Of a stretch of DNA of 64,000 nt, positions 1-64,000 are shown in pieces. The stretch spans positions 1 through 64,000 of the forward strand of contig JABLTJ010000001.1 in the NCBI GenBank assembly GCA_013166775.1, read 5' to 3'. Made by a program: the position numbers and the translations under genes. The notes under the pieces were generated by a model, which did not search any database, had not been told where the DNA came from, and saw nothing but the letters and a program-made list of their open reading frames with translations. Each line of letters opens with the position of its first letter. Position 1 is the first letter of the stretch. Source of the DNA: Promethearchaeati archaeon (GTDB lineage Archaea; Asgardarchaeota; Heimdallarchaeia; Heimdallarchaeales; Heimdallarchaeaceae).

Positions 1-1395
1 GCTTTCCTTTTTAGCAAACCATGACGCAATATGATTCGCACGTGCTTCGTTGAGGACAATGGTTTGTTTAACTGCTGTTGGAATTTCGTTGAAAAGCTTC
101 CTTGCATTAGCATACTCCTCCCTATCCAGTTCCCCAGATATTTTCCCTAATTCCAAACCTATATCCCACATTGAAATTGTTTGTGCTGTGTAAGTTTTTG
201 TTGCTGCAACCCCTATTTCTGGTCCAGAGTATAAGTAAACAACTTCATCAGAATGACGCGTCACAGTGCTTCCAATTACATTAACTGCTGCTAATATTTT
301 TGCACCAACTTCTTTTCCTTGTTTAATTGCCATAATGGTGTCCATTGTTTCTCCACTCTGACTAACGGGAAGAATAACAGTGTTTTCATCTACTAGTGGG
401 CGTATTGTTTCGTATTCAGATGAAATAATGGAACTGCAAAGTTTCTTTGCATATTTGCGGATAAGATTTTCACCTGTTAATGTTGAGTAATGTGCTGTTC
501 CTGCAGCTAATAAGAAGACTTTTTCTGCTTCGTAGATTTTTTCCGCTATCTTTCTAACGGATGGTTGTTTAATTCTGATGTAATCTGCTAATGAATTCGG
601 TTGTTCATGAATTTCCTTGAGCATAAAATGTGGAAAACCTCCCTTTTGAGCCATTTCAGGTTTCCACGAAATTGTGTATGGCTTTCGAGCTACCTTGTTA
701 TTTGTCTTTAAGTCTATAATTTCATAATCATCCTTTGTTATTGTTACAAATTCTTCATCATGCAACAATACAACTTGCTGAGTGTAAGATAGAAATGCTG
801 GTATATCTGAAGCACAAAACATGCGATCGTTATTAATTCCAATAACTAATGGACTGTCTTTCTTAGCACAGAAAATCTTGTCTGGTTCTAAAGTTGAGAT
901 AACACAGACTCCATAAGTTCCTTCGATTCTCTCAATAGCTTGTATGATTGCTTCTTTTAGAGACAAATTTTCAGCTTCAATATACTCTTCTATTAAATGT
1001 GGAATTATCTCAGTATCTGTATCTGATTGGAATTTATGCCCTTTTTCAAGTAGTTCTTTTTTTAATAGCTGAAAATTCTCAATTATACCATTATGAATAA
1101 CGGATATCTGATTTTTACAATCTACATGAGGATGAGCATTTTCTTTGCTTGGTGGTCCGTGTGTTGCCCATCTTGTGTGCCCAATCGCGATTCTACCTTG
1201 AATTTTTGCAAGATCAATCTTTTCTAAAACCTCTGCAATCTTACCTTGATCTTTCTGAATCACTATTTCTCCATTTGTTATGGATGCAATCCCAACACTA
1301 TCATAACCTCGATATTCTAGATTGGTTAAAGATTCTACAATCTCTTTACCAATGTTTGAATCTGAGTTCTGAACTATACCTACGATACCACACAT
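1..1395 (-). CDS. glmS: Glutamine--fructose-6-phosphate aminotransferase (isomerizing), C-terminus cut by window edge
   Basis: This enzyme makes glucosamine-6-phosphate from fructose-6-phosphate and glutamine, the first step of the hexosamine pathway. The start ATG (1393-1395) is followed by MCGIVGIV, so Cys2 becomes the N-terminal nucleophile of the class II glutamine amidotransferase domain (about residues 1-215). GHTRWATHG and the NGIIENF-type motif are visible, followed by the first SIS domain with SQSGETMDT. The reading frame stays open for 465 codons to base 1; about 140 residues (most of the second SIS domain) are missing outside the window. It lies downstream of the PGI/PMI and TrmB genes on the same strand, which could supply fructose-6-phosphate and sugar control. 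Confidence 0.95.
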   Translation of the reverse strand, partial: MCGIVGIVQNSDSNIGKEIVESLTNLEYRGYDSVGIASITNGEIVIQKDQGKIAEVLEKIDLAKIQGRIAIGHTRWATHGPPSKENAHPHVDCKNQISVIHNGIIENFQLLKKELLEKGHKFQSDTDTEIIPHLIEEYIEAENLSLKEAIIQAIERIEGTYGVCVISTLEPDKIFCAKKDSPLVIGINNDRMFCASDIPAFLSYTQQVVLLHDEEFVTITKDDYEIIDLKTNNKVARKPYTISWKPEMAQKGGFPHFMLKEIHEQPNSLADYIRIKQPSVRKIAEKIYEAEKVFLLAAGTAHYSTLTGENLIRKYAKKLCSSIISSEYETIRPLVDENTVILPVSQSGETMDTIMAIKQGKEVGAKILAAVNVIGSTVTRHSDEVVYLYSGPEIGVAATKTYTAQTISMWDIGLELGKISGELDREEYANARKLFNEIPTAVKQTIVLNEARANHIASWFAKKES

Positions 1396-1509
1396 ATACA
1401 ACACTTTTTTGATAATACACTGATAAGGTAAACTGTTTTCACTGAATTTTACTCTAAATTAGTTAAAAACCTTTCTGTTATGATAATAATCTTCATAAAT
1501 TTTCTTCTC

Positions 1510-2637
1510 TTATTTGAGAATTTGCTTCTTTACATCCTCTAGCATGTTTAGATTCTTCTTTAGTACCAATTTCAGTTTGTCAATACTGGGAGTAACTGTT
1601 GGATCGACTTCATAGAGAATAGCAAGGTAAATACTCACAAAGTCAATTAGATAAGTAGAACTCAACTGTTTAGCTAAAATGGATTTTCCTTGTGAATAAA
1701 TTTCCAGCACTTTCTCTGTTCTATCACTTGCCAATTTCTTTGTTTCTTCTATTCTGATTTTTAGTGGTTTGGATTCCTCCTTTTCTCGAAAGAAAACAAA
1801 AGCTACATCATTCAAAGCTCTATCTGGATTATCAAATACTACAATTCCATTATGATTATGTTCTGGAATCTCTTCATTAAGAGCTACAATTTTACTGTTC
1901 TCGTTGAATTCACATTTTGCTCTATATGCTACTGGAGAATATATGGTGTTCCCCAAGAAAATTGGTAGCGTGTTAAACAACCCATACGCAATCTTTTTTG
2001 GAACATTATCTTCTGTGGAAATTGAAGGTGAATATTCAGGTGCTAATTTCCTTAGAAGTTTTTCAGTTTCAATTATATCTTCTGCAATACTAGGAACTAT
2101 GTTTAGTTTCTCAAGTAGTGTGATTAAAGTAATGTAAATTAGTGGTAAACTACTTCTGGGAGGTATTCCTTCTTTGATTTTAAGATGAGGGACACCTGTT
2201 GTTTTGGAAAATTCTTCCAAAGCACCTGATGAAGAAATAGTAATTATCATTGAACCTTTTTGTAACGCATCTAGATATCTTGAAAGCGTTTCTTCTGTGT
2301 TTCCAGAGTAACTGATGCAAATAACTAATGAGTTTTCATCAGCAAAAGAAGGTAGGTAATAATCTCTGCTTACGATTAATGGGATTCTCAATTCCTTTTC
2401 GAATAATCTAGCTACATAATCACCTGCGATTGCAGATCCACCCATTCCACATATAATTATGTTTGTTGGTTCTTTGAATTTGAAGAGCCTATCTTTCCAT
2501 TGAAAACTTTGTGGAATTTTAAATTTCAAACTTTTTTCTCTTGCTTCATGAACAAATTTAGCCCAATCTTCCATAATCCCTAGCTGATTGGATTTATCAT
2601 ACTTCACAATTAGATTCTTATCATCTAAATCTATCAT
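1510..2637 (-). CDS. Bifunctional phosphoglucose/phosphomannose isomerase
   Basis: The 375-residue protein belongs to the SIS-domain PGI/PMI family known from Crenarchaeota, which interconverts glucose-6-P, fructose-6-P and mannose-6-P. Visible family motifs are ICGMGGSA (residues 62-69), SYSGNTEE (109-116), GIPPRSSL, CEFNENSK and PEHNHN; the last two carry the expected catalytic Glu and His. Length matches the family (about 300-370). It begins 33 bases after the TrmB-type regulator and is followed by glmS, so the three are probably co-transcribed. The window also holds a cupin-type PGI relative at 48537-49295, but that copy has lost most metal ligands, so this is the likelier functional isomerase. 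Confidence 0.9.
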   Translation of the reverse strand: MIDLDDKNLIVKYDKSNQLGIMEDWAKFVHEAREKSLKFKIPQSFQWKDRLFKFKEPTNIIICGMGGSAIAGDYVARLFEKELRIPLIVSRDYYLPSFADENSLVICISYSGNTEETLSRYLDALQKGSMIITISSSGALEEFSKTTGVPHLKIKEGIPPRSSLPLIYITLITLLEKLNIVPSIAEDIIETEKLLRKLAPEYSPSISTEDNVPKKIAYGLFNTLPIFLGNTIYSPVAYRAKCEFNENSKIVALNEEIPEHNHNGIVVFDNPDRALNDVAFVFFREKEESKPLKIRIEETKKLASDRTEKVLEIYSQGKSILAKQLSSTYLIDFVSIYLAILYEVDPTVTPSIDKLKLVLKKNLNMLEDVKKQILK

Positions 2638-2670
2638 TTTTTCACTCTCTCTTTGATTCTCCTTTTGTAA

Positions 2671-3480
2671 CTAGGATGATAGTTTTTCGCCCTTCTCCCA
2701 TAGATATTCGAAATTGTTTGTGAAAAGCTCAATAATACCAAGATTAGAGGAAAAGTGTGGTCGGTAAACATACTTTTCTTGTTTTACAGGAGACACCCAA
2801 ATAACAAAAACAACCTGTTCTTGGTCTACAAGTGTTCCCCTAGCTAGAACAGAACCACTAGTAATAGTTCTGATTTTTGCTCCAATGGATGAGAGATCTT
2901 TAGCTATTTGTTTAGATGTATCATCCTCAATACTCATCAAAACACGTATTGATATTCCTCTCTCCGATGCTTTTTCTAACGCTGCTTCCACTTGGTTAAA
3001 CCAGTAAAAAACGTTAGTAAAAATACAAATCTCATTGTTAGCTTTTTCAATAATTTCTGCAGTTTTAACTTGCATTTCCCCTAATGAGGAATATGCTTCA
3101 AGAAGTTCATCTGGCTTGATTATTAGCTGAGATTGATAATCTGGGTCACTAAGTAAGGATACAATTTCCTCTGATATTCTTCCTATACTAGTTAATTCTT
3201 CCTGATACTCCTGATCTCGAAATCTGAGAAAATTCTTTAATCCTTCTTCAAGATTAAGTGCAACAAACCTCTTAGGTCTTCCTGAAATTATGCGAACCAG
3301 ACCCTTTTTCTGTAAACTTTCTATTGTGTCATAAATTCGAGGCGTAGGTATATCTGTTTGTTTATGAATTTCCTCTGCAGTGGATTCAGATAACGCTATT
3401 AGGGTTTTGAGAGTTTTAATTTCATATAAAGTTAAACCAAGAGCCTTTAACTTCAAGTCAATTTGATCAGGATCAGACAT
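2671..3480 (-). CDS. TrmB-family sugar-responsive transcriptional regulator
   Basis: The N-terminal winged helix (about residues 10-80; LGLTLYEIKTLKTLI, then IPTPRIYDTIESLQKKGLV) is typical of the TrmB family. The C-terminal half (about 110-265) resembles the PLD-like effector-binding domain of TrmB regulators, which sense sugars in Thermococcales. I place the start at the ATG at 3480 because GGAG lies 8 bases before it; an upstream in-frame ATG at 3501 would add seven residues. It heads the sugar gene run PGI/PMI-glmS, which it may control. The effector cannot be read from the sequence. Confidence 0.88.
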   Translation of the reverse strand: MSDPDQIDLKLKALGLTLYEIKTLKTLIALSESTAEEIHKQTDIPTPRIYDTIESLQKKGLVRIISGRPKRFVALNLEEGLKNFLRFRDQEYQEELTSIGRISEEIVSLLSDPDYQSQLIIKPDELLEAYSSLGEMQVKTAEIIEKANNEICIFTNVFYWFNQVEAALEKASERGISIRVLMSIEDDTSKQIAKDLSSIGAKIRTITSGSVLARGTLVDQEQVVFVIWVSPVKQEKYVYRPHFSSNLGIIELFTNNFEYLWEKGEKLSS

Positions 3481-3612
3481 TAGTTTTACTCCAAGATGCA
3501 ATCTATGAAGAAAGATATATAAATTGCTCGTAAGTAGAACGACAAAGGATAAGATTAATTACCTAAAAATTTAAAATCAGAACTAACGGGTTAGAAATTG
3601 CAAATAAAAGCT

Positions 3613-3690
3613 GGGGCAGTGGTCTAGCTCGGTTATGACAACTCCCTTACGCGGAGTAGGTCGGCGGTTCAAATCCGCTCTGCCCCACCA
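3613..3690 (+). tRNA. tRNA-Val(UAC)
   Basis: The acceptor stem GGGGCAG/CTGCCCC, the D-arm, the five-pair anticodon stem ACTCC/GGAGT and the T-arm with GGTTCAAATCC fold normally. The seven-base anticodon loop CTTACGC gives anticodon TAC. Discriminator A is followed by an encoded CCA (3688-3690). No intron is present, unlike three other tRNA genes in the window. Confidence 0.95.
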
Positions 3691-3806
3691 ATTCTTCAAA
3701 CTCTTGCTGAGTTTATATAGATATTTTTACAAGAAAACTGAGATAAATGTTAGTACAATATTGTCTGAAAAAGTTGATAATTAAGAAGAAAAAAGGGAGT
3801 CCAATA

Positions 3807-3923
3807 TTGGAAGAAATTTTACTCATAGGTATTGTTATTCTCATCTTTGCCATAATATTTGGGTTAATATTCAGCTTGGTTGATTGGTCTTCAACAAAAC
3901 AAGGTGAATTCTTTAATTGGTAA
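3807..3923 (+). CDS. Small single-pass membrane protein (38 aa)
   Basis: A 38-codon frame starts at a TTG preceded by GGGAG with seven bases between, and ends in TAA. An upstream in-frame ATG at 3747 would extend it to 58 residues but lacks a good ribosome site. The product begins MEEILLIGIVILIFAI, has one hydrophobic segment of about 20 residues (residues 5-25), and a short tail with DWSSTKQ. I do not recognise a family. It sits alone between tRNA-Val and a convergent gene. A real gene is supported only by the ribosome site and the clean membrane-segment design. Confidence 0.45.
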   Translation: MEEILLIGIVILIFAIIFGLIFSLVDWSSTKQGEFFNW

Positions 3924-4037
3924 TGCTTAGGAAATTTGATGAGTTTTTAAAGAATAATTATACTAGATGATTCGAAGCTAGCAGTTATAACACACACTAG
4001 TTCTCAACCACAATCTTGTACTAGCTTCCTCCCCTTA

Positions 4038-5138
4038 TCATCTGCATTTGGCTTCTATTTCTTGGCCTGTGGTTAAGTAGAGCTTACCCATTAAGTTTGT
4101 AGCCAAACAAGCGTGAACTGGAATGATTAACAACACATCTCCTATATTTACTTCGTTGAAATATTCAACATTCAATTTGATAGTACCATGTTCCTGGCTA
4201 ATAGAAGTAACATATGAATCTTCTATCTTGGACTCCCATTTTCCATCAATTTCCTTTGTGATATAACCATAAATTTTCCTCTGGTTATCGTCTAAAATAT
4301 AATCTTTGGAGAAGTGAATTGCTCCACCATCAATAAGAACTTCGTTTCGATCCTCATATTTTGCAACAATTGGACATGCAAAGCGGATAGCGATTTCATT
4401 TTCAGAACATGAACTAATTTGGACTTGTTTTAAATCATAGAAAACGAAATTACCCGGTCTTATCTCATCTACACTTGAAAACTCATCAACAATGCTTACA
4501 GTTGGGGTATCACCAACAGAGATTTCAATATTGAAGAAACCTTTTTCTGTTAGATACATTTGGATTGTTTCCATTTTACTAATAGAGTCGATATGAACTT
4601 GAACAATTTCAACCTTTGTTCTTGATTTGTAAGAATGACCTGCGTGGGTAAGTATACCTTTCAAAACTAAAATCTTGGAATCCTCAATTAATCTCGCTAG
4701 TCTAGTTATTTTATCCCATTTATCCCATTTAATTCCATCCCTATGATATCCAACATCAATATTAATCCAGACCTTTACTTCTGATTCTAACTCATTTTCC
4801 AGAAATCGAATAACGTTTTCTGATTCAACAAGTAAATTCAAATCAATTTTCTTTGCCAGATTATTGATTTTTTCTATTTCCAGAATATTAACAGGAAAAG
4901 CAATAGTAATATCGTCCCATCCTGCATTAGCAAAACATTCTGCCATTTTTACAGAAGAAACAGTAATTGAACTAACTCCAAATTCCTTAAACCATTCCCC
5001 TATTACTGCAGATTGATGTGTTTTGAAATGTGGACGAAATCTAACATGATTCTTTTTTGCTTTTTCAATCATCTTACTTATATTTCGATATACTTGATTC
5101 TTGTTAACTAACAAAATTGGAGTAATAATCTTCATCAT
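4038..5138 (-). CDS. D-serine dehydratase / D-threonine aldolase-like PLP enzyme
   Basis: This is a fold-type III (alanine racemase N-domain) PLP protein with the DSD1-type C-terminal domain. RPHFKTHQS near the N-terminus places the PLP lysine at K39. HACLATN near the C-terminus gives the His342-x-Cys344 pair that binds zinc in eukaryotic D-serine dehydratases and D-threonine aldolases. Length (366) fits the family. Substrate cannot be decided: D-serine deamination, D-threonine or 3-hydroxyaspartate cleavage are all possible. It is followed by the DUF2110-like gene and trm56 on the same strand, but with no functional link that I can see. Confidence 0.85.
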   Translation of the reverse strand: MMKIITPILLVNKNQVYRNISKMIEKAKKNHVRFRPHFKTHQSAVIGEWFKEFGVSSITVSSVKMAECFANAGWDDITIAFPVNILEIEKINNLAKKIDLNLLVESENVIRFLENELESEVKVWINIDVGYHRDGIKWDKWDKITRLARLIEDSKILVLKGILTHAGHSYKSRTKVEIVQVHIDSISKMETIQMYLTEKGFFNIEISVGDTPTVSIVDEFSSVDEIRPGNFVFYDLKQVQISSCSENEIAIRFACPIVAKYEDRNEVLIDGGAIHFSKDYILDDNQRKIYGYITKEIDGKWESKIEDSYVTSISQEHGTIKLNVEYFNEVNIGDVLLIIPVHACLATNLMGKLYLTTGQEIEAKCR

Positions 5139-5151
5139 TTTTCCCCTCTAA

Positions 5152-5925
5152 TCACGCATCGAATAATTCCAAAACTCTCTTTGGAACTTGAGCTCCTATT
5201 TTTGTTCTCCCAAGATGAGGACCTAATTCAGGGATTAATCCATCTGCTCTAGTTCCTTTTTTACATACTAATCTATATTCAAGTAATCCTATTCTTTCAA
5301 TAATCTCTATATCTTCAACATGTTCGGTTCGAATAAGTGCTTGTTTAATCATCCTTCTTGTAGTTCCACAAAGAATTAATGCTTCTTTTTCTCTTTCTAG
5401 AGAGTCAAATATCCAATCTAAAGATTGTTCTGTTAACTCTACCCATATTTTCCCCCCTAATATTTCGCGTTTAGTAATTTCAAAAAACATTGGCAGGTTC
5501 TCAACTATGCCAAATGCTCTTAGTATGTTCATCAACGGAACCTTATTTCCATCAGCAAGTTGCTCTCTCATTGCAAATAAAGGGTATAAAGCATCAATGT
5601 TTTGTTTTGAAGTTTCTAATCCAGCATCAACAAAGGAACCGAATTTTACTCCACCGACATCTTTGAATCTCCCGAGTATCTGATCACCGACATTTATGGT
5701 GGATATGCTTCTTTTTGAGCCATGATTGTTGATAAGAAAATTCTTAGCCATGACTTCATCATTGCCATCTAGAGTAATTTCTGCATATTTTTCTTTATTA
5801 AATTCAATCTTGACAATTTCTACATCTAGATTTTCTAACTCTTCACTTAAGATGTAATCTAATGCTTTGGCTGAACTATGTTTAGCAACATTGTAGGTTT
5901 TTTCTAAGATAGTAAATTGCAACAA
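5152..5925 (-). CDS. DUF2110-like conserved archaeal protein
   Basis: I do not know a function. The 257-residue protein has a central stretch GRFKDVGGVKFGSFVDAGLE (about residues 85-105) resembling an S1/OB-like strand pair, flanked by charged regions, and a conserved-looking C-terminus with ELGPHLGRTKIGA. This resembles the archaeal DUF2110 family as I recall it. It begins 5 bases after the trm56 stop on the same strand, so the two are probably translated from one mRNA, which hints at an RNA-related role (inference). Confidence 0.65.
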   Translation of the reverse strand: MLQFTILEKTYNVAKHSSAKALDYILSEELENLDVEIVKIEFNKEKYAEITLDGNDEVMAKNFLINNHGSKRSISTINVGDQILGRFKDVGGVKFGSFVDAGLETSKQNIDALYPLFAMREQLADGNKVPLMNILRAFGIVENLPMFFEITKREILGGKIWVELTEQSLDWIFDSLEREKEALILCGTTRRMIKQALIRTEHVEDIEIIERIGLLEYRLVCKKGTRADGLIPELGPHLGRTKIGAQVPKRVLELFDA

Positions 5926-5930
5926 ATCTA

Positions 5931-6467
5931 TTACTTCCTGTTTGCTTCTGCTTGTTTTCCTCGCTCAGTTGGGACAATATTAATCTTGGCGTCAGAGTGC
6001 TTTTTTTTCCTTGCCTCTCCTTTGCTCAAATTATCAAGAAATACTGACAAAGCTGCGATTTCACTGTGGGGTTGATGTCCAATTGCCACATTATAATTTG
6101 CTAACTGATAAATGAAACCTGGAACTTTTGCCCCTCCAACAACAACAAGTAAATCTTTGTCTAACATATTCCTCATGCTTTCTATAAAGTTTGACAATTC
6201 AATACCATACATTGTTAGATGAATTATGATTCCACCTTTTTTCTTCCATTCTTTTATAAAATTCGAAGGTTTCTCAAGGTATTCAACATTGAATACTCCA
6301 CCCCATTCAAGTGCAACATCATTAATGCTTTCTTCTACCCCACCATCATGATCACCAGAATAGAAGAAAGATGATGCACCAAAAGCTCTAGCTGTTAAAG
6401 CTAGATGTGTTGTCATCCTCTTGTCTCTTATTATCCTATGTAAGAGTCGGAGTACAGCTAGAACCAT
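5931..6467 (-). CDS. trm56: tRNA (cytidine(56)-2'-O)-methyltransferase (SPOUT)
   Basis: aTrm56 methylates the 2'-O of C56 in the T-loop of archaeal tRNAs, usually as a dimer. The N-terminal RDKRMTTHLALTARAFGA and the C-terminal knot region VVVGGAKVPGFIYQLANYNV with GHQPHSEIAAL are hallmark stretches of this SPOUT family. Its 178 residues match the usual length. It opens the minus-strand pair with the DUF2110-like gene; the strand is divergent from the PAN gene at 6651. Confidence 0.93.
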   Translation of the reverse strand: MVLAVLRLLHRIIRDKRMTTHLALTARAFGASSFFYSGDHDGGVEESINDVALEWGGVFNVEYLEKPSNFIKEWKKKGGIIIHLTMYGIELSNFIESMRNMLDKDLLVVVGGAKVPGFIYQLANYNVAIGHQPHSEIAALSVFLDNLSKGEARKKKHSDAKINIVPTERGKQAEANRK

Positions 6468-6650
6468 AACTTTGGATTAAACAAATAAAACTTAAAGTTG
6501 GTGTTTCAGAAGTTATTCGATAACTTTGTTTTGATATAAAATGAATTAATTAGTTTTTTCTATTATGTTTTAAAGTTCTGTAAAACTCAAGTATACCAAA
6601 AAAACTCTTTTATATTCATATACTTTAGACTATAATGAGAAATAATAAGG

Positions 6651-7853
6651 GTGCTGAAGCTGTCAAAAGATAGGGTTAAACCTGACCAAAATGATCCCGC
6701 TTACTTAATATCGTATGCACATCATCTTGAACGTCAAGCAAGACAATTAGAAACTGAAAAACAAATGGTTGAAAGCGAAAGGCTTCGGCTACAAAGGGAG
6801 GTTAATAATCTCAAAGTAGAGCTAGAAAGATTAAGATCCCCTCCATTGTTTATGGGATATATTGTCGAAGTACTTGATAATAAATCTGCAGTAGTTAGAA
6901 GCACTACTGGTCCAAACTTGGTGGTATCTATATCACGCCAAGTTGATGTTAATGAGCTTAAACCAGATACAAGAGTTGCATTAAATCAACGAACTTTTGC
7001 TATAGTAAATACCTTACCTTCAACCCAAGATCCAATGGTTCAGAAGATGGAATTAATCGAAAAACCAAATGAAAAATATTCAGATATTGGAGGATTGGAG
7101 GATCAAATTCAAGAATTAAAGGAGACAGTAGAACTTCCATTGTTAAAACCTGAACTATTCGAAAAGATTGGTATTGATCCACCTAAAGGTGTCTTGTTAC
7201 ATGGACCCCCTGGAACTGGGAAAACTCTTTTGGCCAAAGCAGTAGCTAATGAAACACAAGCTGCGTTTATCAGACTCATAGGAAGTGAATTGGTTCAGAA
7301 ATTCATAGGAGAAGGGGCAAGATTAGTAAGAGAAATCTTTGAATTTGCTCGAGAAAATGCACCTAGCATCTTATTTATTGATGAATTAGATGCTATTGGT
7401 AGCAGAAGATTGGATTTAGCAACCAGCGGAGATCGAGAAGTACAAAGAACTTTGATGCAATTACTCTCTGAATTGGATGGTTTCAATCCAAGAGGAGATG
7501 TTAAAGTTGTAGCAGCAACAAACAGGATAGATATCTTAGATCCTGCTATGCTACGTCCTGGAAGATTCGATAGAATTATTGAGATACCAATGCCAAATGG
7601 TGAAAGCCGTACAGAAATATTCAAAATTCATTCATCAGGAATGAACCTTAAAGGAGATATCGACATCGATTATCTTGTTCAAATGACAGAAGGATCAAGT
7701 GGTGCAGATATCAAAAACATCTGCACAGAAGCAGGTATGTTTGCGATTAGAACCAATAAAGATCATGTGATTAATGATGATTTCCTGGATGCAATCAAGA
7801 AAATCACTGGAGAGAAAGAAACAACTGCTAGAGTAACTACTGGTTTTATCTAA
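6651..7853 (+). CDS. pan: Proteasome-activating nucleotidase (PAN), AAA ATPase
   Basis: PAN unfolds proteins and feeds them into the 20S proteasome. Visible in order: N-terminal coiled coil (about residues 20-64), OB domain (65-130), Walker A GPPGTGKT (195-202), Walker B LFIDELDA, sensor region VVAATNR, and the PGRFDR arginine finger motif. The start is the GTG at 6651 directly behind AAGG; no in-frame ATG precedes it. Oddity: the C-terminus reads TTGFI, so the hydrophobic-Tyr-X docking motif found in most PAN and Rpt subunits is absent or degenerate. An AT-rich stretch near 6608-6616 (TTTTATATT) is a plausible TATA box. Confidence 0.95.
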
Positions 7854-7872
7854 GAAAATATTCTCACAAAAA

Positions 7873-8406
7873 TCAGATTTTCTTACCATGAGATATCATT
7901 TTTTCAATTAGCTCTCTCTGTTTGTAGAATCCTTTAACAACATGAGATTCTGATCCAAATTTCTCAATGAATCTCCCTAACGTCTCTTCAAAAGTACATC
8001 TTTGCATTCCACAAACAAGATTATCAGAGAAAGAAACAATTAACTCTTCAGCAGTTTGAGGGAAATAATCCTGTGAAGGCAAACCTAATTCATTCGCCTC
8101 TTCTTCAGTAATTCCTGTTCCTATGTGTTTCAAAACAATGGATAAAATACGTGGATTCAACCCTTCATTTTCAAGAATTGCTACTCCCTTAACTGCATGA
8201 AAAATGGAGTGGGTTACTGATCTGCCTATGTCGTGCAACATAGAACCTGCAATTACTAATTGGGTATCTATATCAGATATTCTTTGACAGAATCCTTCAG
8301 CAATTTTAGTTACGCACAAACAGTGTTGAATAATTTGAGGTGGTGTATTATGTCTTTTTAAAATCTCTAGACACTGATTTTTAGAAGGTATATGAGTATC
8401 TGTCAT
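7873..8406 (-). CDS. HD-domain protein (archaeal TIGR00295-like)
   Basis: The HD phosphohydrolase fold is shown by the metal-binding HDIGRS motif (around residues 58-63), an upstream His in the first helix, FHAVKG and KHIGTG. It resembles the archaeal HDIG family TIGR00295, whose substrate is unknown; nucleotides or phosphate esters are likely (inference). The 177-residue length is normal. It converges on pan from the other strand with 19 bases between stops. Confidence 0.82.
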   Translation of the reverse strand: MTDTHIPSKNQCLEILKRHNTPPQIIQHCLCVTKIAEGFCQRISDIDTQLVIAGSMLHDIGRSVTHSIFHAVKGVAILENEGLNPRILSIVLKHIGTGITEEEANELGLPSQDYFPQTAEELIVSFSDNLVCGMQRCTFEETLGRFIEKFGSESHVVKGFYKQRELIEKMISHGKKI

Positions 8407-8521
8407 TGGCTCTACGCAGCAATATGTCTAAATGATACTTTTATAGTTTTTTGAAGTCAAACAAAAAACAATTGAATCAAAACTTTTTTAAGAAAAATCT
8501 AAAGATACATCACGATAGAAA

Positions 8522-8734
8522 ATGCCTCAAGAGATTACAAAAGATAGATTAGAAGAAATCATTCAATTAACCATTGAACATGGAGGAGAGCTTCGTACAA
8601 AAAGAAGTAAAGATACAATTAAGTTAAAATTCAGAACCAAAAAACGTCTTTATACCATCAAATTGCCTTTAAGAGAGGCTGAATCTCTCATCAATGATCT
8701 TTCTTCAAAAATGAATGTTGAATCATTTTCATAA
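8522..8734 (+). CDS. Ribosomal protein eL38-like
   Basis: This 70-residue basic protein starts MPQEI and carries KLKFRTKKRLYTIKLPL followed by an EAESLINDL helix. This matches the eL38 layout (MPxxI, then VKFKVRxxxYLYTLxI, then xKAxxLxxSL). eL38 is a large-subunit protein found in eukaryotes and in TACK/Asgard archaea but not in most euryarchaea, so it also informs the lineage. The gene stands alone between two minus-strand genes. Identification rests on pattern only. Confidence 0.7.
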   Translation: MPQEITKDRLEEIIQLTIEHGGELRTKRSKDTIKLKFRTKKRLYTIKLPLREAESLINDLSSKMNVESFS

Positions 8735-8744
8735 AAGTGAATAG

Positions 8745-9266
8745 CTAGTCTTCATCATTCTTCTTTTTTATAACCACAATATCGCCAAGAGTTTGAAAAG
8801 CTGACCCTTGTTTCTGATCTTGAGGTCTGTAAGCTTTTACTTCCTCAGTGATTTTTATATCAAAGAATTTTTCTAGTTTTTCTATTATCTTATCGGGAGG
8901 TCTCATTTTTCCTGTTTCAATGCTTTGAAGCTCTGAAACGGATACTTTGGTTTGAATCGAAACATCTTTTTGACTTAATTTCATTTTTTGCCTAGCTAAT
9001 CTTATACGTTCATGATAATCAGGTACTAGTTCATTTTCCCCCCTAGCGATTACAGATTTTGAGCTACTAGAAGATGAATATCTCGAAGGGGATGTTCTTC
9101 TCTGAATAGCAGGTTGAGCACTTGTTCTGGTTCTTGTGGGTTTTTGTTGAGTTACCTTTTTCCCATGTTTTGCACAAGAAGGACATACTTCTAGAACAGC
9201 TCCTTCAATTTCAATTTTTATGGGCCTTGCGTATATTTCTTGACCACACATTTCACATGTTGCCAA
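8745..9266 (-). CDS. Archaeal multiprotein bridging factor 1 (aMBF1)
   Basis: The N-terminus has a zinc ribbon with CEMCGQ and CPSCAKHG, then a Ser/Arg-rich linker (about residues 40-75), then a Cro/C1-type helix-turn-helix (about 83-140; RIRLARQKMKLSQKDVS and VSELQSIETGKMRPP). This is the archaeal MBF1 layout; archaeal MBF1 has been linked to ribosome binding and transcription. It converges with the eL38-like gene. Confidence 0.92.
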   Translation of the reverse strand: MATCEMCGQEIYARPIKIEIEGAVLEVCPSCAKHGKKVTQQKPTRTRTSAQPAIQRRTSPSRYSSSSSSKSVIARGENELVPDYHERIRLARQKMKLSQKDVSIQTKVSVSELQSIETGKMRPPDKIIEKLEKFFDIKITEEVKAYRPQDQKQGSAFQTLGDIVVIKKKNDED

Positions 9267-9393
9267 TTTTATTCACCGTAAGAATCATGCTTTTGTCTAA
9301 AAAATTAAGACAAATTCAAAAACATTTTTCTATGAGAGTAAATGAACTGATAATGAACAGCTAAAAAGCTACCCATTATATGGTGTCGAGATA

Positions 9394-9744
9394 ATGTCTA
9401 TGGATTTTTGCCCAAAATGTGGAAAATTACTTCAAACTGAGAAAGATAAGAAAGGCAACACTGTTGTTATCTGTTACAAATGTGGATATAAAAGACAACT
9501 AGAAGAGGATGAAAACGTAACTCTGACGGAAGAAATAAAACATGACATGGTCAAAGAGATGACAGTTGTCTTTGATAAAACTGAAATTGATACAACCAAA
9601 CCAGTTAAAGAGATGTATTGCCCAAAATGTGAACAAAATCAGAAGATTAGTTTCTGGATGATTCAAACAAGAAGTGCAGATGAATCACCTACAAGATTCT
9701 TTAGATGTACAGCCTGTGATGAAACATGGCGTGAATATGATTGA
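9394..9744 (+). CDS. tfs: Transcription elongation factor TFS (TFIIS-like)
   Basis: TFS stimulates RNA cleavage by backtracked RNA polymerase. An N-terminal zinc ribbon (C6, C9, C27, C30) and a C-terminal TFIIS ribbon (CPKC and FRCTACDETWREYD) are present. The RSADE hairpin in TRSADESPTRFFRC supplies the acidic Asp-Glu pair that enters the polymerase active site, so it looks active. The gene begins a plus-strand run with the OB protein, PCNA and Gins51. Confidence 0.96.
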   Translation: MSMDFCPKCGKLLQTEKDKKGNTVVICYKCGYKRQLEEDENVTLTEEIKHDMVKEMTVVFDKTEIDTTKPVKEMYCPKCEQNQKISFWMIQTRSADESPTRFFRCTACDETWREYD

Positions 9745-9757
9745 TGGAAGTTGAAAT

Positions 9758-10129
9758 ATGAGTAAGAAAGAAGAATCAGAAGAATATGAAAGCGAAATAA
9801 GAAAATACTCTAGAGCTAATCCTTTTGTTGAAACTAATATTGCGGAAATTTCAAAACCAGGAAAATATAGAATAATAGGATCCATTGTGAGTTTTGAAGG
9901 AAACACAATTGTTGTCTCCGATGAAACAGAAGAAATTACTGTTGATGTAACAGAATTAGTAGATCAAGATTTTAAAGAAGGAGTACAGCTCCAAATTCTT
10001 GGGTTTGCTGAATTTGAACCTGAGAAAAGATTCAAAGCTATCATCGTTCAAGATTTCAGTGAAGTCAACATCGAGTTATATAGGCAAGTTAGAGAGCTTG
10101 AACAATCTTTAAGAAAAAATTCTCCATAG
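9758..10129 (+). CDS. Small OB-fold protein, RPA14/Rpa3-like
   Basis: This 123-residue protein has an OB-type beta pattern (YRIIGSIVSFEGNTIVVSD, then VQLQILGFAEF) followed by a C-terminal amphipathic helix with FSEVNIELYRQVRELEQ. That order resembles the small eukaryotic replication protein A subunit (OB core, then a DLxLYNxAVxII helix that makes the trimer bundle). It sits between TFS and PCNA with 13 bases from TFS. I infer a single-strand DNA binding or RPA accessory role; a generic nucleic-acid-binding OB protein is the alternative. Confidence 0.6.
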   Translation: MSKKEESEEYESEIRKYSRANPFVETNIAEISKPGKYRIIGSIVSFEGNTIVVSDETEEITVDVTELVDQDFKEGVQLQILGFAEFEPEKRFKAIIVQDFSEVNIELYRQVRELEQSLRKNSP

Positions 10130-10201
10130 AATCTTATTAGGCGATTTCCTTATATATTGAAAAGTTATTGGAAAGAAAGAGGATACTTAGCTGAAAGCAT
10201 T

Positions 10202-10213
10202 ATATATTTAAAT
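10202..10213 (+). promoter_or_regulatory. TATA-like promoter of the PCNA gene
   Basis: The element ATATATTTAAAT lies about 31 bases before the PCNA ribosome site GAGG (10233-10236) and 42 before its ATG, the right distance for an archaeal TATA box with a short 5' leader. Confidence 0.55.
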
Positions 10214-10243
10214 CATCAGAACCAGAAAAAATGAGGTAATAAA

Positions 10244-11029
10244 ATGACTTTTGAAATGGTCTTAGAAGACGCAAAATTAATGTCAAATATATGTTCTATT
10301 TTAAGCTCAATAGTAGCAGAAAGCAGTATTAATTTGACAGAAGATGGGATAAAGATCAAAGCATTTGATGCTACTCGCATATCTATGATCGACTTTTATA
10401 TGAAAAAAGAATCATTCAAACATTATGATGTAAAAAATTCAGAAGTAATTGGACTGAGCTTAGAAACACTTAATACTATCCTGAAGACTGCGAGCACAAG
10501 TGAAAGCCTAAGAATGGCATTGGATGATGCCACTAAAAGATTTATAATTGAATTCATTGGAAAAAATCAAAAAAGAAAGTTTGCTCTTTCTTTAATAGAT
10601 ATACCTGAAGAAGGCAATATTCCTGATTCTATACATATTGACTTTGATACTAATTTTGAGGTAAAGGCATCATTTATTCAGCAAGTAATAAAAGATGCAG
10701 AAATGGTTAGCGATTATTTGAGAATTAAGGCTAAAGAAGATGGAATATATTTTGGTGCTGAAAGCGATACAAAAGAGATGGATACTTTTATTGAACCACA
10801 AAGTGAAGAAATGGAAACTGAAGCTTTCCAAGTGACTGGTGAGTCTGAAGCAGTGTATTCTCTGGATTTTCTATCAAACTTTCTTAAAGGAATTAGGTCT
10901 TCTGATTATGTAAAAATATCCTTCAATCAAGAACAACCTATCAGAATAGTATATGAAATTGAAGATAAAGGTCATTTAATTTATTTTGTAGCTCCTAGAA
11001 TTGAAGAAAGCGAAGAGATCGAAGAATAA
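10244..11029 (+). CDS. pcn: DNA polymerase sliding clamp (PCNA)
   Basis: PCNA encircles DNA as a trimer and tethers polymerase B, FEN1 and ligase. The 261 residues show the two-domain clamp: KIKAFDATRISMIDFYM in the first half, the interdomain connector around residues 115-135, and VKISFNQEQPIRIVYEI followed by IYFVAPRIEE at the C-terminal strand that binds PIP boxes. GAGG lies 7 bases before the ATG. The downstream Gins51 gene is on the same strand. Confidence 0.96.
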   Translation: MTFEMVLEDAKLMSNICSILSSIVAESSINLTEDGIKIKAFDATRISMIDFYMKKESFKHYDVKNSEVIGLSLETLNTILKTASTSESLRMALDDATKRFIIEFIGKNQKRKFALSLIDIPEEGNIPDSIHIDFDTNFEVKASFIQQVIKDAEMVSDYLRIKAKEDGIYFGAESDTKEMDTFIEPQSEEMETEAFQVTGESEAVYSLDFLSNFLKGIRSSDYVKISFNQEQPIRIVYEIEDKGHLIYFVAPRIEESEEIEE

Positions 11030-11091
11030 GGAGATAGCTGAAATCAACTGCCGAGGGAGTAACTTTAATTAAATACAGATGAGGATGCCCA

Positions 11092-11664
11092 GTGTTCGAT
11101 AAAATTCAATCAAAGTGGAAAGAAGAACGTGAGAAGAACAATCTTACACCAATGTCAGAGGCGTTTTATGGTGCAATGAGGGATTTTCTGAAACAACGGA
11201 CTATTAAAGCTAAAGAGGAAATAAATCCTTTTATGAAAAAAATGCTTGAATCAAGATTGGATAGATTGAGGTATGTAATTAACGATCTAATCAAAATCAG
11301 AACTACAAAAATAATTAGAATGGTGACTAGTAAAGAAGAAATCACTGTCAGCACTACACGTGAAGAATCGGACTTTTACATTAGAATGAAGAAGATTTAT
11401 GATATATACAGAAAGGAAATATTCTCACCCAAAGATGTCGCTTTTACAGATATAGAAGCAATATTAGATGCAGAAGATACAGAGAAGGACGAAAAAATAG
11501 AATATGTGGCAGTTAGATTTCTTATAAGCACAAAAGATAAGATACAGGGTCTAGATGGTAGAACATATGGACCCTTTGCTAAAGAAGACGTTTGTCTTTT
11601 ACCAAAAGAAAATGCTATAGGTTTTGTACGTAGAGAAATTGCAGAGGATATTGATTTTAAATAA
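11092..11664 (+). CDS. GINS subunit Gins51 (Sld5/Psf1-type)
   Basis: GINS joins MCM and GAN/Cdc45 in the archaeal replicative helicase. The helical A domain (about residues 1-110) comes before a small B domain (about 135-190) with the hallmark DGRTYGPFAKEDVCLLPKEN, the order of the Gins51 type. The GTG at 11092 follows GAGG with 6 bases between. Neighbours are PCNA upstream and, convergent, eS27; replication and translation genes are interleaved here. Confidence 0.9.
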   Translation: MFDKIQSKWKEEREKNNLTPMSEAFYGAMRDFLKQRTIKAKEEINPFMKKMLESRLDRLRYVINDLIKIRTTKIIRMVTSKEEITVSTTREESDFYIRMKKIYDIYRKEIFSPKDVAFTDIEAILDAEDTEKDEKIEYVAVRFLISTKDKIQGLDGRTYGPFAKEDVCLLPKENAIGFVRREIAEDIDFK

Positions 11665-11683
11665 AAAGAACCTAATTAAGTTT

Positions 11684-11869
11684 CTAAGAAAGATTCTCTA
11701 AAATTTCACCTAGAATTTTAGCTTTACCACCACGAGGTTGTGCCAATTCAGCCTCACACACATTGCATTTTACAACTATTTTTGCTGAATCAAACACTAT
11801 TTGTTCATTATTACAACCTGGGCATTTTACCTTAAGAAAGCTTGTAGTTGGATAAGGTATTTTTGACAT
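11684..11869 (-). CDS. Ribosomal protein eS27
   Basis: This small-subunit protein has one zinc ribbon with C16, C19, C35 and C38 (KCPGCNN and KCNVCEAEL) and the family tail QPRGGKAK. I place the start at the ATG at 11869 (MSKIPYP), giving 61 residues, the normal archaeal size; the frame stays open upstream to 11923 but that part has no family resemblance. Confidence 0.93.
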   Translation of the reverse strand: MSKIPYPTTSFLKVKCPGCNNEQIVFDSAKIVVKCNVCEAELAQPRGGKAKILGEILENLS

Positions 11870-11938
11870 GATTGTAGCAAAATAGATGGAATTTAAATGT
11901 CTTTTGATAAAAGGGAAAAACATAACCTAGGAAGGTAT

Positions 11939-12055
11939 TGGTGCGGGGAGGGAGATTCGAACTCCCGAACCACTAAGGATCCGGTTACTCATCTAGCCCT
12001 TATTTCAGATGATAAATCTTGAGCCGGACGCCGTTGACCGCTTGGCTATCCCCGC
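11939..12055 (-). tRNA. tRNA-Leu(CAA) with canonical intron
   Basis: Read on the minus strand, the gene starts GCGGGGATAG, has a long variable arm as expected for leucine tRNAs, and ends with discriminator A and encoded CCA (11941-11939). The anticodon stem TCCGG/CCGGA encloses the loop CTCAAG...A, giving anticodon CAA. A 32-nt intron interrupts the gene after position 37. Confidence 0.93.
11986..12017 (-). other. Intron of tRNA-Leu(CAA), position 37/38
   Basis: The exon bases CTCA pair with TGAG at the intron end, leaving bulges AGA and TAA on opposite strands. This is a bulge-helix-bulge whose two cuts (AG^A and TA^A) remove exactly these 32 bases and restore a seven-base anticodon loop. 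Confidence 0.88.
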
Positions 12056-12147
12056 TTAAATTAACTGATCAAGTTAATTGTATTTGTGCTATCCCCGTCT
12101 TCTTTTTAATATTTTCTCTTTGTTTGTAAATTATTAAAAATAAGAAA

Positions 12148-13404
12148 TTATGATGTTCTATATCTTCTTCTAGTTCTTCCAGAAAGACAATATACAACAA
12201 TTAATACAAAACCTAATCCCCACATGCTTAGTGAAGCTTCTTCTTCTCCATTAAAAACGACTAGTGTGGTATCTATGTTCTCATTCCCCCAATCATCGAC
12301 AACTGTAAGAGATACATTGTAATCTTCATGTGGCTCAACATTTACTTTGCATAACAATTCCAGTTCTGCATATGGACCCATTACGTTTCCATATTTGTCT
12401 AATTTGCTATTTACATAGCAATAGTAGTAGAGAGAAGATCTATCGGATACAAAAAAAGGTACTGTAATTGATTCATTTTCTTCTGTAAAATAAATAATAT
12501 CATAGTTGTGGATTGTGGGTGCAATAATATCATCCTCCCATTGATACTTTTCGTTATTCAAAATATAATCAGTTGCATTTAATGACAACTCATAATAGAT
12601 ATTATCAACTACTGTTGGAAAAGGATAATTTTCTGTAAACCCTGCAGTGAATCTAATTAAATCCGCAATATTTGGATAACTCTCAAACGTTTCGTTGTAA
12701 CTTTCTCTGATTAATGGAAGAGAATATTCATACATCTCATCAATACTTACAACACCATCTCTAGATAGATCCGCATTTATGTCTTTCATTGTTTTCGCCC
12801 AGAAATGAGATGAAATACCTCCAACAAAAGGTGGTTCACTTAAAACCCATGTGTCATTTTCTGGTGTACAGGTGATAGCATAACTATCCTCACCTACACT
12901 ACCCATCGCAAACAAATTTCCATAGAAATTCTTGATGAATTCCCCAGTAAAGCAAGTTTCCATGAAGATTACTTTATTGCTGGTTCCTATGTCATTAAAT
13001 TCTTTCTGAAACCAGTCATTGAAATTCAGAACATCACGACAATAAGTATGGCCATGAGCTGTAATATAAACAAAAACTAAATCATTCTCATCTACATTTT
13101 CTTCTAAATAATCTAGTTGCTCGAGGAATATTTCTTCTGTGATATTTTCTTCCCCTAGAAATAATGTGATATTTTCATCCTGCCACCCCAATTCTATCAA
13201 GCTACTTCTTATTTCAATCGATGAGCATAAAGTTTCATCGTTTACGACATAAGGAAATTGGTCGAAAAGTAAAGCATAGGTACTTATTGGATTATATTTT
13301 TCCTGAAAAATGTTTGAAGGTGTTAATGATGTTGAATCAAGCGAAAAACTAATGGAAGTAAGTAATAATGCTAAAGTTAAGAAGTGATATATGCTCATTT
13401 TCAT
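12148..13404 (-). CDS. Secreted, membrane-anchored caspase/legumain-like cysteine peptidase (clan CD)
   Basis: The 418-residue protein opens with a signal peptide (hydrophobic residues 5-21). The catalytic domain follows with the His motif YITAHGH (His117-Gly118) and, after another strand, VIFMETCFTGEF (Cys151), the His-Gly/Cys arrangement of clan CD peptidases such as legumain, GPI8 and metacaspases. A beta-rich domain (about 290-385) resembles an Ig-like surface module. The C-terminus has a membrane helix (about 392-410) and an Arg-rich tail, so the enzyme would sit outside the cell, anchored by its end. Substrate is unknown. The family assignment within clan CD is not certain. Confidence 0.8.
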   Translation of the reverse strand: MKMSIYHFLTLALLLTSISFSLDSTSLTPSNIFQEKYNPISTYALLFDQFPYVVNDETLCSSIEIRSSLIELGWQDENITLFLGEENITEEIFLEQLDYLEENVDENDLVFVYITAHGHTYCRDVLNFNDWFQKEFNDIGTSNKVIFMETCFTGEFIKNFYGNLFAMGSVGEDSYAITCTPENDTWVLSEPPFVGGISSHFWAKTMKDINADLSRDGVVSIDEMYEYSLPLIRESYNETFESYPNIADLIRFTAGFTENYPFPTVVDNIYYELSLNATDYILNNEKYQWEDDIIAPTIHNYDIIYFTEENESITVPFFVSDRSSLYYYCYVNSKLDKYGNVMGPYAELELLCKVNVEPHEDYNVSLTVVDDWGNENIDTTLVVFNGEEEASLSMWGLGFVLIVVYCLSGRTRRRYRTS

Positions 13405-13463
13405 ACGCTCAACTCATGCACTTATATTGGTATCGAACTCAATTGCATAGGATTAACCACGAG

Positions 13464-14645
13464 TCATAGTTTGAGTAAAATCATGTCTTCTTGCCTTTTA
13501 GAGAGAAATTCACATCCGGTTTTTGTTACAATAACATCTTCTTCCACGCTGCAAAAACCATGGTTTTCGATGAATACATGAAGCTCCAAGGTAAATGTCT
13601 GTCCCTCCTCTATTGTTTGAAAAGGTGAGTTTCCATATTTTTCCCAACGTGGTCCTAGAAGACAGCCACCATCATGAACATTTCTTCCAATTTGGTGACC
13701 CAACGCATGTTTAAATTCTTCATATCCTGCATCAGTGATAATTTTCCTTGATACGAAATCTACTTCCCATCCCTTCAATCCTGGTTTGAGCTTCTCGGCT
13801 CCTGCAGATATTGCTTTTATTACAAAATCAAAAGCTTTCTCAACTTCTTTTGGAGGGGAATCTTCATTTTCTTTTAATACATAGTGAACTCGTTGGATAT
13901 CTGAAGCATAACCATCGTAAAAAACTCCATAATCAATATTAATCAGATCACCTTGTTTCACGACTACTTCTGAAGTTGCTTTTCCGTGGCCAATAGTTGT
14001 TTCTGATCCCACATTTATCAAGGGTTGATATGAAACTGTAACATTATTTTCTTCTGTAAATTTCAACAAGATACTCTCAAGATCCTGTTCAGTCATACCT
14101 AATTTTACTGACTCAGCAAGATGTTTGTGTCCCCTTTCACTGATTTCAACAGCTTTTCTTATTTTTTCCAATTCTAAAGGGGTCTTTCTTCCTCTCAATG
14201 CTGCGAGTAAATTGTCTGAAGATATCAATCTGTCTTTGTAAGGAGTGTTTTCCAGAAATTTATTCAATCTCAACCATAAACCATGTGTTAAGCCATCAGC
14301 TGCTACATTGTCCTCAGAATAGTTAATTGCAATAGAATTGGGGTCTATTTCATCTAATACTCTTAATAAATCGGGTTGAAGGCTCTCATCAAAACTTATT
14401 ATTTCATCATATATATCTATCATCTCTATATTTGGAACGTCATAACGACCACAGATTACGGTTTTTCTTCCATCTTTACTAATTAAGAACATTGTTTGCC
14501 AAGTTAGCCAAGAATCTTCAGTAAGGAAGTATAAACAAGGATCATGAATTTCAGAAGTTTTTCTGACATAGGTTAGCCATAAATCTATTTCTAATTCGTT
14601 TAAAATATCTACAACTTGATCTGTTTTTTGCTTTACAATACTCAT
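13464..14645 (-). CDS. pepQ: M24-family Xaa-Pro dipeptidase/aminopeptidase
   Basis: The protein has the creatinase-type N-domain (about residues 1-150) and the pita-bread catalytic domain. Metal ligands are visible: Asp in NIDYGVFYDG, Asp in YASDIQR, His in ALGHQIGRNVHDGG, Glu in FTLELHV and Glu in SVEEDVIV. These enzymes release N-terminal residues or dipeptides before proline using two Mn or Co ions. The 393-residue length fits. It is upstream of the secreted peptidase gene on the same strand but is itself cytoplasmic (no signal peptide). Confidence 0.88.
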   Translation of the reverse strand: MSIVKQKTDQVVDILNELEIDLWLTYVRKTSEIHDPCLYFLTEDSWLTWQTMFLISKDGRKTVICGRYDVPNIEMIDIYDEIISFDESLQPDLLRVLDEIDPNSIAINYSEDNVAADGLTHGLWLRLNKFLENTPYKDRLISSDNLLAALRGRKTPLELEKIRKAVEISERGHKHLAESVKLGMTEQDLESILLKFTEENNVTVSYQPLINVGSETTIGHGKATSEVVVKQGDLINIDYGVFYDGYASDIQRVHYVLKENEDSPPKEVEKAFDFVIKAISAGAEKLKPGLKGWEVDFVSRKIITDAGYEEFKHALGHQIGRNVHDGGCLLGPRWEKYGNSPFQTIEEGQTFTLELHVFIENHGFCSVEEDVIVTKTGCEFLSKRQEDMILLKL

Positions 14646-14818
14646 TTCAAACAGGTATGCTCATCCCTCTTTTTGTATTTTCCTCTGTAAACATCATCTA
14701 TTATGTTAAAAGAAAACGATATACTCAGCAAAGGATAAAAAAAACGTTTCATAAGAGAAAGTTAAAGAATGTTTAAATACATAATATTTTGTAAGTTGAT
14801 GGTCAATAGCTTTCACGC

Positions 14819-15445
14819 GTGAGAATGCCAATGTCTAAAGAAGATGTCAGTAAATCAGGGGAAAATGAAGATGTCAGTTCAAGCAAAATGACATCCAAAA
14901 TCAATATTTCTGAAAGGCAAAGGCAAACCCTGATTGAGGTTGTGGATGATATAGCTGGTGAAGAAGTAAAAAAAGTTACTTTAGTTTTATTAAACGTAGA
15001 TGAAGAAACAACCGATGAGGAAATATCAGAAAAACTAGATATGAGATTAAATCAGGTACGAAAATCTCTTTACAAGTTATATGATCTCCAATTAGCTACT
15101 TTTAGAAGAATAAGAGATAAATCTACTGGATGGTTTGTTTATTTTTGGACTCTTCATCCTGAAAGAATTGATATGTTTGTAGAAAAGAAACAACAAGAAG
15201 TATTAGAAAAACTACAGTCAAGATTGGATTATGAAGAATCTAATATGTTTTTCACATGTAACAATCCTGAATGTCCTCGAGTTATTTTTCAGGAAGCAAT
15301 GGATCAAAATTTTGAATGTGATCGTTGTGGAGGTCGGTTAGAAGCTTTTGACAATGAACAACTTATCACTGTTCTAAAAGAAAAAATCGTGGAACTAGAG
15401 GAAATCAAAGATAAAACACAGAAAATAATGAAAGGTGAAAAATAA
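14819..15445 (+). CDS. tfe: Transcription initiation factor TFE (alpha subunit)
   Basis: TFE helps open promoter DNA with RNA polymerase. The winged helix (about residues 35-110; ISEKLDMRLNQVRKSLYKL and GWFVYFWTLHPERI) is followed by a coiled linker and a C-terminal zinc ribbon (FFTCNNPECPR and FECDRCGGRL). The start is uncertain: GTG 14819, ATG 14825 and ATG 14831 are all in frame. A TATA-like TTTAAATA at 14772-14779 would give a very short leader. Confidence 0.93.
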   Translation: MRMPMSKEDVSKSGENEDVSSSKMTSKINISERQRQTLIEVVDDIAGEEVKKVTLVLLNVDEETTDEEISEKLDMRLNQVRKSLYKLYDLQLATFRRIRDKSTGWFVYFWTLHPERIDMFVEKKQQEVLEKLQSRLDYEESNMFFTCNNPECPRVIFQEAMDQNFECDRCGGRLEAFDNEQLITVLKEKIVELEEIKDKTQKIMKGEK

Positions 15446-15458
15446 ACAAATTCCCAAA

Positions 15459-16143
15459 TTATTTTCTAAGTCTTTCTTGTATAGTATCACTTTCAAGTTC
15501 TTTTATTGCATTTCTTGCAATCCATTTTGAGCTCTTTGATTCCAATACAAGTATTTTCTTTGCAACTTCACATGCTTTTATGTTGAGTAATAAGTTTCGT
15601 TTTCCTATCTGTCTTAATGCCCAATTAATCGCCTTTTTTACATTATTTCTATCATCTACAGATTCTTTCTTAATATACGTGAAAAATGTTTCAAATTTAC
15701 TATTCTCAGCTTTCGTGTCCTTCCATGCTAGAACTGCCATCAATGCGAATGCTGCACGTTTTACAAATTCCTCTTTTCTGGAGCTCCATTCAATTGCTTT
15801 TTCATACGCGAATTTCGTTAAATAAAACAAGTTCATACATGTTTGATCTACGCCCTCCCAATAAGAGAAATATTCTGAAATAACCCACCTTTCCATTTGC
15901 TTTTCTGTTACTTGAGTGGGATTGTCAATCATTGTTGCAAGAATCATCGTCTCTCTAAAGCCTAGTTCCCATAATTCTTGTGCTAAATCGTGATTTGTTC
16001 TGATTTTTTTTTACCATTTTTCTAAGAATGGGAATCTTTACACCAAACACTTTATTTGGGTTTATTCCACTCCTCTTCATTCCTTCAATACTACTTGGAT
16101 CATAAAAGGATTTCAACTCTTCTAGTATTTCTTTACTATTCAT
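15459..16143 (-). pseudogene. DNA alkylation repair (AlkD-like HEAT repeat) protein, frameshifted
   Basis: Two frames on the minus strand together make one AlkD-like protein. The first (from the ATG at 16143, MNSKEILEELKSFYDP, through VFGVKIPILRKMVKK) runs into a run of nine A (T9 at 16004-16012 on the plus strand). Removing one A joins it to IRTNHDLAQELWELGFRET and then to the second frame (MILATMIDNPTQVTEKQMER onward). Helices with WVISEYFSYWEGVDQTCMN and KRAAFALMAVLAWKD are typical of AlkD-like helical repeats. The joined protein would have about 227 residues, normal for the family. A homopolymer sequencing error, a true mutation or programmed slippage are all possible. Confidence 0.82.
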
Positions 16144-16262
16144 GCGTATCTCAAGAAACAATTGTTTTTTAGATATAAACTTGTTACTGAATATTTAAAT
16201 CAATAAAGTTTTATTTACCAAAATTCTTATTTTCAATATCTTTCATAAGTGGTGTTCATATT

Positions 16263-16811
16263 ATGATATTGGATCTTGCACAAGTACAGGAAGAAGTTCA
16301 AAATGCAGGTTTGAGTGGTTTAATAATAAAATTAGATCATGTAGCTTATCGTGTGGAAAAAGGAAAAAGAGAAAAAACTATGGTCGAGCTCGCAAGTTTG
16401 GTACCTTATCATGAATTCAAAACCTTCAAAGTAATTCCAATGAATGCAATAACAAGTTGTATCAAATTATATGATACATTACCAGTTATTGTTGTGAGTG
16501 AGGGGTTAACAGAAGATTCTATAGTTGAGAAATATGTTAAGAAGTATGGCGGACGGATACATCACCTAGCCTATTTAGTTAGTGATATTGATAAAGTTGT
16601 AGAGATTCAAAGAAAAAGAGGAGTGAAGTTTACTACTGATCATATCATAGGAAGTGTAGAAGAAGGTATAAAACAAATATTTACCTTACCCACAGAAACT
16701 GCAAACCATATAATAGAGTACATACAGCGATTTGGAGATTTTGACGGTTTCTTTACTCCTTCAAACATTGGATCTTTAATGAAATCAACTGAAAAATTGG
16801 GTGAAGCTTAG
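16263..16811 (+). CDS. VOC-superfamily protein, 4-hydroxyphenylpyruvate dioxygenase-like
   Basis: A single vicinal-oxygen-chelate domain pair is present: LDHVAYRV (metal His near residue 25), IHHLAYLV (second His) and NHIIEYIQR (Glu ligand). The C-terminal GDFDGFFTPSNIGSLMKSTE closely follows the pattern of HPPD C-termini, but the protein (182 residues) is about half the size of HPPD. It could be a dioxygenase, an epimerase or another VOC enzyme; the substrate cannot be told. Confidence 0.75.
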   Translation: MILDLAQVQEEVQNAGLSGLIIKLDHVAYRVEKGKREKTMVELASLVPYHEFKTFKVIPMNAITSCIKLYDTLPVIVVSEGLTEDSIVEKYVKKYGGRIHHLAYLVSDIDKVVEIQRKRGVKFTTDHIIGSVEEGIKQIFTLPTETANHIIEYIQRFGDFDGFFTPSNIGSLMKSTEKLGEA

Positions 16812-16858
16812 GATAGGAAAAATTTATCTTCTAAAACTAGAATATAAAAACGATAAAC

Positions 16859-17380
16859 ATGAAAAAATTACAAGAAAATCCTTCCTCTGCTCTTTATCCT
16901 AATCCTGTTATGCTTGTTTCTTCTTCCTATAAAGGAAAAGACTCTATAATAACACTAGCTTGGGGTGGTACACTCAGTTCATCACCTCCTACTGTTGGAA
17001 TAGCTATTAGAAAAAACAGATTTTCATATGATTTAATTGCAAATTCCAAAGAATTTGTTGTTAATATACCTACAACTGAGATGTTAGAAGAAGTAGAGCT
17101 TTGCGGAACAGAATCAGGACGAGATGTCGATAAGTGGAAGGGATGTAATTTCACCAAAGGACAAGGTACCATTGTAGAAACACCGCTTATTGTTGAATGT
17201 CCTGTTAGCATAGAATGTAAACTCTTCAAAATAGTTGAGCTTGGATCACATGATTTATTCTTAGGTGAAGTAGTAGCCTTGCACTTGGACGAAGAATGGA
17301 AACAAGACAAATTCCCTAATATGCTTACATATACAAGGGGAGTTTATAACAAGTGTGAAAAAACTGATAAAATACTGTAA
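16859..17380 (+). CDS. Flavin reductase-like FMN-binding split-barrel protein
   Basis: The 173-residue protein has the flavoredoxin/flavin reductase pattern: an N-terminal YPNPVMLVSSSYKGKDSI, then LAWGGTLSSSPPTVGIAIRKNRFSYDLI, the part that normally contacts FMN. It resembles the small archaeal and bacterial proteins that carry electrons on FMN. Its partner is unknown. It starts 48 bases after the VOC gene on the same strand. Confidence 0.85.
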   Translation: MKKLQENPSSALYPNPVMLVSSSYKGKDSIITLAWGGTLSSSPPTVGIAIRKNRFSYDLIANSKEFVVNIPTTEMLEEVELCGTESGRDVDKWKGCNFTKGQGTIVETPLIVECPVSIECKLFKIVELGSHDLFLGEVVALHLDEEWKQDKFPNMLTYTRGVYNKCEKTDKIL

Positions 17381-17382
17381 TG

Positions 17383-17459
17383 TGGTGGCAGAACAGGGAT
17401 TTGAACCCTGGTTCCTTTGCTCCCGAAGCAAAAATCTTGCCAAGCTAGACCATCCTGCC
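17383..17459 (-). tRNA. tRNA-Pro(CGG)
   Basis: On the minus strand the gene reads GGCAGGATGG... with acceptor stem GGCAGGA/TTCTGCC, anticodon stem TTTGC/GCAAA, loop TTCGGGA (anticodon CGG), T-loop GGTTCAAATCC and encoded CCA (17385-17383). No intron is present. Confidence 0.94.
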
Positions 17460-17579
17460 TTCTTTTACATTACATAATTATTGTTCTTTTCTATCTTATT
17501 TTTTTTAATTAAAAAAATTATGACGTAGTCATATATTTTGATTCTTCAACTAAAAAATTATAACATACAATGTTTAACG

Positions 17580-18350
17580 ATGTTACTAATGCCTATCCAC
17601 ATAGAAAGCCCTTTTACAATCAGGAAATTAAAAACACCTGGTAATGCAGTATACATAGTTGTCGATACATTTAGAGCTACTAGCTCTTTGGTTACTCTGA
17701 AAAATTCTGGTGTGGAAAACATAATTGTTGTTAAAGAAGGCTCTTTTGCAAAAAAACTTAGAAAAGAAAACTTTCCCAACTATTTCTTAATAGGTGAAGA
17801 AGGTGGATTGAAAATTCATGGATTTGATTATGGAAATTCTCCTTCCTTATTCCACAACCAAGATTTTAGAAAGAAGAATGTTATTTTCACATCCACAAGT
17901 GGAGCAAAAACAATTCTAATATTAAAACCACACAAACATGTCTTTTTAGGTTCATTAGTTAATCTTAATAGAATATCGACAGAGGTTGTTTCAATACTAA
18001 ATGAGGAAAAATCTGATCTTTACATCATTCCCGCAGGATATTATAAGGATGAGAATGCATATACAGTTGAAGATTGGGTTACTAGTCTTTTAATTGCACA
18101 CAAGGTTATTGAGAGAACAAATGATTATATTGAAAGCAAAAATGAATTCTTTCTTAAAACAAAACAGCTGCATGAAAAAAATTCGAACATAGTACATTTA
18201 CTGAAAAATTCTCCAAATGCAAAACGTCTAAGAAAACTTGGATTCGCAGATGATGTTAATTTTGCTCTTTCCATTAATATAATAGATAATTTTCTGAAAG
18301 TTAAAAAATGGGAGAATTATGGTGAAATAAACTGTATAGTTTTAGAATAA
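17580..18350 (+). CDS. comB: 2-phosphosulfolactate phosphatase (ComB) family protein
   Basis: ComB removes phosphate from 2-phosphosulfolactate in coenzyme M synthesis. Family landmarks are VVDTFRATSSL (about residue 25), IGEEGGLKIHGFDYGNSP (about 80-97), FTSTSGAKT, LGSLVNLN, IIPAGY and VEDWVTSLL. Start choice is open: ATG 17580 or ATG 17589 are the best, while the frame extends to a TTG at 17538. Whether this organism makes coenzyme M, sulfolactate or something else cannot be told; no other pathway gene is in the window. It converges with the V-ATPase B gene. Confidence 0.78.
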   Translation: MLLMPIHIESPFTIRKLKTPGNAVYIVVDTFRATSSLVTLKNSGVENIIVVKEGSFAKKLRKENFPNYFLIGEEGGLKIHGFDYGNSPSLFHNQDFRKKNVIFTSTSGAKTILILKPHKHVFLGSLVNLNRISTEVVSILNEEKSDLYIIPAGYYKDENAYTVEDWVTSLLIAHKVIERTNDYIESKNEFFLKTKQLHEKNSNIVHLLKNSPNAKRLRKLGFADDVNFALSINIIDNFLKVKKWENYGEINCIVLE

Positions 18351-18371
18351 AATAAAAGAAATGGAAGATAT

Positions 18372-19811
18372 CTACACATCGATAGCGTTGAAATCTGTTT
18401 TTTCATCTCGTTTTTCTGGATGAAACTTATCTATGTATTCTGAAGGAATTCTTTTAAGAACTCTATAAGGGTTATCAAAGATTGTCAATAACTCCCAACC
18501 AATATCGAGAGATTCAAAGATTGATCTATCTTCGTGATAGTCTTGATTAATGAATTTCTCTTCAAAACGTTCGGCAAATTCCAACACTTTTTTATCAGTC
18601 TCTGAGAGTGACTCATCACCCACTACTGCTACGAGATCTCTCAAGTCTCTACCTGTCGCATAGAGTGCATAAAGCTGATCTGCAACATATTTGTGATCGT
18701 CTCGAGTGGATCCTTTACCTATCGTATCTTTCATCAATCTTGAAAGTGAAGGTAATGGATTGATAGGTGGATAAAGCCCTTTACGATTTAGGGCAATATC
18801 TACATACACTTGCCCTTCTGTGATATAGCCAGTAAGGTCAGGGACTGGATGAGTGATATCATAATTTGGTAGCGTTAAGATAGGTATTTGAGTGATAGAA
18901 CCCAATTTTTCGTGAATTCTCCCTGCTCTTTCATAGATTGTGGAAAAATCAGAATACATGTATCCTGGATAACCACGCCTACTAGGAACTTCACTTCTGG
19001 CTGCTGCTACTTCACGAAGAGACTCTGCATACGCTGTAATATCGGTTAGAATTACTAAAACATGATAATTATGCTCAAATGCAAGGTGTTCTGCAACAGT
19101 TAATGCTAATCGAGGAGTCAGTAGTCGCTCAATTGCGGGATCATCTGCCAAATTCAGGAAAAGAGCTACTCTATCAAGTGCTCCTGTCTCTTCGAAATCA
19201 TCTCTAAAGAATCGAGCCTCATCAGCTGTGATTCCCATAGCGCAAAAGATAACTGCAAATTCTTCTTCTGTTCCTAAAACCTTTGCTTGACGAGCAATTT
19301 GTGCTGCAAGCATATTGTGCGGTAATCCACTACCACTAAATAATGGAAGTTTTTGACCTCGTACAAGAGTAAGTAGAGTATCAATGGTACTTATTCCGGT
19401 CTGAATGAATTCTTTAGGATATCTACGAGCAGAGGGATTTATTGGTGATCCTGTAACATCAAGGATTTTATCTGGTATGATTCCTCCTCCACCATCAATT
19501 GGTTCACCTCTTCCATTGAAAACTCGTCCAAGCATTTCACGGCTCACACCAATTTTCATTGTCTCTCCAAGAAAACGACAGACTGTATCTTTAGTTTCCA
19601 ATCCTGAAGTTCCTTCAAAACACTGAATAATAGCTAAATTTTTTGAAATATCTAGAACTTGTCCTCTTCGTCTTTCGCCACTAGTTGTAGTGATTTCAGC
19701 GATTTCTCCGTAACTTACTCCACCCATTCCCTTCAAATCTACAAACATTAGGGGTCCTGAAACTTCAGTAACAGTCTTAAATTCTCTTGCTTCATATTGT
19801 TTAACGGTCAT
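18372..19811 (-). CDS. atpB: V/A-type ATP synthase subunit B
   Basis: The non-catalytic nucleotide-binding subunit of the A3B3 head. [16 protein letters not shown], with a degenerate P-loop, and [20 protein letters not shown] are diagnostic. The ATG at 19811 lies 6 bases behind GAGGTG; in-frame codons upstream (ATG 19814, GTG 19820) are possible. It begins 11 bases after the stop of subunit A, so both are co-translated. Confidence 0.97.
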
Positions 19812-19822
19812 CATAAACACCT

Positions 19823-21610
19823 CTACTGAACATCCTCCGCTCTTATAATTGTCATTCCATCAATCTCCTTCATGAGCTCATTCAAACTTTTTTCTACTTC
19901 GCTTCGTTCTATATATTTCATTCTTGCAACCCTAATAACAATATCGTGTTCAAAGATATCCGCAACGCTTTCTCCCCTTCTATAAAGTTCATTTGCTTTT
20001 TCATTGAAACGAAGTATTGTTTTGAGCATTAAATATTGTTTTTCTAAACTACAGAAACTATCAGTTTCATGATATGCATTTTGTTGTAAGAAATCTTCTT
20101 TGATCATCCTTGCTGTTTCTAAAATTATTTTCTCGCTTGGAGGTAAAGCATCAGGACCAACAAGCGCAACTATATCTTGTAATTCTTTGTCCTTTTGTAA
20201 TAGTGCTAAGGCTTCAGCTCTTAATTGTGGAAATTCTGTGCTAACATTTTCAGCATAATATTTTTCTAGAGCTGACCAGTATAGTGTATAACTCAAAAGG
20301 TAATCTATGGCAGGAAAATGTCTTCTACTTGCTAGTTCTTTAGATAATGCCCAGAACACCTTGACAATTCTTAATGTATTCTGAGTTACTGGTTCACTGA
20401 AATCTCCTCCAGGTGGACTAACTGCTCCCACAACACTAATACTTGCTTCTCTCGGTTGAGTACCAATGGTAAGAACTCTTCCTGCTCTTTCATAATATTG
20501 TGCTATTCTTGAAGCTAAGTAAGCTGGGAATGATTCTTCACCAGGCATTTCTTCAAGACGGCCAGAGATTTCACGCATTGCTTCTGCCCATCTTGATGTA
20601 CTGTCTGCCATCATAGCGACATCATACCCCATATCTCTAAAGAATTCAGCTAAAGTTATTCCTGTATAAACACTGGCTTCGCGTGCAGCTACAGGCATAT
20701 TTGAGGTATTGGCAATCAACACTGTACGATCCATAAGTGGTCCTCCCGTGTAGGGATCAACAAGTCGTGGAAATTCACGGAGCACATCTGTCATCTCGTT
20801 CCCTCTTTCACCGCAACCAACATAAACTACAATTTTTGCGTCTGACCATTTTGCGAGTTGATGTTGAGATACTGTTTTTCCTGTACCAAATCCGCCTGGA
20901 ATTGCACCTGTTCCTCCCTTTGCTATTGGAGCGATAGTATCAAAAATTCTTTGACCTGTTATTAAAGGAACAGTAGGCGGCAATCTGTTTTGAATGGGTC
21001 TAGGTTGACGTACAGGCCATTCATGGTAGAATTTCAAATCAATCTTTGATCCTTCTGGGGTAATTAAGGTCGCTGCTGTCTCATCTATTGTGTAATCACC
21101 ACGTTTTGCTATAAACTCAATTTTACCTTTTACATTAGGTGGAACCATCAGTTTAAAATCAACTGTAGGTGTTTCAGGAATCTCACCTAATATATCCCCA
21201 CCAACCACCATATCTCCTTCCTTTACTGATGGTTCAAAATCCCATAATTTTTTATGATCTAGTCCAGGGATTTCAATTCCTCTTGTAATGAAATCTCCAG
21301 ACTCCTGCATAATTACAGGTAGAGGTCTTTGAATACCATCAAAAATCTGACGCATTAAACCAGGTCCTAGTTCAACTGACAAGGGTGCATTAGTTAGAAA
21401 TACAGGCTCTCCGGGCATTAATCCCTCAGTGCTCTCATATACTTGAATGGTTGCAACATCGCCAATCAATCTAATTATCTCTCCTACAAGTTTTTCCTCT
21501 CCAACTCTTGCTACGTCATAAAGCTTTGAACCTAACATGTTTGATGCTTGTACGACTGGCCCTGCAATTCTTTCGATTACACCTACTTGTTCTGAATCAG
21601 CTACTGTCAT
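19823..21610 (-). CDS. atpA: V/A-type ATP synthase catalytic subunit A
   Basis: This is the catalytic subunit: the Walker A motif GGFGTGKT is followed by QHQLAKW, and [19 protein letters not shown] and the inserted V-type domain (about residues 115-185) are all visible. I take the ATG at 21610 ([10 protein letters not shown]); an upstream TTG at 21637 would add nine residues. It is the first gene of an A-B pair. Subunits H and F lie at 23.3-23.9 kb and D at 30.3 kb, so the ATPase genes are split across several loci. Confidence 0.97.
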
Positions 21611-21746
21611 CTTAACTACACTCAATTTGCTACCCAACTTTTAGATTTCGTTTTTTAAGTTTTGTTAAATCAACGCTTGACCTTAAGTTGTGTATTCTAA
21701 TAATTTGCTTAAAAATTGCATAGTAATAGCACATCTAAGCACTACG

Positions 21747-23114
21747 TCAATGTACGCTTTTAATTGCCTTGTTTACTATTTTTAATCCTTTTTCCATGAT
21801 TGTATTTGCTTTATCTACAGATTTCGCTTCTACAAAAATTCTAAAAATGGGTTCCGTACCTGAAGGACGAATTAATATCCAACTGTTAGGATAGATTAAT
21901 TTAACACCATCAATAGTTAAAATCTCAACTTTCTCTTGTACATTATCAATAACAAAATCCATTACTTTTTTCTTAAGTGAATTTGGACAATTGATTTTGT
22001 TTTTTTTCTGATGATATTTGGGTAATTCATTGGCTAATTCACTAAGACTAGTGTCTGATTTAGCAATAATTTCAGCCATAAGGGCAGCAGCCATAGGTCC
22101 ATCTCTAACACTTTGATGAGGTGCAAAAAACAGTCCACCATTTTCTTCTCCCCCCAATAAATTCTTCTCCTGTATCATCTTTCTACTAACGAATATGCAG
22201 CCTACTGGTGTCCATATTACTTCTCCACCAATTTCTTCAGCAATATCTGAAATAATAAGAGAAGAGCTGATTGGAGTTACAAATTTCTTGTTTCTTTCAC
22301 CCTTTAGAATAAATTTCTGGAATAAAGCTATTGATATATCCCCATAGAAAACTCTACCTGTCTCATCGCCAAAAATAGCTCTATCTGCATCACCATCATG
22401 AGCCACTGAGAAATCGGCATTGGATATTACAGTTGAATTTGACATAGTTTTCAAATTTTCCAGCGAAGGTTCAACACCTCTGCCTGGAAACCTACCATCT
22501 AATTGACCATTGATTGTTATTGTTTTTACTCCTAGTTTTCTTAATAACAATGGTGTAACTAATCCGCCTACTGCATTTCCCGCATCAATCACCGCGCAAA
22601 GTTTTTTCTTTTCTATACGATCTCTATCTACGAAACCACAAATTTGCTCAATATACTCATTTTTTAGATCTAATTTTGTTACTTTTTGGTTCTTATCCCA
22701 AGAAACCAAATTAAATTCCTCATCTTCATAAATATCTTCAACTTGCTTCTGTTTCTCCAAATCAATTTCAATACCATCAGAATCAATAACTTTGATCCCA
22801 TTAAACTCTGGGGGATTATGGCTTGCAGTAACTACAACACCTAAATCTGCTTTAATATTGTTAACAGCGAATTGTACTAGGGGAGTTGGGACAATCCCTA
22901 AATCAATTACTTCAAATCCACTTGCCAAAAAACTCGCAATTACACCGTGTTTTATGAATGGACTGCTTGTTCTACTATCAGAACCAATTATCATGGTTCC
23001 CTTGCTTTGGAACGAAGCTGCTATAGCAGCGCTTATTTTTGAAACAAAAGCTGGAGTAAAAAGTACATTTATTTCTCCCCTTATACCATTGGTTCCAAAG
23101 TATTTTCTCTTCAT
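21747..23114 (-). CDS. glmM: Phosphoglucosamine mutase / phosphohexomutase
   Basis: The alpha-D-phosphohexomutase fold is shown by the phosphoserine loop TASHNPPEFNGIK (Ser98), the metal loop HDGDADR, the sugar loop GGEENGG and the C-terminal phosphate loop RPSGTEPIFRI. It converts glucosamine-6-P to glucosamine-1-P, or acts on phosphomannose/glucose; the EENGG sugar loop does not decide. Together with GlmS and PGI/PMI it would supply UDP-GlcNAc precursors. Length (455) is typical of archaeal GlmM/PMM. Confidence 0.93.
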   Translation of the reverse strand: MKRKYFGTNGIRGEINVLFTPAFVSKISAAIAASFQSKGTMIIGSDSRTSSPFIKHGVIASFLASGFEVIDLGIVPTPLVQFAVNNIKADLGVVVTASHNPPEFNGIKVIDSDGIEIDLEKQKQVEDIYEDEEFNLVSWDKNQKVTKLDLKNEYIEQICGFVDRDRIEKKKLCAVIDAGNAVGGLVTPLLLRKLGVKTITINGQLDGRFPGRGVEPSLENLKTMSNSTVISNADFSVAHDGDADRAIFGDETGRVFYGDISIALFQKFILKGERNKKFVTPISSSLIISDIAEEIGGEVIWTPVGCIFVSRKMIQEKNLLGGEENGGLFFAPHQSVRDGPMAAALMAEIIAKSDTSLSELANELPKYHQKKNKINCPNSLKKKVMDFVIDNVQEKVEILTIDGVKLIYPNSWILIRPSGTEPIFRIFVEAKSVDKANTIMEKGLKIVNKAIKSVH

Positions 23115-23220
23115 TAGATTCAGAACACATTGTTACATTAAATCTTTTTCTACATAAAGTTAACCTAGTGATTTAACATTAATTCTCTTAAAAGTTTAAT
23201 AATTGGAGACGTAACAAAAT

Positions 23221-23230
23221 CTTTTAAAAA
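23221..23230 (+). promoter_or_regulatory. TATA-like promoter of the V-ATPase H-F genes
   Basis: CTTTTAAAAA stands 56 bases before the ATG of subunit H, ahead of a GAGG ribosome site (23269-23272); the distance fits an archaeal TATA box with a leader of about 25 bases. Confidence 0.45.
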
Positions 23231-23276
23231 CATCTATATGGGTTTATTTAGAAAAGGAAAATGAGTTAGAGGTAAT

Positions 23277-23585
23277 ATGAGCGTAGATTTCCTTAAAACA
23301 ATAAGAGATACAGAACGTGAATGTGAAGAAAAGATTAAGAAAGCTGAAACAGCGAAAAATGAGTCAATTATGGAAGCTGAGAAAAAAGCTGTTTTGAACC
23401 TACGAGATAAAGAAATAAAAGCTAAAGAAGCAGCCAATAAAATCTTGTCAGAAGTAAAGGGAAGAGTTGACAAGGAATACGCTACTATGCTCAATAGGTT
23501 TGAAGAAGAACAAAACGAATTGAAAGAAAAAGCAAAACAAAAAGAGAAGAAAGCAATCGATTTTGTAGTTTCAACAGTTATGTAA
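23277..23585 (+). CDS. V/A-type ATP synthase subunit H (peripheral stalk)
   Basis: A 102-residue, almost entirely charged coiled coil (RECEEKIKKAETAKNESIME and onward) matches subunit H (AhaH), which pairs with subunit E in the peripheral stalk. Subunit F follows after 18 bases (to ATG 23604). No subunit I, K, E or C gene is present here, although in many archaea they follow H. The assignment depends on coiled-coil character plus context. Confidence 0.75.
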   Translation: MSVDFLKTIRDTERECEEKIKKAETAKNESIMEAEKKAVLNLRDKEIKAKEAANKILSEVKGRVDKEYATMLNRFEEEQNELKEKAKQKEKKAIDFVVSTVM

Positions 23586-23603
23586 TTTTAGTGTGTGATT
23601 CTT

Positions 23604-23936
23604 ATGAGTTCAGTACAACGCAATAAGATTGTCAGTATAGGGGATGAAGAAACTTCGCTTGGATTTAAGTTATCGGGAATCTCCCAGGTTTTTACAGAAG
23701 AACCAAAAAAAGCTGCACCAATATTACGTTCTCTTTCTGAAGATCCTGAAATTGCAATTATTATAATTACAGAAGAAGTCGCAAAAACAAATCGAGATCT
23801 TATAAACAGAATCCAAATAAATCCTTATCCAGTAATAGTAGAAGTCCCAGGAAAGAAAGCGAAGTATGAAAGCGCTGAAGACAGAGTTCGGGTTCTTATC
23901 AAAATGGCTTTAGGAATAGATATGGAAGCTGAATAA
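23604..23936 (+). CDS. atpF: V/A-type ATP synthase subunit F
   Basis: Subunit F is a small regulatory part of the central rotor. KIVSIGDEETSLGFKLSGI at the N-terminus, the IAIIIITEEVAKTNRD strand-helix, and PVIVEVPGKK fit the family and its size (about 100 residues). The ATG at 23604 follows a GTGATT ribosome-site-like stretch; a GTG at 23595 is in frame. It is downstream of subunit H. Confidence 0.9.
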   Translation: MSSVQRNKIVSIGDEETSLGFKLSGISQVFTEEPKKAAPILRSLSEDPEIAIIIITEEVAKTNRDLINRIQINPYPVIVEVPGKKAKYESAEDRVRVLIKMALGIDMEAE

Positions 23937-23988
23937 AGACAAAAATCTAAATAAAGAAAACAGCCTACTTCTACAAGAGGACACCAGA

Positions 23989-24252
23989 ATGAATGATAAA
24001 CTTATAGGCCTCGTGATGATTTTTGGTTCATTTGGTATTATTATTTTTATGTTTGTTTGGACTGTTCTTTTTCCGATATTAAAGGGAGAGGAATTTTTAC
24101 TAAAAGCCTATCTAGCTGTTGCAATTGTTATATTCATATCAATATTCATTCTTATGCTCCTTACTGCATGGATAGGATGGACATTTTTGAAAACAAGAGC
24201 ACCAAAGGAAGGGATGTTACAAGAAGAAATTGAAGAAGAGTATACAGATTAA
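23989..24252 (+). CDS. Small two-helix membrane protein, unknown
   Basis: I do not recognise this 87-residue protein. Two hydrophobic segments are clear (about residues 6-30 and 38-66, the second ending LLTAWIGWTFL), followed by an acidic cytoplasmic-like tail (EEIEEEYTD). It lies between the V-ATPase F gene and NAC on the same strand with short gaps, and could be co-transcribed with either. Confidence 0.7.
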   Translation: MNDKLIGLVMIFGSFGIIIFMFVWTVLFPILKGEEFLLKAYLAVAIVIFISIFILMLLTAWIGWTFLKTRAPKEGMLQEEIEEEYTD

Positions 24253-24272
24253 AAATAAAGTATGTGAAAAAC

Positions 24273-24647
24273 ATGATGGGTGGAAAAAGACCTTTATCTC
24301 CTCGTGAAGCAAAAAGAATGCAAGCAAGGATGAGACAAGTAGAGTTAGATGGTGTGGAAGAAGTAGTGATTAGATTTGCAGACAAAGAGACTGTCATCTA
24401 CAATCCCACTGTTGTAAAAGCTTTTATTCCAGGAATGATGGAATCCGATACTTTCCAAGTAGTAGGTGAAGGAATAGATCGTCCAAGGGGAAGTGAAACT
24501 TCCGTAAGTAAAAAAGAAACTTATTCCGATACTGATGTAGACTTAATTATGAAACAGACAGGAGTTTCCAAAGAAGAAGCTGTAGAAGCATTAGAGGAAG
24601 AAAATGGTGATTTAGCAGGAGCTATTGTCAAACTAAAAACTAAATAA
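24273..24647 (+). CDS. nac: Nascent polypeptide-associated complex protein (archaeal NAC)
   Basis: Archaeal NAC is a homodimeric ribosome-bound chaperone. The NAC domain (about residues 20-75; VEEVVIRFADKETVIYNPTV and DTFQVVGEG) is followed by a Ser/Thr linker and a C-terminal UBA domain (VDLIMKQTGVSKEEAVEALE and NGDLAGAIVKL). ATG 24273 and GTG 24264 are possible starts; the protein is about 124 residues either way. Confidence 0.93.
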   Translation: MMGGKRPLSPREAKRMQARMRQVELDGVEEVVIRFADKETVIYNPTVVKAFIPGMMESDTFQVVGEGIDRPRGSETSVSKKETYSDTDVDLIMKQTGVSKEEAVEALEEENGDLAGAIVKLKTK

Positions 24648-24654
24648 AAGGATT

Positions 24655-25134
24655 TTATCCCTCTCCCACTCCTTTTCTTGTGTCAACTGCAACACCGCTT
24701 TTCATTTCTTTCATTAATAAACCTGCGATTTTAGCGGTACCTATCCCTATAAATTCCTCTTTCTGGTTTACAATAATAACTTCTTCTCTTACTGAAATAT
24801 TGGCATTCGCCTCAATAACGTGTTTGGAATAAACAGATTTGCCTTTTCTAACGAATGGCTCTGCATCTTGATTTACTTTAACTTTTAATCCCAGAGCTTT
24901 TTCATATAGCAATCTCGCACCCATCAAAGATAACACTAAATAACCATCTTTTACTCTGAATGAGCAAACTCTTTCGTCAGCTAAATAAACAAAGCGTATT
25001 CTGTTAGTTCCTTTTGATCTTTCTATAGTTATATCTTCTGGAAATAGTACATTTCCTGCACCTTTACCAAATTGAAAATCAGCTATTATCTTAAGTTTAA
25101 GTTTTTCCGAAAGACTAGGTGAAACCTTACGCAT
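24655..25134 (-). CDS. PUA-domain RNA-binding protein
   Basis: The C-terminal half (about residues 80-150) is a PUA domain: EPFVRKGKSVYSKHVIEAN, VREEVIIVNQKEEFIGIGTA and AVDTRKGVGEG follow the fold found in archaeosine transglycosylase and other tRNA/rRNA enzymes. The N-terminal part has no clear catalytic motif. It is 42 bases downstream of the Taw2 gene on the same strand, consistent with a role in tRNA or rRNA maturation (inference). Confidence 0.82.
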   Translation of the reverse strand: MRKVSPSLSEKLKLKIIADFQFGKGAGNVLFPEDITIERSKGTNRIRFVYLADERVCSFRVKDGYLVLSLMGARLLYEKALGLKVKVNQDAEPFVRKGKSVYSKHVIEANANISVREEVIIVNQKEEFIGIGTAKIAGLLMKEMKSGVAVDTRKGVGEG

Positions 25135-25175
25135 TAATTTTACTTAGTTTTCGTTGCTTTAATCTTTTCTACATT

Positions 25176-26009
25176 TCACTTTCTGATTTTAATATCTGCA
25201 CACTTATGTTCCAGCCTTGGAGAAAATTTTTTGATTCTCCTTGTATTAATCTGTTCTATTTTAAAATTCATTAGTTTGGTTGTCTCTGAAACAATTTCCT
25301 CTATTTGAATACTAGAACCTCTAGAATCAATGTAATGATAATGAATCCAACCTTCTTGTTTGATAGCTTCTACTGCATTTTCGAATTGTTTTTTGTCAAT
25401 ACCAAAGAATCCCATTATTACTCTTGTAGCTACATTCTTCGGTGTTACTATTCTATTGTCCCCTAAAATTGAATGATATCTTTTCTCAACTCTGTTTAAG
25501 ACAATATTCTTCGTTAAATAGTCGTATGCTTCTTTATTTATTTCAATACCATAAATTGTTACGGAAGGATTGTTTACAACAATTGGGAGAGACAGATTTC
25601 CAACACAGGCAAACATATCACAAATTACTTCATTTTCTTTAATTATCTTAATAAGATGTCCTCTTTCTCCTTTATTTCCTGGTGAAAAAGTAATTGTATT
25701 CAAGTCAATTTTGAACTTGGTGTTGAATTCTTTGTGAACCGTTTTTGTTTTTTTCTCTCCTGCTATGTGGCGTACTTCAGGTCTTCTGAATTCAGTTCTC
25801 GTTTCTATTTGTTCAATTACTGTTTTAACTCTAGGGTCAATTTCAATTAAAATTTCTCCAATTATCTTCTTGTGTTCTAATAATCGTTCATCAATTCGAT
25901 GAAAAATAGCAATATCACCTAAAACAGCATAACTTGAAGGTAGTTTATTCAATAATTGTGGGTCTATTTTATCCTTTAATGATTTCTGCAATTTTTCTTT
26001 GAATCTCAT
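25176..26009 (-). CDS. Taw2-like tRNA(Phe) wybutosine aminocarboxypropyltransferase
   Basis: Trm5/Tyw2-family enzyme with the SAM motif DMFACVGNLSLPI. Where Trm5 has an N-x-P motif for methyl transfer, this protein has RVIMGFFGID followed by WIHYHYID. The MG form with the IHYH region is the pattern of Tyw2/Taw2, which transfers the aminocarboxypropyl group of SAM to C7 of 4-demethylwyosine at G37 of tRNA(Phe). Its 277 residues fit. Trm5-type methylation and the Taw1 step must come from genes elsewhere. The next gene on the other strand is the tRNA-splicing endonuclease. Confidence 0.8.
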   Translation of the reverse strand: MRFKEKLQKSLKDKIDPQLLNKLPSSYAVLGDIAIFHRIDERLLEHKKIIGEILIEIDPRVKTVIEQIETRTEFRRPEVRHIAGEKKTKTVHKEFNTKFKIDLNTITFSPGNKGERGHLIKIIKENEVICDMFACVGNLSLPIVVNNPSVTIYGIEINKEAYDYLTKNIVLNRVEKRYHSILGDNRIVTPKNVATRVIMGFFGIDKKQFENAVEAIKQEGWIHYHYIDSRGSSIQIEEIVSETTKLMNFKIEQINTRRIKKFSPRLEHKCADIKIRK

Positions 26010-26076
26010 TTAATCTAAAGAATCTTTTAACGCCAATTTTTAATATTATCCACATTTTCAATATATTAGAATAAAA

Positions 26077-26634
26077 ATGGTACCTATTGCGCAACTAAAC
26101 AAGGATTATTCGCTAATAACAGATAAAAGTGGTAATTCCATCTATAGTCAAGGTTGGTTTGGAAAGTTCACAAAATCGAATCATTTGAAGCTTAATCCAT
26201 TTGAGACCGTCTTATTGCTAGAAAGAAAGAAAATAGAGGTTGTTGATACTAATAAAGAATCACTTCCGGTTTCAAAAGTGGTTGCATTTTTTTCAGAAAA
26301 TATCCAGAACTTTCTTGTCCATTATCTTCTTTACAAAGATCTTAGGGGTAGAGGATATGTTGTGAAAAAGCATTCTATTATTGGTAAATATTTCGAACTT
26401 TATGAGAGGGGAGCAACACCAAATAAAGCAAAACATTTAGCTCTTGTGGTACCAATGATTGAGGGAGTACTCTTTAATATAGATGACATTGATCAAATAG
26501 TTTCAGAAGCAAAGAAAATAAACAAACAACTAATCTTTGCAGTAATTGATAGTTTGGGTGATGTGTCTTATTATAGTGTTAGTGAGCTAGAGTTTGAGGC
26601 AGTAAACAAAAATATAGGTGAAGAAATCAAATGA
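26077..26634 (+). CDS. endA: tRNA-splicing endonuclease subunit (EndA), perhaps the structural subunit
   Basis: The C-terminal nuclease domain is recognisable from HYLLYKDLRGRGYVVKKHS to IFAVIDSLGDVSYYSV. Of the usual Tyr-His-Lys triad I see Tyr109 (FELYERG) and Lys150 (INKQLIFAV). The His position of the usual HSxYLV motif aligns, without gaps, with Lys117 in NKAKHLALVV; a one- or two-residue gap could instead bring His120 into place. If the His is truly absent, this would be the non-catalytic partner of a heteromeric enzyme, the type able to cut relaxed bulge-helix-bulge introns like the tRNA-Ile one at 49930-49960. The stop overlaps the next start by 4 bases (ATGA). Confidence 0.85.
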   Translation: MVPIAQLNKDYSLITDKSGNSIYSQGWFGKFTKSNHLKLNPFETVLLLERKKIEVVDTNKESLPVSKVVAFFSENIQNFLVHYLLYKDLRGRGYVVKKHSIIGKYFELYERGATPNKAKHLALVVPMIEGVLFNIDDIDQIVSEAKKINKQLIFAVIDSLGDVSYYSVSELEFEAVNKNIGEEIK

Positions 26635-28439
26635 AATATGTTCCTGATACCTCTACTATAATAAATGGTCAGTTTTTAAAATACATCAAAGAACAGCAAG
26701 ATACAGATGAGATTATTCTTTCGCGAGTAGTTTTAGCAGAAATTGAAAACATGGCAAATCAAGCTAAAGCAACAGGAATGGTTGCTCTTGAGGAACTCCA
26801 AAGGATGAGAGATTTTTGTGCACAAAAAGGTTTAGGCATTATAATTGATGGAACTAGACCTAATTCTTATCAGATTAGGGGTGCTCCTGCTGGAGAGTTG
26901 GATGCAAAAATACGAGAACTTGCTGAAGAATACCAAGCGGTTCTTATTACTTCTGATAGAGTAATGGCAGAAATAGGAAAAGCCGAAGGATTAGCTGTAG
27001 TATATATTAAGGAATCTCCAAAGAGCATAGGAAAGAAGATAGAAGATTATTTTGATGAAAGAACTATGTCTATCCATCTAAGAGAAGACAATCCTCCATT
27101 AGCAAAAAAAGGAGTTCCTGGAAACTTTGAATTAGTTGCATTATCAGACGAAGGAATTCTTTCCCGCGAGTTTCTTGAAGATCTTGCAAAAGATATTGTA
27201 GAGAGAGCTAGTAGAGAAAAGGATAGTTTCATTGAATCAGATAAACATGGAACAACAGTTGTTCAGCTGAAGAATTCTAGAATAGTTATCATCAGACCTC
27301 CCTTTAGTGATGCTATGGATATAACTGCAGTAAAACCAATTCTTAAACTGTCCTTAAAGGATTATAGTCTTGATTCCAAGCTACTTGAAAGAGTAGAAAA
27401 GCAAGCTGATGGGATTATAATAGCCGGGCCACCTGGAGCTGGAAAGAGTACTTTTGCTACAGCTATTGCTGAGTTTTATGCGGATAAAGACAGGATTGTT
27501 AAGACTTTCGAAAATCCAAGAGATCTGCAAGTAGATAACAGGATTACTCAAATGTCTGGTTTTGAAGGAGATATCTCGGCTTCAGCTGATTTAGTGTTAT
27601 TAATGAGGCCTGATTATGTTATCTATGATGAGTTAAGAAAAACGAAGGATTTTGAGACCTACTCAGACTTAAGATTAGCAGGTATAGGTCTAATAGGTGT
27701 GGTTCATGCAACCCAAGCAATTGATGGCATACAACGTTTTCTGCGAAGGGTTGATTTAGGGATAATACCTTCAATAGTTGATACAATTATCTTCATAAAT
27801 AAGGGTGACATAGCAGAGGTTTATACACTCGAAATAACAGTCAAGCTACCGTCAGGCATGAAAGAACGAGACTTAACCCGTCCTGTAATATTAGTGAAGG
27901 ATTTCCATACAAATACATTGGAATATGAGATATACACTTTTGGAGAACAAATTGTTGTTGCTCCATTATCAAAAGCAGACAAAGCTAAGGCTGGAAGAGT
28001 TAGAACAGAAATTTCCCCAATAACAATTCAGAAGGTATTAAAGAGATACTCAATTTATGATTATGATTATGAATTTGATCCTCCAGACTCACTAATACTC
28101 TATGTAACAAAAAAAGATAAACCTAGAATAATAGGAAAAGAAGGAAAACGAATTGATGAAATAGAACAAAAACTTGGTCTATCAATTGATGTTAAAACCT
28201 TTGATGAAAAAGAAACTGCTGAATTTGTTATTGATGTGTATCCTATTAAGAATAAAGTAAACCTTTCGTTTCCAAGTATTTTCATAGGTAAAGATGCATC
28301 CATTGCTATTAATGGGAAAGTTATAGTTCAATTAACTGTTGGAAAGTCTGGGGAAGTCAGTATAGATAAAAATAGTCAAGTAGGCAGAGAATTAATGGAT
28401 GCTTATTCAAAAGGAGCTACCATTACAGCTCTTTTTTAG
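26631..28439 (+). CDS. PIN-domain, PilT-like ATPase and KH-domain protein
   Basis: Three modules are seen in one 602-residue protein: an N-terminal PIN nuclease-like domain (about residues 1-130; YVPDTSTIING, and acidic LITSDRVMAEIG), a VirB11/PilT-type ATPase (about 200-430; Walker A GPPGAGKST, DYVIYDELRKTKDFETYSDL, GVVHATQAIDGIQRFL), and a KH domain near 500-545 (KDKPRIIGKEGKRIDEIEQKL). This fusion is conserved in archaea but its job is not established; RNA processing is likely. It is translationally coupled to endA through a 4-base overlap. Confidence 0.88.
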   Translation: MKYVPDTSTIINGQFLKYIKEQQDTDEIILSRVVLAEIENMANQAKATGMVALEELQRMRDFCAQKGLGIIIDGTRPNSYQIRGAPAGELDAKIRELAEEYQAVLITSDRVMAEIGKAEGLAVVYIKESPKSIGKKIEDYFDERTMSIHLREDNPPLAKKGVPGNFELVALSDEGILSREFLEDLAKDIVERASREKDSFIESDKHGTTVVQLKNSRIVIIRPPFSDAMDITAVKPILKLSLKDYSLDSKLLERVEKQADGIIIAGPPGAGKSTFATAIAEFYADKDRIVKTFENPRDLQVDNRITQMSGFEGDISASADLVLLMRPDYVIYDELRKTKDFETYSDLRLAGIGLIGVVHATQAIDGIQRFLRRVDLGIIPSIVDTIIFINKGDIAEVYTLEITVKLPSGMKERDLTRPVILVKDFHTNTLEYEIYTFGEQIVVAPLSKADKAKAGRVRTEISPITIQKVLKRYSIYDYDYEFDPPDSLILYVTKKDKPRIIGKEGKRIDEIEQKLGLSIDVKTFDEKETAEFVIDVYPIKNKVNLSFPSIFIGKDASIAINGKVIVQLTVGKSGEVSIDKNSQVGRELMDAYSKGATITALF

Positions 28440-29160
28440 AATGTGAAGAGGGTTGATCTATAATTTCCACTGAATCTGGATGCCCAATAATCAAACGATG
28501 AATATCTAATGTAAAAATGCCGTTTTCTATAACTCCTGGAATGTTGTTAAGGTTTCTCTCAATCTCTTTTGGATTATACTGCTGTTTAAAATAGACATCT
28601 CCTATAATATTCCCATTATCTGAAATAACTGGTCCTATCTTTCCTTTTCCATAGCGAAGCTTGAACTCACCACCTAAGTTGTATATTGGTTCGACAACGG
28701 TATTAACTGCTAGAGGAAGGATTTCAATCGGAACGGGATGGCTAAGAAGATCTTTAGGGTATTTTGAATTATCAATAACTACAATAAACTCTTTAGCTGC
28801 TTTAGCCATTATCTTTTCCATTGTCAATGCCCCCCCTCCTCCTTTTAAGAGAACATAATCGCTAGTCACAATATCAGCTGAATCCACATAGGTGTCTAAT
28901 TCTGGAAATTCAACCAAAGTGGAAATGGATAATCCTGATCTAGCTAATTCTAAATGTGTTTCAAAAGAAGACGGAACAGTAATTATTTCAAGTTCATCTT
29001 GTACTACAAGTTCTGATAGAGCTTTAATAAAATACTTAATGGTGCTTCCAGTTCCTATTCCAACTATGAAATCATCGAAAACAAAGTCTTCCAAAGTTTT
29101 TTTTGCTGCAAGAACTTTGGCTTTTTCTTTCTGTGGTAGGTTATTGTCTGTAGTAGTCAT
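28423..29160 (-). CDS. rpiA: Ribose-5-phosphate isomerase A
   Basis: RpiA interconverts ribose-5-P and ribulose-5-P. The motifs FIVGIGTGSTIKYFIKAL, the catalytic-site stretch LKGGGGALTMEKIMAKAA and the LPLAVN region are as in the family. A length of 245 is normal. It overlaps the end of the convergent PIN-ATPase gene by 17 bases and is divergent from nothing close. Confidence 0.95.
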   Translation of the reverse strand: MTTTDNNLPQKEKAKVLAAKKTLEDFVFDDFIVGIGTGSTIKYFIKALSELVVQDELEIITVPSSFETHLELARSGLSISTLVEFPELDTYVDSADIVTSDYVLLKGGGGALTMEKIMAKAAKEFIVVIDNSKYPKDLLSHPVPIEILPLAVNTVVEPIYNLGGEFKLRYGKGKIGPVISDNGNIIGDVYFKQQYNPKEIERNLNNIPGVIENGIFTLDIHRLIIGHPDSVEIIDQPSSHSKKEL

Positions 29161-29316
29161 ATAATCTCTCGTATTAATTTCTATTACTTTATGTAATATT
29201 GTTATTTGATATTATTAAAATCTCACCCATTGAATATTTAGATATAAAATAAAATGAAAAGAAAATAACAATTTTCTATTTTCTTTTCTCTATAGTGTAT
29301 AACTTAACCTATTGGT

Positions 29317-30168
29317 TTATTGTTGCTCGCTCATAAATTTCTTGAGTCTATCAAGTTCCTTTAGCATCTCTTTCCTTAATGCAGCAATAGATGTGCTTTT
29401 AGCAAATAGATCTCCTTCTCCTTCTCCGGATGATGTTGATGCAGCGCCAGGAGGTTTAGGAGCTGGAATAGAAGGTGCTGGAATACTAGGTCCTGCAGCT
29501 GCTCCTGGAGGTTTTGGTGTAGGAGCTGGCATTGGAGGTGATGGTACTGATGTTGCTGGAGGAGTTTTTCCAACTGTTGGTGGTGGTGGAGGTGTTGCTC
29601 CTGCTGATGGCATTGGAGGGCTTGGTGGGCCTGCAGTTTTTCCAGACTTTGGTGTTGGAGGAGCTGGAGGTGCAACGCTAGTTTTAACCGCTGGTGTCTC
29701 AATCTTTGCATCACCTTTTATTTTACTTAAATAATCTCCTTGCATTTTCTTCAGTTCTTCTTCTAATTGAGATACTTCTACTTCTCTTGTAGTTTTCTCA
29801 ATTTCATCTTCTATTTTCTTAACATCAGATGCATATCTCACTGATAATCTTCCAAAGATTGTCTCACTTATTTCCTTCTTTCTATTGGCATCAGACAATG
29901 CTCGTTGCCCTGCTTCGAATTTAGCTTTTTCAATCTTTAATATAGCGATTCTTTCTGCAGGTGGGATATCACTTGGAGTAGGTATATCCGTTTCTAAATC
30001 TAGATCAAGTAATGAAGGTCCTTTTCCTTTCTTATATACTTTAGTTGTTAGAAACACTACTAACGCACTTAAGATGGTAAATATAACAACAAGATAAATT
30101 AGCATTTTTAAACCAGCATCAGTTAAACCGACTGGAGGTAAATTAGCAAACCACTCTGTAATCGACAT
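29317..30168 (-). CDS. Membrane-anchored coiled-coil protein with a proline-rich cytoplasmic region
   Basis: I do not recognise a family. The 283 residues show one N-terminal membrane helix (about residues 20-43; MLIYLVVIFTILSALVVFLT) followed by KVYKKGKG, which places the rest in the cytoplasm. A charged helical region (about 70-155) comes next, then a Pro/Ala-rich stretch (about 165-255) with PPAPPTP, PPSPPMP and PPPPPTV runs, and a short charged helix at the end. The gene is downstream of V-ATPase subunit D on the same strand. Pro-rich runs of this sort bind profilin or SH3-like modules in eukaryotes; here that is only a suggestion. Confidence 0.75.
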   Translation of the reverse strand: MSITEWFANLPPVGLTDAGLKMLIYLVVIFTILSALVVFLTTKVYKKGKGPSLLDLDLETDIPTPSDIPPAERIAILKIEKAKFEAGQRALSDANRKKEISETIFGRLSVRYASDVKKIEDEIEKTTREVEVSQLEEELKKMQGDYLSKIKGDAKIETPAVKTSVAPPAPPTPKSGKTAGPPSPPMPSAGATPPPPPTVGKTPPATSVPSPPMPAPTPKPPGAAAGPSIPAPSIPAPKPPGAASTSSGEGEGDLFAKSTSIAALRKEMLKELDRLKKFMSEQQ

Positions 30169-30262
30169 ATCCTTGCCTCTGAATTTTATATATTTAGAAA
30201 CTTTTTATTTCTTTGTCTATTATTATCCATATTATAATATAAAGTCTATTAATGTTGCCAAG

Positions 30263-30293
30263 TGAAAAATTGAAATCAAATTTTGATTTTTCA
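30263..30293. repeat. Inverted repeat between V-ATPase D and the proline-rich gene
   Basis: TGAAAAAT (30263-30270) is matched by ATTTTTCA (30286-30293), with a near-palindromic AAATCAAATTTTGATTT inside. It could be an AT-rich operator or a weak hairpin after the D gene; nothing decides. Confidence 0.35.
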
Positions 30294-30323
30294 TGAAAGG
30301 AAATTAGAAAATCATTTTGTTAT

Positions 30324-30971
30324 TTATGCTTTTTTTGCTTCTAATATCGCCTTTACTCTCTTCAATCTTGAAAAAGTCTCTCTTTCTTGTTCTTCAAGAG
30401 TGCTGGCAATAAATGTTGCTGTTGCTATTAGCTTTGGAATAAGAATATAGTTCAGAGCATTAACTCTTCTCTTTGTCTTATTAATTTCCAATGCAAGTTT
30501 CTCAAGAAGCGTCATTTTTTCAGCCATAATCATTAAAGTCTTCAAGGATTTTCGGAAGAAAATTATAGCTCTATCAAGTTGAGCACTTGAACTGGATAAG
30601 CCGTAAAATACATCCTCGCCATCTTTCTGAATTTCCTCTACAACAAAACGTGGGGATCTTACTCCCATTATACTTACAGTTTGTGTTTTGATTTCTAAAA
30701 CAGCAGGAGCATATAATGCTAAATCTCTTATTCTATCTGGTCCTAGAATCATTTCAGCTTTGGCTAAGGATTGATAAGCGATTAACAGTTCTTCCTCAAC
30801 TTGTTTTCTAGCTTGGCGGACTTCATCTTTAATTGCATACAACTCAATTACTAACGCATCCATTTTTTCCTTTAGGAGATCATGGCCTTTCTGAGCTAAT
30901 CGTATTCTAGCTCTAGTATCGAGTAGTTCCATTCTTGTTGCACTTATTGTGCCGAATTCAGGCGTCGCCAT
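30324..30971 (-). CDS. atpD: V/A-type ATP synthase subunit D (central rotor)
   Basis: Subunit D forms the long coiled coil of the rotor shaft. The N-terminal helix (ISATRMELLDTRARIRLAQKG) and the C-terminal helix (EINKTKRRVNALNYILIPKL) are the family signatures. Its 215 residues are normal. It is separate from the A-B pair by about 9 kb. Confidence 0.95.
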   Translation of the reverse strand: MATPEFGTISATRMELLDTRARIRLAQKGHDLLKEKMDALVIELYAIKDEVRQARKQVEEELLIAYQSLAKAEMILGPDRIRDLALYAPAVLEIKTQTVSIMGVRSPRFVVEEIQKDGEDVFYGLSSSSAQLDRAIIFFRKSLKTLMIMAEKMTLLEKLALEINKTKRRVNALNYILIPKLIATATFIASTLEEQERETFSRLKRVKAILEAKKA

Positions 30972-31096
30972 TATCGAGGAGTTTGAAAATCATAATATAT
31001 AGTTTTTGATAAGTAGAGGATAACCTTGTGATGTATGGAAAGGTATTTTATAGAATTATTTTACCATCATTAAAAATAAGACAAATGTGACGATGA

Positions 31097-31699
31097 ATGA
31101 AAAGCGACATTTATGATAGAGCAAAAGATTCCAAAGAAATGGTTTTTCCAGGAACTCGCCTTGCTGTTACTGAAGAGTTCGTGTGTGGTTCTGGTACTTA
31201 TTCAACAGAAAATTACATCTTCGCTTCAGTTACAGGACATGTAGTCATAAATTTGGAACACCATGAAATTTCAGTGATGCCTAAAGCTAAAATGACGCCC
31301 GTTCCTAAGGTAGGAGACATTTTCATAGGTGGTGTTGTTAATTTATCGCGTCAGATGGCAACAATATCTGTTGGTGTTATTAATAACGTTGCAATTTATC
31401 CAACATACACTTTAGTCTTACATGTATCTCAAGTTTCTCGAGAATATATAGAAACAGCTGATGAGGTATTAAGATACGGGGATGCTGTTCGAGGGAAGAT
31501 TCTTGATGCAAAGACTATACCTTTACAAGGATCTTTAATTGGATCACAATTGGGGGTTATATTTGCGTTTTGTTCTTTATGCGGTACAAGATTAAATAAG
31601 ATAGGTCGAGACAAATTAAAGTGTCCTGAATGTTCAAACATTGAGAAAAGGAAAACTACTATTGATTACGGAAGCGGAGATTTAGCTTTCAAATTATAA
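31097..31699 (+). CDS. csl4: Exosome RNA-binding subunit Csl4
   Basis: Csl4 caps the archaeal exosome. An N-terminal domain (PGTRLAVTEEFVCGSGTY), a central S1 domain (about residues 65-150; GDIFIGGVVNLSRQMATISV) and a C-terminal zinc ribbon (CSLCGTRL and LKCPECSN) are all present. The genes that follow (DUF2067, Rpo11) are usual neighbours in archaea. Confidence 0.93.
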   Translation: MKSDIYDRAKDSKEMVFPGTRLAVTEEFVCGSGTYSTENYIFASVTGHVVINLEHHEISVMPKAKMTPVPKVGDIFIGGVVNLSRQMATISVGVINNVAIYPTYTLVLHVSQVSREYIETADEVLRYGDAVRGKILDAKTIPLQGSLIGSQLGVIFAFCSLCGTRLNKIGRDKLKCPECSNIEKRKTTIDYGSGDLAFKL

Positions 31700-31729
31700 A
31701 ATTAACAATAAAGATGAAAGGTGAGTTTT

Positions 31730-32419
31730 TTGGCAAAGGCTACAATGAAAGAGATTCACATTAACTTTCCTCACAAAAAACATCTTGAACACTTCATAGA
31801 GGTGTTATCAACAGCTCTAAAACATGTAGAATTTACACTAACATATAAACAAGGTGTGCTTAAACTTCGTATTATAGGAGAAAGAGATGCAGTAATCGAA
31901 TCTGTGAATATTGCAAAATCTGCTGGTAAAATGTTTGTTGGATCTATGACTCCTAACAAAGACGGTTTTTATGTTCATCATCTCCGTTTAATACAACAAA
32001 TAAGCACTAGAATTATATCTATTGATAGTATTAGTTCTGCTTTAACCCACTCTGGAAATGAATCCTTTGTTAGAGGGCAAGAGTTATTCACAAAAGCAAG
32101 CATGCAAGAAGTTCAATACATTCTATCAGAATTATATGATTTAATTCAGGAGTTTCCAAGAACAATTCGAACTCAAACAATGAAAAAAGTGCTTCTGACA
32201 ATAAGCTATGTTACTGATTATCCTCATGAATTCATTATTGATAAAGGCTTATCCCTTGGTTACTTCAAACAAAAAAACGAATCTATAATTATCAATGTAG
32301 CACCTGATCAATGTATAGAGGGTCTAATTGAAAAGTTATCTGATGATAAAACAAAGAAAGAACTCAATCAATATATTAAAGAGCAAAATTCATCACGTAG
32401 AATATATATTCGAGATTGA
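31730..32419 (+). CDS. DUF2067-family archaeal protein
   Basis: The position between csl4 and the RNA polymerase L subunit and the sequence type (GVLKLRIIGERDAVIESVN, then RLIQQISTRIISIDSISSAL) match the archaeal DUF2067 family, which has no assigned function. Context suggests RNA metabolism. The TTG at 31730 is chosen because GGTGA lies 5 bases before it; a GTG at 31721 is also in frame. Confidence 0.75.
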   Translation: MAKATMKEIHINFPHKKHLEHFIEVLSTALKHVEFTLTYKQGVLKLRIIGERDAVIESVNIAKSAGKMFVGSMTPNKDGFYVHHLRLIQQISTRIISIDSISSALTHSGNESFVRGQELFTKASMQEVQYILSELYDLIQEFPRTIRTQTMKKVLLTISYVTDYPHEFIIDKGLSLGYFKQKNESIIINVAPDQCIEGLIEKLSDDKTKKELNQYIKEQNSSRRIYIRD

Positions 32420-32442
32420 TATAATAAATCTCATAACTAAAA

Positions 32443-32453
32443 AAATATATAAA
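32443..32453 (+). promoter_or_regulatory. TATA-like promoter of the Rpo11 gene
   Basis: AAAATATATAAA stands about 33-43 bases before the Rpo11 ATG; with GAGG at 32475-32478 this fits a TATA box with a short leader. Confidence 0.5.
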
Positions 32454-32485
32454 TTCGATAGAAAAAAGTCTCGCGAGGCAAGAAG

Positions 32486-32770
32486 ATGCAGATAAAAGTT
32501 CTGAAAAAGGATAAAGGATATGTAAAACTGAATATAAAACAAACTGACCCTCATACATTATTTAATCTTTTAAGAGAAGAGTTGTTAAAAGACGATGCTG
32601 TAGATTTTGCAGGATATTGGAGAGATGAATCTTTTTACGAATCAGTTGTTTTTCAAGTCAAGATGAAGAAAAAAACTGCAGATCCTATACCCGCAATTCA
32701 TAGTGCTTTAGACAGGTTAAGAAAACAAACAGATGAATTTGTTAAAATCTGTAAAGAAAAAATCGAATAA
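32486..32770 (+). CDS. rpo11: RNA polymerase subunit Rpo11 (RpoL)
   Basis: Rpo11 pairs with Rpo3 in the assembly platform of archaeal RNA polymerase. The conserved stretch HTLFNLLREELLKDDAVDFA is followed by a strand and the C-terminal helix PAIHSALDRLRKQTDEF. The 94-residue length is normal. GAGG lies 7 bases before the ATG. Confidence 0.95.
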   Translation: MQIKVLKKDKGYVKLNIKQTDPHTLFNLLREELLKDDAVDFAGYWRDESFYESVVFQVKMKKKTADPIPAIHSALDRLRKQTDEFVKICKEKIE

Positions 32771-32786
32771 AAGAGGATGGAGTCTT

Positions 32787-33215
32787 TTGGACGCATCTTT
32801 CATTAATACTTTAAAATTTGAGGAAATATTTTCTAGCAATGATTTTGCTAAATTTGGTGATTCAGTTGTTAATTTTATCTACAATGCTGCAATTTTTGAA
32901 GCACAGACAAAGTTACAAGGAATAAAAGTCTGGGATTCTTGCCTTGCTGAAGCATGCAAGAAATCTCCTTTGAGGAGTTATATTGGAAGCAGAAAGAATA
33001 AAGGTGAGCTAGGGGATGCTGTCGAAGCTTTCATTGGCTATATCTATTTAACGCACAAATTTCCACTAAACCAAATGATTGATATTTTAGCCAAATACCT
33101 AAAACATAGAAGCGGTCATGACGAAAAAAACGAACAAGAATTGTGTTCTGCAGCTTTCATTCATCTAGTTAATCATCTATGTGATAAACTAGGTATAGTA
33201 GATAAATTAATGTAA
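32787..33215 (+). CDS. RNase III-domain protein (mini-III-like, no dsRNA-binding domain)
   Basis: The helices FAKFGDSVVNFIYNAAIF and GELGDAVEAFIGYIYL resemble the two RNase III signature helices, with Asp in FGD and Asp/Glu in GDAVEA at catalytic positions. The Glu four residues before the first Asp is replaced (Ala), as in compact mini-III enzymes. There is no dsRNA-binding domain (142 residues). The TTG at 32787 with GGAG just before it is favoured; the frame is open upstream into rpo11. A role in rRNA or other dsRNA processing is inferred. Confidence 0.7.
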   Translation: MDASFINTLKFEEIFSSNDFAKFGDSVVNFIYNAAIFEAQTKLQGIKVWDSCLAEACKKSPLRSYIGSRKNKGELGDAVEAFIGYIYLTHKFPLNQMIDILAKYLKHRSGHDEKNEQELCSAAFIHLVNHLCDKLGIVDKLM

Positions 33216-33231
33216 ATACGTATTCTGATTT

Positions 33232-33813
33232 TCATATTATGTAATTTTTGAAACTCTGTCCGATCATATCTGCTAATCTTAATCCTTCAGGAATTGAACT
33301 GGAATAAGTAGTGAATTGAAGAAGTTCTTTAACTTCTTTCTCATCTTTAAACCCAATATATTGAACAAACATTTTGCAGATTCTACTCATTTGATTCTTA
33401 AATTCCATTTTTTGCAAAGGGGGATTGAATTTTAAAATCTTATAACGTTCTTCCCAATCTACTAAATGAGATAAAGCACTTTTAACCTCTTTTTCATTCG
33501 GAAGTTGGGATAATACAGTTATCACAGGAATTGAAGTGTTTTCATGAAGTTTTTTCAAATCAATTATATTAAAAGCAGCAATAGTTGAGCTCCCAAGGAT
33601 TATAGCTTTTAGTTGATCTATGAATTTGCTTTCGTTTATCATCTTACTTATCTTCTCTGTTGCATCTAATCCATCAATCTTGATATTTGTGCGCAGTATT
33701 CCCTCCACCAAACTATGCCCTCTCATTATCACTCCAAAAACAAAAGTCTTCTTAGAGTTTTCTCTCTGAAAAGCTGCATCGTCAATACCAATTGTACGTA
33801 TATCTTTTTTCAC
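33232..33813 (-). CDS. DUF99-family protein (endonuclease V-like fold)
   Basis: The protein matches the archaeal DUF99 pattern: RTIGIDDAAF, VFGVIMRGHSLVEGIL, IKIDGLDATEKI, and AIILGSSTIAAFNIIDL followed by IPVITVL. The fold is related to endonuclease V, and the conserved IDDAAF Asp fits a metal site, but no activity is known to me for this family. 193 residues is typical. Confidence 0.88.
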   Translation of the reverse strand: MKKDIRTIGIDDAAFQRENSKKTFVFGVIMRGHSLVEGILRTNIKIDGLDATEKISKMINESKFIDQLKAIILGSSTIAAFNIIDLKKLHENTSIPVITVLSQLPNEKEVKSALSHLVDWEERYKILKFNPPLQKMEFKNQMSRICKMFVQYIGFKDEKEVKELLQFTTYSSSIPEGLRLADMIGQSFKNYII

Positions 33814-33872
33814 AATTAAGTTAAGGTTAATTAAGTTTTTAAATATGGGGAATACAAAGAGTAATGATTTGA

Positions 33873-34661
33873 ATGAGTAGAAGAAACCTTCCAGAAAAAG
33901 GGGCTTTGGTAATGGGTACTGTGAAAAGTATCTTCGATCATGGTGTCTATGTTGATCTAGATGAATATGATGATCTCCAAGCTTACTGTCATGTTTCAGA
34001 AGTAAGTTCCACTTGGGTAAGAAACATCAGAAATGTTATGAGGTTGGGGAAGAAGGTTGTAGGACGTGTAATGAGGGTAAAGGAAAATCAAATTGATATT
34101 AGTATTAAACGAGTTTCTGATGAACTTAAACGAACCAAAGTTGAAGAATGGAAACATTACAAAACCGCTATTACTCTTCTAGAGATGGCAGCGAAACAAA
34201 GAAAAATAAACTTAGAAACAGCACGTACAGAAGTAGAAGATGCAAGTGATGAATTTTATGGCAGTTTGTTTCATGCGTTTGAGGAATCGCTTTTCAAAGG
34301 AGAAAGCGTTTTTACAGATGCTGGGATATCTGAAGAATGGGCAAAAGTTCTTGCAGATATTGCTCGAAAGAATCTTACCATTCCTAAGGTTGCTATTACT
34401 AGAGATGTGGAAATCATTTGTTGGGAAGGGGATGGTATCAATACAATAAAGAAAGCGTTGAAAGATGCTCTTAAAGCAAGAGAAGAAATAGATGCTGGAG
34501 AAAAAGAACTAGATCTTGAGTTGTATGTAAGAGGGGCTCCTGTTTATAGATTTATGATATCTGCAAGAGATTATCAACTAGCCGAACAATTAATGTCTCT
34601 AGCTTATGAGAATATAGAAAAATCCCTTGCTAATCATAATGCATCTGCTAAAATACTATAG
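33873..34661 (+). CDS. Translation initiation factor aIF2 alpha
   Basis: The alpha subunit of the initiator tRNA carrier aIF2. The S1 domain (residues 1-85; GALVMGTVKSIFDHGVYVDL), helical domain (about 88-175) and alpha-beta C-domain (about 176-262; IPKVAITRDVEIICWEGDGI) are in order. Nop10 follows after 20 bases, a conserved archaeal pairing. An AT-rich TTTTTAAATAT lies just upstream. Confidence 0.96.
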   Translation: MSRRNLPEKGALVMGTVKSIFDHGVYVDLDEYDDLQAYCHVSEVSSTWVRNIRNVMRLGKKVVGRVMRVKENQIDISIKRVSDELKRTKVEEWKHYKTAITLLEMAAKQRKINLETARTEVEDASDEFYGSLFHAFEESLFKGESVFTDAGISEEWAKVLADIARKNLTIPKVAITRDVEIICWEGDGINTIKKALKDALKAREEIDAGEKELDLELYVRGAPVYRFMISARDYQLAEQLMSLAYENIEKSLANHNASAKIL

Positions 34662-34681
34662 AGAATATTACGTGAAAGAAA

Positions 34682-34852
34682 ATGACAAAATCAATTTTAA
34701 GATGCGCTGAATGTAAAAAATATACTTTGGAAAGCACAGAATGCTCCGTTTGTGGGGGAAGAGTAATCTCTCCTCAACCAGCTAGATTTTCTTTAGAGAA
34801 AGAGAGAAAATACTCAAAATATAGAAGAAAGTTGATTAAGGAACAACAGTAA
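34682..34852 (+). CDS. nop10: H/ACA RNP protein Nop10
   Basis: Nop10 is a 56-residue zinc protein of the box H/ACA pseudouridylation particle. Four cysteines (C8, C11, C21, C24) form a ribbon, followed by the family pattern PQPARFSLEKERKYSKYRRK. It lies 20 bases after aIF2-alpha on the same strand, the normal archaeal arrangement, and is likely co-transcribed. Confidence 0.95.
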   Translation: MTKSILRCAECKKYTLESTECSVCGGRVISPQPARFSLEKERKYSKYRRKLIKEQQ

Positions 34853-34873
34853 TCTATTCGATGTTCGTAGGCC

Positions 34874-35473
34874 TCAAGCACTACGCAAAATGGCTATTTT
34901 GATGATATGATGTTTTTTCTTATGGAAGGAATACATTCTTGGTATTTCGAATTCAGCAGTTATTACCTCCGTAACCTCTTTATTGTGTTTTCGAATAAAA
35001 TCAATTAAGAACTCGATATTTTTCTGTTGGTATAAATGGATAGAATAACAAGTTTTTGAGTTTTTAAGAGCTGATAGTAGAAATATCTGATCCTTATGAG
35101 CTCCTTGAATACCAAATGGACTATTCATTAAAATTGTATCAACTTTTATTTTAGTTTCTCTTACATCTTTACAAAGAAAGATGATGTCTACTCCAGAAAT
35201 TTGTGCGTTTTTTTCAGCTATTTTCAAAGCTTCGTTATCGATTTCAATTCCGTAAACCTTAGATCCTCCTAATTTTGCAGCGGATATTGCAAATAATCCA
35301 GTACCACAACAAAAATCTGCAACCATTTTATTTTCAATATCTCCTAATTGAAAAGCTCTCCATGCAATCATAGCTACTAACCGCGGTGGAGTTTGGTATT
35401 GTTCCAATTGTACTTTAGGATTTTCAAAATTATGAAGTTTTGAAAGCATAATTTCCAATTCTTTTTGTTTCAT
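34874..35473 (-). CDS. METTL5-like rRNA adenine N6-methyltransferase
   Basis: The N-terminal LEQYQTPPRLVAMIAW, SAM motif VADFCCGTGLFAISAAKLG, motif IV and the C-terminal AEFEIPRMYSFHKKKHH are all in METTL5 order; METTL5 methylates an adenine of small-subunit rRNA with Trm112. Motif IV reads MNSPFG where most family members have NPPFG, so one proline is replaced by serine. It is the last gene of the long minus-strand operon starting at SRP54. Confidence 0.83.
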   Translation of the reverse strand: MKQKELEIMLSKLHNFENPKVQLEQYQTPPRLVAMIAWRAFQLGDIENKMVADFCCGTGLFAISAAKLGGSKVYGIEIDNEALKIAEKNAQISGVDIIFLCKDVRETKIKVDTILMNSPFGIQGAHKDQIFLLSALKNSKTCYSIHLYQQKNIEFLIDFIRKHNKEVTEVITAEFEIPRMYSFHKKKHHIIKIAILRSA

Positions 35474-35482
35474 GTTGATACA

Positions 35483-36229
35483 CTATTCTTGAGTAGATAA
35501 TTGATTGAAAATTGTTCTAAAAATTCCAATCAAAGCATGAATCTCTTCCTTGTTTGTAAAACTTCTGTTGACAATATTTCTAAATGTGTGCTGTAAAATG
35601 GGTTTCCTATACTCTTCATAAGGTAAAACATCGGTTATTTGAGTGAATTTCTCAAAAAGAACCTCTCTCTCTTTGTAGGTAGATGTTTGCTTTTCAGCAA
35701 TTTGTAATTCCAATTCTAAAGGTGCTTTCCAAATTTCATAGACCATAATACCTACAGCATGAGAGATATTAAGCACCTTGTGCTTTCCTGGAACTGGAAT
35801 TGATACTAGAAAATCACACATCCGTAATTCTTCATTGGTTAATCCTTTATCTTCTCTCCCAAAAACTATCCCGAAATTGCCTTCATTCAAAATAATATTC
35901 TTACTTAGATGCCAAGGGAAAATTGGTTGTCTCAGAACATTATAGGAGCTTCCTGCTTTAGCTGATGTACCAATCAAGAAATCATACTCTCCTCTAATTT
36001 CATCAATTGAAGACAGGACTTTTGCACTTGTTAAGTAATTTCCTGAATGTTTTGCTCTAGCTTTTGCCTCATCTGAGAGGTGATCTACTTGAGGTGACAC
36101 TAGTACTAGCTTGTTAACATTGAAATTGTTACATATTCTTGCAATAGCACCTATGTTACCTGCAATTTTAGGCTCTAATATAATCACATCATAATTGATT
36201 TCTATTTTCTTTTCAAGCATCTGTATCAC
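35483..36229 (-). CDS. trmJ: tRNA 2'-O-methyltransferase TrmJ-like (SpoU)
   Basis: A SPOUT enzyme with EPKIAGNIGAIARICNNF, VFGREDKGLTNEELRMCDF and SIPVPGKHKVLNISHAV, the three motifs of the TrmJ/TrmH group that methylates ribose 32 in tRNA. The C-terminal extension (about residues 175-248) is also TrmJ-like. Its start overlaps the preceding methyltransferase by 17 bases (ATG 36229) or fewer with the ATG at 36220. rRNA as substrate cannot be excluded. Confidence 0.85.
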   Translation of the reverse strand: MIQMLEKKIEINYDVIILEPKIAGNIGAIARICNNFNVNKLVLVSPQVDHLSDEAKARAKHSGNYLTSAKVLSSIDEIRGEYDFLIGTSAKAGSSYNVLRQPIFPWHLSKNIILNEGNFGIVFGREDKGLTNEELRMCDFLVSIPVPGKHKVLNISHAVGIMVYEIWKAPLELELQIAEKQTSTYKEREVLFEKFTQITDVLPYEEYRKPILQHTFRNIVNRSFTNKEEIHALIGIFRTIFNQLSTQE

Positions 36230-36842
36230 TAAGTTCTGATTTAACTAAATATAATTTTTCGAAGAACATGTTAATTTCGTCTATGATTTGTACAGAAAAT
36301 CCCGTATCTTCAATGTCGTGCAAATCTTCTTTACTCCAAGCAAGAGAAGAGAATAAAGTGTAGAAACTCGTCCTAATCTTGTTTTGTTTAAGATATTTGA
36401 ATAATTCATAGACCTCTTCATATCCTTTTTTTCCTCCAATCAGCATTTTCTTATCCTCAAATGAAAATGAATCTGTATCTTCGTCTGATGGAAGATAAGG
36501 GGGGTTCCAGATAATAATATCTGGACAAAACTGTCTTAGTGCTTGCATTTTATCCATGCAGACAGCATCTATCTGTTTTTCTAAATGGTTAAGTCTGGAA
36601 TTCTTATAAATTGTTTTTACTGAACTCAAAGATATATCAGTAATTAGACATCTGAGTTTTGGATTTCTATGAGCTAAAACAATAGAAATGATGCCACTTC
36701 CACCACCAATTTCTAGCAAAAATCTATAATCTTCTATGATCTCAATTGAATTGAGAATAAGAAAAGTATCCTCTTCTGGAAAATATACGTCTTCAGGAAT
36801 TTCCAATTTTATTTCATATTTAGGGAAAATATATCTGACCAC
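36213..36842 (-). CDS. HemK2/Mtq2-like protein glutamine methyltransferase
   Basis: A class I methyltransferase with EIGGGSGIISIVLA (SAM motif) and IIWNPPYLPSDE, the NPPY motif of HemK/PrmC enzymes. The short form without the bacterial N-domain corresponds to HemK2/Mtq2, which methylates the GGQ glutamine of class 1 release factors with Trm112. The candidate substrate aRF1 is at 46814-48088. The only start is a GTG at 36842, overlapping ksgA by 34 bases. Confidence 0.86.
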   Translation of the reverse strand: MVRYIFPKYEIKLEIPEDVYFPEEDTFLILNSIEIIEDYRFLLEIGGGSGIISIVLAHRNPKLRCLITDISLSSVKTIYKNSRLNHLEKQIDAVCMDKMQALRQFCPDIIIWNPPYLPSDEDTDSFSFEDKKMLIGGKKGYEEVYELFKYLKQNKIRTSFYTLFSSLAWSKEDLHDIEDTGFSVQIIDEINMFFEKLYLVKSELSDTDA

Positions 36843-37699
36843 AAATCTTCGCCTATTTTAGTTCTGATAAATTTGTACAAATCAATAAGTTCTACTAAAG
36901 AGAGTGTAAAAATCCTTCGTTCTAAGTACGGTAAATTGTTTACTATTTTATTTCTAAGCTCTCCATATCCCTTTCTTTTTAATAAATTGGTAATAATGCT
37001 TCGTAAGATTTTCTTCTTATGAGAAAAAATAAGCGTTATAAAATTATCAAAATCAGAGTTCATATTGACTGTAATCTTTTCTTTTCTTTTCATTGATACA
37101 ATAGCTGAGTCAATTTTCGGAGCTGGATAAAAGGAAGACGGTTTTACGGTTTTTAGATATTGACATTCTGATTTTAGATTTATCATTACAGTAAGTCTGG
37201 AATAATCTTTTGTCCCAACCTTTGCAAAAAACCTTTGAGCGAATTCTCTTTGAAACATTAAAATCGCAAAATCAAATTTCTTTTCCAATAACTTGAATGT
37301 TATTGGAGATGATATTTGATAAGGTAAATTAGAAACACACTTTGTAAAAGTGGGAAATTCAACTTTTACTGCATCTCCCTGGATAACCTCTACGTTTGAT
37401 GAGGTACTGAATTTATCTGATAAAAAACCAGCAAACTTGATGTCGGATTCTATGACATAAACGAATTTTGCTCTGTTTACTAAACATCTAGTGAGGTTTC
37501 CAACACCACCTCCTATCTCAAGAATGGTGTCAGAAGGTTTGATATTTGCATGATCCACTTGGAAATTTATGATGCTAGCACTTATGAGAAAATTCTGACC
37601 TTTGTGGTAATAAGGTTTAGATTCCATCTCTTTTAAGCTATCAAAAACATACTTCCTCAATTCAGACGAGGTTTTCCAACATTCCATTACTCTTACCAT
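36809..37699 (-). CDS. ksgA: rRNA adenine dimethyltransferase KsgA/Dim1
   Basis: KsgA/Dim1 dimethylates two adjacent adenines near the 3' end of 16S rRNA. YYHKGQNFLI, the SAM motif ILEIGGGVGNLT, the catalytic SNLPYQISSP and LMFQREFAQRFFA are visible in order. Motif I has a Gly where most family members have Pro (GGGVG for GPGxG). Its place among eL21, Rpo4, DUF655 and HemK is conserved in archaea. Confidence 0.94.
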   Translation of the reverse strand: MVRVMECWKTSSELRKYVFDSLKEMESKPYYHKGQNFLISASIINFQVDHANIKPSDTILEIGGGVGNLTRCLVNRAKFVYVIESDIKFAGFLSDKFSTSSNVEVIQGDAVKVEFPTFTKCVSNLPYQISSPITFKLLEKKFDFAILMFQREFAQRFFAKVGTKDYSRLTVMINLKSECQYLKTVKPSSFYPAPKIDSAIVSMKRKEKITVNMNSDFDNFITLIFSHKKKILRSIITNLLKRKGYGELRNKIVNNLPYLERRIFTLSLVELIDLYKFIRTKIGEDLWSDIFSLNMK

Positions 37700-37710
37700 A
37701 CAATCTAATA

Positions 37711-38400
37711 TTATTTTCTTGGACCCGTTTCTGGATTTGCTGTGAATAATCTGTGTTTTTCGTCTTCTTCTAATTCTTGTATGACTCTATTTAGAACCAT
37801 TTTACGAATGTCCGATATTTTTACCCTTTCTTCAACATCAATGAAAGAAACAAAAGGCATTCCTTTTCTGGTTTGTAATATTTCCCACATTAGTTTTTTT
37901 CCAATTCCAGGGATTAGTTGTAAGGAATGAATGCGATTGGTTATGGGTTGTGCTTTGTTAAAGAATGAAACAAATCTCTTCTCATTCTTATTGATTATTT
38001 TCAATACTGCTTCTTCTAAGGATTGATATCCGGTATTAGTGATATCATTAATCGTGAGTCTTCGTTTCACTTGTTTAATTGGAGATTTTTCACTAACTTT
38101 CGGTAGAGCAATTTCCTCAAACTGATTAAAAGATCCTCTTCTATCTGTTATCAATTCAAGCAGTGTAAACCATGTAGTTCCAATTCCTTGAATAATAGGT
38201 TCTCTTTGTTTATCTTGACCAAATCCCTTCCCTTCTGGCAAATAATCTAGTACTAATACTCGAGATTCTACTTTCTTAGATTGCTTTATGTGAGTAATTG
38301 GACCAATGATGAAATCATCGCTTTCACTACTCTTGTCCAGAATCTTATTTTTCTTAGGATGTCGGTTGTCTACCATCTTCCTCTCACCATAAATAAGCAA
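37711..38400 (-). CDS. DUF655-family RNA-binding protein
   Basis: The protein contains a conserved middle (RVLVLDYLPEGKGF, then VIQGIGTTWFTLLELITDRR-like region) and a helix-hairpin-helix-like LQLIPGIGKKLMWEILQTR near residues 155-175. The archaeal DUF655 family sits between Rpo4 and KsgA, as here. Structures of the family show OB and helix-hairpin-helix folds that suggest RNA binding; function is not known. Confidence 0.88.
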   Translation of the reverse strand: MLIYGERKMVDNRHPKKNKILDKSSESDDFIIGPITHIKQSKKVESRVLVLDYLPEGKGFGQDKQREPIIQGIGTTWFTLLELITDRRGSFNQFEEIALPKVSEKSPIKQVKRRLTINDITNTGYQSLEEAVLKIINKNEKRFVSFFNKAQPITNRIHSLQLIPGIGKKLMWEILQTRKGMPFVSFIDVEERVKISDIRKMVLNRVIQELEEDEKHRLFTANPETGPRK

Positions 38401-38454
38401 AGACCCAAAAAAAGTTTTTGTTCTCCTTTAAATCAAAAAATAGAATTTTTTATT

Positions 38455-38808
38455 CTATTTCTCCTTTTTATATTTCTCAATAAAGGGTTTGATAATGTCA
38501 AACATCTTTTTTATATCTGTTTCAGTCAGCATCGTTTGTTCTTTTTGTAGCAAGTCTTTTAGTTCCTCAGGAGATGGAGGGAGAATATTTGCAATAGTAA
38601 ATGCTGATAGTTCTGTTAGATCAAATTGCTTCTGTAATTTTGTTAGAATTTCTAGTGACTCTTCAGGCTCTATACGTGCATTTTGCATAGCATGCTCAAA
38701 AGCAACACGTTGCCAGTAAGAAAGCTCTGATTCTTCACTTCTCTGTTGTAAAATACGCATTGCTTCTGAAATTGTTGTTGGTTTTTTAGCAAGAACTTCT
38801 CTAGGCAT
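38455..38808 (-). CDS. rpo4: RNA polymerase subunit Rpo4 (RpoF)
   Basis: Rpo4 forms the polymerase stalk with Rpo7. The 117-residue helical protein carries the usual EESLEILTKLQKQFDLTELSA stretch and the NILPPSPEELKDLL turn that packs on Rpo7. It is between eL21 and DUF655, the standard archaeal order. Stops and starts are 12 bases apart from eL21. Confidence 0.93.
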   Translation of the reverse strand: MPREVLAKKPTTISEAMRILQQRSEESELSYWQRVAFEHAMQNARIEPEESLEILTKLQKQFDLTELSAFTIANILPPSPEELKDLLQKEQTMLTETDIKKMFDIIKPFIEKYKKEK

Positions 38809-38820
38809 AAAATCACTATC

Positions 38821-39132
38821 CTAATTACTCTGTTGAATTACTGAACGACTTAAGCGTAAGTGTTCTCTATTAGCAATAATCTTCTTTATTGCTCTTCCTT
38901 GTTTTATTGATACTATGTAAGCTTTGCCCTGTTTTTTTGTAATCTCTCCGGTTTTTCCGTGATATCTTCTGTGGGGCATTCCCTTATGTTCTCCAGAATC
39001 AATAATAATATCTACAATATCTCCTTCATTAAAGTCTCTTAACAAATAGTCTGGAGGACGAAGACCCTTCTTTCTTGTATGTTTCTTGAAGAGACGTCTA
39101 GTACCATGACGATAACCTCTGGATTTTCGCAT
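38821..39132 (-). CDS. Ribosomal protein eL21
   Basis: A basic 103-residue protein beginning MRKSRGYRHGTRRLFKK with the KOW-like region GDIVDIIIDSGEHKGMPHRR and YHGKTGEI, the eL21 pattern. The ATG at 39132 has GGTGA 7 bases upstream; the frame is open further to 39243 but that part is not conserved-looking. Confidence 0.95.
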   Translation of the reverse strand: MRKSRGYRHGTRRLFKKHTRKKGLRPPDYLLRDFNEGDIVDIIIDSGEHKGMPHRRYHGKTGEITKKQGKAYIVSIKQGRAIKKIIANREHLRLSRSVIQQSN

Positions 39133-39239
39133 CGATAATTCACCTATTATTGTATAGTATCTTGTAAGTGTGCAAAATCCCTCACTGTAACTTTTAATCT
39201 TTTCGTTCTTCGTTTTAGAAAAAGTAGAGTATTTGTTTT

Positions 39240-40562
39240 TCAAACAAAGGGTTTATCTCTAATCTCTAAAACATCTAATTCTTTACAATTTGCTTGAATC
39301 CCGATTACTTCGCTTACACTTGGAATTGTTCGATTATCATCCCCTGAAATTAGTTCTTTTACATAACATCCACCCTCACACTCAATAGTCAGCTCTATTT
39401 CCTGATTGTTTATTTTCCTACTTTGAATAGAATAGACCTCTTTTTTTCTAATTTTATCGGCTCTTCTATGAGAAACTCGAGTTGGTGTCCTTTGTTTAAT
39501 AGTTATATCCTTAAAATATGAATCAAGCTTCTTCAAAGTTTCTTCTGAAATAGAAGAACTTAGAGTGACAAATGCTCTGTATTTCTTAACGGATTCTTCA
39601 GCATTTCCCTTAAGATAAACAAGCTCTTTTTTTGATGACCAACGATAATCTCTCACTTCTATTTTTCCTTTTCCATATTCATTTGTTGCCTTTTCCAATT
39701 TGAGGAGGTCTATTGATCTAATTTTAGGAGAAACAATTTCTAGAACGAACGGTCTTCCTGTTCCAAGCATTCTGGCATCAATATCTTCTCGACCAGATCC
39801 ATGTAAGACTCCTTTATCACCTTGTGCTATCTTTATAGCTTCAGCTTCAACAAGTTCCTCTACCGATTCTGAGTATTGCTTTCCTGTATTACTGCATTCT
39901 TTACACCCTTTTCCTTTACATTTTCTGCATGGCCAGCGTGTTTGAGGAATTGTTCTAAGATGTTTTAAGTACCGTCCATAAATATACAAAGATCGAACTT
40001 TAAGTTTCAGAGAATCAGAAAAAGGTTGTATCTCTGCAATAATTTCAGGCTCGTTGAAATTTGTTTCCACAGACATTTTTCTTGAGAGTTTTTTTCCAAC
40101 TTCTCTATTAAATTCCTGTTTCAAGTATTCTGATTGATGCAAATCGTATTTTGCCTTCAAATTGTGTTCTTTTTCAAACAATTCTTGGGGCATTAAAGTC
40201 CCTATTAGGAATGTACTAAATTCAATTGAGTTAAGTTTCAAAGAAAGATTTTCAGCAAGCTCATCTATTCTTTGTAGAGAATTTTTACATATGAAGCACA
40301 TCTCTTTCTCTTTTGGAATTATTTTGATTTTTGACAGAACCATTTTAGCATGTTCTGAATCCGATTTACACAGTGCTTGAAGAAAATTTATGCTATCATC
40401 AGTAATCCTTTTGGAAAAATTCATTACTAAAAACATTTTAATTGATTCTCCTCGAATGAAATTCGTTGTACCAGTAGCAAGATTTGAAAATTGCCTCCCA
40501 AGACAGTAATTACATAGTGAGTGGTTGTTAAGTAATTGAATTGTTTTCTCTTGTAAATCCAT
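39240..40562 (-). CDS. pus10: tRNA pseudouridine synthase Pus10 (positions 54/55)
   Basis: Pus10 makes pseudouridine 54 and 55 in archaeal tRNA. The N-terminal zinc domain (CNYCLGRQ and CFICKN), a THUMP-like middle, and the catalytic domain with SGREDIDARMLGTGRPFVLE (catalytic Asp in the REDIDARML loop) and RVSHRRADKIRKKEV are in order. The ATG at 40562 follows directly on the trmY stop. Pus10 supplies the pseudouridine 54 that TrmY then methylates, so the adjacency is functional. Confidence 0.95.
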   Translation of the reverse strand: MDLQEKTIQLLNNHSLCNYCLGRQFSNLATGTTNFIRGESIKMFLVMNFSKRITDDSINFLQALCKSDSEHAKMVLSKIKIIPKEKEMCFICKNSLQRIDELAENLSLKLNSIEFSTFLIGTLMPQELFEKEHNLKAKYDLHQSEYLKQEFNREVGKKLSRKMSVETNFNEPEIIAEIQPFSDSLKLKVRSLYIYGRYLKHLRTIPQTRWPCRKCKGKGCKECSNTGKQYSESVEELVEAEAIKIAQGDKGVLHGSGREDIDARMLGTGRPFVLEIVSPKIRSIDLLKLEKATNEYGKGKIEVRDYRWSSKKELVYLKGNAEESVKKYRAFVTLSSSISEETLKKLDSYFKDITIKQRTPTRVSHRRADKIRKKEVYSIQSRKINNQEIELTIECEGGCYVKELISGDDNRTIPSVSEVIGIQANCKELDVLEIRDKPFV

Positions 40563-41132
40563 TTACATCATGCTCTCAATATAGTGATTGGTAAGAATAA
40601 TCTGTTCATCAATTTCCAATGGCCCCCATGATATTCTATGCTCTATGTTCTCGGAATCTATTTTATCGAAACCAAACAAGAACAAGATAGGAAATGACAT
40701 TGAAAATTTGAATAATTGCTTTTCCTGTATGTTTGAATAATTTATCTGTATCCATTCATCTTTGGAGTGTTTTTCAAAAATCCAACTTGATTCTTCATTA
40801 TGAATAGTAATACCAGGTGTAAGTTTTTTTTGCTTTGAACTAGGGTTAATTATATGTTTCATCACTCTGATTAGTAGGTGAGCTGCTGAAAAAAAACTAG
40901 GTCCTAAAAAACGTAAAGACGAGCCATCAAATGTTATAATTAAAGATTTGTTGTTGAAACTGGTGCAATAATAAAGGAATAAATTCTTACGAAACTGGTT
41001 AGATAAAAAAAATGCGTCAGATATTGCCTTTATATATGGACTAATTTGAATCATGTTCTCGTTTTTGGAATATAGGTCTGATTTAGTGAAAGAAATGGGA
41101 GGAGAATTCAAAGCAAAGTAATATTGAGACAT
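40563..41132 (-). CDS. trmY: tRNA pseudouridine(54) N1-methyltransferase TrmY-like
   Basis: A SPOUT protein resembling TrmY: AISDAFFLSNQFRKNLFLYYC, LIITFDGSSLRFLGPSFFSA, LTPGITIHN, LFLFGFDKIDSENIE and SWGPLEIDEQIILTNHYIE follow the family in order, including the Asp after the knot strand and the Ser-Leu/Trp-Gly-Pro-Leu segment. It ends directly at the Pus10 start, and the two act in sequence on position 54. The sequence is divergent, so I rank it below Pus10 in certainty. Confidence 0.8.
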   Translation of the reverse strand: MSQYYFALNSPPISFTKSDLYSKNENMIQISPYIKAISDAFFLSNQFRKNLFLYYCTSFNNKSLIITFDGSSLRFLGPSFFSAAHLLIRVMKHIINPSSKQKKLTPGITIHNEESSWIFEKHSKDEWIQINYSNIQEKQLFKFSMSFPILFLFGFDKIDSENIEHRISWGPLEIDEQIILTNHYIESMM

Positions 41133-41159
41133 GAAGACTTCACGTATTAAAGTTTTTAA

Positions 41160-42500
41160 TTACCCAAAAAGTCCTGGTGGAAGCCCTGGAATTTGCATGC
41201 CACCTCGTCTGCCTTTCCTCATACGTTTTACAAGCGATGTAACAGTTTTATGTTGGTTTACAAGCTCTCTAACTTCTGCTATTGTTCGACCACTGCCTTG
41301 AGCAATTCTTTGAATTCTTGAGCTGCTCAATTTTACCTTTCCATCTAGCTCTCCATCTGTCATTGAAGACATAATAACCTTGAATCTTTTCATGTTCTCT
41401 TTCGAGAGATCAAGCATATCTTCATCGAGCGACATTCCAAGCCCAGGAACCATAGATAACATCCGTTTCATGGATCCCATAGAACTAAAATTATCCAAAA
41501 GTTCCATCATCTGCCTATAAGAAATCTTCCCGCTTAGCATACTCATTGCTTCTTCTTTTGAAGGAAGGATTTCCATATCTCGTACTTCTTTTAACAATCC
41601 TTCTAAATCTCCAACTCCAATGAGTCTACCAACAAAAGATGTTGGATTAAATTCTTCTAGAGCGTCTACATCCTCTCCATCAGCTAAGAATTTAATAGGT
41701 ACTTTTGCTGCTGCTGCCGCAGAAAGACTTCCTCCTCCTTTAGCAGAACCATCCATCTTAGTGACAATAATCGAACCGATTTTTGTTGTTTGAGAAAATG
41801 CTAAGGCTTGATCATGTGCAGCTTGACCTTGATTGCCATCTACAACCAGAATAATCTCATCTGGTTTAATTTTGTCACTTATATCTTTCATCTCTTTTAG
41901 AAGTGACTTTTCCTCCTTGTGACGACCTGCAGTATCGATGATTATTACATTAAATTTCTCATCTAAGAATTTTTTAACACCATCTACAGCAATTTTAACG
42001 GCGTTGTTGTTTTCAGGATCACCATAAACTGGAACATCTATTTTTTCACATAATTGTTGAAGTTGCTCGTAAGCTCCAGGTCTAAAATTATCTGCTGTAA
42101 CAACAGCAACTTTCTTACCTCGTTTCTTTATATATTTCGCGAGTTTTGCTGTGGTTGTTGTTTTTCCAGAACCTTGAATACCAACAAGTTCAATCAGTGT
42201 AGGCCGATCAGGATGAAGTTTTAAGGGATAAGCTTTTTCTCCCAAAAATTTAGTTAATTCCTCATGAATGGTTGAGAGAACACTTTTCTTACGAGAAAGC
42301 CCATCTGGTAATTCTTTCTCGAAAGATTTTCTTTCTACTTCGTTAACAACACTAGCCGCTAAATCAAATTGGACATCAGCTTCAAGCAATGCTCTTAACA
42401 TTTCATTCTTTAGTTCTTGAATTGTTTTTTTATCAGGAGGTCCTCCTCTGATTATCTTTGTAATTGCTTTGTTAAGAGCTGTACCAAGTTTGTTCAACAT
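41160..42500 (-). CDS. srp54: Signal recognition particle GTPase SRP54
   Basis: N domain (residues 1-95), G domain with GIQGSGKTTT, the DTAGRHKEE and TKMDGSAKGG motifs, and a methionine-rich M domain with the ISSMTDGE and IQRIAQGSGR signatures are all present. It binds 7S RNA and signal peptides. It is the first gene of the minus-strand run to METTL5. Confidence 0.97.
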   Translation of the reverse strand: MLNKLGTALNKAITKIIRGGPPDKKTIQELKNEMLRALLEADVQFDLAASVVNEVERKSFEKELPDGLSRKKSVLSTIHEELTKFLGEKAYPLKLHPDRPTLIELVGIQGSGKTTTTAKLAKYIKKRGKKVAVVTADNFRPGAYEQLQQLCEKIDVPVYGDPENNNAVKIAVDGVKKFLDEKFNVIIIDTAGRHKEEKSLLKEMKDISDKIKPDEIILVVDGNQGQAAHDQALAFSQTTKIGSIIVTKMDGSAKGGGSLSAAAAAKVPIKFLADGEDVDALEEFNPTSFVGRLIGVGDLEGLLKEVRDMEILPSKEEAMSMLSGKISYRQMMELLDNFSSMGSMKRMLSMVPGLGMSLDEDMLDLSKENMKRFKVIMSSMTDGELDGKVKLSSSRIQRIAQGSGRTIAEVRELVNQHKTVTSLVKRMRKGRRGGMQIPGLPPGLFG

Positions 42501-42581
42501 TAATTATCAAAAAAAGGAAGAAAAAGAGATTAAAGAAGATTTTGTTTTAAGGGTGATGGGAAAGAAAAATTATTCCAATTT

Positions 42582-43334
42582 TTACTCATTTAATTTTATT
42601 GGTTCTCTGTTAGTTTTAGCTTTACGATGTACCTTTATGGAATCTTGGTAATATATTTGTCCTTGTACATCTGAATACTTGCGGATATGAACATCTCGTC
42701 CTTTAACATCGTTTTTCACTATTGTACCTCTTAGATTTACTCTGTTTTTGCTAATAATAGATCCTGATATTTTGTATGGCCTATTTGATCCCTGCTTTAT
42801 AGCAAAAATGTTCCACCCTCTCTTTTTCCCAAGAGTAACATTGTTAGCAAATATATTCCCAGAGACAGATACAGATCCCTTTACTTTCACATCGCTTTCG
42901 GTTAAGATGTCTCCACCAGTACTAGCTGATCCAAAAATCATTATGTTTGATCCAGTTTCTATGCTGTTTCCTGATTTAATTGATCCAAAAGCTTTAAGTT
43001 TTCCTTTTAAATCAATTTTTTCTCCAATGCTTGCTGAACCAAAAAATCTTGCATTTTCTGTTCCTTGAAGCGATCCAGCAATACTAAAAGAACCAGAATT
43101 CTTAACTGATCCCTGTGAAATTATTGCGCCATTACCTCTTGTTGAGCCACGACTCTTAAATCCATGACATTCAAGATTTCCCTCTATTTTTGCAGATCCA
43201 GAGGATTTTACAAATTTCTCTATTTTACCTCCTGCTATTCTAACTGATCCCATTACTTTAATTTTAGTTTCCTTTTCTTTTATTCTTCCAGAAGAGCTAA
43301 AAGATGCTTTTTTTTCTTGTTGCATTTCACTCAT
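42582..43334 (-). CDS. Bactofilin-like beta-helix protein (paralogue 2)
   Basis: After a short lysine-rich start the protein is made of short beta repeats of the form GS-x-I/V-G-x-I (KVMGSVRIAGGKI, SSGSAKIEGNLE, KNSGSFSIAGSL, IMIFGSASTGGDI, KVKGSVSVSGNI), as in polymer-forming bactofilin/DUF583 proteins that build right-handed beta-helical filaments. The C-terminal 70 residues (GTIVKNDVKGRDVHIRKYSD, IYYQDSIKV, EPIKL) match the end of the upstream neighbour, so the two arose by duplication. Function is unknown; a scaffold or cytoskeleton-like role is inferred. Confidence 0.7.
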   Translation of the reverse strand: MSEMQQEKKASFSSSGRIKEKETKIKVMGSVRIAGGKIEKFVKSSGSAKIEGNLECHGFKSRGSTRGNGAIISQGSVKNSGSFSIAGSLQGTENARFFGSASIGEKIDLKGKLKAFGSIKSGNSIETGSNIMIFGSASTGGDILTESDVKVKGSVSVSGNIFANNVTLGKKRGWNIFAIKQGSNRPYKISGSIISKNRVNLRGTIVKNDVKGRDVHIRKYSDVQGQIYYQDSIKVHRKAKTNREPIKLNE

Positions 43335-43342
43335 TTTTTCAC

Positions 43343-44233
43343 CTACAGTTTTAATTTCTCATAACTTATTTTTACGGGCTCTTTATGCAATTTTGCTTTA
43401 TCATCAATGTCAACTTTTTCAACATAATATACTGTCCCCTTTACTTCAGAAAAAGGTCCTATTTCTACAAAAACACCTTTAACATCCTGTTCAACAATTG
43501 TATTTCTTAGTATTACTTCTTTTGTTCCAAATACACTGCCTTTGACGATAGATGGTCTACTTCTCTTTAATCTATGTGCAACTACATCTTTGTTAATTCC
43601 AACATCCTCACCCACTAGATTACCTTCAATCTGTGTTCTTCCAGCAAGTGATACGGTACTTTGGGAAAGCATGTTTCCTTCAACTTTCGATGAACCTGCG
43701 ATTCTGATACCATTTTCTGCTTGCAAATCTCCTCCACATGAGAAGCTTCCTGAACTACCAAATTTACCTCCAATTAATACTTCACTTCCAACTTTACAGC
43801 TTCCTGCAACATTAACATCGTAATCTGCATGTAGAAATCCCTCACATTTGAATGAACCAGAGGTTTTAACATTGCCATGAGCGGTTATGTTGCCTGCACT
43901 TCTTACAGATCCTGCAGCTTTCAAATTATTACAAATAATATCATCGGAGAACTTGGCTGATCCAGCAACTCTAATATCTCTATCCACATTCCCACCATTA
44001 ATGGTTACTGAACCTGCAAAAGAAGCTACAGTATCAGAAATTGTCTGAGCACCAGCTACTTTCATTCTAGGTGTTGCCTTGCGTTTCTCTGCGAATTCTT
44101 TAGCAATCTCAAGTTTTTCTGTGTATCTTTCTTTTAATTCTTCATAATTCTCTTTATCAATCTCATTTTCTTCTCGTCTTTTTTCAAGAAGTTCTAGCAA
44201 TTCTTTATACATTTTGTATTCATTTTCAGACAT
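43343..44233 (-). CDS. Bactofilin-like beta-helix protein with N-terminal coiled coil (paralogue 1)
   Basis: Residues 1-50 form a charged helix (YKELLELLEKRREENEIDKE). Residues 55-210 are GS-type beta repeats (SFAGSVTINGGNV, RVAGSAKFSDDI, KAAGSVRSAGNI, NVAGSCKVGSEV, RIAGSSKVEGNM). The C-terminal part (NTIVEQDVKGVFVEIGPFSE, VYYVEKVDI, KEPVKI) matches the paralogue at 42582. Only 8 bases separate the stop of this gene from the start of the next, so they are one operon and may co-assemble. Confidence 0.7.
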   Translation of the reverse strand: MSENEYKMYKELLELLEKRREENEIDKENYEELKERYTEKLEIAKEFAEKRKATPRMKVAGAQTISDTVASFAGSVTINGGNVDRDIRVAGSAKFSDDIICNNLKAAGSVRSAGNITAHGNVKTSGSFKCEGFLHADYDVNVAGSCKVGSEVLIGGKFGSSGSFSCGGDLQAENGIRIAGSSKVEGNMLSQSTVSLAGRTQIEGNLVGEDVGINKDVVAHRLKRSRPSIVKGSVFGTKEVILRNTIVEQDVKGVFVEIGPFSEVKGTVYYVEKVDIDDKAKLHKEPVKISYEKLKL

Positions 44234-44388
44234 TTAGCTCATCAAGATATCTCTCTCACTCCCTTTATTTAACCATTTTTTTAAATAATTAGGATAATCT
44301 TTTAATTGTTGAGTTAGATGCTTGTAAGTGATAGGTAAAAGCATTAAACCATTGAGCTTAAGCTTTCAAGAAGAAATTAGAAGAAAAA

Positions 44389-44511
44389 TGGTGCGGGGAG
44401 GGAGATTCGAACTCCCGAACCACTAAGGAACGGATGACTTTTCTAGCCCTTTTTCTTGGTTTTTCAACTAGATCTTAAGTCCGCCGCCGTTGACCGCTTG
44501 GCTATCCCCGC
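44389..44511 (-). tRNA. tRNA-Leu(UAA) with canonical intron
   Basis: On the minus strand the gene has the same 5' end (GCGGGGATAGCC) and T-arm as tRNA-Leu(CAA). The anticodon stem GCGGA/TCCGT holds the loop CTTAAG...A, giving anticodon TAA. A 38-nt intron follows position 37; CCA is encoded (44391-44389). Confidence 0.93.
44436..44473 (-). other. Intron of tRNA-Leu(UAA), position 37/38
   Basis: The intron has TCTAG near its start pairing with CTAGA near its end, which forms the intron-side helix. The central helix between exon CTTA and intron AAAG has three pairs and one A-A mismatch, so the bulge-helix-bulge is relaxed. Removal restores the normal seven-base loop. It shares GGGCTAGA with the tRNA-Leu(CAA) intron. 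Confidence 0.82.
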
Positions 44512-44597
44512 ACAGTGTTTTATATTTTGTAATTACTATAGAGACTTTTGTTTATTTTTTAAAACTTTTTATTTTGATATAAATTTACAGTATTTAT

Positions 44598-45911
44598 TTA
44601 AGGTTTTAATCTAGTGGGATCTCTTGGTAATAATCTCGCTTCTCGTATATTTGGTAAACTCAGTATCTGTTGGACAAATCTCTCTATTCCAGTTCCACTT
44701 CCTCCGTGAGGAGGTGCTCCGTTTCTGAAGAACTGCAAGTAACTATCAACATGTGCTATTTCAAATCCTTTTTCCAGAGCTTGTTCTGTTAATATATTTA
44801 CTCTGTGTTCTCTTTGACCACCAGTTGTAAGCTCTTGTCCTTTATAGAGTAAATCAAATGATTTTGTTAATCTTGGGTCATTATCATCTTTCATAGTATA
44901 AAATGGTCTAACATCCCAAGGATACAGGTCAACAAAAACAAAATCGGAATTCCACTTATCCTTGACATATTTTCCAATAATTCTTTCAGCTTCAGCATCT
45001 AGATCATCATAAAGATCTAGTTCTTTACCTTCATTTTCTAAAATTTCATTGCTTTCGGGTATTGTTATGATAGGCCATTCTTTTGGTTGAGGATCAATTT
45101 TGGCATTGAGTTCTTCTAAAGATTCCGCTTTTTCTTTTTGTACTCTTTCCAAAGCAAAGGTTATTGCATCCTGTAAAACTTTCATAACATCTCTTTGGTT
45201 GTCTATGAAAGAAATCTCAAAATCAATTGATGTATATTCACAGAGATGTCTTATTGTATGATGTTTTTCAGCTCGAAAAACCGGTCCTATTTCAAATACA
45301 CGCTCAAAACCTCCCATGAGCATCATTTGTTTATAAAATTGTGGAGATTGTGCAAGATATGCTTTTTTATCAAAATAACTTATCTCAAAGACATTAGCTC
45401 CACTTTCTGTAGCCGAACCAACAATCTTTGCTGAGAAAAATTGAAGAAAATCATTTAACCTAAAGTATTCCTCAATTGCGTAAGCTACACAACTTTCTAT
45501 TTCAAATATTTGTGCAACTTTACGATTTCGTAAATCAAGAAATCTATAATCATATCTTTTATCTGGATTCGTTTCTATCTTATCTGTGATATCGATGGGA
45601 TATTCTTGAACTCTTTTATTTATTATCTCTAACTTAGCAGGAAGAATTTCTTTTCCTTCTGGAGCGCTATTATTATCCACTATCTCACCACTCACTGATA
45701 TTATGTCACCTTCTTGTAAGTCAAGCGAAAAGATTTCCTGAGAAACCTTTTTTTTAGGTAAAACAATCTGGATAATTCCTGTCCGATCTTGTAATTTAAC
45801 AAATCTTAATCCTCCAAGATCTCTTACTTGTTGAATCCAGCCTGCTACTGTTATTTCTTTCAAATCGCTGGTAAATGCCTTACTAATAGTTTTTCTCTGC
45901 TTTAGATTCAT
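44598..45911 (-). CDS. aspS: Aspartyl-tRNA synthetase (archaeal type)
   Basis: Class II synthetase with an N-terminal OB anticodon domain (about residues 15-105; VAGWIQQVRDLGGLRFVKL), motif 2 VFEIGPVFRAEKHHTIRHL and motif 3 SGTGIERFVQQILSL. The 437-residue length without the bacterial GAD insert is archaeal. Whether it also charges tRNA-Asn cannot be read safely. Confidence 0.95.
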   Translation of the reverse strand: MNLKQRKTISKAFTSDLKEITVAGWIQQVRDLGGLRFVKLQDRTGIIQIVLPKKKVSQEIFSLDLQEGDIISVSGEIVDNNSAPEGKEILPAKLEIINKRVQEYPIDITDKIETNPDKRYDYRFLDLRNRKVAQIFEIESCVAYAIEEYFRLNDFLQFFSAKIVGSATESGANVFEISYFDKKAYLAQSPQFYKQMMLMGGFERVFEIGPVFRAEKHHTIRHLCEYTSIDFEISFIDNQRDVMKVLQDAITFALERVQKEKAESLEELNAKIDPQPKEWPIITIPESNEILENEGKELDLYDDLDAEAERIIGKYVKDKWNSDFVFVDLYPWDVRPFYTMKDDNDPRLTKSFDLLYKGQELTTGGQREHRVNILTEQALEKGFEIAHVDSYLQFFRNGAPPHGGSGTGIERFVQQILSLPNIREARLLPRDPTRLKP

Positions 45912-46071
45912 TATTGAATCCCCAATATCTCTGTCTGCACCTTTGAAACTTAATTAAAAAAGATTCTCTTCTAGTTGAACTGTGATTGAATGTATTAAAA
46001 GCGTATTATTTTTGCATTCAAAGAGAAAATATTATTTACTGATTAGATATAATAGGTTCTAGCGATCACTT

Positions 46072-46761
46072 ATGAAGAAGATTGTAATAAAATTTGGTGG
46101 GTCTGTTCTTTATAAAGAAAACATGATTATGAATATAGATTTAATTCAACGCATAGTAAATGTAATTAATGAACTATATGAAGAAGGACACAAAATTGCT
46201 ATAGTTGTGGGAGGAGGAAAATTAGCTCGAGTTATAATTAAAGCGAGTGATGTTCTTGGGCATGTTACAACATTCAAAGATATTTTAGCTGTAGAATCTA
46301 CAAGAATTCATGCTTTATTGATCATTGCATCCTTAAAAGATAAAGCATATTTACTTGTCCCTAGATCTTTTGAAGAAATAGGAAACGCACTATCTTCAGG
46401 AAAGATTGTTGTTTCAGGAGGATTACAACCTGGACAGTCTACAAGTGCAGTGTCTGCATTACTCGCAGAATATTGGGGGGCAGACATACTAATTAATCTC
46501 ACAAATGTTGACAAAGTTTACGATAAAGATCCGAACAAGTTTGAAGATGCAAAACCAATAGACAAAATGACCTCTGAAGACCTAACTAAAATAATCAGTA
46601 AGCAAGTAGAAGAACCTGGGAAATACGATCTCTTTGATATGGTAGGTTGTGAAATAATAAACCGTTCGAAGATAAAATTAGTATTTACATCGGGTGCTTC
46701 CCCTGAAAATATCTTAAAAGCAGTTAAAGGAGAACCTATTGGAACTATAGTAGAAGGCTAA
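46072..46761 (+). CDS. pyrH: UMP kinase (archaeal PyrH)
   Basis: An amino-acid-kinase fold protein of 229 residues: KIVIKFGGSVLY at the N-terminus, IAIVVGGGKLAR, SGGLQPGQSTSAVSALLAEYWGAD for UMP and TNVDKVYDKDP for ATP. The size and the GGLQPGQST stretch are those of archaeal UMP kinases. It is divergent from aspS. Confidence 0.92.
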   Translation: MKKIVIKFGGSVLYKENMIMNIDLIQRIVNVINELYEEGHKIAIVVGGGKLARVIIKASDVLGHVTTFKDILAVESTRIHALLIIASLKDKAYLLVPRSFEEIGNALSSGKIVVSGGLQPGQSTSAVSALLAEYWGADILINLTNVDKVYDKDPNKFEDAKPIDKMTSEDLTKIISKQVEEPGKYDLFDMVGCEIINRSKIKLVFTSGASPENILKAVKGEPIGTIVEG

Positions 46762-46813
46762 TTTGGAAATTATTGATCATAAGGAGAATCAGTTCTTTTT
46801 TCCAAATTGATAA

Positions 46814-48088
46814 CTAGTAATTTTCGTAAAGCTTGTATCTCAGTATTGCTGCTATTCCACCAAACACATTGTATAACATTGCACCATCTTCATGTGCACT
46901 CGATATAACCTCTACAACTGCACTAGTATCTTTTGCAAGTTCATTCAATTCAGTTATGAGATCTTTTTCTGATGCTATATTTAGCTTGGATTCATTGCAT
47001 TTTGGGCACTTTCTTTCTGATAGTTCTTTCATAAAATCAATATAGTTTTTTGTTTTAAACGATTCAGTCTTTGTGTATTCACACCCATCGCATTTTAAAT
47101 CAATATTTACACGATCAACTTCTTCACTAACCAAAACTGTTTCTACAGCACCCTTTACAAGAGCATCCATAACCTGTTTTTCTCCGTAAGTAGCGAGCCC
47201 AGTGTCTTTTCCAAGGTGTTCCATGAATTTCTTTGTTAAATTTCTTTCTTTTATTAGCTCAAAATCTGATAATTTATCTTGAGCTTTATCAAGTAATTCC
47301 CTAATTCCAACTGTTCCTCGGTATCCTATATCATAGATTCCTATTACCTTTTCGCGTATCCTATAATCTATTTCTTTATTTTCTAAGAATTCAGCTTTTG
47401 ATAAAGCGGGACCACCTATGATGATTGCTTCAACTGGATGGTCTTCTAAATAAGTTTTATTCATTATCTCTGCTACTTTACTGTACCATCTCTGTGCTGC
47501 TTCTTCTGTCAAACGTTGAAAACGTGCTTGGGATTGTCCTCCCATTTTGTGTTTACCTGGCACATAAGATTCTTCCTCTCTAATAACATCTAAACGAGAA
47601 CCTTGCACTACTGCTAGAGTGGCACCACCTCGTTCAATTAAAGCTAGACCATACTTTAATTTGCTTTCCATCATTTCTTTCAAATGATCCACATGGAAAA
47701 CATAATCACATAAATAGAGCTTAATTCCTATTTTTTCAGGAGGATTAACTAAAAAGAATTCTACTTTATTGCCTTGAGTGATTCCACAAAAAATGGCTAT
47801 TCCATTTTCTCCAGAATCTGCAATGGATTTCATTCTTGACATAATTGAGGAAATAGCTGCTTGTACAGCTTTTCCTGTGCTTTTGTCTTTGATATTTGTA
47901 GCTGTTCCATATTCGTCTCTCAATTGTGCATTTGTGTCTGACAATCTGGTTCTTGGGGGAATGTATAGCGTGACCAAACTTGTTGACATGTTAAAGCTAC
48001 GTTTTGCTTCTAGTTTTTCAATATCATGTTTGAGCAAATAACGTTCTATTGAAGATCTTTTTTCTTCGTTTTTCTGATTGTGAGACAT
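46814..48088 (-). CDS. prf1: Peptide chain release factor aRF1
   Basis: aRF1 reads all three stop codons and releases the chain. The GGQ motif (KMGGQSQARF, residues 183-185) and the decoding-domain YxCxxxF motif (Y125, C127, F131) are intact. The other decoding motif reads TATNIKD (N65-D68) where nearly all archaea and eukaryotes have TASNIKS. A zinc ribbon region (CDGCEY and CPKCNES) lies in the C-domain. HemK2 for GGQ methylation is in this window. See the finding on the NIKD motif. Confidence 0.96.
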   Translation of the reverse strand: MSHNQKNEEKRSSIERYLLKHDIEKLEAKRSFNMSTSLVTLYIPPRTRLSDTNAQLRDEYGTATNIKDKSTGKAVQAAISSIMSRMKSIADSGENGIAIFCGITQGNKVEFFLVNPPEKIGIKLYLCDYVFHVDHLKEMMESKLKYGLALIERGGATLAVVQGSRLDVIREEESYVPGKHKMGGQSQARFQRLTEEAAQRWYSKVAEIMNKTYLEDHPVEAIIIGGPALSKAEFLENKEIDYRIREKVIGIYDIGYRGTVGIRELLDKAQDKLSDFELIKERNLTKKFMEHLGKDTGLATYGEKQVMDALVKGAVETVLVSEEVDRVNIDLKCDGCEYTKTESFKTKNYIDFMKELSERKCPKCNESKLNIASEKDLITELNELAKDTSAVVEVISSAHEDGAMLYNVFGGIAAILRYKLYENY

Positions 48089-48245
48089 TTTATCCCCTCT
48101 TTGGAACTTTTATTGAGCGGAAGAAGGAAGAATATCACTATTTCCTAAATTCAACGCTTTAGATAAACAAATTTAATTCGCTAATATTAGTTTTGGTTAC
48201 ATACCAATTTGCATAAAATTTTAGAGAGAGAAAGTAATAATCTAC

Positions 48246-48509
48246 TTGAGCAACATGTTGGAAAAGGAGAAAGTTATAATTGATGTGTTAGATATTTTTG
48301 TGTCTGCAAGGAGAGGTCTTGCGTTTTCAGATATTATGTTTCAGTTAAATGACATCTATCAATCTCGGGGGGCAATGATGGAAAAATCATTGTTGGAAGA
48401 TATAATGAATGATTTAACTATGCAGGGGCATCTGAATAAATTCAAAGTAGGTACAGTTGATACTTGGAAGATTACTGAGGAAGGAGAAGACTACTTCTAT
48501 TCAATGTAA
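48246..48509 (+). CDS. Small winged-helix-like protein, unknown
   Basis: The 87-residue protein has helices followed by a recognition-helix-like stretch and a strand turn (DLTMQGHLNKFKVGTVDTWK, then ITEEGEDYF), the pattern of a short winged helix of the archaeal ArsR/PadR type. No DNA target is known. It lies 27 bases before the cupin-PGI-like gene on the same strand and could regulate it. Confidence 0.6.
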   Translation: MSNMLEKEKVIIDVLDIFVSARRGLAFSDIMFQLNDIYQSRGAMMEKSLLEDIMNDLTMQGHLNKFKVGTVDTWKITEEGEDYFYSM

Positions 48510-48536
48510 CGTAAAATTTTACATGAGAAGATCATA

Positions 48537-49295
48537 ATGGATATACGAGAAAGTACTGGTCTTCCAATAGAAAGCGATGAAGAGAAAATCAGCTACAATT
48601 CTAACGAAATCAATGTTAAGAAAACTATTTCCTACAAGAAGGGGGATTTACAAAATTTTGTGAAAAACCAGACTTGGGAGACAAATGAAGAAAAACAAGA
48701 GGTTTATAGGCTCTACCAGGAAGTCAAAAAAGTAGAAGATAAAGAGTTTTGGATAGACATTCAATTTGATATAATAATGATGTGGTCTGGATCTTTGGGA
48801 GAAGAATATAGTAAGACAATAGGTTACCAAAGGTCAACAGCTGAAAATGGTTTTAGATTCCCAGAAATTTATCAGATGGCAGAAGGATATGCAGAATTCT
48901 TCTTACAACAATCTAGAGAGAAGCATGAACAAATCAAAGAAGCGATAATAATCAGAGCGCAAAAGTTCGATTTAATTGTAATTCCACCCTCCTATAATGT
49001 TACTATCATTAATCCAAGTGAAAAGAAGAACATTATATCTAGATTGAGAGCTTCAGATGTAGAAGAGATGTCTGAACACTATGCAAGAACAAAAGGAGAA
49101 TGCTATTATAGATTGGAAGGAGGAAAATGGGAATTTAACGAAAATTATGAAGAAATTCCTGTGCTAAGATTAGAAAAACCTCAGAACCATTGGAAATCAT
49201 TGAAAAGAGGAATTCCAATTTATGCTTCTTACATATATAATCCAAAGAGACTCTATTGTTTAGTAGAACCAGATCCTATAGATTTTATTTTGTAA
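48537..49295 (+). CDS. Cupin-type phosphoglucose isomerase relative lacking metal ligands
   Basis: The 252-residue protein keeps the body of the cupin PGI family (GEEYSKTIG, FPEIYQMAEGYAEFFLQ, DLIVIPPSYNVTIINPS, ECYYRL near the end with NENYEEIPVLR). The usual GHYH metal motif is GYQR (residues 96-99) and the His of the Y-x-H motif is Asn154; only the Glu (E110) of the four usual ligands is retained. It is thus probably not an active isomerase of the normal type; it may bind a sugar phosphate or have a new role. The neighbouring winged helix suggests sensing. Confidence 0.75.
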   Translation: MDIRESTGLPIESDEEKISYNSNEINVKKTISYKKGDLQNFVKNQTWETNEEKQEVYRLYQEVKKVEDKEFWIDIQFDIIMMWSGSLGEEYSKTIGYQRSTAENGFRFPEIYQMAEGYAEFFLQQSREKHEQIKEAIIIRAQKFDLIVIPPSYNVTIINPSEKKNIISRLRASDVEEMSEHYARTKGECYYRLEGGKWEFNENYEEIPVLRLEKPQNHWKSLKRGIPIYASYIYNPKRLYCLVEPDPIDFIL

Positions 49296-49316
49296 TTAAA
49301 GTCTATTATTATTCTG

Positions 49317-49790
49317 CTAGCCATAAATTTCGTCATCACTCCAACCAGTAGAACGTTTAAGTAACCATTGTATATGTCCAATGTGTCTGTGTTCGTGATT
49401 GATTAATCTTACCAGATAGATTCTTCTTTGCATTTTACCCTTCCACATGTCAATTTCCTCCTCTTCTTGCTCAAGTGTAAGTGAAGATAATTTCTCGCAA
49501 AGAATTGGGGAAATAATATCAAATTCAGCTATAATCTCATCCAAAGTTGCCCTGTCATTAACCTCCTCACCTAAATCAAATGCGAGTTTAGAAGGTTCCA
49601 TAGAATAATCGGGAAGTTTCTCAAGCATCCAATGGATGTTCATAAGAAGATGACGAAAGATTAATTCTGGACTCCAAACATTTTCTATGATTGAATCGTA
49701 GAAATGTTTTTCATCAATTTTTTTGAAGAAACTGAAGTGTTTCTTTCTATCCTCTTCAACTATATTGTAGAGTTGCAGTAATGAAATCAT
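49317..49790 (-). CDS. DinB/YfiT-like four-helix metal-binding protein
   Basis: The helices with LIFRHLLMNIHWMLEKLPD (His near residue 46) and LVRLINHEHRHIGHIQWLLK (two His spaced four apart) give the three-His metal site of the DinB-like superfamily. Function of most members is unknown (thiol transferases, hydrolases). It converges with the cupin gene. Confidence 0.75.
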   Translation of the reverse strand: MISLLQLYNIVEEDRKKHFSFFKKIDEKHFYDSIIENVWSPELIFRHLLMNIHWMLEKLPDYSMEPSKLAFDLGEEVNDRATLDEIIAEFDIISPILCEKLSSLTLEQEEEEIDMWKGKMQRRIYLVRLINHEHRHIGHIQWLLKRSTGWSDDEIYG

Positions 49791-49869
49791 ATTGTCTCAG
49801 AGGAGTTCAAAGTTCAGACACTTATAATTATTCTACAATCTAACTGAAAAGAGAAGTGTAAGAAAAAAC

Positions 49870-49878
49870 TTTTAAAAG
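49870..49878 (+). promoter_or_regulatory. TATA-like promoter of tRNA-Ile
   Basis: TTTTAAAAG lies about 27-35 bases before the tRNA 5' end at 49905, the distance expected when transcription begins a few bases before the tRNA. Confidence 0.5.
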
Positions 49879-49904
49879 TAATAAGAAAGGAAAAATGCAA
49901 GTAA

Positions 49905-50013
49905 GGGCCAATAGCTCAGCTTGGTTAGATGTTTAAAGGTTGCGTACCTTAAATTAACAAGCGCACGGCTGATAACCGTGAGGTCGGCGGTTCGAATCCG
50001 CTTTGGCCCACCA
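49905..50013 (+). tRNA. tRNA-Ile(GAU) with a D-arm intron
   Basis: Acceptor stem GGGCCAA/TTGGCCC, anticodon stem CACGG/CCGTG with loop CTGATAA (anticodon GAT), T-loop GGTTCGAATCC and encoded CCA (50011-50013) are normal. The D-arm GCTC...GAGC is interrupted by 31 bases between positions 23 and 24 of the mature tRNA. Removing them gives an ordinary archaeal tRNA-Ile. Confidence 0.95.
49930..49960 (+). other. Non-canonical intron of tRNA-Ile, position 23/24 in the D-arm
   Basis: Exon GTTA (49925-49928 area) pairs with intron TAAC near the intron end to form a four-pair central helix. Bulges GAT on one strand and AAG on the other flank it, with cuts GA^T and AA^G. The intron side continues as GTTTAA-A-GG paired with CCTTAAAT around the loop TTGCGTA. 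These cuts remove exactly 31 bases and restore the D-stem G22-A23-G24-C25. Confidence 0.88.
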
Positions 50014-50087
50014 AATTTCATTTTATTTTAAATCAAAAGAGAGACAAATTTCTTACAGAACCTTCCATAAAACATGAAGGTGCTTGT

Positions 50088-50461
50088 TTGAGTTCATATG
50101 ATATTATTGACGTTAAAGAAACACTGCAGATTTATTTTGAAGGAAACAAAGAATTAGATACAGTAAAAATACTATCGTCTTGGATGAAGATCTCAAAATC
50201 ATCTCAACAGAGAGAACTAAAGGACCTGCTGTTTGGGTAGAGATGGAAGGTTATTACAGAAATGAAATAAACAATGACATGAGTAAATGGGGAATCGAGT
50301 TTGATATTGTTACTAAGGATGTTTTTAGAAACTGTGCATCAGTTAGAGTCGATGTAAGATATAGAGTTGATTCTAGAAATTTTAAGGAGACACAGTTTCT
50401 ACATCTGCTCAAGAAAGAAAATACATGGTTAATCTATAGTAAAATATTTACGTTTTATTAA
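50088..50461 (+). pseudogene. NTF2/SnoaL-like (lumazine-binding-type) protein, frameshifted
   Basis: A frame from a TTG at 50088 (with GGTG 6 bases before it) encodes YDIIDVKETLQIYFEGNKEL and continues to LSSW at about 50183. The neighbouring frame from about 50180 continues with DEDLKIISTERTKG, VWVEMEGYYRNEI and SVRVDVRYRVDS up to 50461. Joined, they make a protein of about 124 residues with the helix-then-curved-sheet plan of small NTF2-like proteins. One base seems missing near 50178-50183. It lies alone behind tRNA-Ile; a base-calling error, decay or a two-gene arrangement are the alternatives. Confidence 0.6.
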
Positions 50462-50502
50462 TATGAATAAACAAGTAAGGTTTAGAGATTCAGCATCTAA
50501 TC

Positions 50503-50709
50503 TTACTTTCCTGCTTTTACTTTCGAGTAAGTTTGAAGCTTCTTCTTATCCAGCATTTTAAGAAGTCTATATGCTGCTTCAATCTCTTTAGCACTTGCTC
50601 TTGGTTTTTCAGTCATCAAACCTTCCAATCTTCGGATAACTTGTTTTTCACTTCTTATTCCTGTTAAACTTGGAATAGATTCAATCAAATCCTCTATGTC
50701 TTTGGACAT
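50503..50709 (-). CDS. Small helical protein, unknown
   Basis: The 68-residue protein is charged and predicted helical (DIEDLIESIPSLTGIRSEKQ, KEIEAAYRLLKMLDKKKLQ). I do not recognise it. It lies between a pseudogene-like frame and the zinc-ribbon protein gene, divergent from the latter. The codon pattern and tidy length favour a real gene, but support is limited. Confidence 0.5.
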   Translation of the reverse strand: MSKDIEDLIESIPSLTGIRSEKQVIRRLEGLMTEKPRASAKEIEAAYRLLKMLDKKKLQTYSKVKAGK

Positions 50710-50838
50710 AATAACTCACTTTTCTTTAGGATTCATAAGATTCATCTCCTTTTGTTTGAATGTATTACCTAGGTAATTATGTATTAGAATTGTGTGAGAC
50801 AAGTAATATTTTATATCATTCACACTCTTTTTTTACAT

Positions 50839-51255
50839 ATGTCTCCACCCGAAAATGATGAATATATTGAAGCAGGTGCTGATCTTTTGCTGAAAGGTTG
50901 GATGATGCTTAATAAGGCATGCCCAACTTGCTTTCAACCATTATACGAAAGACAAGGAGAAGCAGTTTGTGTAAAATGTAAGAAGGATTACATTCTAGTA
51001 GATTCAATCTCTCAAATACCACCAGCTCAGAGTAAACAAGTCAAGAGAGAAGCTTCATCTACACTTCCTAATTTGATCAAATCTTTTGACTTTTCAAACC
51101 TCCCACTTGAATTAAAAGATACTGCAAAGACAATAATTGAAAAAATTAATGCCCTTAATAATCAACTCAAAGAGTCTACAGATCTTAAAGAAATAACTGA
51201 GCTTTCAAGTGCAATTAATTCATTGGTTGATTCACTTCGCTCTCTTACTTCTTAG
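50839..51255 (+). CDS. Zinc-ribbon protein of the SSSCA1/ZNRD2 type
   Basis: The N-terminal zinc ribbon (C28, C31, C44, C47; ACPTCFQPLYERQGEAVCVK) preceded by YIEAGADLLLKGWMMLNKA is the pattern of the Sjogren-autoantigen (SSSCA1/ZNRD2) family found in archaea and eukaryotes. The C-terminal half is helical (LNNQLKESTDLKEITELSSA). The ATG at 50839 (MSPPEND) is chosen; the upstream extension is hydrophobic and unlike the family. It ends 10 bases inside the end of the convergent Hef gene. Confidence 0.82.
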   Translation: MSPPENDEYIEAGADLLLKGWMMLNKACPTCFQPLYERQGEAVCVKCKKDYILVDSISQIPPAQSKQVKREASSTLPNLIKSFDFSNLPLELKDTAKTIIEKINALNNQLKESTDLKEITELSSAINSLVDSLRSLTS

Positions 51256-53686
51256 TCTTTCTTTCTTTTTGTTCTCCTTTTAGAAAATCTAATTCTTCCT
51301 TCATCCCTTTTATTTCCTCCCCTTTCTCAATTTCATTATAATTTGAATAAACATAATCAATTATATCTGAAGCAATTTTCTCTCCTATACCTTTGATTTC
51401 AAAGAAATCTTCCAATTTTGCTGTAATTATTTCTCTAACAGACCCAAAATGCTTTAGCAAGCGATTTGCAATTTTCTGATCAACATGAGGTAGAGAAGCT
51501 ATAGTTTCTTCTAGTTGAATCTTCAACCCTAAACCTTTTCTCTTACCTATTGAAACTCTCCTTTTTCTCTCTTCTTGTTCTCTCTTGGCTAATGCGAATA
51601 ATATTTCGGCGGTCTCTTTTTGATTTTTGGTGTATATTATTGGAATCCTGAAATCAGTTGCTAATGAGGTTATGGCTCCAGCTAAGGCACGAGGATGAAG
51701 AGAAGAACCATATAAACTGAATTCTCCTTCTAAAAGAATTATAGGCTTAGCACAGTTTTCAACAAGTATTTTTGTTTGAGTAAATAGTCTTTTATCCAAA
51801 ATAGATTTGACGAAATCCTCTCCTGTTTTTCTTTCAACAACAACTTGATCTGAACAAATATAATCACCCATTTCCAATCTTTCAAAACCTAACTCAACTT
51901 CTTTGTTAATCAGCTCTTTGATAACAAGTGTATTTCTTTCTCTGCTATCGCATATGATTTTAATTCCATCTTTTCCTTCTTCGATTTCTTTACTTTCTTC
52001 TGTTTCAACTGCCAAACCATCTTCAATTTCTTCAGATTCTTCATCTAATTTAGTTTCGCTTTTTGCTTCTTCTAGATACTCCATAATACCTTTTTGTTTT
52101 TCTTTTTTAGTTGGACTTTTTTGTTTGTCTGTAGCATTCATCTCTCTTATGATTCTTTTCATTTTTTGAGCTTGCTTCTTAGATGCCCACATATAAGCTT
52201 CATCTCTGGTTCCTTCAGCTATTAGCATAATTACTTTACCCTTCTTTCTTCTGCCAGTTCGCCCTTTTCTTTGTATTAATCTAATAGCATTTGGGACTGC
52301 ATCATAAAAAACGACTAATTCACATTCACCTATGTCTAGACCTTCTTCTGCAACGCTTGTAGAAACAAGAACATTATAAGAACCGTCGCGAAAAGCTTGC
52401 ATAATCTCTATTTGCTCCTTTTGCGATAGTCCCTTATCCCCTCTTCCTGATGATTGCCCCACAAACCAATGAGCGTTAACGTTTTCTATTGCATTAAGTT
52501 CGTCGCTTATCATCTTAGCTGTTACTCTAAAGTGAGAAAAGACTAAGATTCTATTTTCAGGATTTCTTTTAACTTCTTTCTCTATTATATCCTTCAAGCG
52601 TTCTAGTTTAGGGTGTATTTCCTTTTTATCTTGCAAGGTTTCAACAGCTTCTATGACTGTTTTCATTTCATCTGAGAACATTAGTTCCTTTAATGCTCTA
52701 CTACCCTTTCCGAATTTAATATCATTTATTTGCCCTTCTAGATACTTACTCAAAGAAGGTATTCCCTGAGTTTCTATCAACTCAATAGCGTGAGATAAGC
52801 GTATCGAGTTCCCTACATAAGACATTGCTCTGAAAAAATCTGTTCGATTTTCTTCATGTTTGTCTGAAAATTTTTCATTAACTTTAGCTCTTAATGTTAA
52901 CAATACTCTCCTCGGATTATTTCTAGGAAGGGCGGATTGAATTATTTTTAGCTCTTTTAATCCTTCTAGCATTATCTTAAATAATTCATTTAATATATCT
53001 ATAATTGTACTGAATTCTTTGGGTAAAGGTATTATCTCCCAATTCTCTTCTATATCATGTATATACAATTTAACATCATCAGAGCTTTCATCTCTCATCT
53101 CAACATTTGAGATATTGAGATTCTGCTGAACTTCTTCTATCCTCTCGGGATTTGCACCAGGACTGGCAGTGATTCCTAACAATAGGGGGTTCTTGGTCTT
53201 TTTATAATACTGTTCTGCAATGAAAACGTAGCTATGGTCTCCAACTGCTTTATGTGCTTCATCAAAGCAAAGAAAAACAACATCCTCAAGTTTTACTCTC
53301 CTTTGAATAATATCATTTTGAATTGTTTGTGGAGTACAAATAAAAACCTGACCTGTTTCCCAAATCTCCCTTCTTTTTTTTGGTTCAATTTGACCTGATA
53401 TTTGTATTATTTTGTCTGTATCAATGTTTAATGATTCTCTTGTAGTATACTCGTGCTGGTCAAGTAATGGTTTTGTAGGAGCGCAAAAAACTATCTTTCC
53501 TTCAGGAAATTTCTCCAAACGATGAGCTGCAATCATTAGAAAAAGTATTGTTTTACCTAATCCCGTTGGAAGAATTACTAAAGAATTCTTCTTAATGCAC
53601 GAAGCAAATAGTGTTTGCTGATATAGTCTTGCTTCTACCTTGTCAGGCTTGATTAGTGGGTGATTGATATACTCAGTTTGCACCAT
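51245..53686 (-). CDS. hef: Hef-type helicase-nuclease (FANCM/XPF family)
   Basis: Hef acts on stalled and branched forks. The superfamily 2 helicase half has the P-loop LPTGLGKTILF, DEAH in CFDEAHKAV, SAT-like TASPG and the arginine motif QRKGRTGRR. The C-terminal half has the XPF nuclease motif VVERKTGEDF (the ERKxxxD core) and two helix-hairpin-helix segments (SLPHVDQKIANRLLKHFGS, FEIKGIGEKIASDI). I place the start at the ATG at 53686 (MVQTEYIN); the frame extends to 53764. The 813-residue length fits the full-length enzyme. Confidence 0.94.
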   Translation of the reverse strand: MVQTEYINHPLIKPDKVEARLYQQTLFASCIKKNSLVILPTGLGKTILFLMIAAHRLEKFPEGKIVFCAPTKPLLDQHEYTTRESLNIDTDKIIQISGQIEPKKRREIWETGQVFICTPQTIQNDIIQRRVKLEDVVFLCFDEAHKAVGDHSYVFIAEQYYKKTKNPLLLGITASPGANPERIEEVQQNLNISNVEMRDESSDDVKLYIHDIEENWEIIPLPKEFSTIIDILNELFKIMLEGLKELKIIQSALPRNNPRRVLLTLRAKVNEKFSDKHEENRTDFFRAMSYVGNSIRLSHAIELIETQGIPSLSKYLEGQINDIKFGKGSRALKELMFSDEMKTVIEAVETLQDKKEIHPKLERLKDIIEKEVKRNPENRILVFSHFRVTAKMISDELNAIENVNAHWFVGQSSGRGDKGLSQKEQIEIMQAFRDGSYNVLVSTSVAEEGLDIGECELVVFYDAVPNAIRLIQRKGRTGRRKKGKVIMLIAEGTRDEAYMWASKKQAQKMKRIIREMNATDKQKSPTKKEKQKGIMEYLEEAKSETKLDEESEEIEDGLAVETEESKEIEEGKDGIKIICDSRERNTLVIKELINKEVELGFERLEMGDYICSDQVVVERKTGEDFVKSILDKRLFTQTKILVENCAKPIILLEGEFSLYGSSLHPRALAGAITSLATDFRIPIIYTKNQKETAEILFALAKREQEERKRRVSIGKRKGLGLKIQLEETIASLPHVDQKIANRLLKHFGSVREIITAKLEDFFEIKGIGEKIASDIIDYVYSNYNEIEKGEEIKGMKEELDFLKGEQKERKTKK

Positions 53687-53837
53687 ATGATACCACAATT
53701 GCAATTTGCATACAATGTTTGACTTTTTACTATATAAGAACTGTTGATATAGATTCCATGCCAAACAATGAGTTCCTAGGAATATTGAATGCGTAAATCT
53801 TATATGTCACTTTCATCAGAAACAATTGTGATTTAAA

Positions 53838-55355
53838 TTGAGTTCTTCCGACGCACTATCAAATAATGGTGACTCGTCACTTCCTACAGTTAAAGTAGGT
53901 ATTTTAGTTAGTGCCATCGGAATTGGAATTTTCATGTCTACGCTTGATGCTACGATTGTTGTGATTATTTTAGAGAAAATAAAAAGTTTTTATGAAGTTA
54001 CTTCAAATAGAGTTCAGTGGGTAATATTAGCATATCTTCTTGTAATGATGGCTTTCACTGTAATTGCTGGAGATTTAGGAGATAAATTCAGCAATAAACT
54101 TATTTTTCAAATTGGCATGGCTGTATTCGCGTTAGGATCTATGTTCTGTTTTTTGGCAAGTCGACCTGGTCTAATTCTAAGTAATTCTTTTTGGTGGTTA
54201 GTTCTTGGTCGTGCAATTCAAGCATTTGGAGCAACTGGAATGGTTGCTAATGGAATGGCTCTTATTACGTGTTTCACAACAAAAAAGAATCGAGGAACCG
54301 CAGTTGGTATAAACAATCTATTAATCTCTATTTCCGTTGTTATAGGTCCCGTTTTGGGTGCTGTGATTAGTGATTCAATTTTGAATTGGGGAGGTGTTTT
54401 TATAATTAATGTACCTCTTGGCATTATAGGATTTATATGGGTCCAATTTGCAATTCCTGCAACTCCTCCATGCGCTGGAGAACAAAAAACTGATTATGTT
54501 GGTTCTATTCTTCTTTCCCTATTCCTTACAACTCTTATACTCAGTTTTACTATATTTGTAGACATAGATATTGAAAGCGCAAAATTGTGGGCAGGAATCA
54601 GTTTATTATGCAGCATAATCATATTTCCATTGTTTATCTTTTGGGAAAAGAGAGTAGAGAATCCTATTGTCGACTTAGGGATGTTGAAAAATAAGAAAAT
54701 ATCTATTGGTCTATTTACAGCTATTATGAAACACCAGGGTTATATTGTTATTATTTATCATATTAATCTCTATTTACAAGAAATGGGAATAGTAGAGAAT
54801 ATTCTGCAGGTGGGGCTTATAATTGCGGGATTACCTGTTGGGATGGCATTAATGGCTGCATTCGCAGGTAAATTATCAAATACTATCGATGCTCGTATCT
54901 TATGTACGGTGGCAGCAGCTGGAGTTGCAGTATTATTATTATTGTTAGCTATATTCTTAGACATTCAAACTCCAATCTGGTTTTATGTTTTTACTGCCTT
55001 TACAATTGGTTTAAGCATTGGTTTGTTCATGTCACCAAATGCCAATTCAATAATGTCTGCTGCTCCTAAAGAGAAATTGGGAGTTGCTAGCAGTTTGCAC
55101 GGATTAACTACAAGCATCGGTATAAATTTAGGTATAGCTCTTTCTACTCTAGTATTCACATTATCAGGTAACATTCTTTCGAAATCCAATGGTCAACCTG
55201 CTGAAAATCCAATTAACTATGTACCTGCAATGCAATGGATGTTTGGTGTGTTTGCTATAATACTAGCTATAACTGCAGTAATTTCCTACTTTAGAGGAAA
55301 AGAAGATAGAACAGTTAGTCAACCAACACTAGAACCTGAATTAAAAACAATTTAA
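53838..55355 (+). CDS. MFS drug-export transporter, DHA2 (14-helix) type
   Basis: The 505-residue protein has about 14 hydrophobic segments and the DHA2 motifs: STLDATIVVIILEKI in helix 1, WVILAYLLVMMAF in helix 2, GDLGDKFSNK loop, and GPVLGAVISDSILNWGGVFIINVP in the antiporter motif C region. Proton-coupled export of toxic organic compounds is likely; the substrate is unknown. The start is a TTG (53838) with GTGATT upstream. It is followed by ValRS on the same strand. Confidence 0.9.
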   Translation: MSSSDALSNNGDSSLPTVKVGILVSAIGIGIFMSTLDATIVVIILEKIKSFYEVTSNRVQWVILAYLLVMMAFTVIAGDLGDKFSNKLIFQIGMAVFALGSMFCFLASRPGLILSNSFWWLVLGRAIQAFGATGMVANGMALITCFTTKKNRGTAVGINNLLISISVVIGPVLGAVISDSILNWGGVFIINVPLGIIGFIWVQFAIPATPPCAGEQKTDYVGSILLSLFLTTLILSFTIFVDIDIESAKLWAGISLLCSIIIFPLFIFWEKRVENPIVDLGMLKNKKISIGLFTAIMKHQGYIVIIYHINLYLQEMGIVENILQVGLIIAGLPVGMALMAAFAGKLSNTIDARILCTVAAAGVAVLLLLLAIFLDIQTPIWFYVFTAFTIGLSIGLFMSPNANSIMSAAPKEKLGVASSLHGLTTSIGINLGIALSTLVFTLSGNILSKSNGQPAENPINYVPAMQWMFGVFAIILAITAVISYFRGKEDRTVSQPTLEPELKTI

Positions 55356-55432
55356 TTATTCAAGTTAAGAAAAGTTGTCGATTTTTTAATAAAGCTATTT
55401 CATTAGTTGTTAATATAACAAGAAAGAAATTT

Positions 55433-55454
55433 ATTGAGTGTGTTATCACTCAAT
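55433..55454. repeat. 8-bp inverted repeat between the MFS and ValRS genes
   Basis: ATTGAGTG and CACTCAAT flank six bases (TGTTAT), followed by a run of T. It is 43 bases before the ValRS start codon and 78 after the MFS stop. It could be a terminator hairpin or an operator. Confidence 0.5.
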
Positions 55455-55496
55455 TTTTAAAGCAAAGACAAAAGAAAGATAGTGTAGGTGACAGCG

Positions 55497-57965
55497 TTGA
55501 ATGAATTTATTCCCCAACTGAAAGAAAGAACCTATAACCCAAAAATTCAGGATATTGAGTTATTCAAAAAATGGCAAAAAGAGAGGTTGTTTGCTTTCAA
55601 CAAAAATTCTGGTAAAGAAATTTATTCTATAGACACTCCTCCACCTTATGCAAATGCTCCTTGGCATATGGGAGGTGCGGTCCATTATAGCGGTATTGAT
55701 ATGATTGCTAGATATATGAGAATGAGAGGACATGAAGTTTTGTTTCCCATGTGCTTAGATAGAAATGGACTGCCTATTGAGGTTCAAGCAGAAAAAGAAT
55801 TCAAAATATCAATGCACGAAGTACCTAGAGAAGATTTTCTTAAAATGTGTAAAGACATTCTAGATCGTGTGGGAGATCAAATCTTACATGTTTGTCGAAT
55901 ACTTGGTTTCAGTAATAATTCATTCGAATGGGAAGAAGTGTATAAAACAGATCACGAACAATACAGAGCACTAACTCAATCAACGTTTATTCAGCTTTAC
56001 AAAAAAAATCTTATTTATGAAGATAATAGACCTAACAATTATTGCACTAGGTGTAAAACGACAATAGCAGATAATGAAATCGATCATAAATCGGGCTCTC
56101 ATCTTCTTTATGATGTAAAATTCAAGGTAAAGGAGACAGGGGAAGAACTAATCATTTCTACTTCTCGTCCAGAGTTGATTCCTGCAATTGGAGTTGTGAT
56201 TTTTAATCCTAAAGATGAAAGATATGCACATTTGGATAGTAAAACGGCTATATCTCCATTGTTTCAAGATGAAGTTCCAATAATGACTCATCATTATGCA
56301 AAAATGGATTATGGGACTGGAATAATGATGGTTTGTGCATATGGTGATTCAGGTGATGTACAGATACTAAGAGAACTGCAATTGAATCCCAGAACAATAA
56401 TCAATATGGATGGGAAAATTACTGGTGCTGTCTCACAATATGAGGGATTAAAAGTAAAGGAAGCTAAAAAGCAAATTGCAAGAGACTTAGAGAGTCAAGG
56501 ATTTATTGAAGATAAGAAGGATGTGCCTCACAACTTTCCTATTTGTTCTCGATGTTCTAATGAAGTAGAATTTCTTGCAATGCCCGAATATTACTTAAAA
56601 CAAGTGGAATTTGTTCCAAAACTGAAAGAGTATTCGGACATTATGACTTTTTTCCCTACTTACATGAAGCAAGTATGGGTAGACTGGTTAAATTCCATAA
56701 CCATTGATTGGCCAATTAGTAGGCGTCGTTATTATGGTACTGAAGTTCCAATATGGTATTGTAAAAAATGTAATCATCCATGTTTACCAGAGTCTGGATC
56801 ATATTATCAACCTTGGAAGGATGATCCTCCTTTTGAAAGTTGTGAGAAATGTGGTACTTCAGAAGGATTTGAAGGAGATACTAGAACCTTTGATACTTGG
56901 ATGGATTCATCCATTAGTGAAATTTATATTACATCGCACCCCCATAATAAAAGAGATGATGATTTATTTGAACAATTGAATAACAGATCTTACATTTGCG
57001 ATATGAGGCCACAAGGTAAAGATATAGTACGAACTTGGTTACACTATACTATGTTGAGAGGATTTCAGCTTTACAATAAACCAGCATTTAATCATGCATG
57101 GATTTCAGGACATGTTGTAGATAGTAAAGGGGAAAAATTTTCTAAAAGCAAAGGAACAGCTGTTATGCCTGAAGAAATGATTGAAAAGTACGGTGGGGAT
57201 GCAGTTCGATTTTATGGCGCTTCAGAAGCAAGTCATGGCTCTGATATTCGTTTTAATGAGCAAAGGTTACAAGGAGTTTCAAAATTTATCAATAAGATAT
57301 TCAATATTGCGAAGTTTGTTAGCAGATTTCCAATTATCGAAGATGAATCAGAGATCGATTTACAACTTGCTGATGAATGGATTCTATCAGAACTTGCATA
57401 TGTGATTCAAGAATCGATGAAAGGTTATGATATATACGATTTCCAGATACCTAGTAAGATTTTGCGAAACTTTGCCTGGGAGACCTTCGCATCTCATTAT
57501 GTTGAGTTGGTTAAGGGAAGAGCATATAATAGAGATAACGCTTTTACAGACAAACAACAGAAAGCTGCTTGGTTCTCTCTGCATAAAGTAATAAGAGAAT
57601 TGACAAAAGCTTATGCTCCAATTATTCCATTTGTTACAGATTTAATTTATAGAGATTTATATGGTCGAACTGTTCATTTGGAATCTTTTCCAAAACCTAC
57701 GGAGATAATCGGTCAAGAAAAATACCGGGAGTTAACATCACAGATTCTGGAAATTAATTCTGCAATTTGGAAATTTAAGAAGAGCAAAAAAGTAGCTCTT
57801 TCCGCATCAATAAAACGAGCAATAATCCCCGCAAGTCTAACTCCTCTCTCAAAGGATTTAGTTTCCATGCATAAAATAGAGCAAATCGCGAACAAGAAGG
57901 ATGAGATGGAAACAATGGAAAGTATAGTTTTAACTGATGGTGTGAATATTTTCCTAGACCTGTAA
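55497..57965 (+). CDS. valS: Valyl-tRNA synthetase (archaeal type)
   Basis: Class I synthetase: the HIGH-like motif is in NAPWHMGGAVHY (His-Met-Gly-Gly) and the KMSKS motif is KFSKSKG. YCTRCKTTIADNEID and CSRCSNEVEF, plus the CKKCNHPC and CEKCGTSEGF pairs, are zinc elements. DRNGLPIEVQAEKE and TFDTWMDSSISE are family stretches. The layout matches the archaeal ValRS group with PWH(I/M)GxxxHY. I take the TTG at 55497, since AGGTGA lies 5 bases before it; a GTG at 55488 is also in frame. Confidence 0.9.
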   Translation: MNEFIPQLKERTYNPKIQDIELFKKWQKERLFAFNKNSGKEIYSIDTPPPYANAPWHMGGAVHYSGIDMIARYMRMRGHEVLFPMCLDRNGLPIEVQAEKEFKISMHEVPREDFLKMCKDILDRVGDQILHVCRILGFSNNSFEWEEVYKTDHEQYRALTQSTFIQLYKKNLIYEDNRPNNYCTRCKTTIADNEIDHKSGSHLLYDVKFKVKETGEELIISTSRPELIPAIGVVIFNPKDERYAHLDSKTAISPLFQDEVPIMTHHYAKMDYGTGIMMVCAYGDSGDVQILRELQLNPRTIINMDGKITGAVSQYEGLKVKEAKKQIARDLESQGFIEDKKDVPHNFPICSRCSNEVEFLAMPEYYLKQVEFVPKLKEYSDIMTFFPTYMKQVWVDWLNSITIDWPISRRRYYGTEVPIWYCKKCNHPCLPESGSYYQPWKDDPPFESCEKCGTSEGFEGDTRTFDTWMDSSISEIYITSHPHNKRDDDLFEQLNNRSYICDMRPQGKDIVRTWLHYTMLRGFQLYNKPAFNHAWISGHVVDSKGEKFSKSKGTAVMPEEMIEKYGGDAVRFYGASEASHGSDIRFNEQRLQGVSKFINKIFNIAKFVSRFPIIEDESEIDLQLADEWILSELAYVIQESMKGYDIYDFQIPSKILRNFAWETFASHYVELVKGRAYNRDNAFTDKQQKAAWFSLHKVIRELTKAYAPIIPFVTDLIYRDLYGRTVHLESFPKPTEIIGQEKYRELTSQILEINSAIWKFKKSKKVALSASIKRAIIPASLTPLSKDLVSMHKIEQIANKKDEMETMESIVLTDGVNIFLDL

Positions 57966-58002
57966 CACTTATCCAATCGATTTTTCTGCTTTATTTAATC
58001 AT

Positions 58003-58023
58003 GATTTTCTTTTTTTCTCTTTC
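58003..58023 (+). terminator. T-rich terminator after ValRS
   Basis: Downstream of the ValRS stop the coding strand carries a run with seven T in a row, within a strongly pyrimidine-rich stretch, as archaeal terminators often do. Confidence 0.35.
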
Positions 58024-58183
58024 ACACATTAGCTCAATAAAGAAAACCATTTTAAATGAAGAATTTGACGAAGAGTTTACTGGGCGTATTAAGATAACAA
58101 ATTGTAAGCGTTAATAAACCTTAAAAATTGTGCTCTTACCCGCTAATGTAGTCAATAAAACAAAGAATATAGGAGAATTAAGA

Positions 58184-58648
58184 TTGCCAACCTATAGATA
58201 TTCAGTTCAAACCGATCCAGATAGATCAGCAAAAGCTTCTGCTAGAGACATAGGAATTAGTAGAAAAGCTTCAAGAGAAATATGTAGAGCAATAAAGGGT
58301 ATGACTATCCATCAATCCATAGAATTCCTTGAAGCAGTAATAGAAAAGAAGGTTGCTGTACCATACAGGCGTTTTAAAAGAAATGTAGGTCACAAAAGTA
58401 ATGTGGTTGGGTGGACTGGTGGGCGATATCCAGAGAAAGCAGCAAAAGAAATTTTGAAAGTTGTAAGGAATCTTGAGAACAATGCAGAGAATAATCAATT
58501 GCAACTCGATAAGTGTAGAATTGTTCATGCATCAACTCTTCAAGGTACTAAACAGAAAGCAATTTTCTATAGAGCACAAGGAAGATCTTCTCCTAAAGTT
58601 AGAGAGTTTGTACATATTGAATTAATTGCTGAAGTAGCAGAAAGCTAA
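58184..58648 (+). CDS. rpl22: Ribosomal protein uL22
   Basis: The 154-residue protein begins MPTYRYSVQ and contains IGISRKASREICRAIKGMTI, NVGHKSNVVGWTGGRYPEKA and a beta-hairpin with AQGRSSPKVREFVHIELI, as in archaeal uL22 with its tunnel loop. The TTG at 58184 follows AGGAG with 8 bases between; the frame is open from 58130 but the added part is not family-like. It is the first gene of the ribosomal run here; uS19, uL2, uL23 and uL4 are not upstream. Confidence 0.95.
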   Translation: MPTYRYSVQTDPDRSAKASARDIGISRKASREICRAIKGMTIHQSIEFLEAVIEKKVAVPYRRFKRNVGHKSNVVGWTGGRYPEKAAKEILKVVRNLENNAENNQLQLDKCRIVHASTLQGTKQKAIFYRAQGRSSPKVREFVHIELIAEVAES

Positions 58649-58658
58649 GGTGTAATGT

Positions 58659-59672
58659 ATGCCAACAACTAAAGATTATCTATTAAAAAAATATCAAAGA
58701 AATGCTATTGATGAATATTTAGCAAAGGAGTTAAGAAATGCTGAATATGGGGGAGTTGAGTTAAGAAGAACCCCTCTTGGGGATAGAGTTATTTTAAAAG
58801 TAGGGAGAGTAGGATTAGCAATTGGGGGGAGAGGAAGAAATATACACAGAATAACTGAAAGACTTAGAGAAGATTATGGTCTTGATAATCCACAAATTGA
58901 AGTTACTGAAGTTGATAATCCAGAGTTAGATTCAAGAATTATGGCATACCGTTTAGCTTCCTCACTAGAAAGAGGAAGACATTTCAGAAGAAGTGCACAT
59001 GGTATCATAAGGAGAATTCTTTCTTCTGGAGCTAAGGGAGTAGAAATTAAAATTAGTGGTAAAATAACAAGTCAAAGGGCAAGAGTAGAAACATTCAGAG
59101 CTGGATTTGTTGCAAAAGCCGGTGATCCCGCTGATCGATTTGTTGATGTTGGAAAAGCTCAAGCGCTAATTAGAAGAGGACTAATTGGGGTTCAAGTTCA
59201 TATAATGCAAGGAGAAGCATTGCTTCCTGATGATATAGAAATAACTGCTGAACCTACTTCAACATCAATGATTGTGGTTACTGAAGGTGAAGAACCAGAA
59301 ATAATTGAAGAAATTAGTGAAGAAGCTATTGAAGATGTTTTTGAAGAACTTGAAGAGTACCCAGAGATTGAAGCAGAAATTAAGGCAACCAAAAAAACAA
59401 AGAAATCCAAAGATGAATTTGCAGAGCTCGATGAAGTAGATAAAGTATCCAAGCCAAAGAAGGCACCTAAGAAGGAAGAAGTATCCAAGCCAAAGAAGGC
59501 ACCCAAGAAGGAAGAAGAAGCTAAGCCAAAGAAGGCACCTAAGAAGGAAGAAGAAGCTAAGCCAAAGAAGGCACCTAAGAAGGAAGAAGAAGCTAAGCCA
59601 AAGAAGGCACCTAAGAAGGAAGAAGAAGCTAAGCCAAAGAAGGTAACTAAGAAAAAGGAAAAAGAAGAATAA
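58659..59672 (+). CDS. rps3: Ribosomal protein uS3 with repetitive lysine-rich C-terminal tail
   Basis: The core (residues 1-205) has the KH domain with VGLAIGGRGRNIHRITERL and the C-domain with GKITSQRARVETFRAGFV. After it comes an acidic segment (about 215-250; EEPEIIEEISEEAIEDVFEE) and a tail of 12-residue repeats KPKKAPKKEE-E-A (about 263-330), a total of 337 residues where archaeal uS3 usually has about 210-240. The tail is encoded by near-identical 36-base repeats, see 59445-59660. The core looks normal, so it is surely functional. Confidence 0.95.
   Translation: MPTTKDYLLKKYQRNAIDEYLAKELRNAEYGGVELRRTPLGDRVILKVGRVGLAIGGRGRNIHRITERLREDYGLDNPQIEVTEVDNPELDSRIMAYRLASSLERGRHFRRSAHGIIRRILSSGAKGVEIKISGKITSQRARVETFRAGFVAKAGDPADRFVDVGKAQALIRRGLIGVQVHIMQGEALLPDDIEITAEPTSTSMIVVTEGEEPEIIEEISEEAIEDVFEELEEYPEIEAEIKATKKTKKSKDEFAELDEVDKVSKPKKAPKKEEVSKPKKAPKKEEEAKPKKAPKKEEEAKPKKAPKKEEEAKPKKAPKKEEEAKPKKVTKKKEKEE
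59445..59660 (+). repeat. Tandem 36-bp coding repeat in the uS3 gene
   Basis: Five almost identical 36-base units (starts 59445, 59481, 59517, 59553, 59589) and a diverged sixth encode K-P-K-K-A-P-K-K-E-E repeats. The near-identity of the DNA shows recent unit duplication or frequent conversion. Confidence 0.93.
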
Positions 59673-59683
59673 AGGTGATATGG

Positions 59684-59887
59684 ATGGCACTTATTCGAAC
59701 AAGCGAAATCAGAAAAATGACTAAAGAGCAAAGAATAAAAAAATTAGATGAATATAAAAAGAAATTATTCACAGTTCGTTCAGAATTGTCTTCTGGAGGA
59801 TCAATTGAAAATCCAGGTCAAATTAATGATTATAAAACAGCAATAGCTCGTATTTTAACAATAATGACTGAATTAGATGAAATTTAG
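59684..59887 (+). CDS. rpl29: Ribosomal protein uL29
   Basis: A 67-residue helical hairpin protein: MALIRTSEIRKMTKEQRIKK, then KKLFTVRSELSSGG and the closing helix INDYKTAIARILTIM. The ATG at 59684 has GGTGA 5 bases before it, so the in-frame GTG at 59675 is unlikely. Its TAG is directly followed by the ATG of Rpp29. Confidence 0.93.
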   Translation: MALIRTSEIRKMTKEQRIKKLDEYKKKLFTVRSELSSGGSIENPGQINDYKTAIARILTIMTELDEI

Positions 59888-60196
59888 ATGAATCTTAAAA
59901 CTAGAAAAAAAGATAGGTTATCTGAAGTTTGGTCTAAACTAGCTGCTACATTATGTGGCTTGAAGCTTATCATAAAAGAAAGTTCATCTAAAGAACTGGA
60001 GGGAATTAAGGGATTAGTTTTAGAAGAAACAGCTCAAATGATAAAATTGAAAACAGAGGAAAAAACAATCTGGATTCCAAAGAAGAACCAGTTTTTTGAA
60101 ATAGAACTGAAAAATGGTTTAAAATATCTAGTGGACGGTAAGATTTTGCTTGGAAAGCCTGAAGCAAGAATTAAAAGAAAAATCCCAAATTGGTAA
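59888..60196 (+). CDS. rnp1: RNase P protein Rpp29 (Rnp1)
   Basis: Rpp29 is a subunit of archaeal RNase P. The Sm-like beta barrel (LEGIKGLVLEETAQMIKLKT, IWIPKKNQFFEIEL) and terminal LGKPEARIKRKIPNW are diagnostic. Its place between uL29 and uS17 is conserved in archaea. It starts with no gap after uL29; the following 240 bases before uS17 are unusual, see the leader entry. Confidence 0.93.
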   Translation: MNLKTRKKDRLSEVWSKLAATLCGLKLIIKESSSKELEGIKGLVLEETAQMIKLKTEEKTIWIPKKNQFFEIELKNGLKYLVDGKILLGKPEARIKRKIPNW

Positions 60197-60306
60197 TAAG
60201 AAGCAATTTTACGTATTTTATTCCACTAAAGAGATTTTTCTTAACAATGAAAAGGATTAAAAAGATAAGAGAGGGGAAATGATAGTCAAAAATAAATTCT
60301 ATTAGA

Positions 60307-60315
60307 ATATAAATA
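60307..60315 (+). promoter_or_regulatory. TATA-like promoter inside the ribosomal operon, before uS17
   Basis: ATATAAATA lies about 25 bases before 60333, where the folded leader begins. A promoter here would start a second transcript from uS17 onward, with that fold at its 5' end. Confidence 0.5.
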
Positions 60316-60332
60316 GGATTTGAGGTATTTGA

Positions 60333-60413
60333 CGTCTTACTCCAAGAAAATTGGAGCCGAGATTGTTAGCTCTTTACTTTTGAATAATAAAGAGCGAACA
60401 TGGGTATAAGACG
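60333..60413 (+). promoter_or_regulatory. Three-way-junction RNA element in the uS17 leader
   Basis: CGTCTTA (60333-60339) pairs with TAAGACG (60407-60413) and encloses two hairpins: CTCCAA/TTGGAG with a GAAAA loop (60340-60356), and GCTCTTTA/TAAAGAGC with an 11-base loop (60369-60395). All 21 pairs are Watson-Crick. It lies between Rpp29 and uS17, 8 bases before the GAGGTG ribosome site of uS17. Ribosomal protein autoregulation or a stable small RNA are possible roles (inference). Confidence 0.65.
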
Positions 60414-60435
60414 CTGTACCGAGGTGGAAAAAAGA

Positions 60436-60768
60436 ATGTCTAAAGTAAAAAATATAGGACTTCCAGGTGTAGAACCACCTGCAACAGAATGCGAAGATCC
60501 TCGTTGTCCTTTTCATGGTAAACTTCCTGTAAGAGGAAGGGTTTTCCAAGGTAAAGTGATATCAGATAAAATGAGGAGAACTGTAGTTATCCGACGAGAT
60601 TTCTTGAAATACGTAAAGAAGTATAGAAGATACGAAAGAGCTCACGGGAAGATTTCTGCTCATAATCCACCATGTCTCAATGTAAAAGAAGGAGATGTGG
60701 TCTTAGCTGCAGAATGTCGTCCATTAGCAAAAACAGTCAGTTTCGTAGTCGTTCAAAAGTTGAAATAA
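60436..60768 (+). CDS. rps17: Ribosomal protein uS17
   Basis: The OB-fold protein has GRVFQGKVISDKMRRTVVIRR, YERAHGKISAHNPPCLNVKEG and a zinc-like CEDPRCPFHG stretch near the N-terminus, all usual for archaeal uS17. I choose the ATG at 60436 (MSKVKNI), 9 bases after GAGGTG; an in-frame ATG at 60400 lies inside the folded leader and is less likely. Confidence 0.95.
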   Translation: MSKVKNIGLPGVEPPATECEDPRCPFHGKLPVRGRVFQGKVISDKMRRTVVIRRDFLKYVKKYRRYERAHGKISAHNPPCLNVKEGDVVLAAECRPLAKTVSFVVVQKLK

Positions 60769-60777
60769 GGTGGTATT

Positions 60778-61194
60778 ATGGCGAAAAGAAAAACAGTTGG
60801 ACGAACTCAAGTTCATATAACAAAAGGACTAATGGTGGGCTCCAAAATTAGATGTGCAGATAATTCTGGAGCAAGAATAGTGCAAATTATAGCTGTAAAG
60901 CACTATAGAGGAAGACTCAATCGTATCCCTCGTGCCTCCGTATCAGATATGGTTATTGTATCTGTAAAGCAAGGAACTCCTCAAAGAAGAAAACAGATTT
61001 TTTCAGCGGTTGTCGTAAGACAAAAATTAGCTTATCGTCGCCGTTCTGGAGATTGGATTCAATTTGAAGAGAATGCTGTTGTGTTAACAAACGAAGTAGG
61101 GGATCCCATTGGAAGTGAAATTAGAGGACCCATTGCCAAAGAAGCAGCTGAAAAATGGCCAAGGATTGCTCATCAAGCATCCATTATAGTTTAG
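60778..61194 (+). CDS. rpl14: Ribosomal protein uL14
   Basis: MVGSKIRCADNSGARIVQII, DMVIVSVKQGTPQ, VVRQKLAYRRRSGDWIQFEENAV and the C-terminal GPIAKEAAEKWPRIAHQAS identify archaeal uL14 (138 residues). It follows uS17 after 9 bases with GGTGG as ribosome site. Confidence 0.97.
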   Translation: MAKRKTVGRTQVHITKGLMVGSKIRCADNSGARIVQIIAVKHYRGRLNRIPRASVSDMVIVSVKQGTPQRRKQIFSAVVVRQKLAYRRRSGDWIQFEENAVVLTNEVGDPIGSEIRGPIAKEAAEKWPRIAHQASIIV

Positions 61195-61205
61195 GAGTGA
61201 TGAAG

Positions 61206-61766
61206 ATGACAGCAATAAAAACAAAACAACCACGAAAACAACGTAAAAGATACTTCAAAGCTCCTTATCACATTCGAAACAGAATGATGACAGCTCCACT
61301 CTCTGATGCACTTAGAGAAAAATATGGCGTTCGTCGTCTTCCAGTTCATAGGGATGACAAAATTGTGGTTTTCAAAAACAAATCAGGCGATGAGGAAATC
61401 AAAGGAAAAGTAATTAAAGTTTTACCTCAACAATACGCAATTCATATTGAAGGACATAGTAAAGAGAAAGCTGATGGTACCATTGTTAGTTTTCCTGTTC
61501 ATCCAAGCAATGTTGTAATTACTTCTTTACATTTAAGAGATAGAAAACGTAGAGAAATGATTCAGCGACGTTCAAGGAAGGAGCTTACTGAAGAAGAGTT
61601 GACTGCGGGAATATATGATGATGAGGAAGAGTTAGAAGAAACTCTTGAAGATCATGACATCCCTGAGGAAGAAGATCTATTTGAAGAATTTGAAGAATTA
61701 GAAGCTGATGACTCTGCAGCGGTTGAAGACTCTACAGAAGCTGAAAAAGAGGAGGTGTCATCATGA
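61206..61766 (+). CDS. rpl24: Ribosomal protein uL24 with acidic C-terminal tail
   Basis: Core: KQRKRYFKAPYHIRNRMMTA, the KOW motif region EEIKGKVIKVLPQQYAIHIE and HPSNVVITSLHLRDRKR. The last 55 residues are strongly acidic (DDEEELEETLEDHD and EEFEELEADD), unlike the short tail of most archaeal uL24. The ATG at 61206 is about 8 bases behind GGAG; an ATG at 61200 is also in frame. The last codons overlap eS4 (ATGA). Confidence 0.94.
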   Translation: MTAIKTKQPRKQRKRYFKAPYHIRNRMMTAPLSDALREKYGVRRLPVHRDDKIVVFKNKSGDEEIKGKVIKVLPQQYAIHIEGHSKEKADGTIVSFPVHPSNVVITSLHLRDRKRREMIQRRSRKELTEEELTAGIYDDEEELEETLEDHDIPEEEDLFEEFEELEADDSAAVEDSTEAEKEEVSS

Positions 61767-62530
61767 CAAAAAGTGGTAGCAAAAGACATCTAAAGAGATA
61801 TATGGTTTCTAAACATATTCCTGTTTCCAAGAAAGAATTCAAGTATACAGTTAAACCAGCTCCGGGACCACATGCAGCAGATGATTGTATCCCTATAGCA
61901 ATTTTGCTCAGAGATATGTTCAACTACGCTCGAAACATGAGTGAAATAAAGAGAATTTTATACGAACGAAATGTAGTTGTAGATGGGAGAGTAAAAACAA
62001 ATAGAAAACATCCTTTAGGATTTATGGATGTACTTTCATTCCCAAAAATAAACGAGCACTATAGGTTGATTTACTTGCCAAAAATGGGACTTAGAACCGT
62101 TCCAATAACTGAAAACGAAATGAATGTAAAACTGTGTCAAATCAAAAATAAGACTACAATAAAAGGAGGATTGACTCAAATAAATCTTCATGATGGTCGA
62201 AACATAATTTTAAGTCCAGAAGATTCAAAAAACCAATCCTATTATACTCATAACACATTGAAAATATCCATTCCAGACCAGAAAATACTAGAAAGCTATG
62301 AATTGAAAATTGGCAATTATGGTTTTGTTACAAGTGGTAGATGGATGGGTAAGCACGGGATTATTGAAGAAATAAGTAGTCATGGAACAAAGAAAACACG
62401 AACAGTGACATTAAACACATCTGAAGGAGAAAAATTAGTTACTCTGTACCGGTATATCTTTGTTGTTGGAGCTGAATCTCCAAGTGTAACTATTGAAGGC
62501 AAGAAGATAAAGGTGAAAGCTAATGAGTGA
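61763..62530 (+). CDS. Ribosomal protein eS4
   Basis: S4e with the S4-like N-domain (HLKRYMVSKHIPVSKKEFKY, IPIAILLRDMFNYARNMSEI, LYERNVVVDGRVKTNRKHPL) and a KOW-type C-terminal domain (NYGFVTSGRWMGKHGIIEE). 255 residues. It overlaps uL24 by 4 bases and uL5 by 8, so translation is likely coupled. Confidence 0.96.
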   Translation: MTKSGSKRHLKRYMVSKHIPVSKKEFKYTVKPAPGPHAADDCIPIAILLRDMFNYARNMSEIKRILYERNVVVDGRVKTNRKHPLGFMDVLSFPKINEHYRLIYLPKMGLRTVPITENEMNVKLCQIKNKTTIKGGLTQINLHDGRNIILSPEDSKNQSYYTHNTLKISIPDQKILESYELKIGNYGFVTSGRWMGKHGIIEEISSHGTKKTRTVTLNTSEGEKLVTLYRYIFVVGAESPSVTIEGKKIKVKANE

Positions 62531-63089
62531 TGAAGCTGTAGAACAAGAGACTTTTGTACCTCAATTTGCTGAGGAGTGGGAAAAAAGTCCAATGAAAAAA
62601 CCTCGATTAACTGCTTTAATTATTAATGCTTCTATTGGTGAATCAGGACCAAGATTCGAAAGAGCAAAAGAGATTTTGCGACAGATTACAAACAAAGAAC
62701 CAGCGGATAGACATGCTAAAGAAAGTGTTAGAGGTTTCAATATCAGAAAAGGAGAACCCATAGCTGCTTTAGTTACATTAAGAGGAGAAGATGCTAAAAC
62801 AATGCTAAAAAGATTGCTTTACGCTTATGATTATATCTTAAAAGCAAATTCTTTTGATAATCAAGGAAACTTTGCCTTTGGTATAAACGAACATGTCGAT
62901 ATCGAAAATGCACCATTTGATCCAATGTTAGGAACTATAGGATTCAATGTAGTTGTAAAACTGGAAAGATCTGGTTATAGATTGAAGTATAGACAAAGAA
63001 AAAGAAAGAAGATCCCCAAAAAACATTTGTTAAATCCATCAGAAGCAATGGAGTTTATGAGGACAGAGTTTGGGGTGAAGATAATTTAG
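62523..63089 (+). CDS. rpl5: Ribosomal protein uL5
   Basis: Archaeal uL5 with NASIGESGPRFERAKEILRQ, FNIRKGEPIAALVTLRG, FAFGINEHVDIENAPFDPM and GFNVVVKLERSGYRL. The 188-residue length is typical. It begins inside the end of eS4. Confidence 0.96.
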   Translation: MSDEAVEQETFVPQFAEEWEKSPMKKPRLTALIINASIGESGPRFERAKEILRQITNKEPADRHAKESVRGFNIRKGEPIAALVTLRGEDAKTMLKRLLYAYDYILKANSFDNQGNFAFGINEHVDIENAPFDPMLGTIGFNVVVKLERSGYRLKYRQRKRKKIPKKHLLNPSEAMEFMRTEFGVKII

Positions 63090-63099
63090 GTGACGGAAA

Positions 63100-63267
63100 A
63101 TGCAAAAAAGAAGAGAAATTAACTATGGAAAAGGATCTCGAACCTGCAGACGTTGCGGAACACACAAAGCTATTATTAGGCGAGGTGGTTTGTCTGTCTG
63201 TAGAAGATGTATTAGAGAAATTTACACCAAAATAGGCTTCAGAAAAACAGGAAGTCGTGGAGGATAA
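63100..63267 (+). CDS. rps14: Ribosomal protein uS14 (zinc type)
   Basis: A 55-residue protein with the zinc cysteines C16, C19, C34 and C37 (TCRRCGTHKAII, VCRRCIRE) and the ending FRKTGSRGG typical of archaeal uS14. GGTGA stands 6 bases before the ATG. Confidence 0.96.
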   Translation: MQKRREINYGKGSRTCRRCGTHKAIIRRGGLSVCRRCIREIYTKIGFRKTGSRGG

Positions 63268-63279
63268 GGAGGTAATAAT

Positions 63280-63669
63280 ATGCAAATGGATACACTATCA
63301 GATGCTTTAACTGCAATCTTGAATGCTGAAAAGACAGGAAAGAAAACCGTCACTGTTAAACCTGCAAGCAAGATAATCGCTAATGTACTAAGAACTGTAC
63401 AAAGAGCAGGATATCTCGGCGAGTTAGAATATATAGAAAATCATAGAGGGGGCATGTTCGATATCCAACTTCTTGGACGAATAAACAAATGTGGAGTTAT
63501 CAAACCTCGTTTTCCTGTTAAAAAGGATAAATTTGAAGAAGAAGAAAGGAAATATCTACCTGCTAGAGGTTTTGGGATTATAGTAGTTACTACTCCAGAA
63601 GGAGTTATGAGCCACGAAGATGCAAAAGAAAAAGGAATTGGAGGACGTCTATTAGCCTATATGTTCTGA
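63280..63669 (+). CDS. rps8: Ribosomal protein uS8
   Basis: The 129-residue protein has DTLSDALTAILNAEKTGKKT, ANVLRTVQRAGYLGELEYIE and ARGFGIIVVTTPEGVMSHED, normal for archaeal uS8. A strong GGAGG site lies 7 bases before the ATG at 63280. Confidence 0.96.
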   Translation: MQMDTLSDALTAILNAEKTGKKTVTVKPASKIIANVLRTVQRAGYLGELEYIENHRGGMFDIQLLGRINKCGVIKPRFPVKKDKFEEEERKYLPARGFGIIVVTTPEGVMSHEDAKEKGIGGRLLAYMF

Positions 63670-63678
63670 GGTGATTAC

Positions 63679-64000
63679 ATGCAACAATTATATTTAAAAA
63701 GGGATATTGAATTGCCGGAAGATGTTACTATTACACTGAAAGATAATGTTGTAACAGCAGAAGGAGCTAAAGGAAAACTCACACGAGATTTCTCTGATTT
63801 CGATGTAGAATTGAAGAAAACGAAGACAAAAGTCAACGTTAAAGCTTATTTCATCAACAAGAAAAAGAAAGCTAAAGCATTAGCTTTAGTAGGCTATATT
63901 CAAAACATGATTAAGGGAGTAACTGAAGGGTATATTTACAAATCAAAAATAGTCTATAGTCACTTTCCCATCACAGTGGAACCAGATAATAAGAAGAAGA
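63679..64000 (+). CDS. rpl6: Ribosomal protein uL6, C-terminus cut by window edge
   Basis: The first 107 residues are visible: the domain with VTITLKDNVVTAEGAKGKLT and the second-domain start with MIKGVTEGYIYKSKIVYSHF, followed by PITVEP, as in uL6. GGTGAT lies 3-8 bases before the ATG. About 70 residues are missing beyond base 64000. Confidence 0.95.
   Translation, partial: MQQLYLKRDIELPEDVTITLKDNVVTAEGAKGKLTRDFSDFDVELKKTKTKVNVKAYFINKKKKAKALALVGYIQNMIKGVTEGYIYKSKIVYSHFPITVEPDNKKK

Follow-up and report, generated by a model that had tools for sequence, protein, structure and literature searches.

Bulge-helix-bulge (BHB) introns in the D-arm and at other non-canonical positions of tRNA genes are known from Crenarchaeota, including the Thermoproteales, and from other archaea (PMC4090602). 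Their transposition between tRNA genes is known in Thermoproteales, as set out in those parts of PMC4090602 and PMC4033280 that describe a 2010 study. tRNAscan-SE 2.0 found 673 non-canonical introns in 217 archaeal genomes (PMC8450103), and in 2024 non-canonical tRNA introns were reported in the Asgard lineages Atabeyarchaeia and Freyarchaeia (PMC11291895). A sequence-only reading of the DNA analysed here had placed such introns mainly in Thermoproteales and some other archaea, a view that the Asgard reports leave somewhat dated. Among open-licence papers we found no description of tRNA introns in Heimdallarchaea. How archaeal tRNA introns spread is unsettled, and the intron described here can be traced through 21 related genomes in which its sites are variously empty, filled or vacated, in a host lineage belonging to the archaeal group near the origin of eukaryotes.

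The window, meaning the whole stretch of 64,000 nucleotides that was analysed, belongs to a Heimdallarchaeota MAG of 3.85 Mb that is 89% complete (G000). It carries a tRNA-Ile(GAU) gene with encoded CCA on the forward strand (49905-50013), delimited from the sequence, a tRNA and BHB parser and ARAGORN on the spliced form. The gene reads GGGCCAA TA GCTC AGCTTGGTTA GA^TGTTTAAAGGTTGCGTACCTTAAATTAACAA^GC G CACGG CTGATAA CCGTG AGGTC GGCGG TTCGAAT CCGCT TTGGCCC A CCA, where TGTTTAAAGGTTGCGTACCTTAAATTAACAA is the insert. The 5′ exon (49905-49929, tRNA positions 1-23) holds the 5′ strand of the acceptor stem, the D-stem strand GCTC, the D-loop and the letters GA, whilst the 3′ exon (49961-50013, positions 24-76) holds the anticodon GAT at 49971-49973 and is free of a 37/38 intron, as read from the sequence and by ARAGORN. 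Direct reading bears out the 31 bases that the sequence-only reading had placed between positions 23 and 24 (49930-49960), and with them a four-pair central helix of GTTA (49924-49927) and TAAC (49955-49958), flanked on opposite strands by the three-base bulges GAT and AAG. The predicted cuts fall after 49929 in the 5′ bulge GA^T (49928-49930) and after 49960 in the 3′ bulge AA^G (49959-49961); this is the standard cut geometry, shared with the 37/38 introns of the same genome. Between the helix strands, folding and alignment place an intron hairpin, GTTTAAAGG-TTGCGTA-CCTTAAAT (49931-49954). Its TTGCGTA loop lies at 49940-49946 as previously noted, with the minor correction that the inner hairpin contains one bulged A. 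The outer helix is short with one firm pair, and the BHB is therefore of the relaxed type.

With the 31 nt taken out, ARAGORN returns a perfect tRNA-Ile(gat); in the raw gene it finds no tRNA, and its intron mode wrongly names that gene tRNA-Leu(taa). The Rfam tRNA model gives the unspliced gene only 30.7 bits. Genes of this kind are overlooked or given the wrong name by standard tRNA finders, so that the annotated tRNA sets of Heimdallarchaea may be incomplete. We used a purpose-written parser that fits a cloverleaf with up to two introns, each with a BHB motif of standard cut geometry, and that permits no T-arm introns; the tRNA set of the genome combines Rfam hits with the output of this parser. 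When the site was not supplied, the parser picked cuts identical to those predicted for the insert. This agrees with the ARAGORN result on the spliced form, and the earlier claim that the cuts take out exactly the insert and restore the D-stem holds; moreover, the uninterrupted genes at syntenic loci read exactly as the spliced D-arm. In the Ile gene alone the cut could be shifted by one base (22/23 or 23/24) because there is an A at both ends, but in G003 and G013 the homologous introns have T or G as their last base, which fixes it at 23/24. Folding energy by itself is not proof of an intron, since the precursor folds only weakly better than shuffled sequences (z -1.95), and it was hence not used as evidence.

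Homologous introns were found at the same tRNA position in 18 other genomes. In an alignment of 18 introns covering BHB and hairpin, 91.5% of cells are paired (90% in the central helix), and six pairs show changes on both sides that preserve the pairing, a number reached in 0 of 500 shuffles. Sliding the partner strand by 1-3 columns lowers pairing to 17-47%. The covariation is located in the hairpin. Since the 5′ strand of the central helix belongs to the D-loop, whose sequence the tRNA holds fixed, this helix changes on a single side; its outermost pair is missing in 5 of the 18 homologues. Unconstrained consensus folding still recovered the intron helix, and mispairings arose outside the intron because the exon arms are cut in the alignment. 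Taken together, precise presence and absence at a syntenic locus, covariation and a two-subunit splicing endonuclease in the genome (see below) uphold the reading as a non-canonical BHB intron. We put the probability that the insert is a genuine archaeal BHB tRNA intron at 23/24, with removal from the RNA predicted from sequence, at about 0.93.

A class-wide pattern search for Ile(GAU) missed the genes with a 37/38 intron, which were then recovered with an intron model. The gene was obtained from 21 genomes of the family, and the D-arm intron at 23/24 occurs in only two of them, G000 and G017, where the insert of G017 is homologous, likewise 31 nt long and in the same place. Sixteen others carry an intron at 37/38, and three (G004, G008 and G012) are intron-free. 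D-arm and 37/38 introns were never found together in an Ile gene. At the syntenic locus the insert is absent from G005, G008, G012 and G003. By blastn, the flanks of G005, G008, G012, G004 and G017 align on one or both sides and those of G003 in pieces. In a MAFFT alignment the insert begins cleanly after TTAGA; part of the second exon is misplaced because some genes have a different intron, and therefore the exact ends were taken from the parser. The closest relative of G000 in the tree, G005, has a 37/38 intron that resembles that of G021 from the sister genus.

The genome contains a second gene with an intron at the same position. This gene, a tRNA(CAU) at C73:32898, has introns of 32 nt at 23/24 and of 22 nt at 37/38, and shares 81-85% identity with Ile(GAU) in its body. 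It is probably tRNA-Ile2, judged from this identity and from the presence of an initiator and another elongator-like CAU gene. We surveyed the CAU introns by pattern across the phylum and with a covariance model made from 18 introns. An intron of 31-32 nt at 23/24 is present in the tRNA(CAU) of 16 of the 18 genus genomes and of G021 in the sister genus. G017 and G004 lack it in a gene that is otherwise intact, and the upstream flanks of G013 and G017 are nearly identical, with the intron present in G013 and cleanly absent from G017. In a third genus, the single-contig genome G022 has a tRNA(CAU) with a 37/38 intron only. A homologous 23/24 intron was also found in a tRNA(CAU) on a contig binned in another family (L108, G048:C238), with flanks like those of genus g1; this contig is probably mis-binned and was therefore not counted as spread to another family. 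Two further matches of the loose phylum pattern (G079 and G190) were set aside, since neither could be confirmed as a D-arm intron.

The Ile and CAU introns are homologous. The Ile introns of G000 and G017 each score 15.5 in alignment with the CAU intron of G000 and up to 23.5 with other CAU introns, whereas the best of 3000 random introns under the same BHB pairing constraint reached 9.5 against the G000 CAU intron. The CAU intron is the older of the two, since it is widespread and common to the sister genus. By these comparisons the Ile intron is best read as a recent acquisition. Direction from CAU to Ile is likely because the CAU intron is older, the Ile copies are rare, and the gene that holds them is uninterrupted at this site in relatives; we regard such a transfer from tRNA(CAU) to Ile as probable. 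The CAU intron nearest to each Ile intron by similarity is not that of its own genome, and an attempt to assign the donor in this way failed, with similarity picking none.

With regard to the number of events, the data are compatible with one gain followed by loss in G005, with two gains and with exchange between species. A single gain in the ancestor of G000, G005, G013 and G017 with later loss in G005, as against two gains or an exchange between species, is a possibility that we hold a little short of even. G000 and G017 fall in sister pairs of one well-supported clade, and their Ile introns are 77% identical. However, the 37/38 intron of G005, the nearest relative of G000, with its resemblance to that of G021, is what would be expected if the old state was simply kept, and the Ile(GAU) gene of clade member G013 is missing from the recovered set. 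On a tentative footing, we propose that a short D-arm intron has been moving among the isoleucine-family tRNA genes of a single Heimdallarchaeal genus, entering Ile(GAU) in separate gains and leaving tRNA(CAU) by precise losses. Were this so, the same loci would offer empty, filled and vacated sites for comparison, and the mechanism by which archaeal tRNA introns are transferred, still unsettled, would become testable.

As to the route, we lean towards transfer through DNA: the intron may have passed between the two similar tRNA genes by homologous recombination or by gene conversion. The Ile and CAU genes have about 25 bases in common 5′ of the site and little 3′ of it, so that a gene-conversion tract would have to be very short on the 3′ side. 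Alternatively, an excised intron might have entered another tRNA by reverse splicing, with a DNA copy of the product then recombining into the chromosome. That homologous introns occupy exact splice-competent sites in different tRNAs fits such a path, as does the seeming loss of the 37/38 intron when the D-arm intron arrived, which a partly spliced RNA copy would bring about. Yet donor and recipient are close paralogues with the intron at the same site, for which DNA recombination suffices, and no match to a reverse transcriptase (RVT_1) was found in the G000 MAG, 89% complete as it is. This tips the balance towards the DNA route, and we consider movement at the RNA level unlikely.

A pseudogene or assembly artefact whose insert stays in place is highly improbable here: one T-stem pair is G-U and removal of the intron is predicted from sequence, but separate assemblies have homologous inserts at the same site, the introns covary, the acceptor stem has several differences from that of relatives and yet keeps every pair intact, and this is the sole Ile(GAU) gene detected by pattern search in the 89% complete MAG. 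Homologous inserts in other assemblies and covariation likewise rule out a chance insert or sequencing error. It had been suggested beforehand that relatives with an uninterrupted gene could point to an artefact at this site; such orthologues exist, yet they favour a recently gained real intron, because a second genome has a homologous insert at the same place and a homologue is widespread in a paralogous tRNA gene.

We then considered the splicing enzyme. G000 has two genes with PF01974 domains, one catalytic and one structural. The structural (beta) subunit of the tRNA splicing endonuclease is encoded in the window (26077-26634, forward strand; PF01974 match 4.8e-13), and in alignment with 1a79 and 5x89 its catalytic His is replaced. 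The catalytic subunit (G000:C97), with Tyr, His and Lys, can be aligned to chains 3p1z and 3ajv for most of its length, catalytic residues included; its His falls where 3p1z has His and where 3ajv, in which the His was mutated, has Ala. With a window subunit lacking the catalytic His, an (alpha-beta)2 enzyme is expected. An RtcB gene is also present in the genome. In the precursor, GTTA of the D-loop would pair with TAAC of the intron, the two-subunit endonuclease would cut in both three-base bulges, and RtcB would join the exons, after which the D-stem and the mature tRNA-Ile could form. We infer cutting and ligation in the cell from the anatomy of the gene and the presence of these enzyme genes. 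The structural subunit gene overlaps by four bases with a gene for a 602-aa ATPase, the pair covering window 26077-28439 on the forward strand, which suggests an operon. The ATPase shares 94% identity with one from Candidatus Heimdallarchaeota RS_9_76; for other Heimdallarchaeota the figure is 73-82%.

The Crenarchaea-specific loop (CSL) of the endonuclease has been linked to relaxed substrate choice and diverse intron positions (PMC12397907). In this loop Lys is followed by Pro or Val and then by a basic residue, said to be conserved among Crenarchaea. At the place of K44-P45 of the loop the G000 catalytic subunit has Lys-Pro (the Lys being Lys41), with GVRKPN aligned to DVEKPR. Across 226 Asgard genomes, nearly all have at least one PF01974 gene and most have two. 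Lys-Pro was found in 31/31 Asgard catalytic subunits of one set and in 11/12 of another, where G025 has Lys-Ala (L119-L148, L241-L254). With the motif found in almost all of the Asgard catalytic subunits that were read, the name "Crenarchaea-specific" looks too narrow, and its distribution fits a wider link between the loop and unusual intron sites. The residue that follows is not basic in G000 (Asn) or in G002, G004, G012, G019, G022 and G023 (Asn or Gln), and we therefore call the loop CSL-like and not a crenarchaeal CSL.

Lastly, we looked at the other tRNA introns. The parser returned 48 entries for G000, one of them a spurious overlap; 18 are genuine intron-bearing genes, nearly all with the intron at 37/38. 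A shifted 37/38 intron is likely for two entries that the parser put at 38, and also for a gene parsed as Leu(CAA) that is probably Trp(CCA). Two further loci were added by eye. One is an elongator-like tRNA-Met(CAU) whose 37/38 intron is long; the other is a tRNA-Phe(GAA) (L046, G000:C22:14825-15097) with a 33-nt T-loop intron at 59/60 and the BHB TTCA|AG^T / TGAA|AA^T. Introns thus occur in about 20 of 49 parsed tRNA genes, and non-canonical ones in three: Ile(GAU), tRNA(CAU) and Phe. The 37/38 introns of tRNA-Leu(CAA) (window 11942-12055), tRNA-Leu(UAA) (window 44392-44511), both on the reverse strand, and the elongator-like tRNA-Met (L041) have AAGGGCTAGA in common, and those of Leu-CAA and Met also TGAAATAAGGGCTAGA. 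Matches to the common element with at most one mismatch, irrespective of position, occur in 12 other family genomes; a shared intron origin and a guide-RNA element are both possible. The tRNA-Val(UAC) of G005 (L167, G005:C114) has a parsed intron near 25/26 and one at 37/38, and the Val(UAC) gene of the window (3613-3690) has neither. In other Asgard families, unrelated non-canonical inserts interrupt Ile(GAU) in G061 (L156), G073 (L157), G074 (L158), G075 (L159) and G072 (L160), the types being a 28-nt D-arm intron, D-arm inserts of 14-15 nt and anticodon-stem introns of 18-20 nt.

In summary, the Heimdallarchaeal intron belongs to a known class, and its series of gains and losses is unusually clean. 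Like the introns of Thermoproteales and other archaea it is short, of BHB type and away from 37/38, in a host with a two-subunit endonuclease (PMC4090602). Unlike them, it occurs in a different phylum with far fewer introns per genome. The D-arm sites given in that review include 20/21, 22/23 and 25/26; 23/24 is missing from the list as far as it is quoted there, which ends in "etc." and so is no proof of novelty. As with the transposed introns of Thermoproteales, the finding of homologues in different tRNA genes implies that introns were transferred after speciation. However, the present case concerns one intron at the same position in two similar tRNA genes, with syntenic empty and filled sites in close relatives and with the older host gene empty in G017. 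The locus resembles those of Atabeyarchaeia and Freyarchaeia in being an Asgard case of introns at non-canonical tRNA positions, but there introns occur in 92-95% of tRNA genes, a statement on frequency that leaves out Heimdallarchaeia (PMC11291895), against about 20 of 49 here, with non-canonical introns in three. The enzyme is like the crenarchaeal (alpha-beta)2 endonucleases with a CSL (3p1z, 3ajv, 2zyz; PMC12397907) in its separate subunits and in Lys-Pro at the K44-P45 position. It differs in the next residue, which in most of the near Heimdallarchaeal members sampled is Asn or Gln and not Lys or Arg, whereas most other Asgards sampled have Lys or Arg there, as in Crenarchaea.
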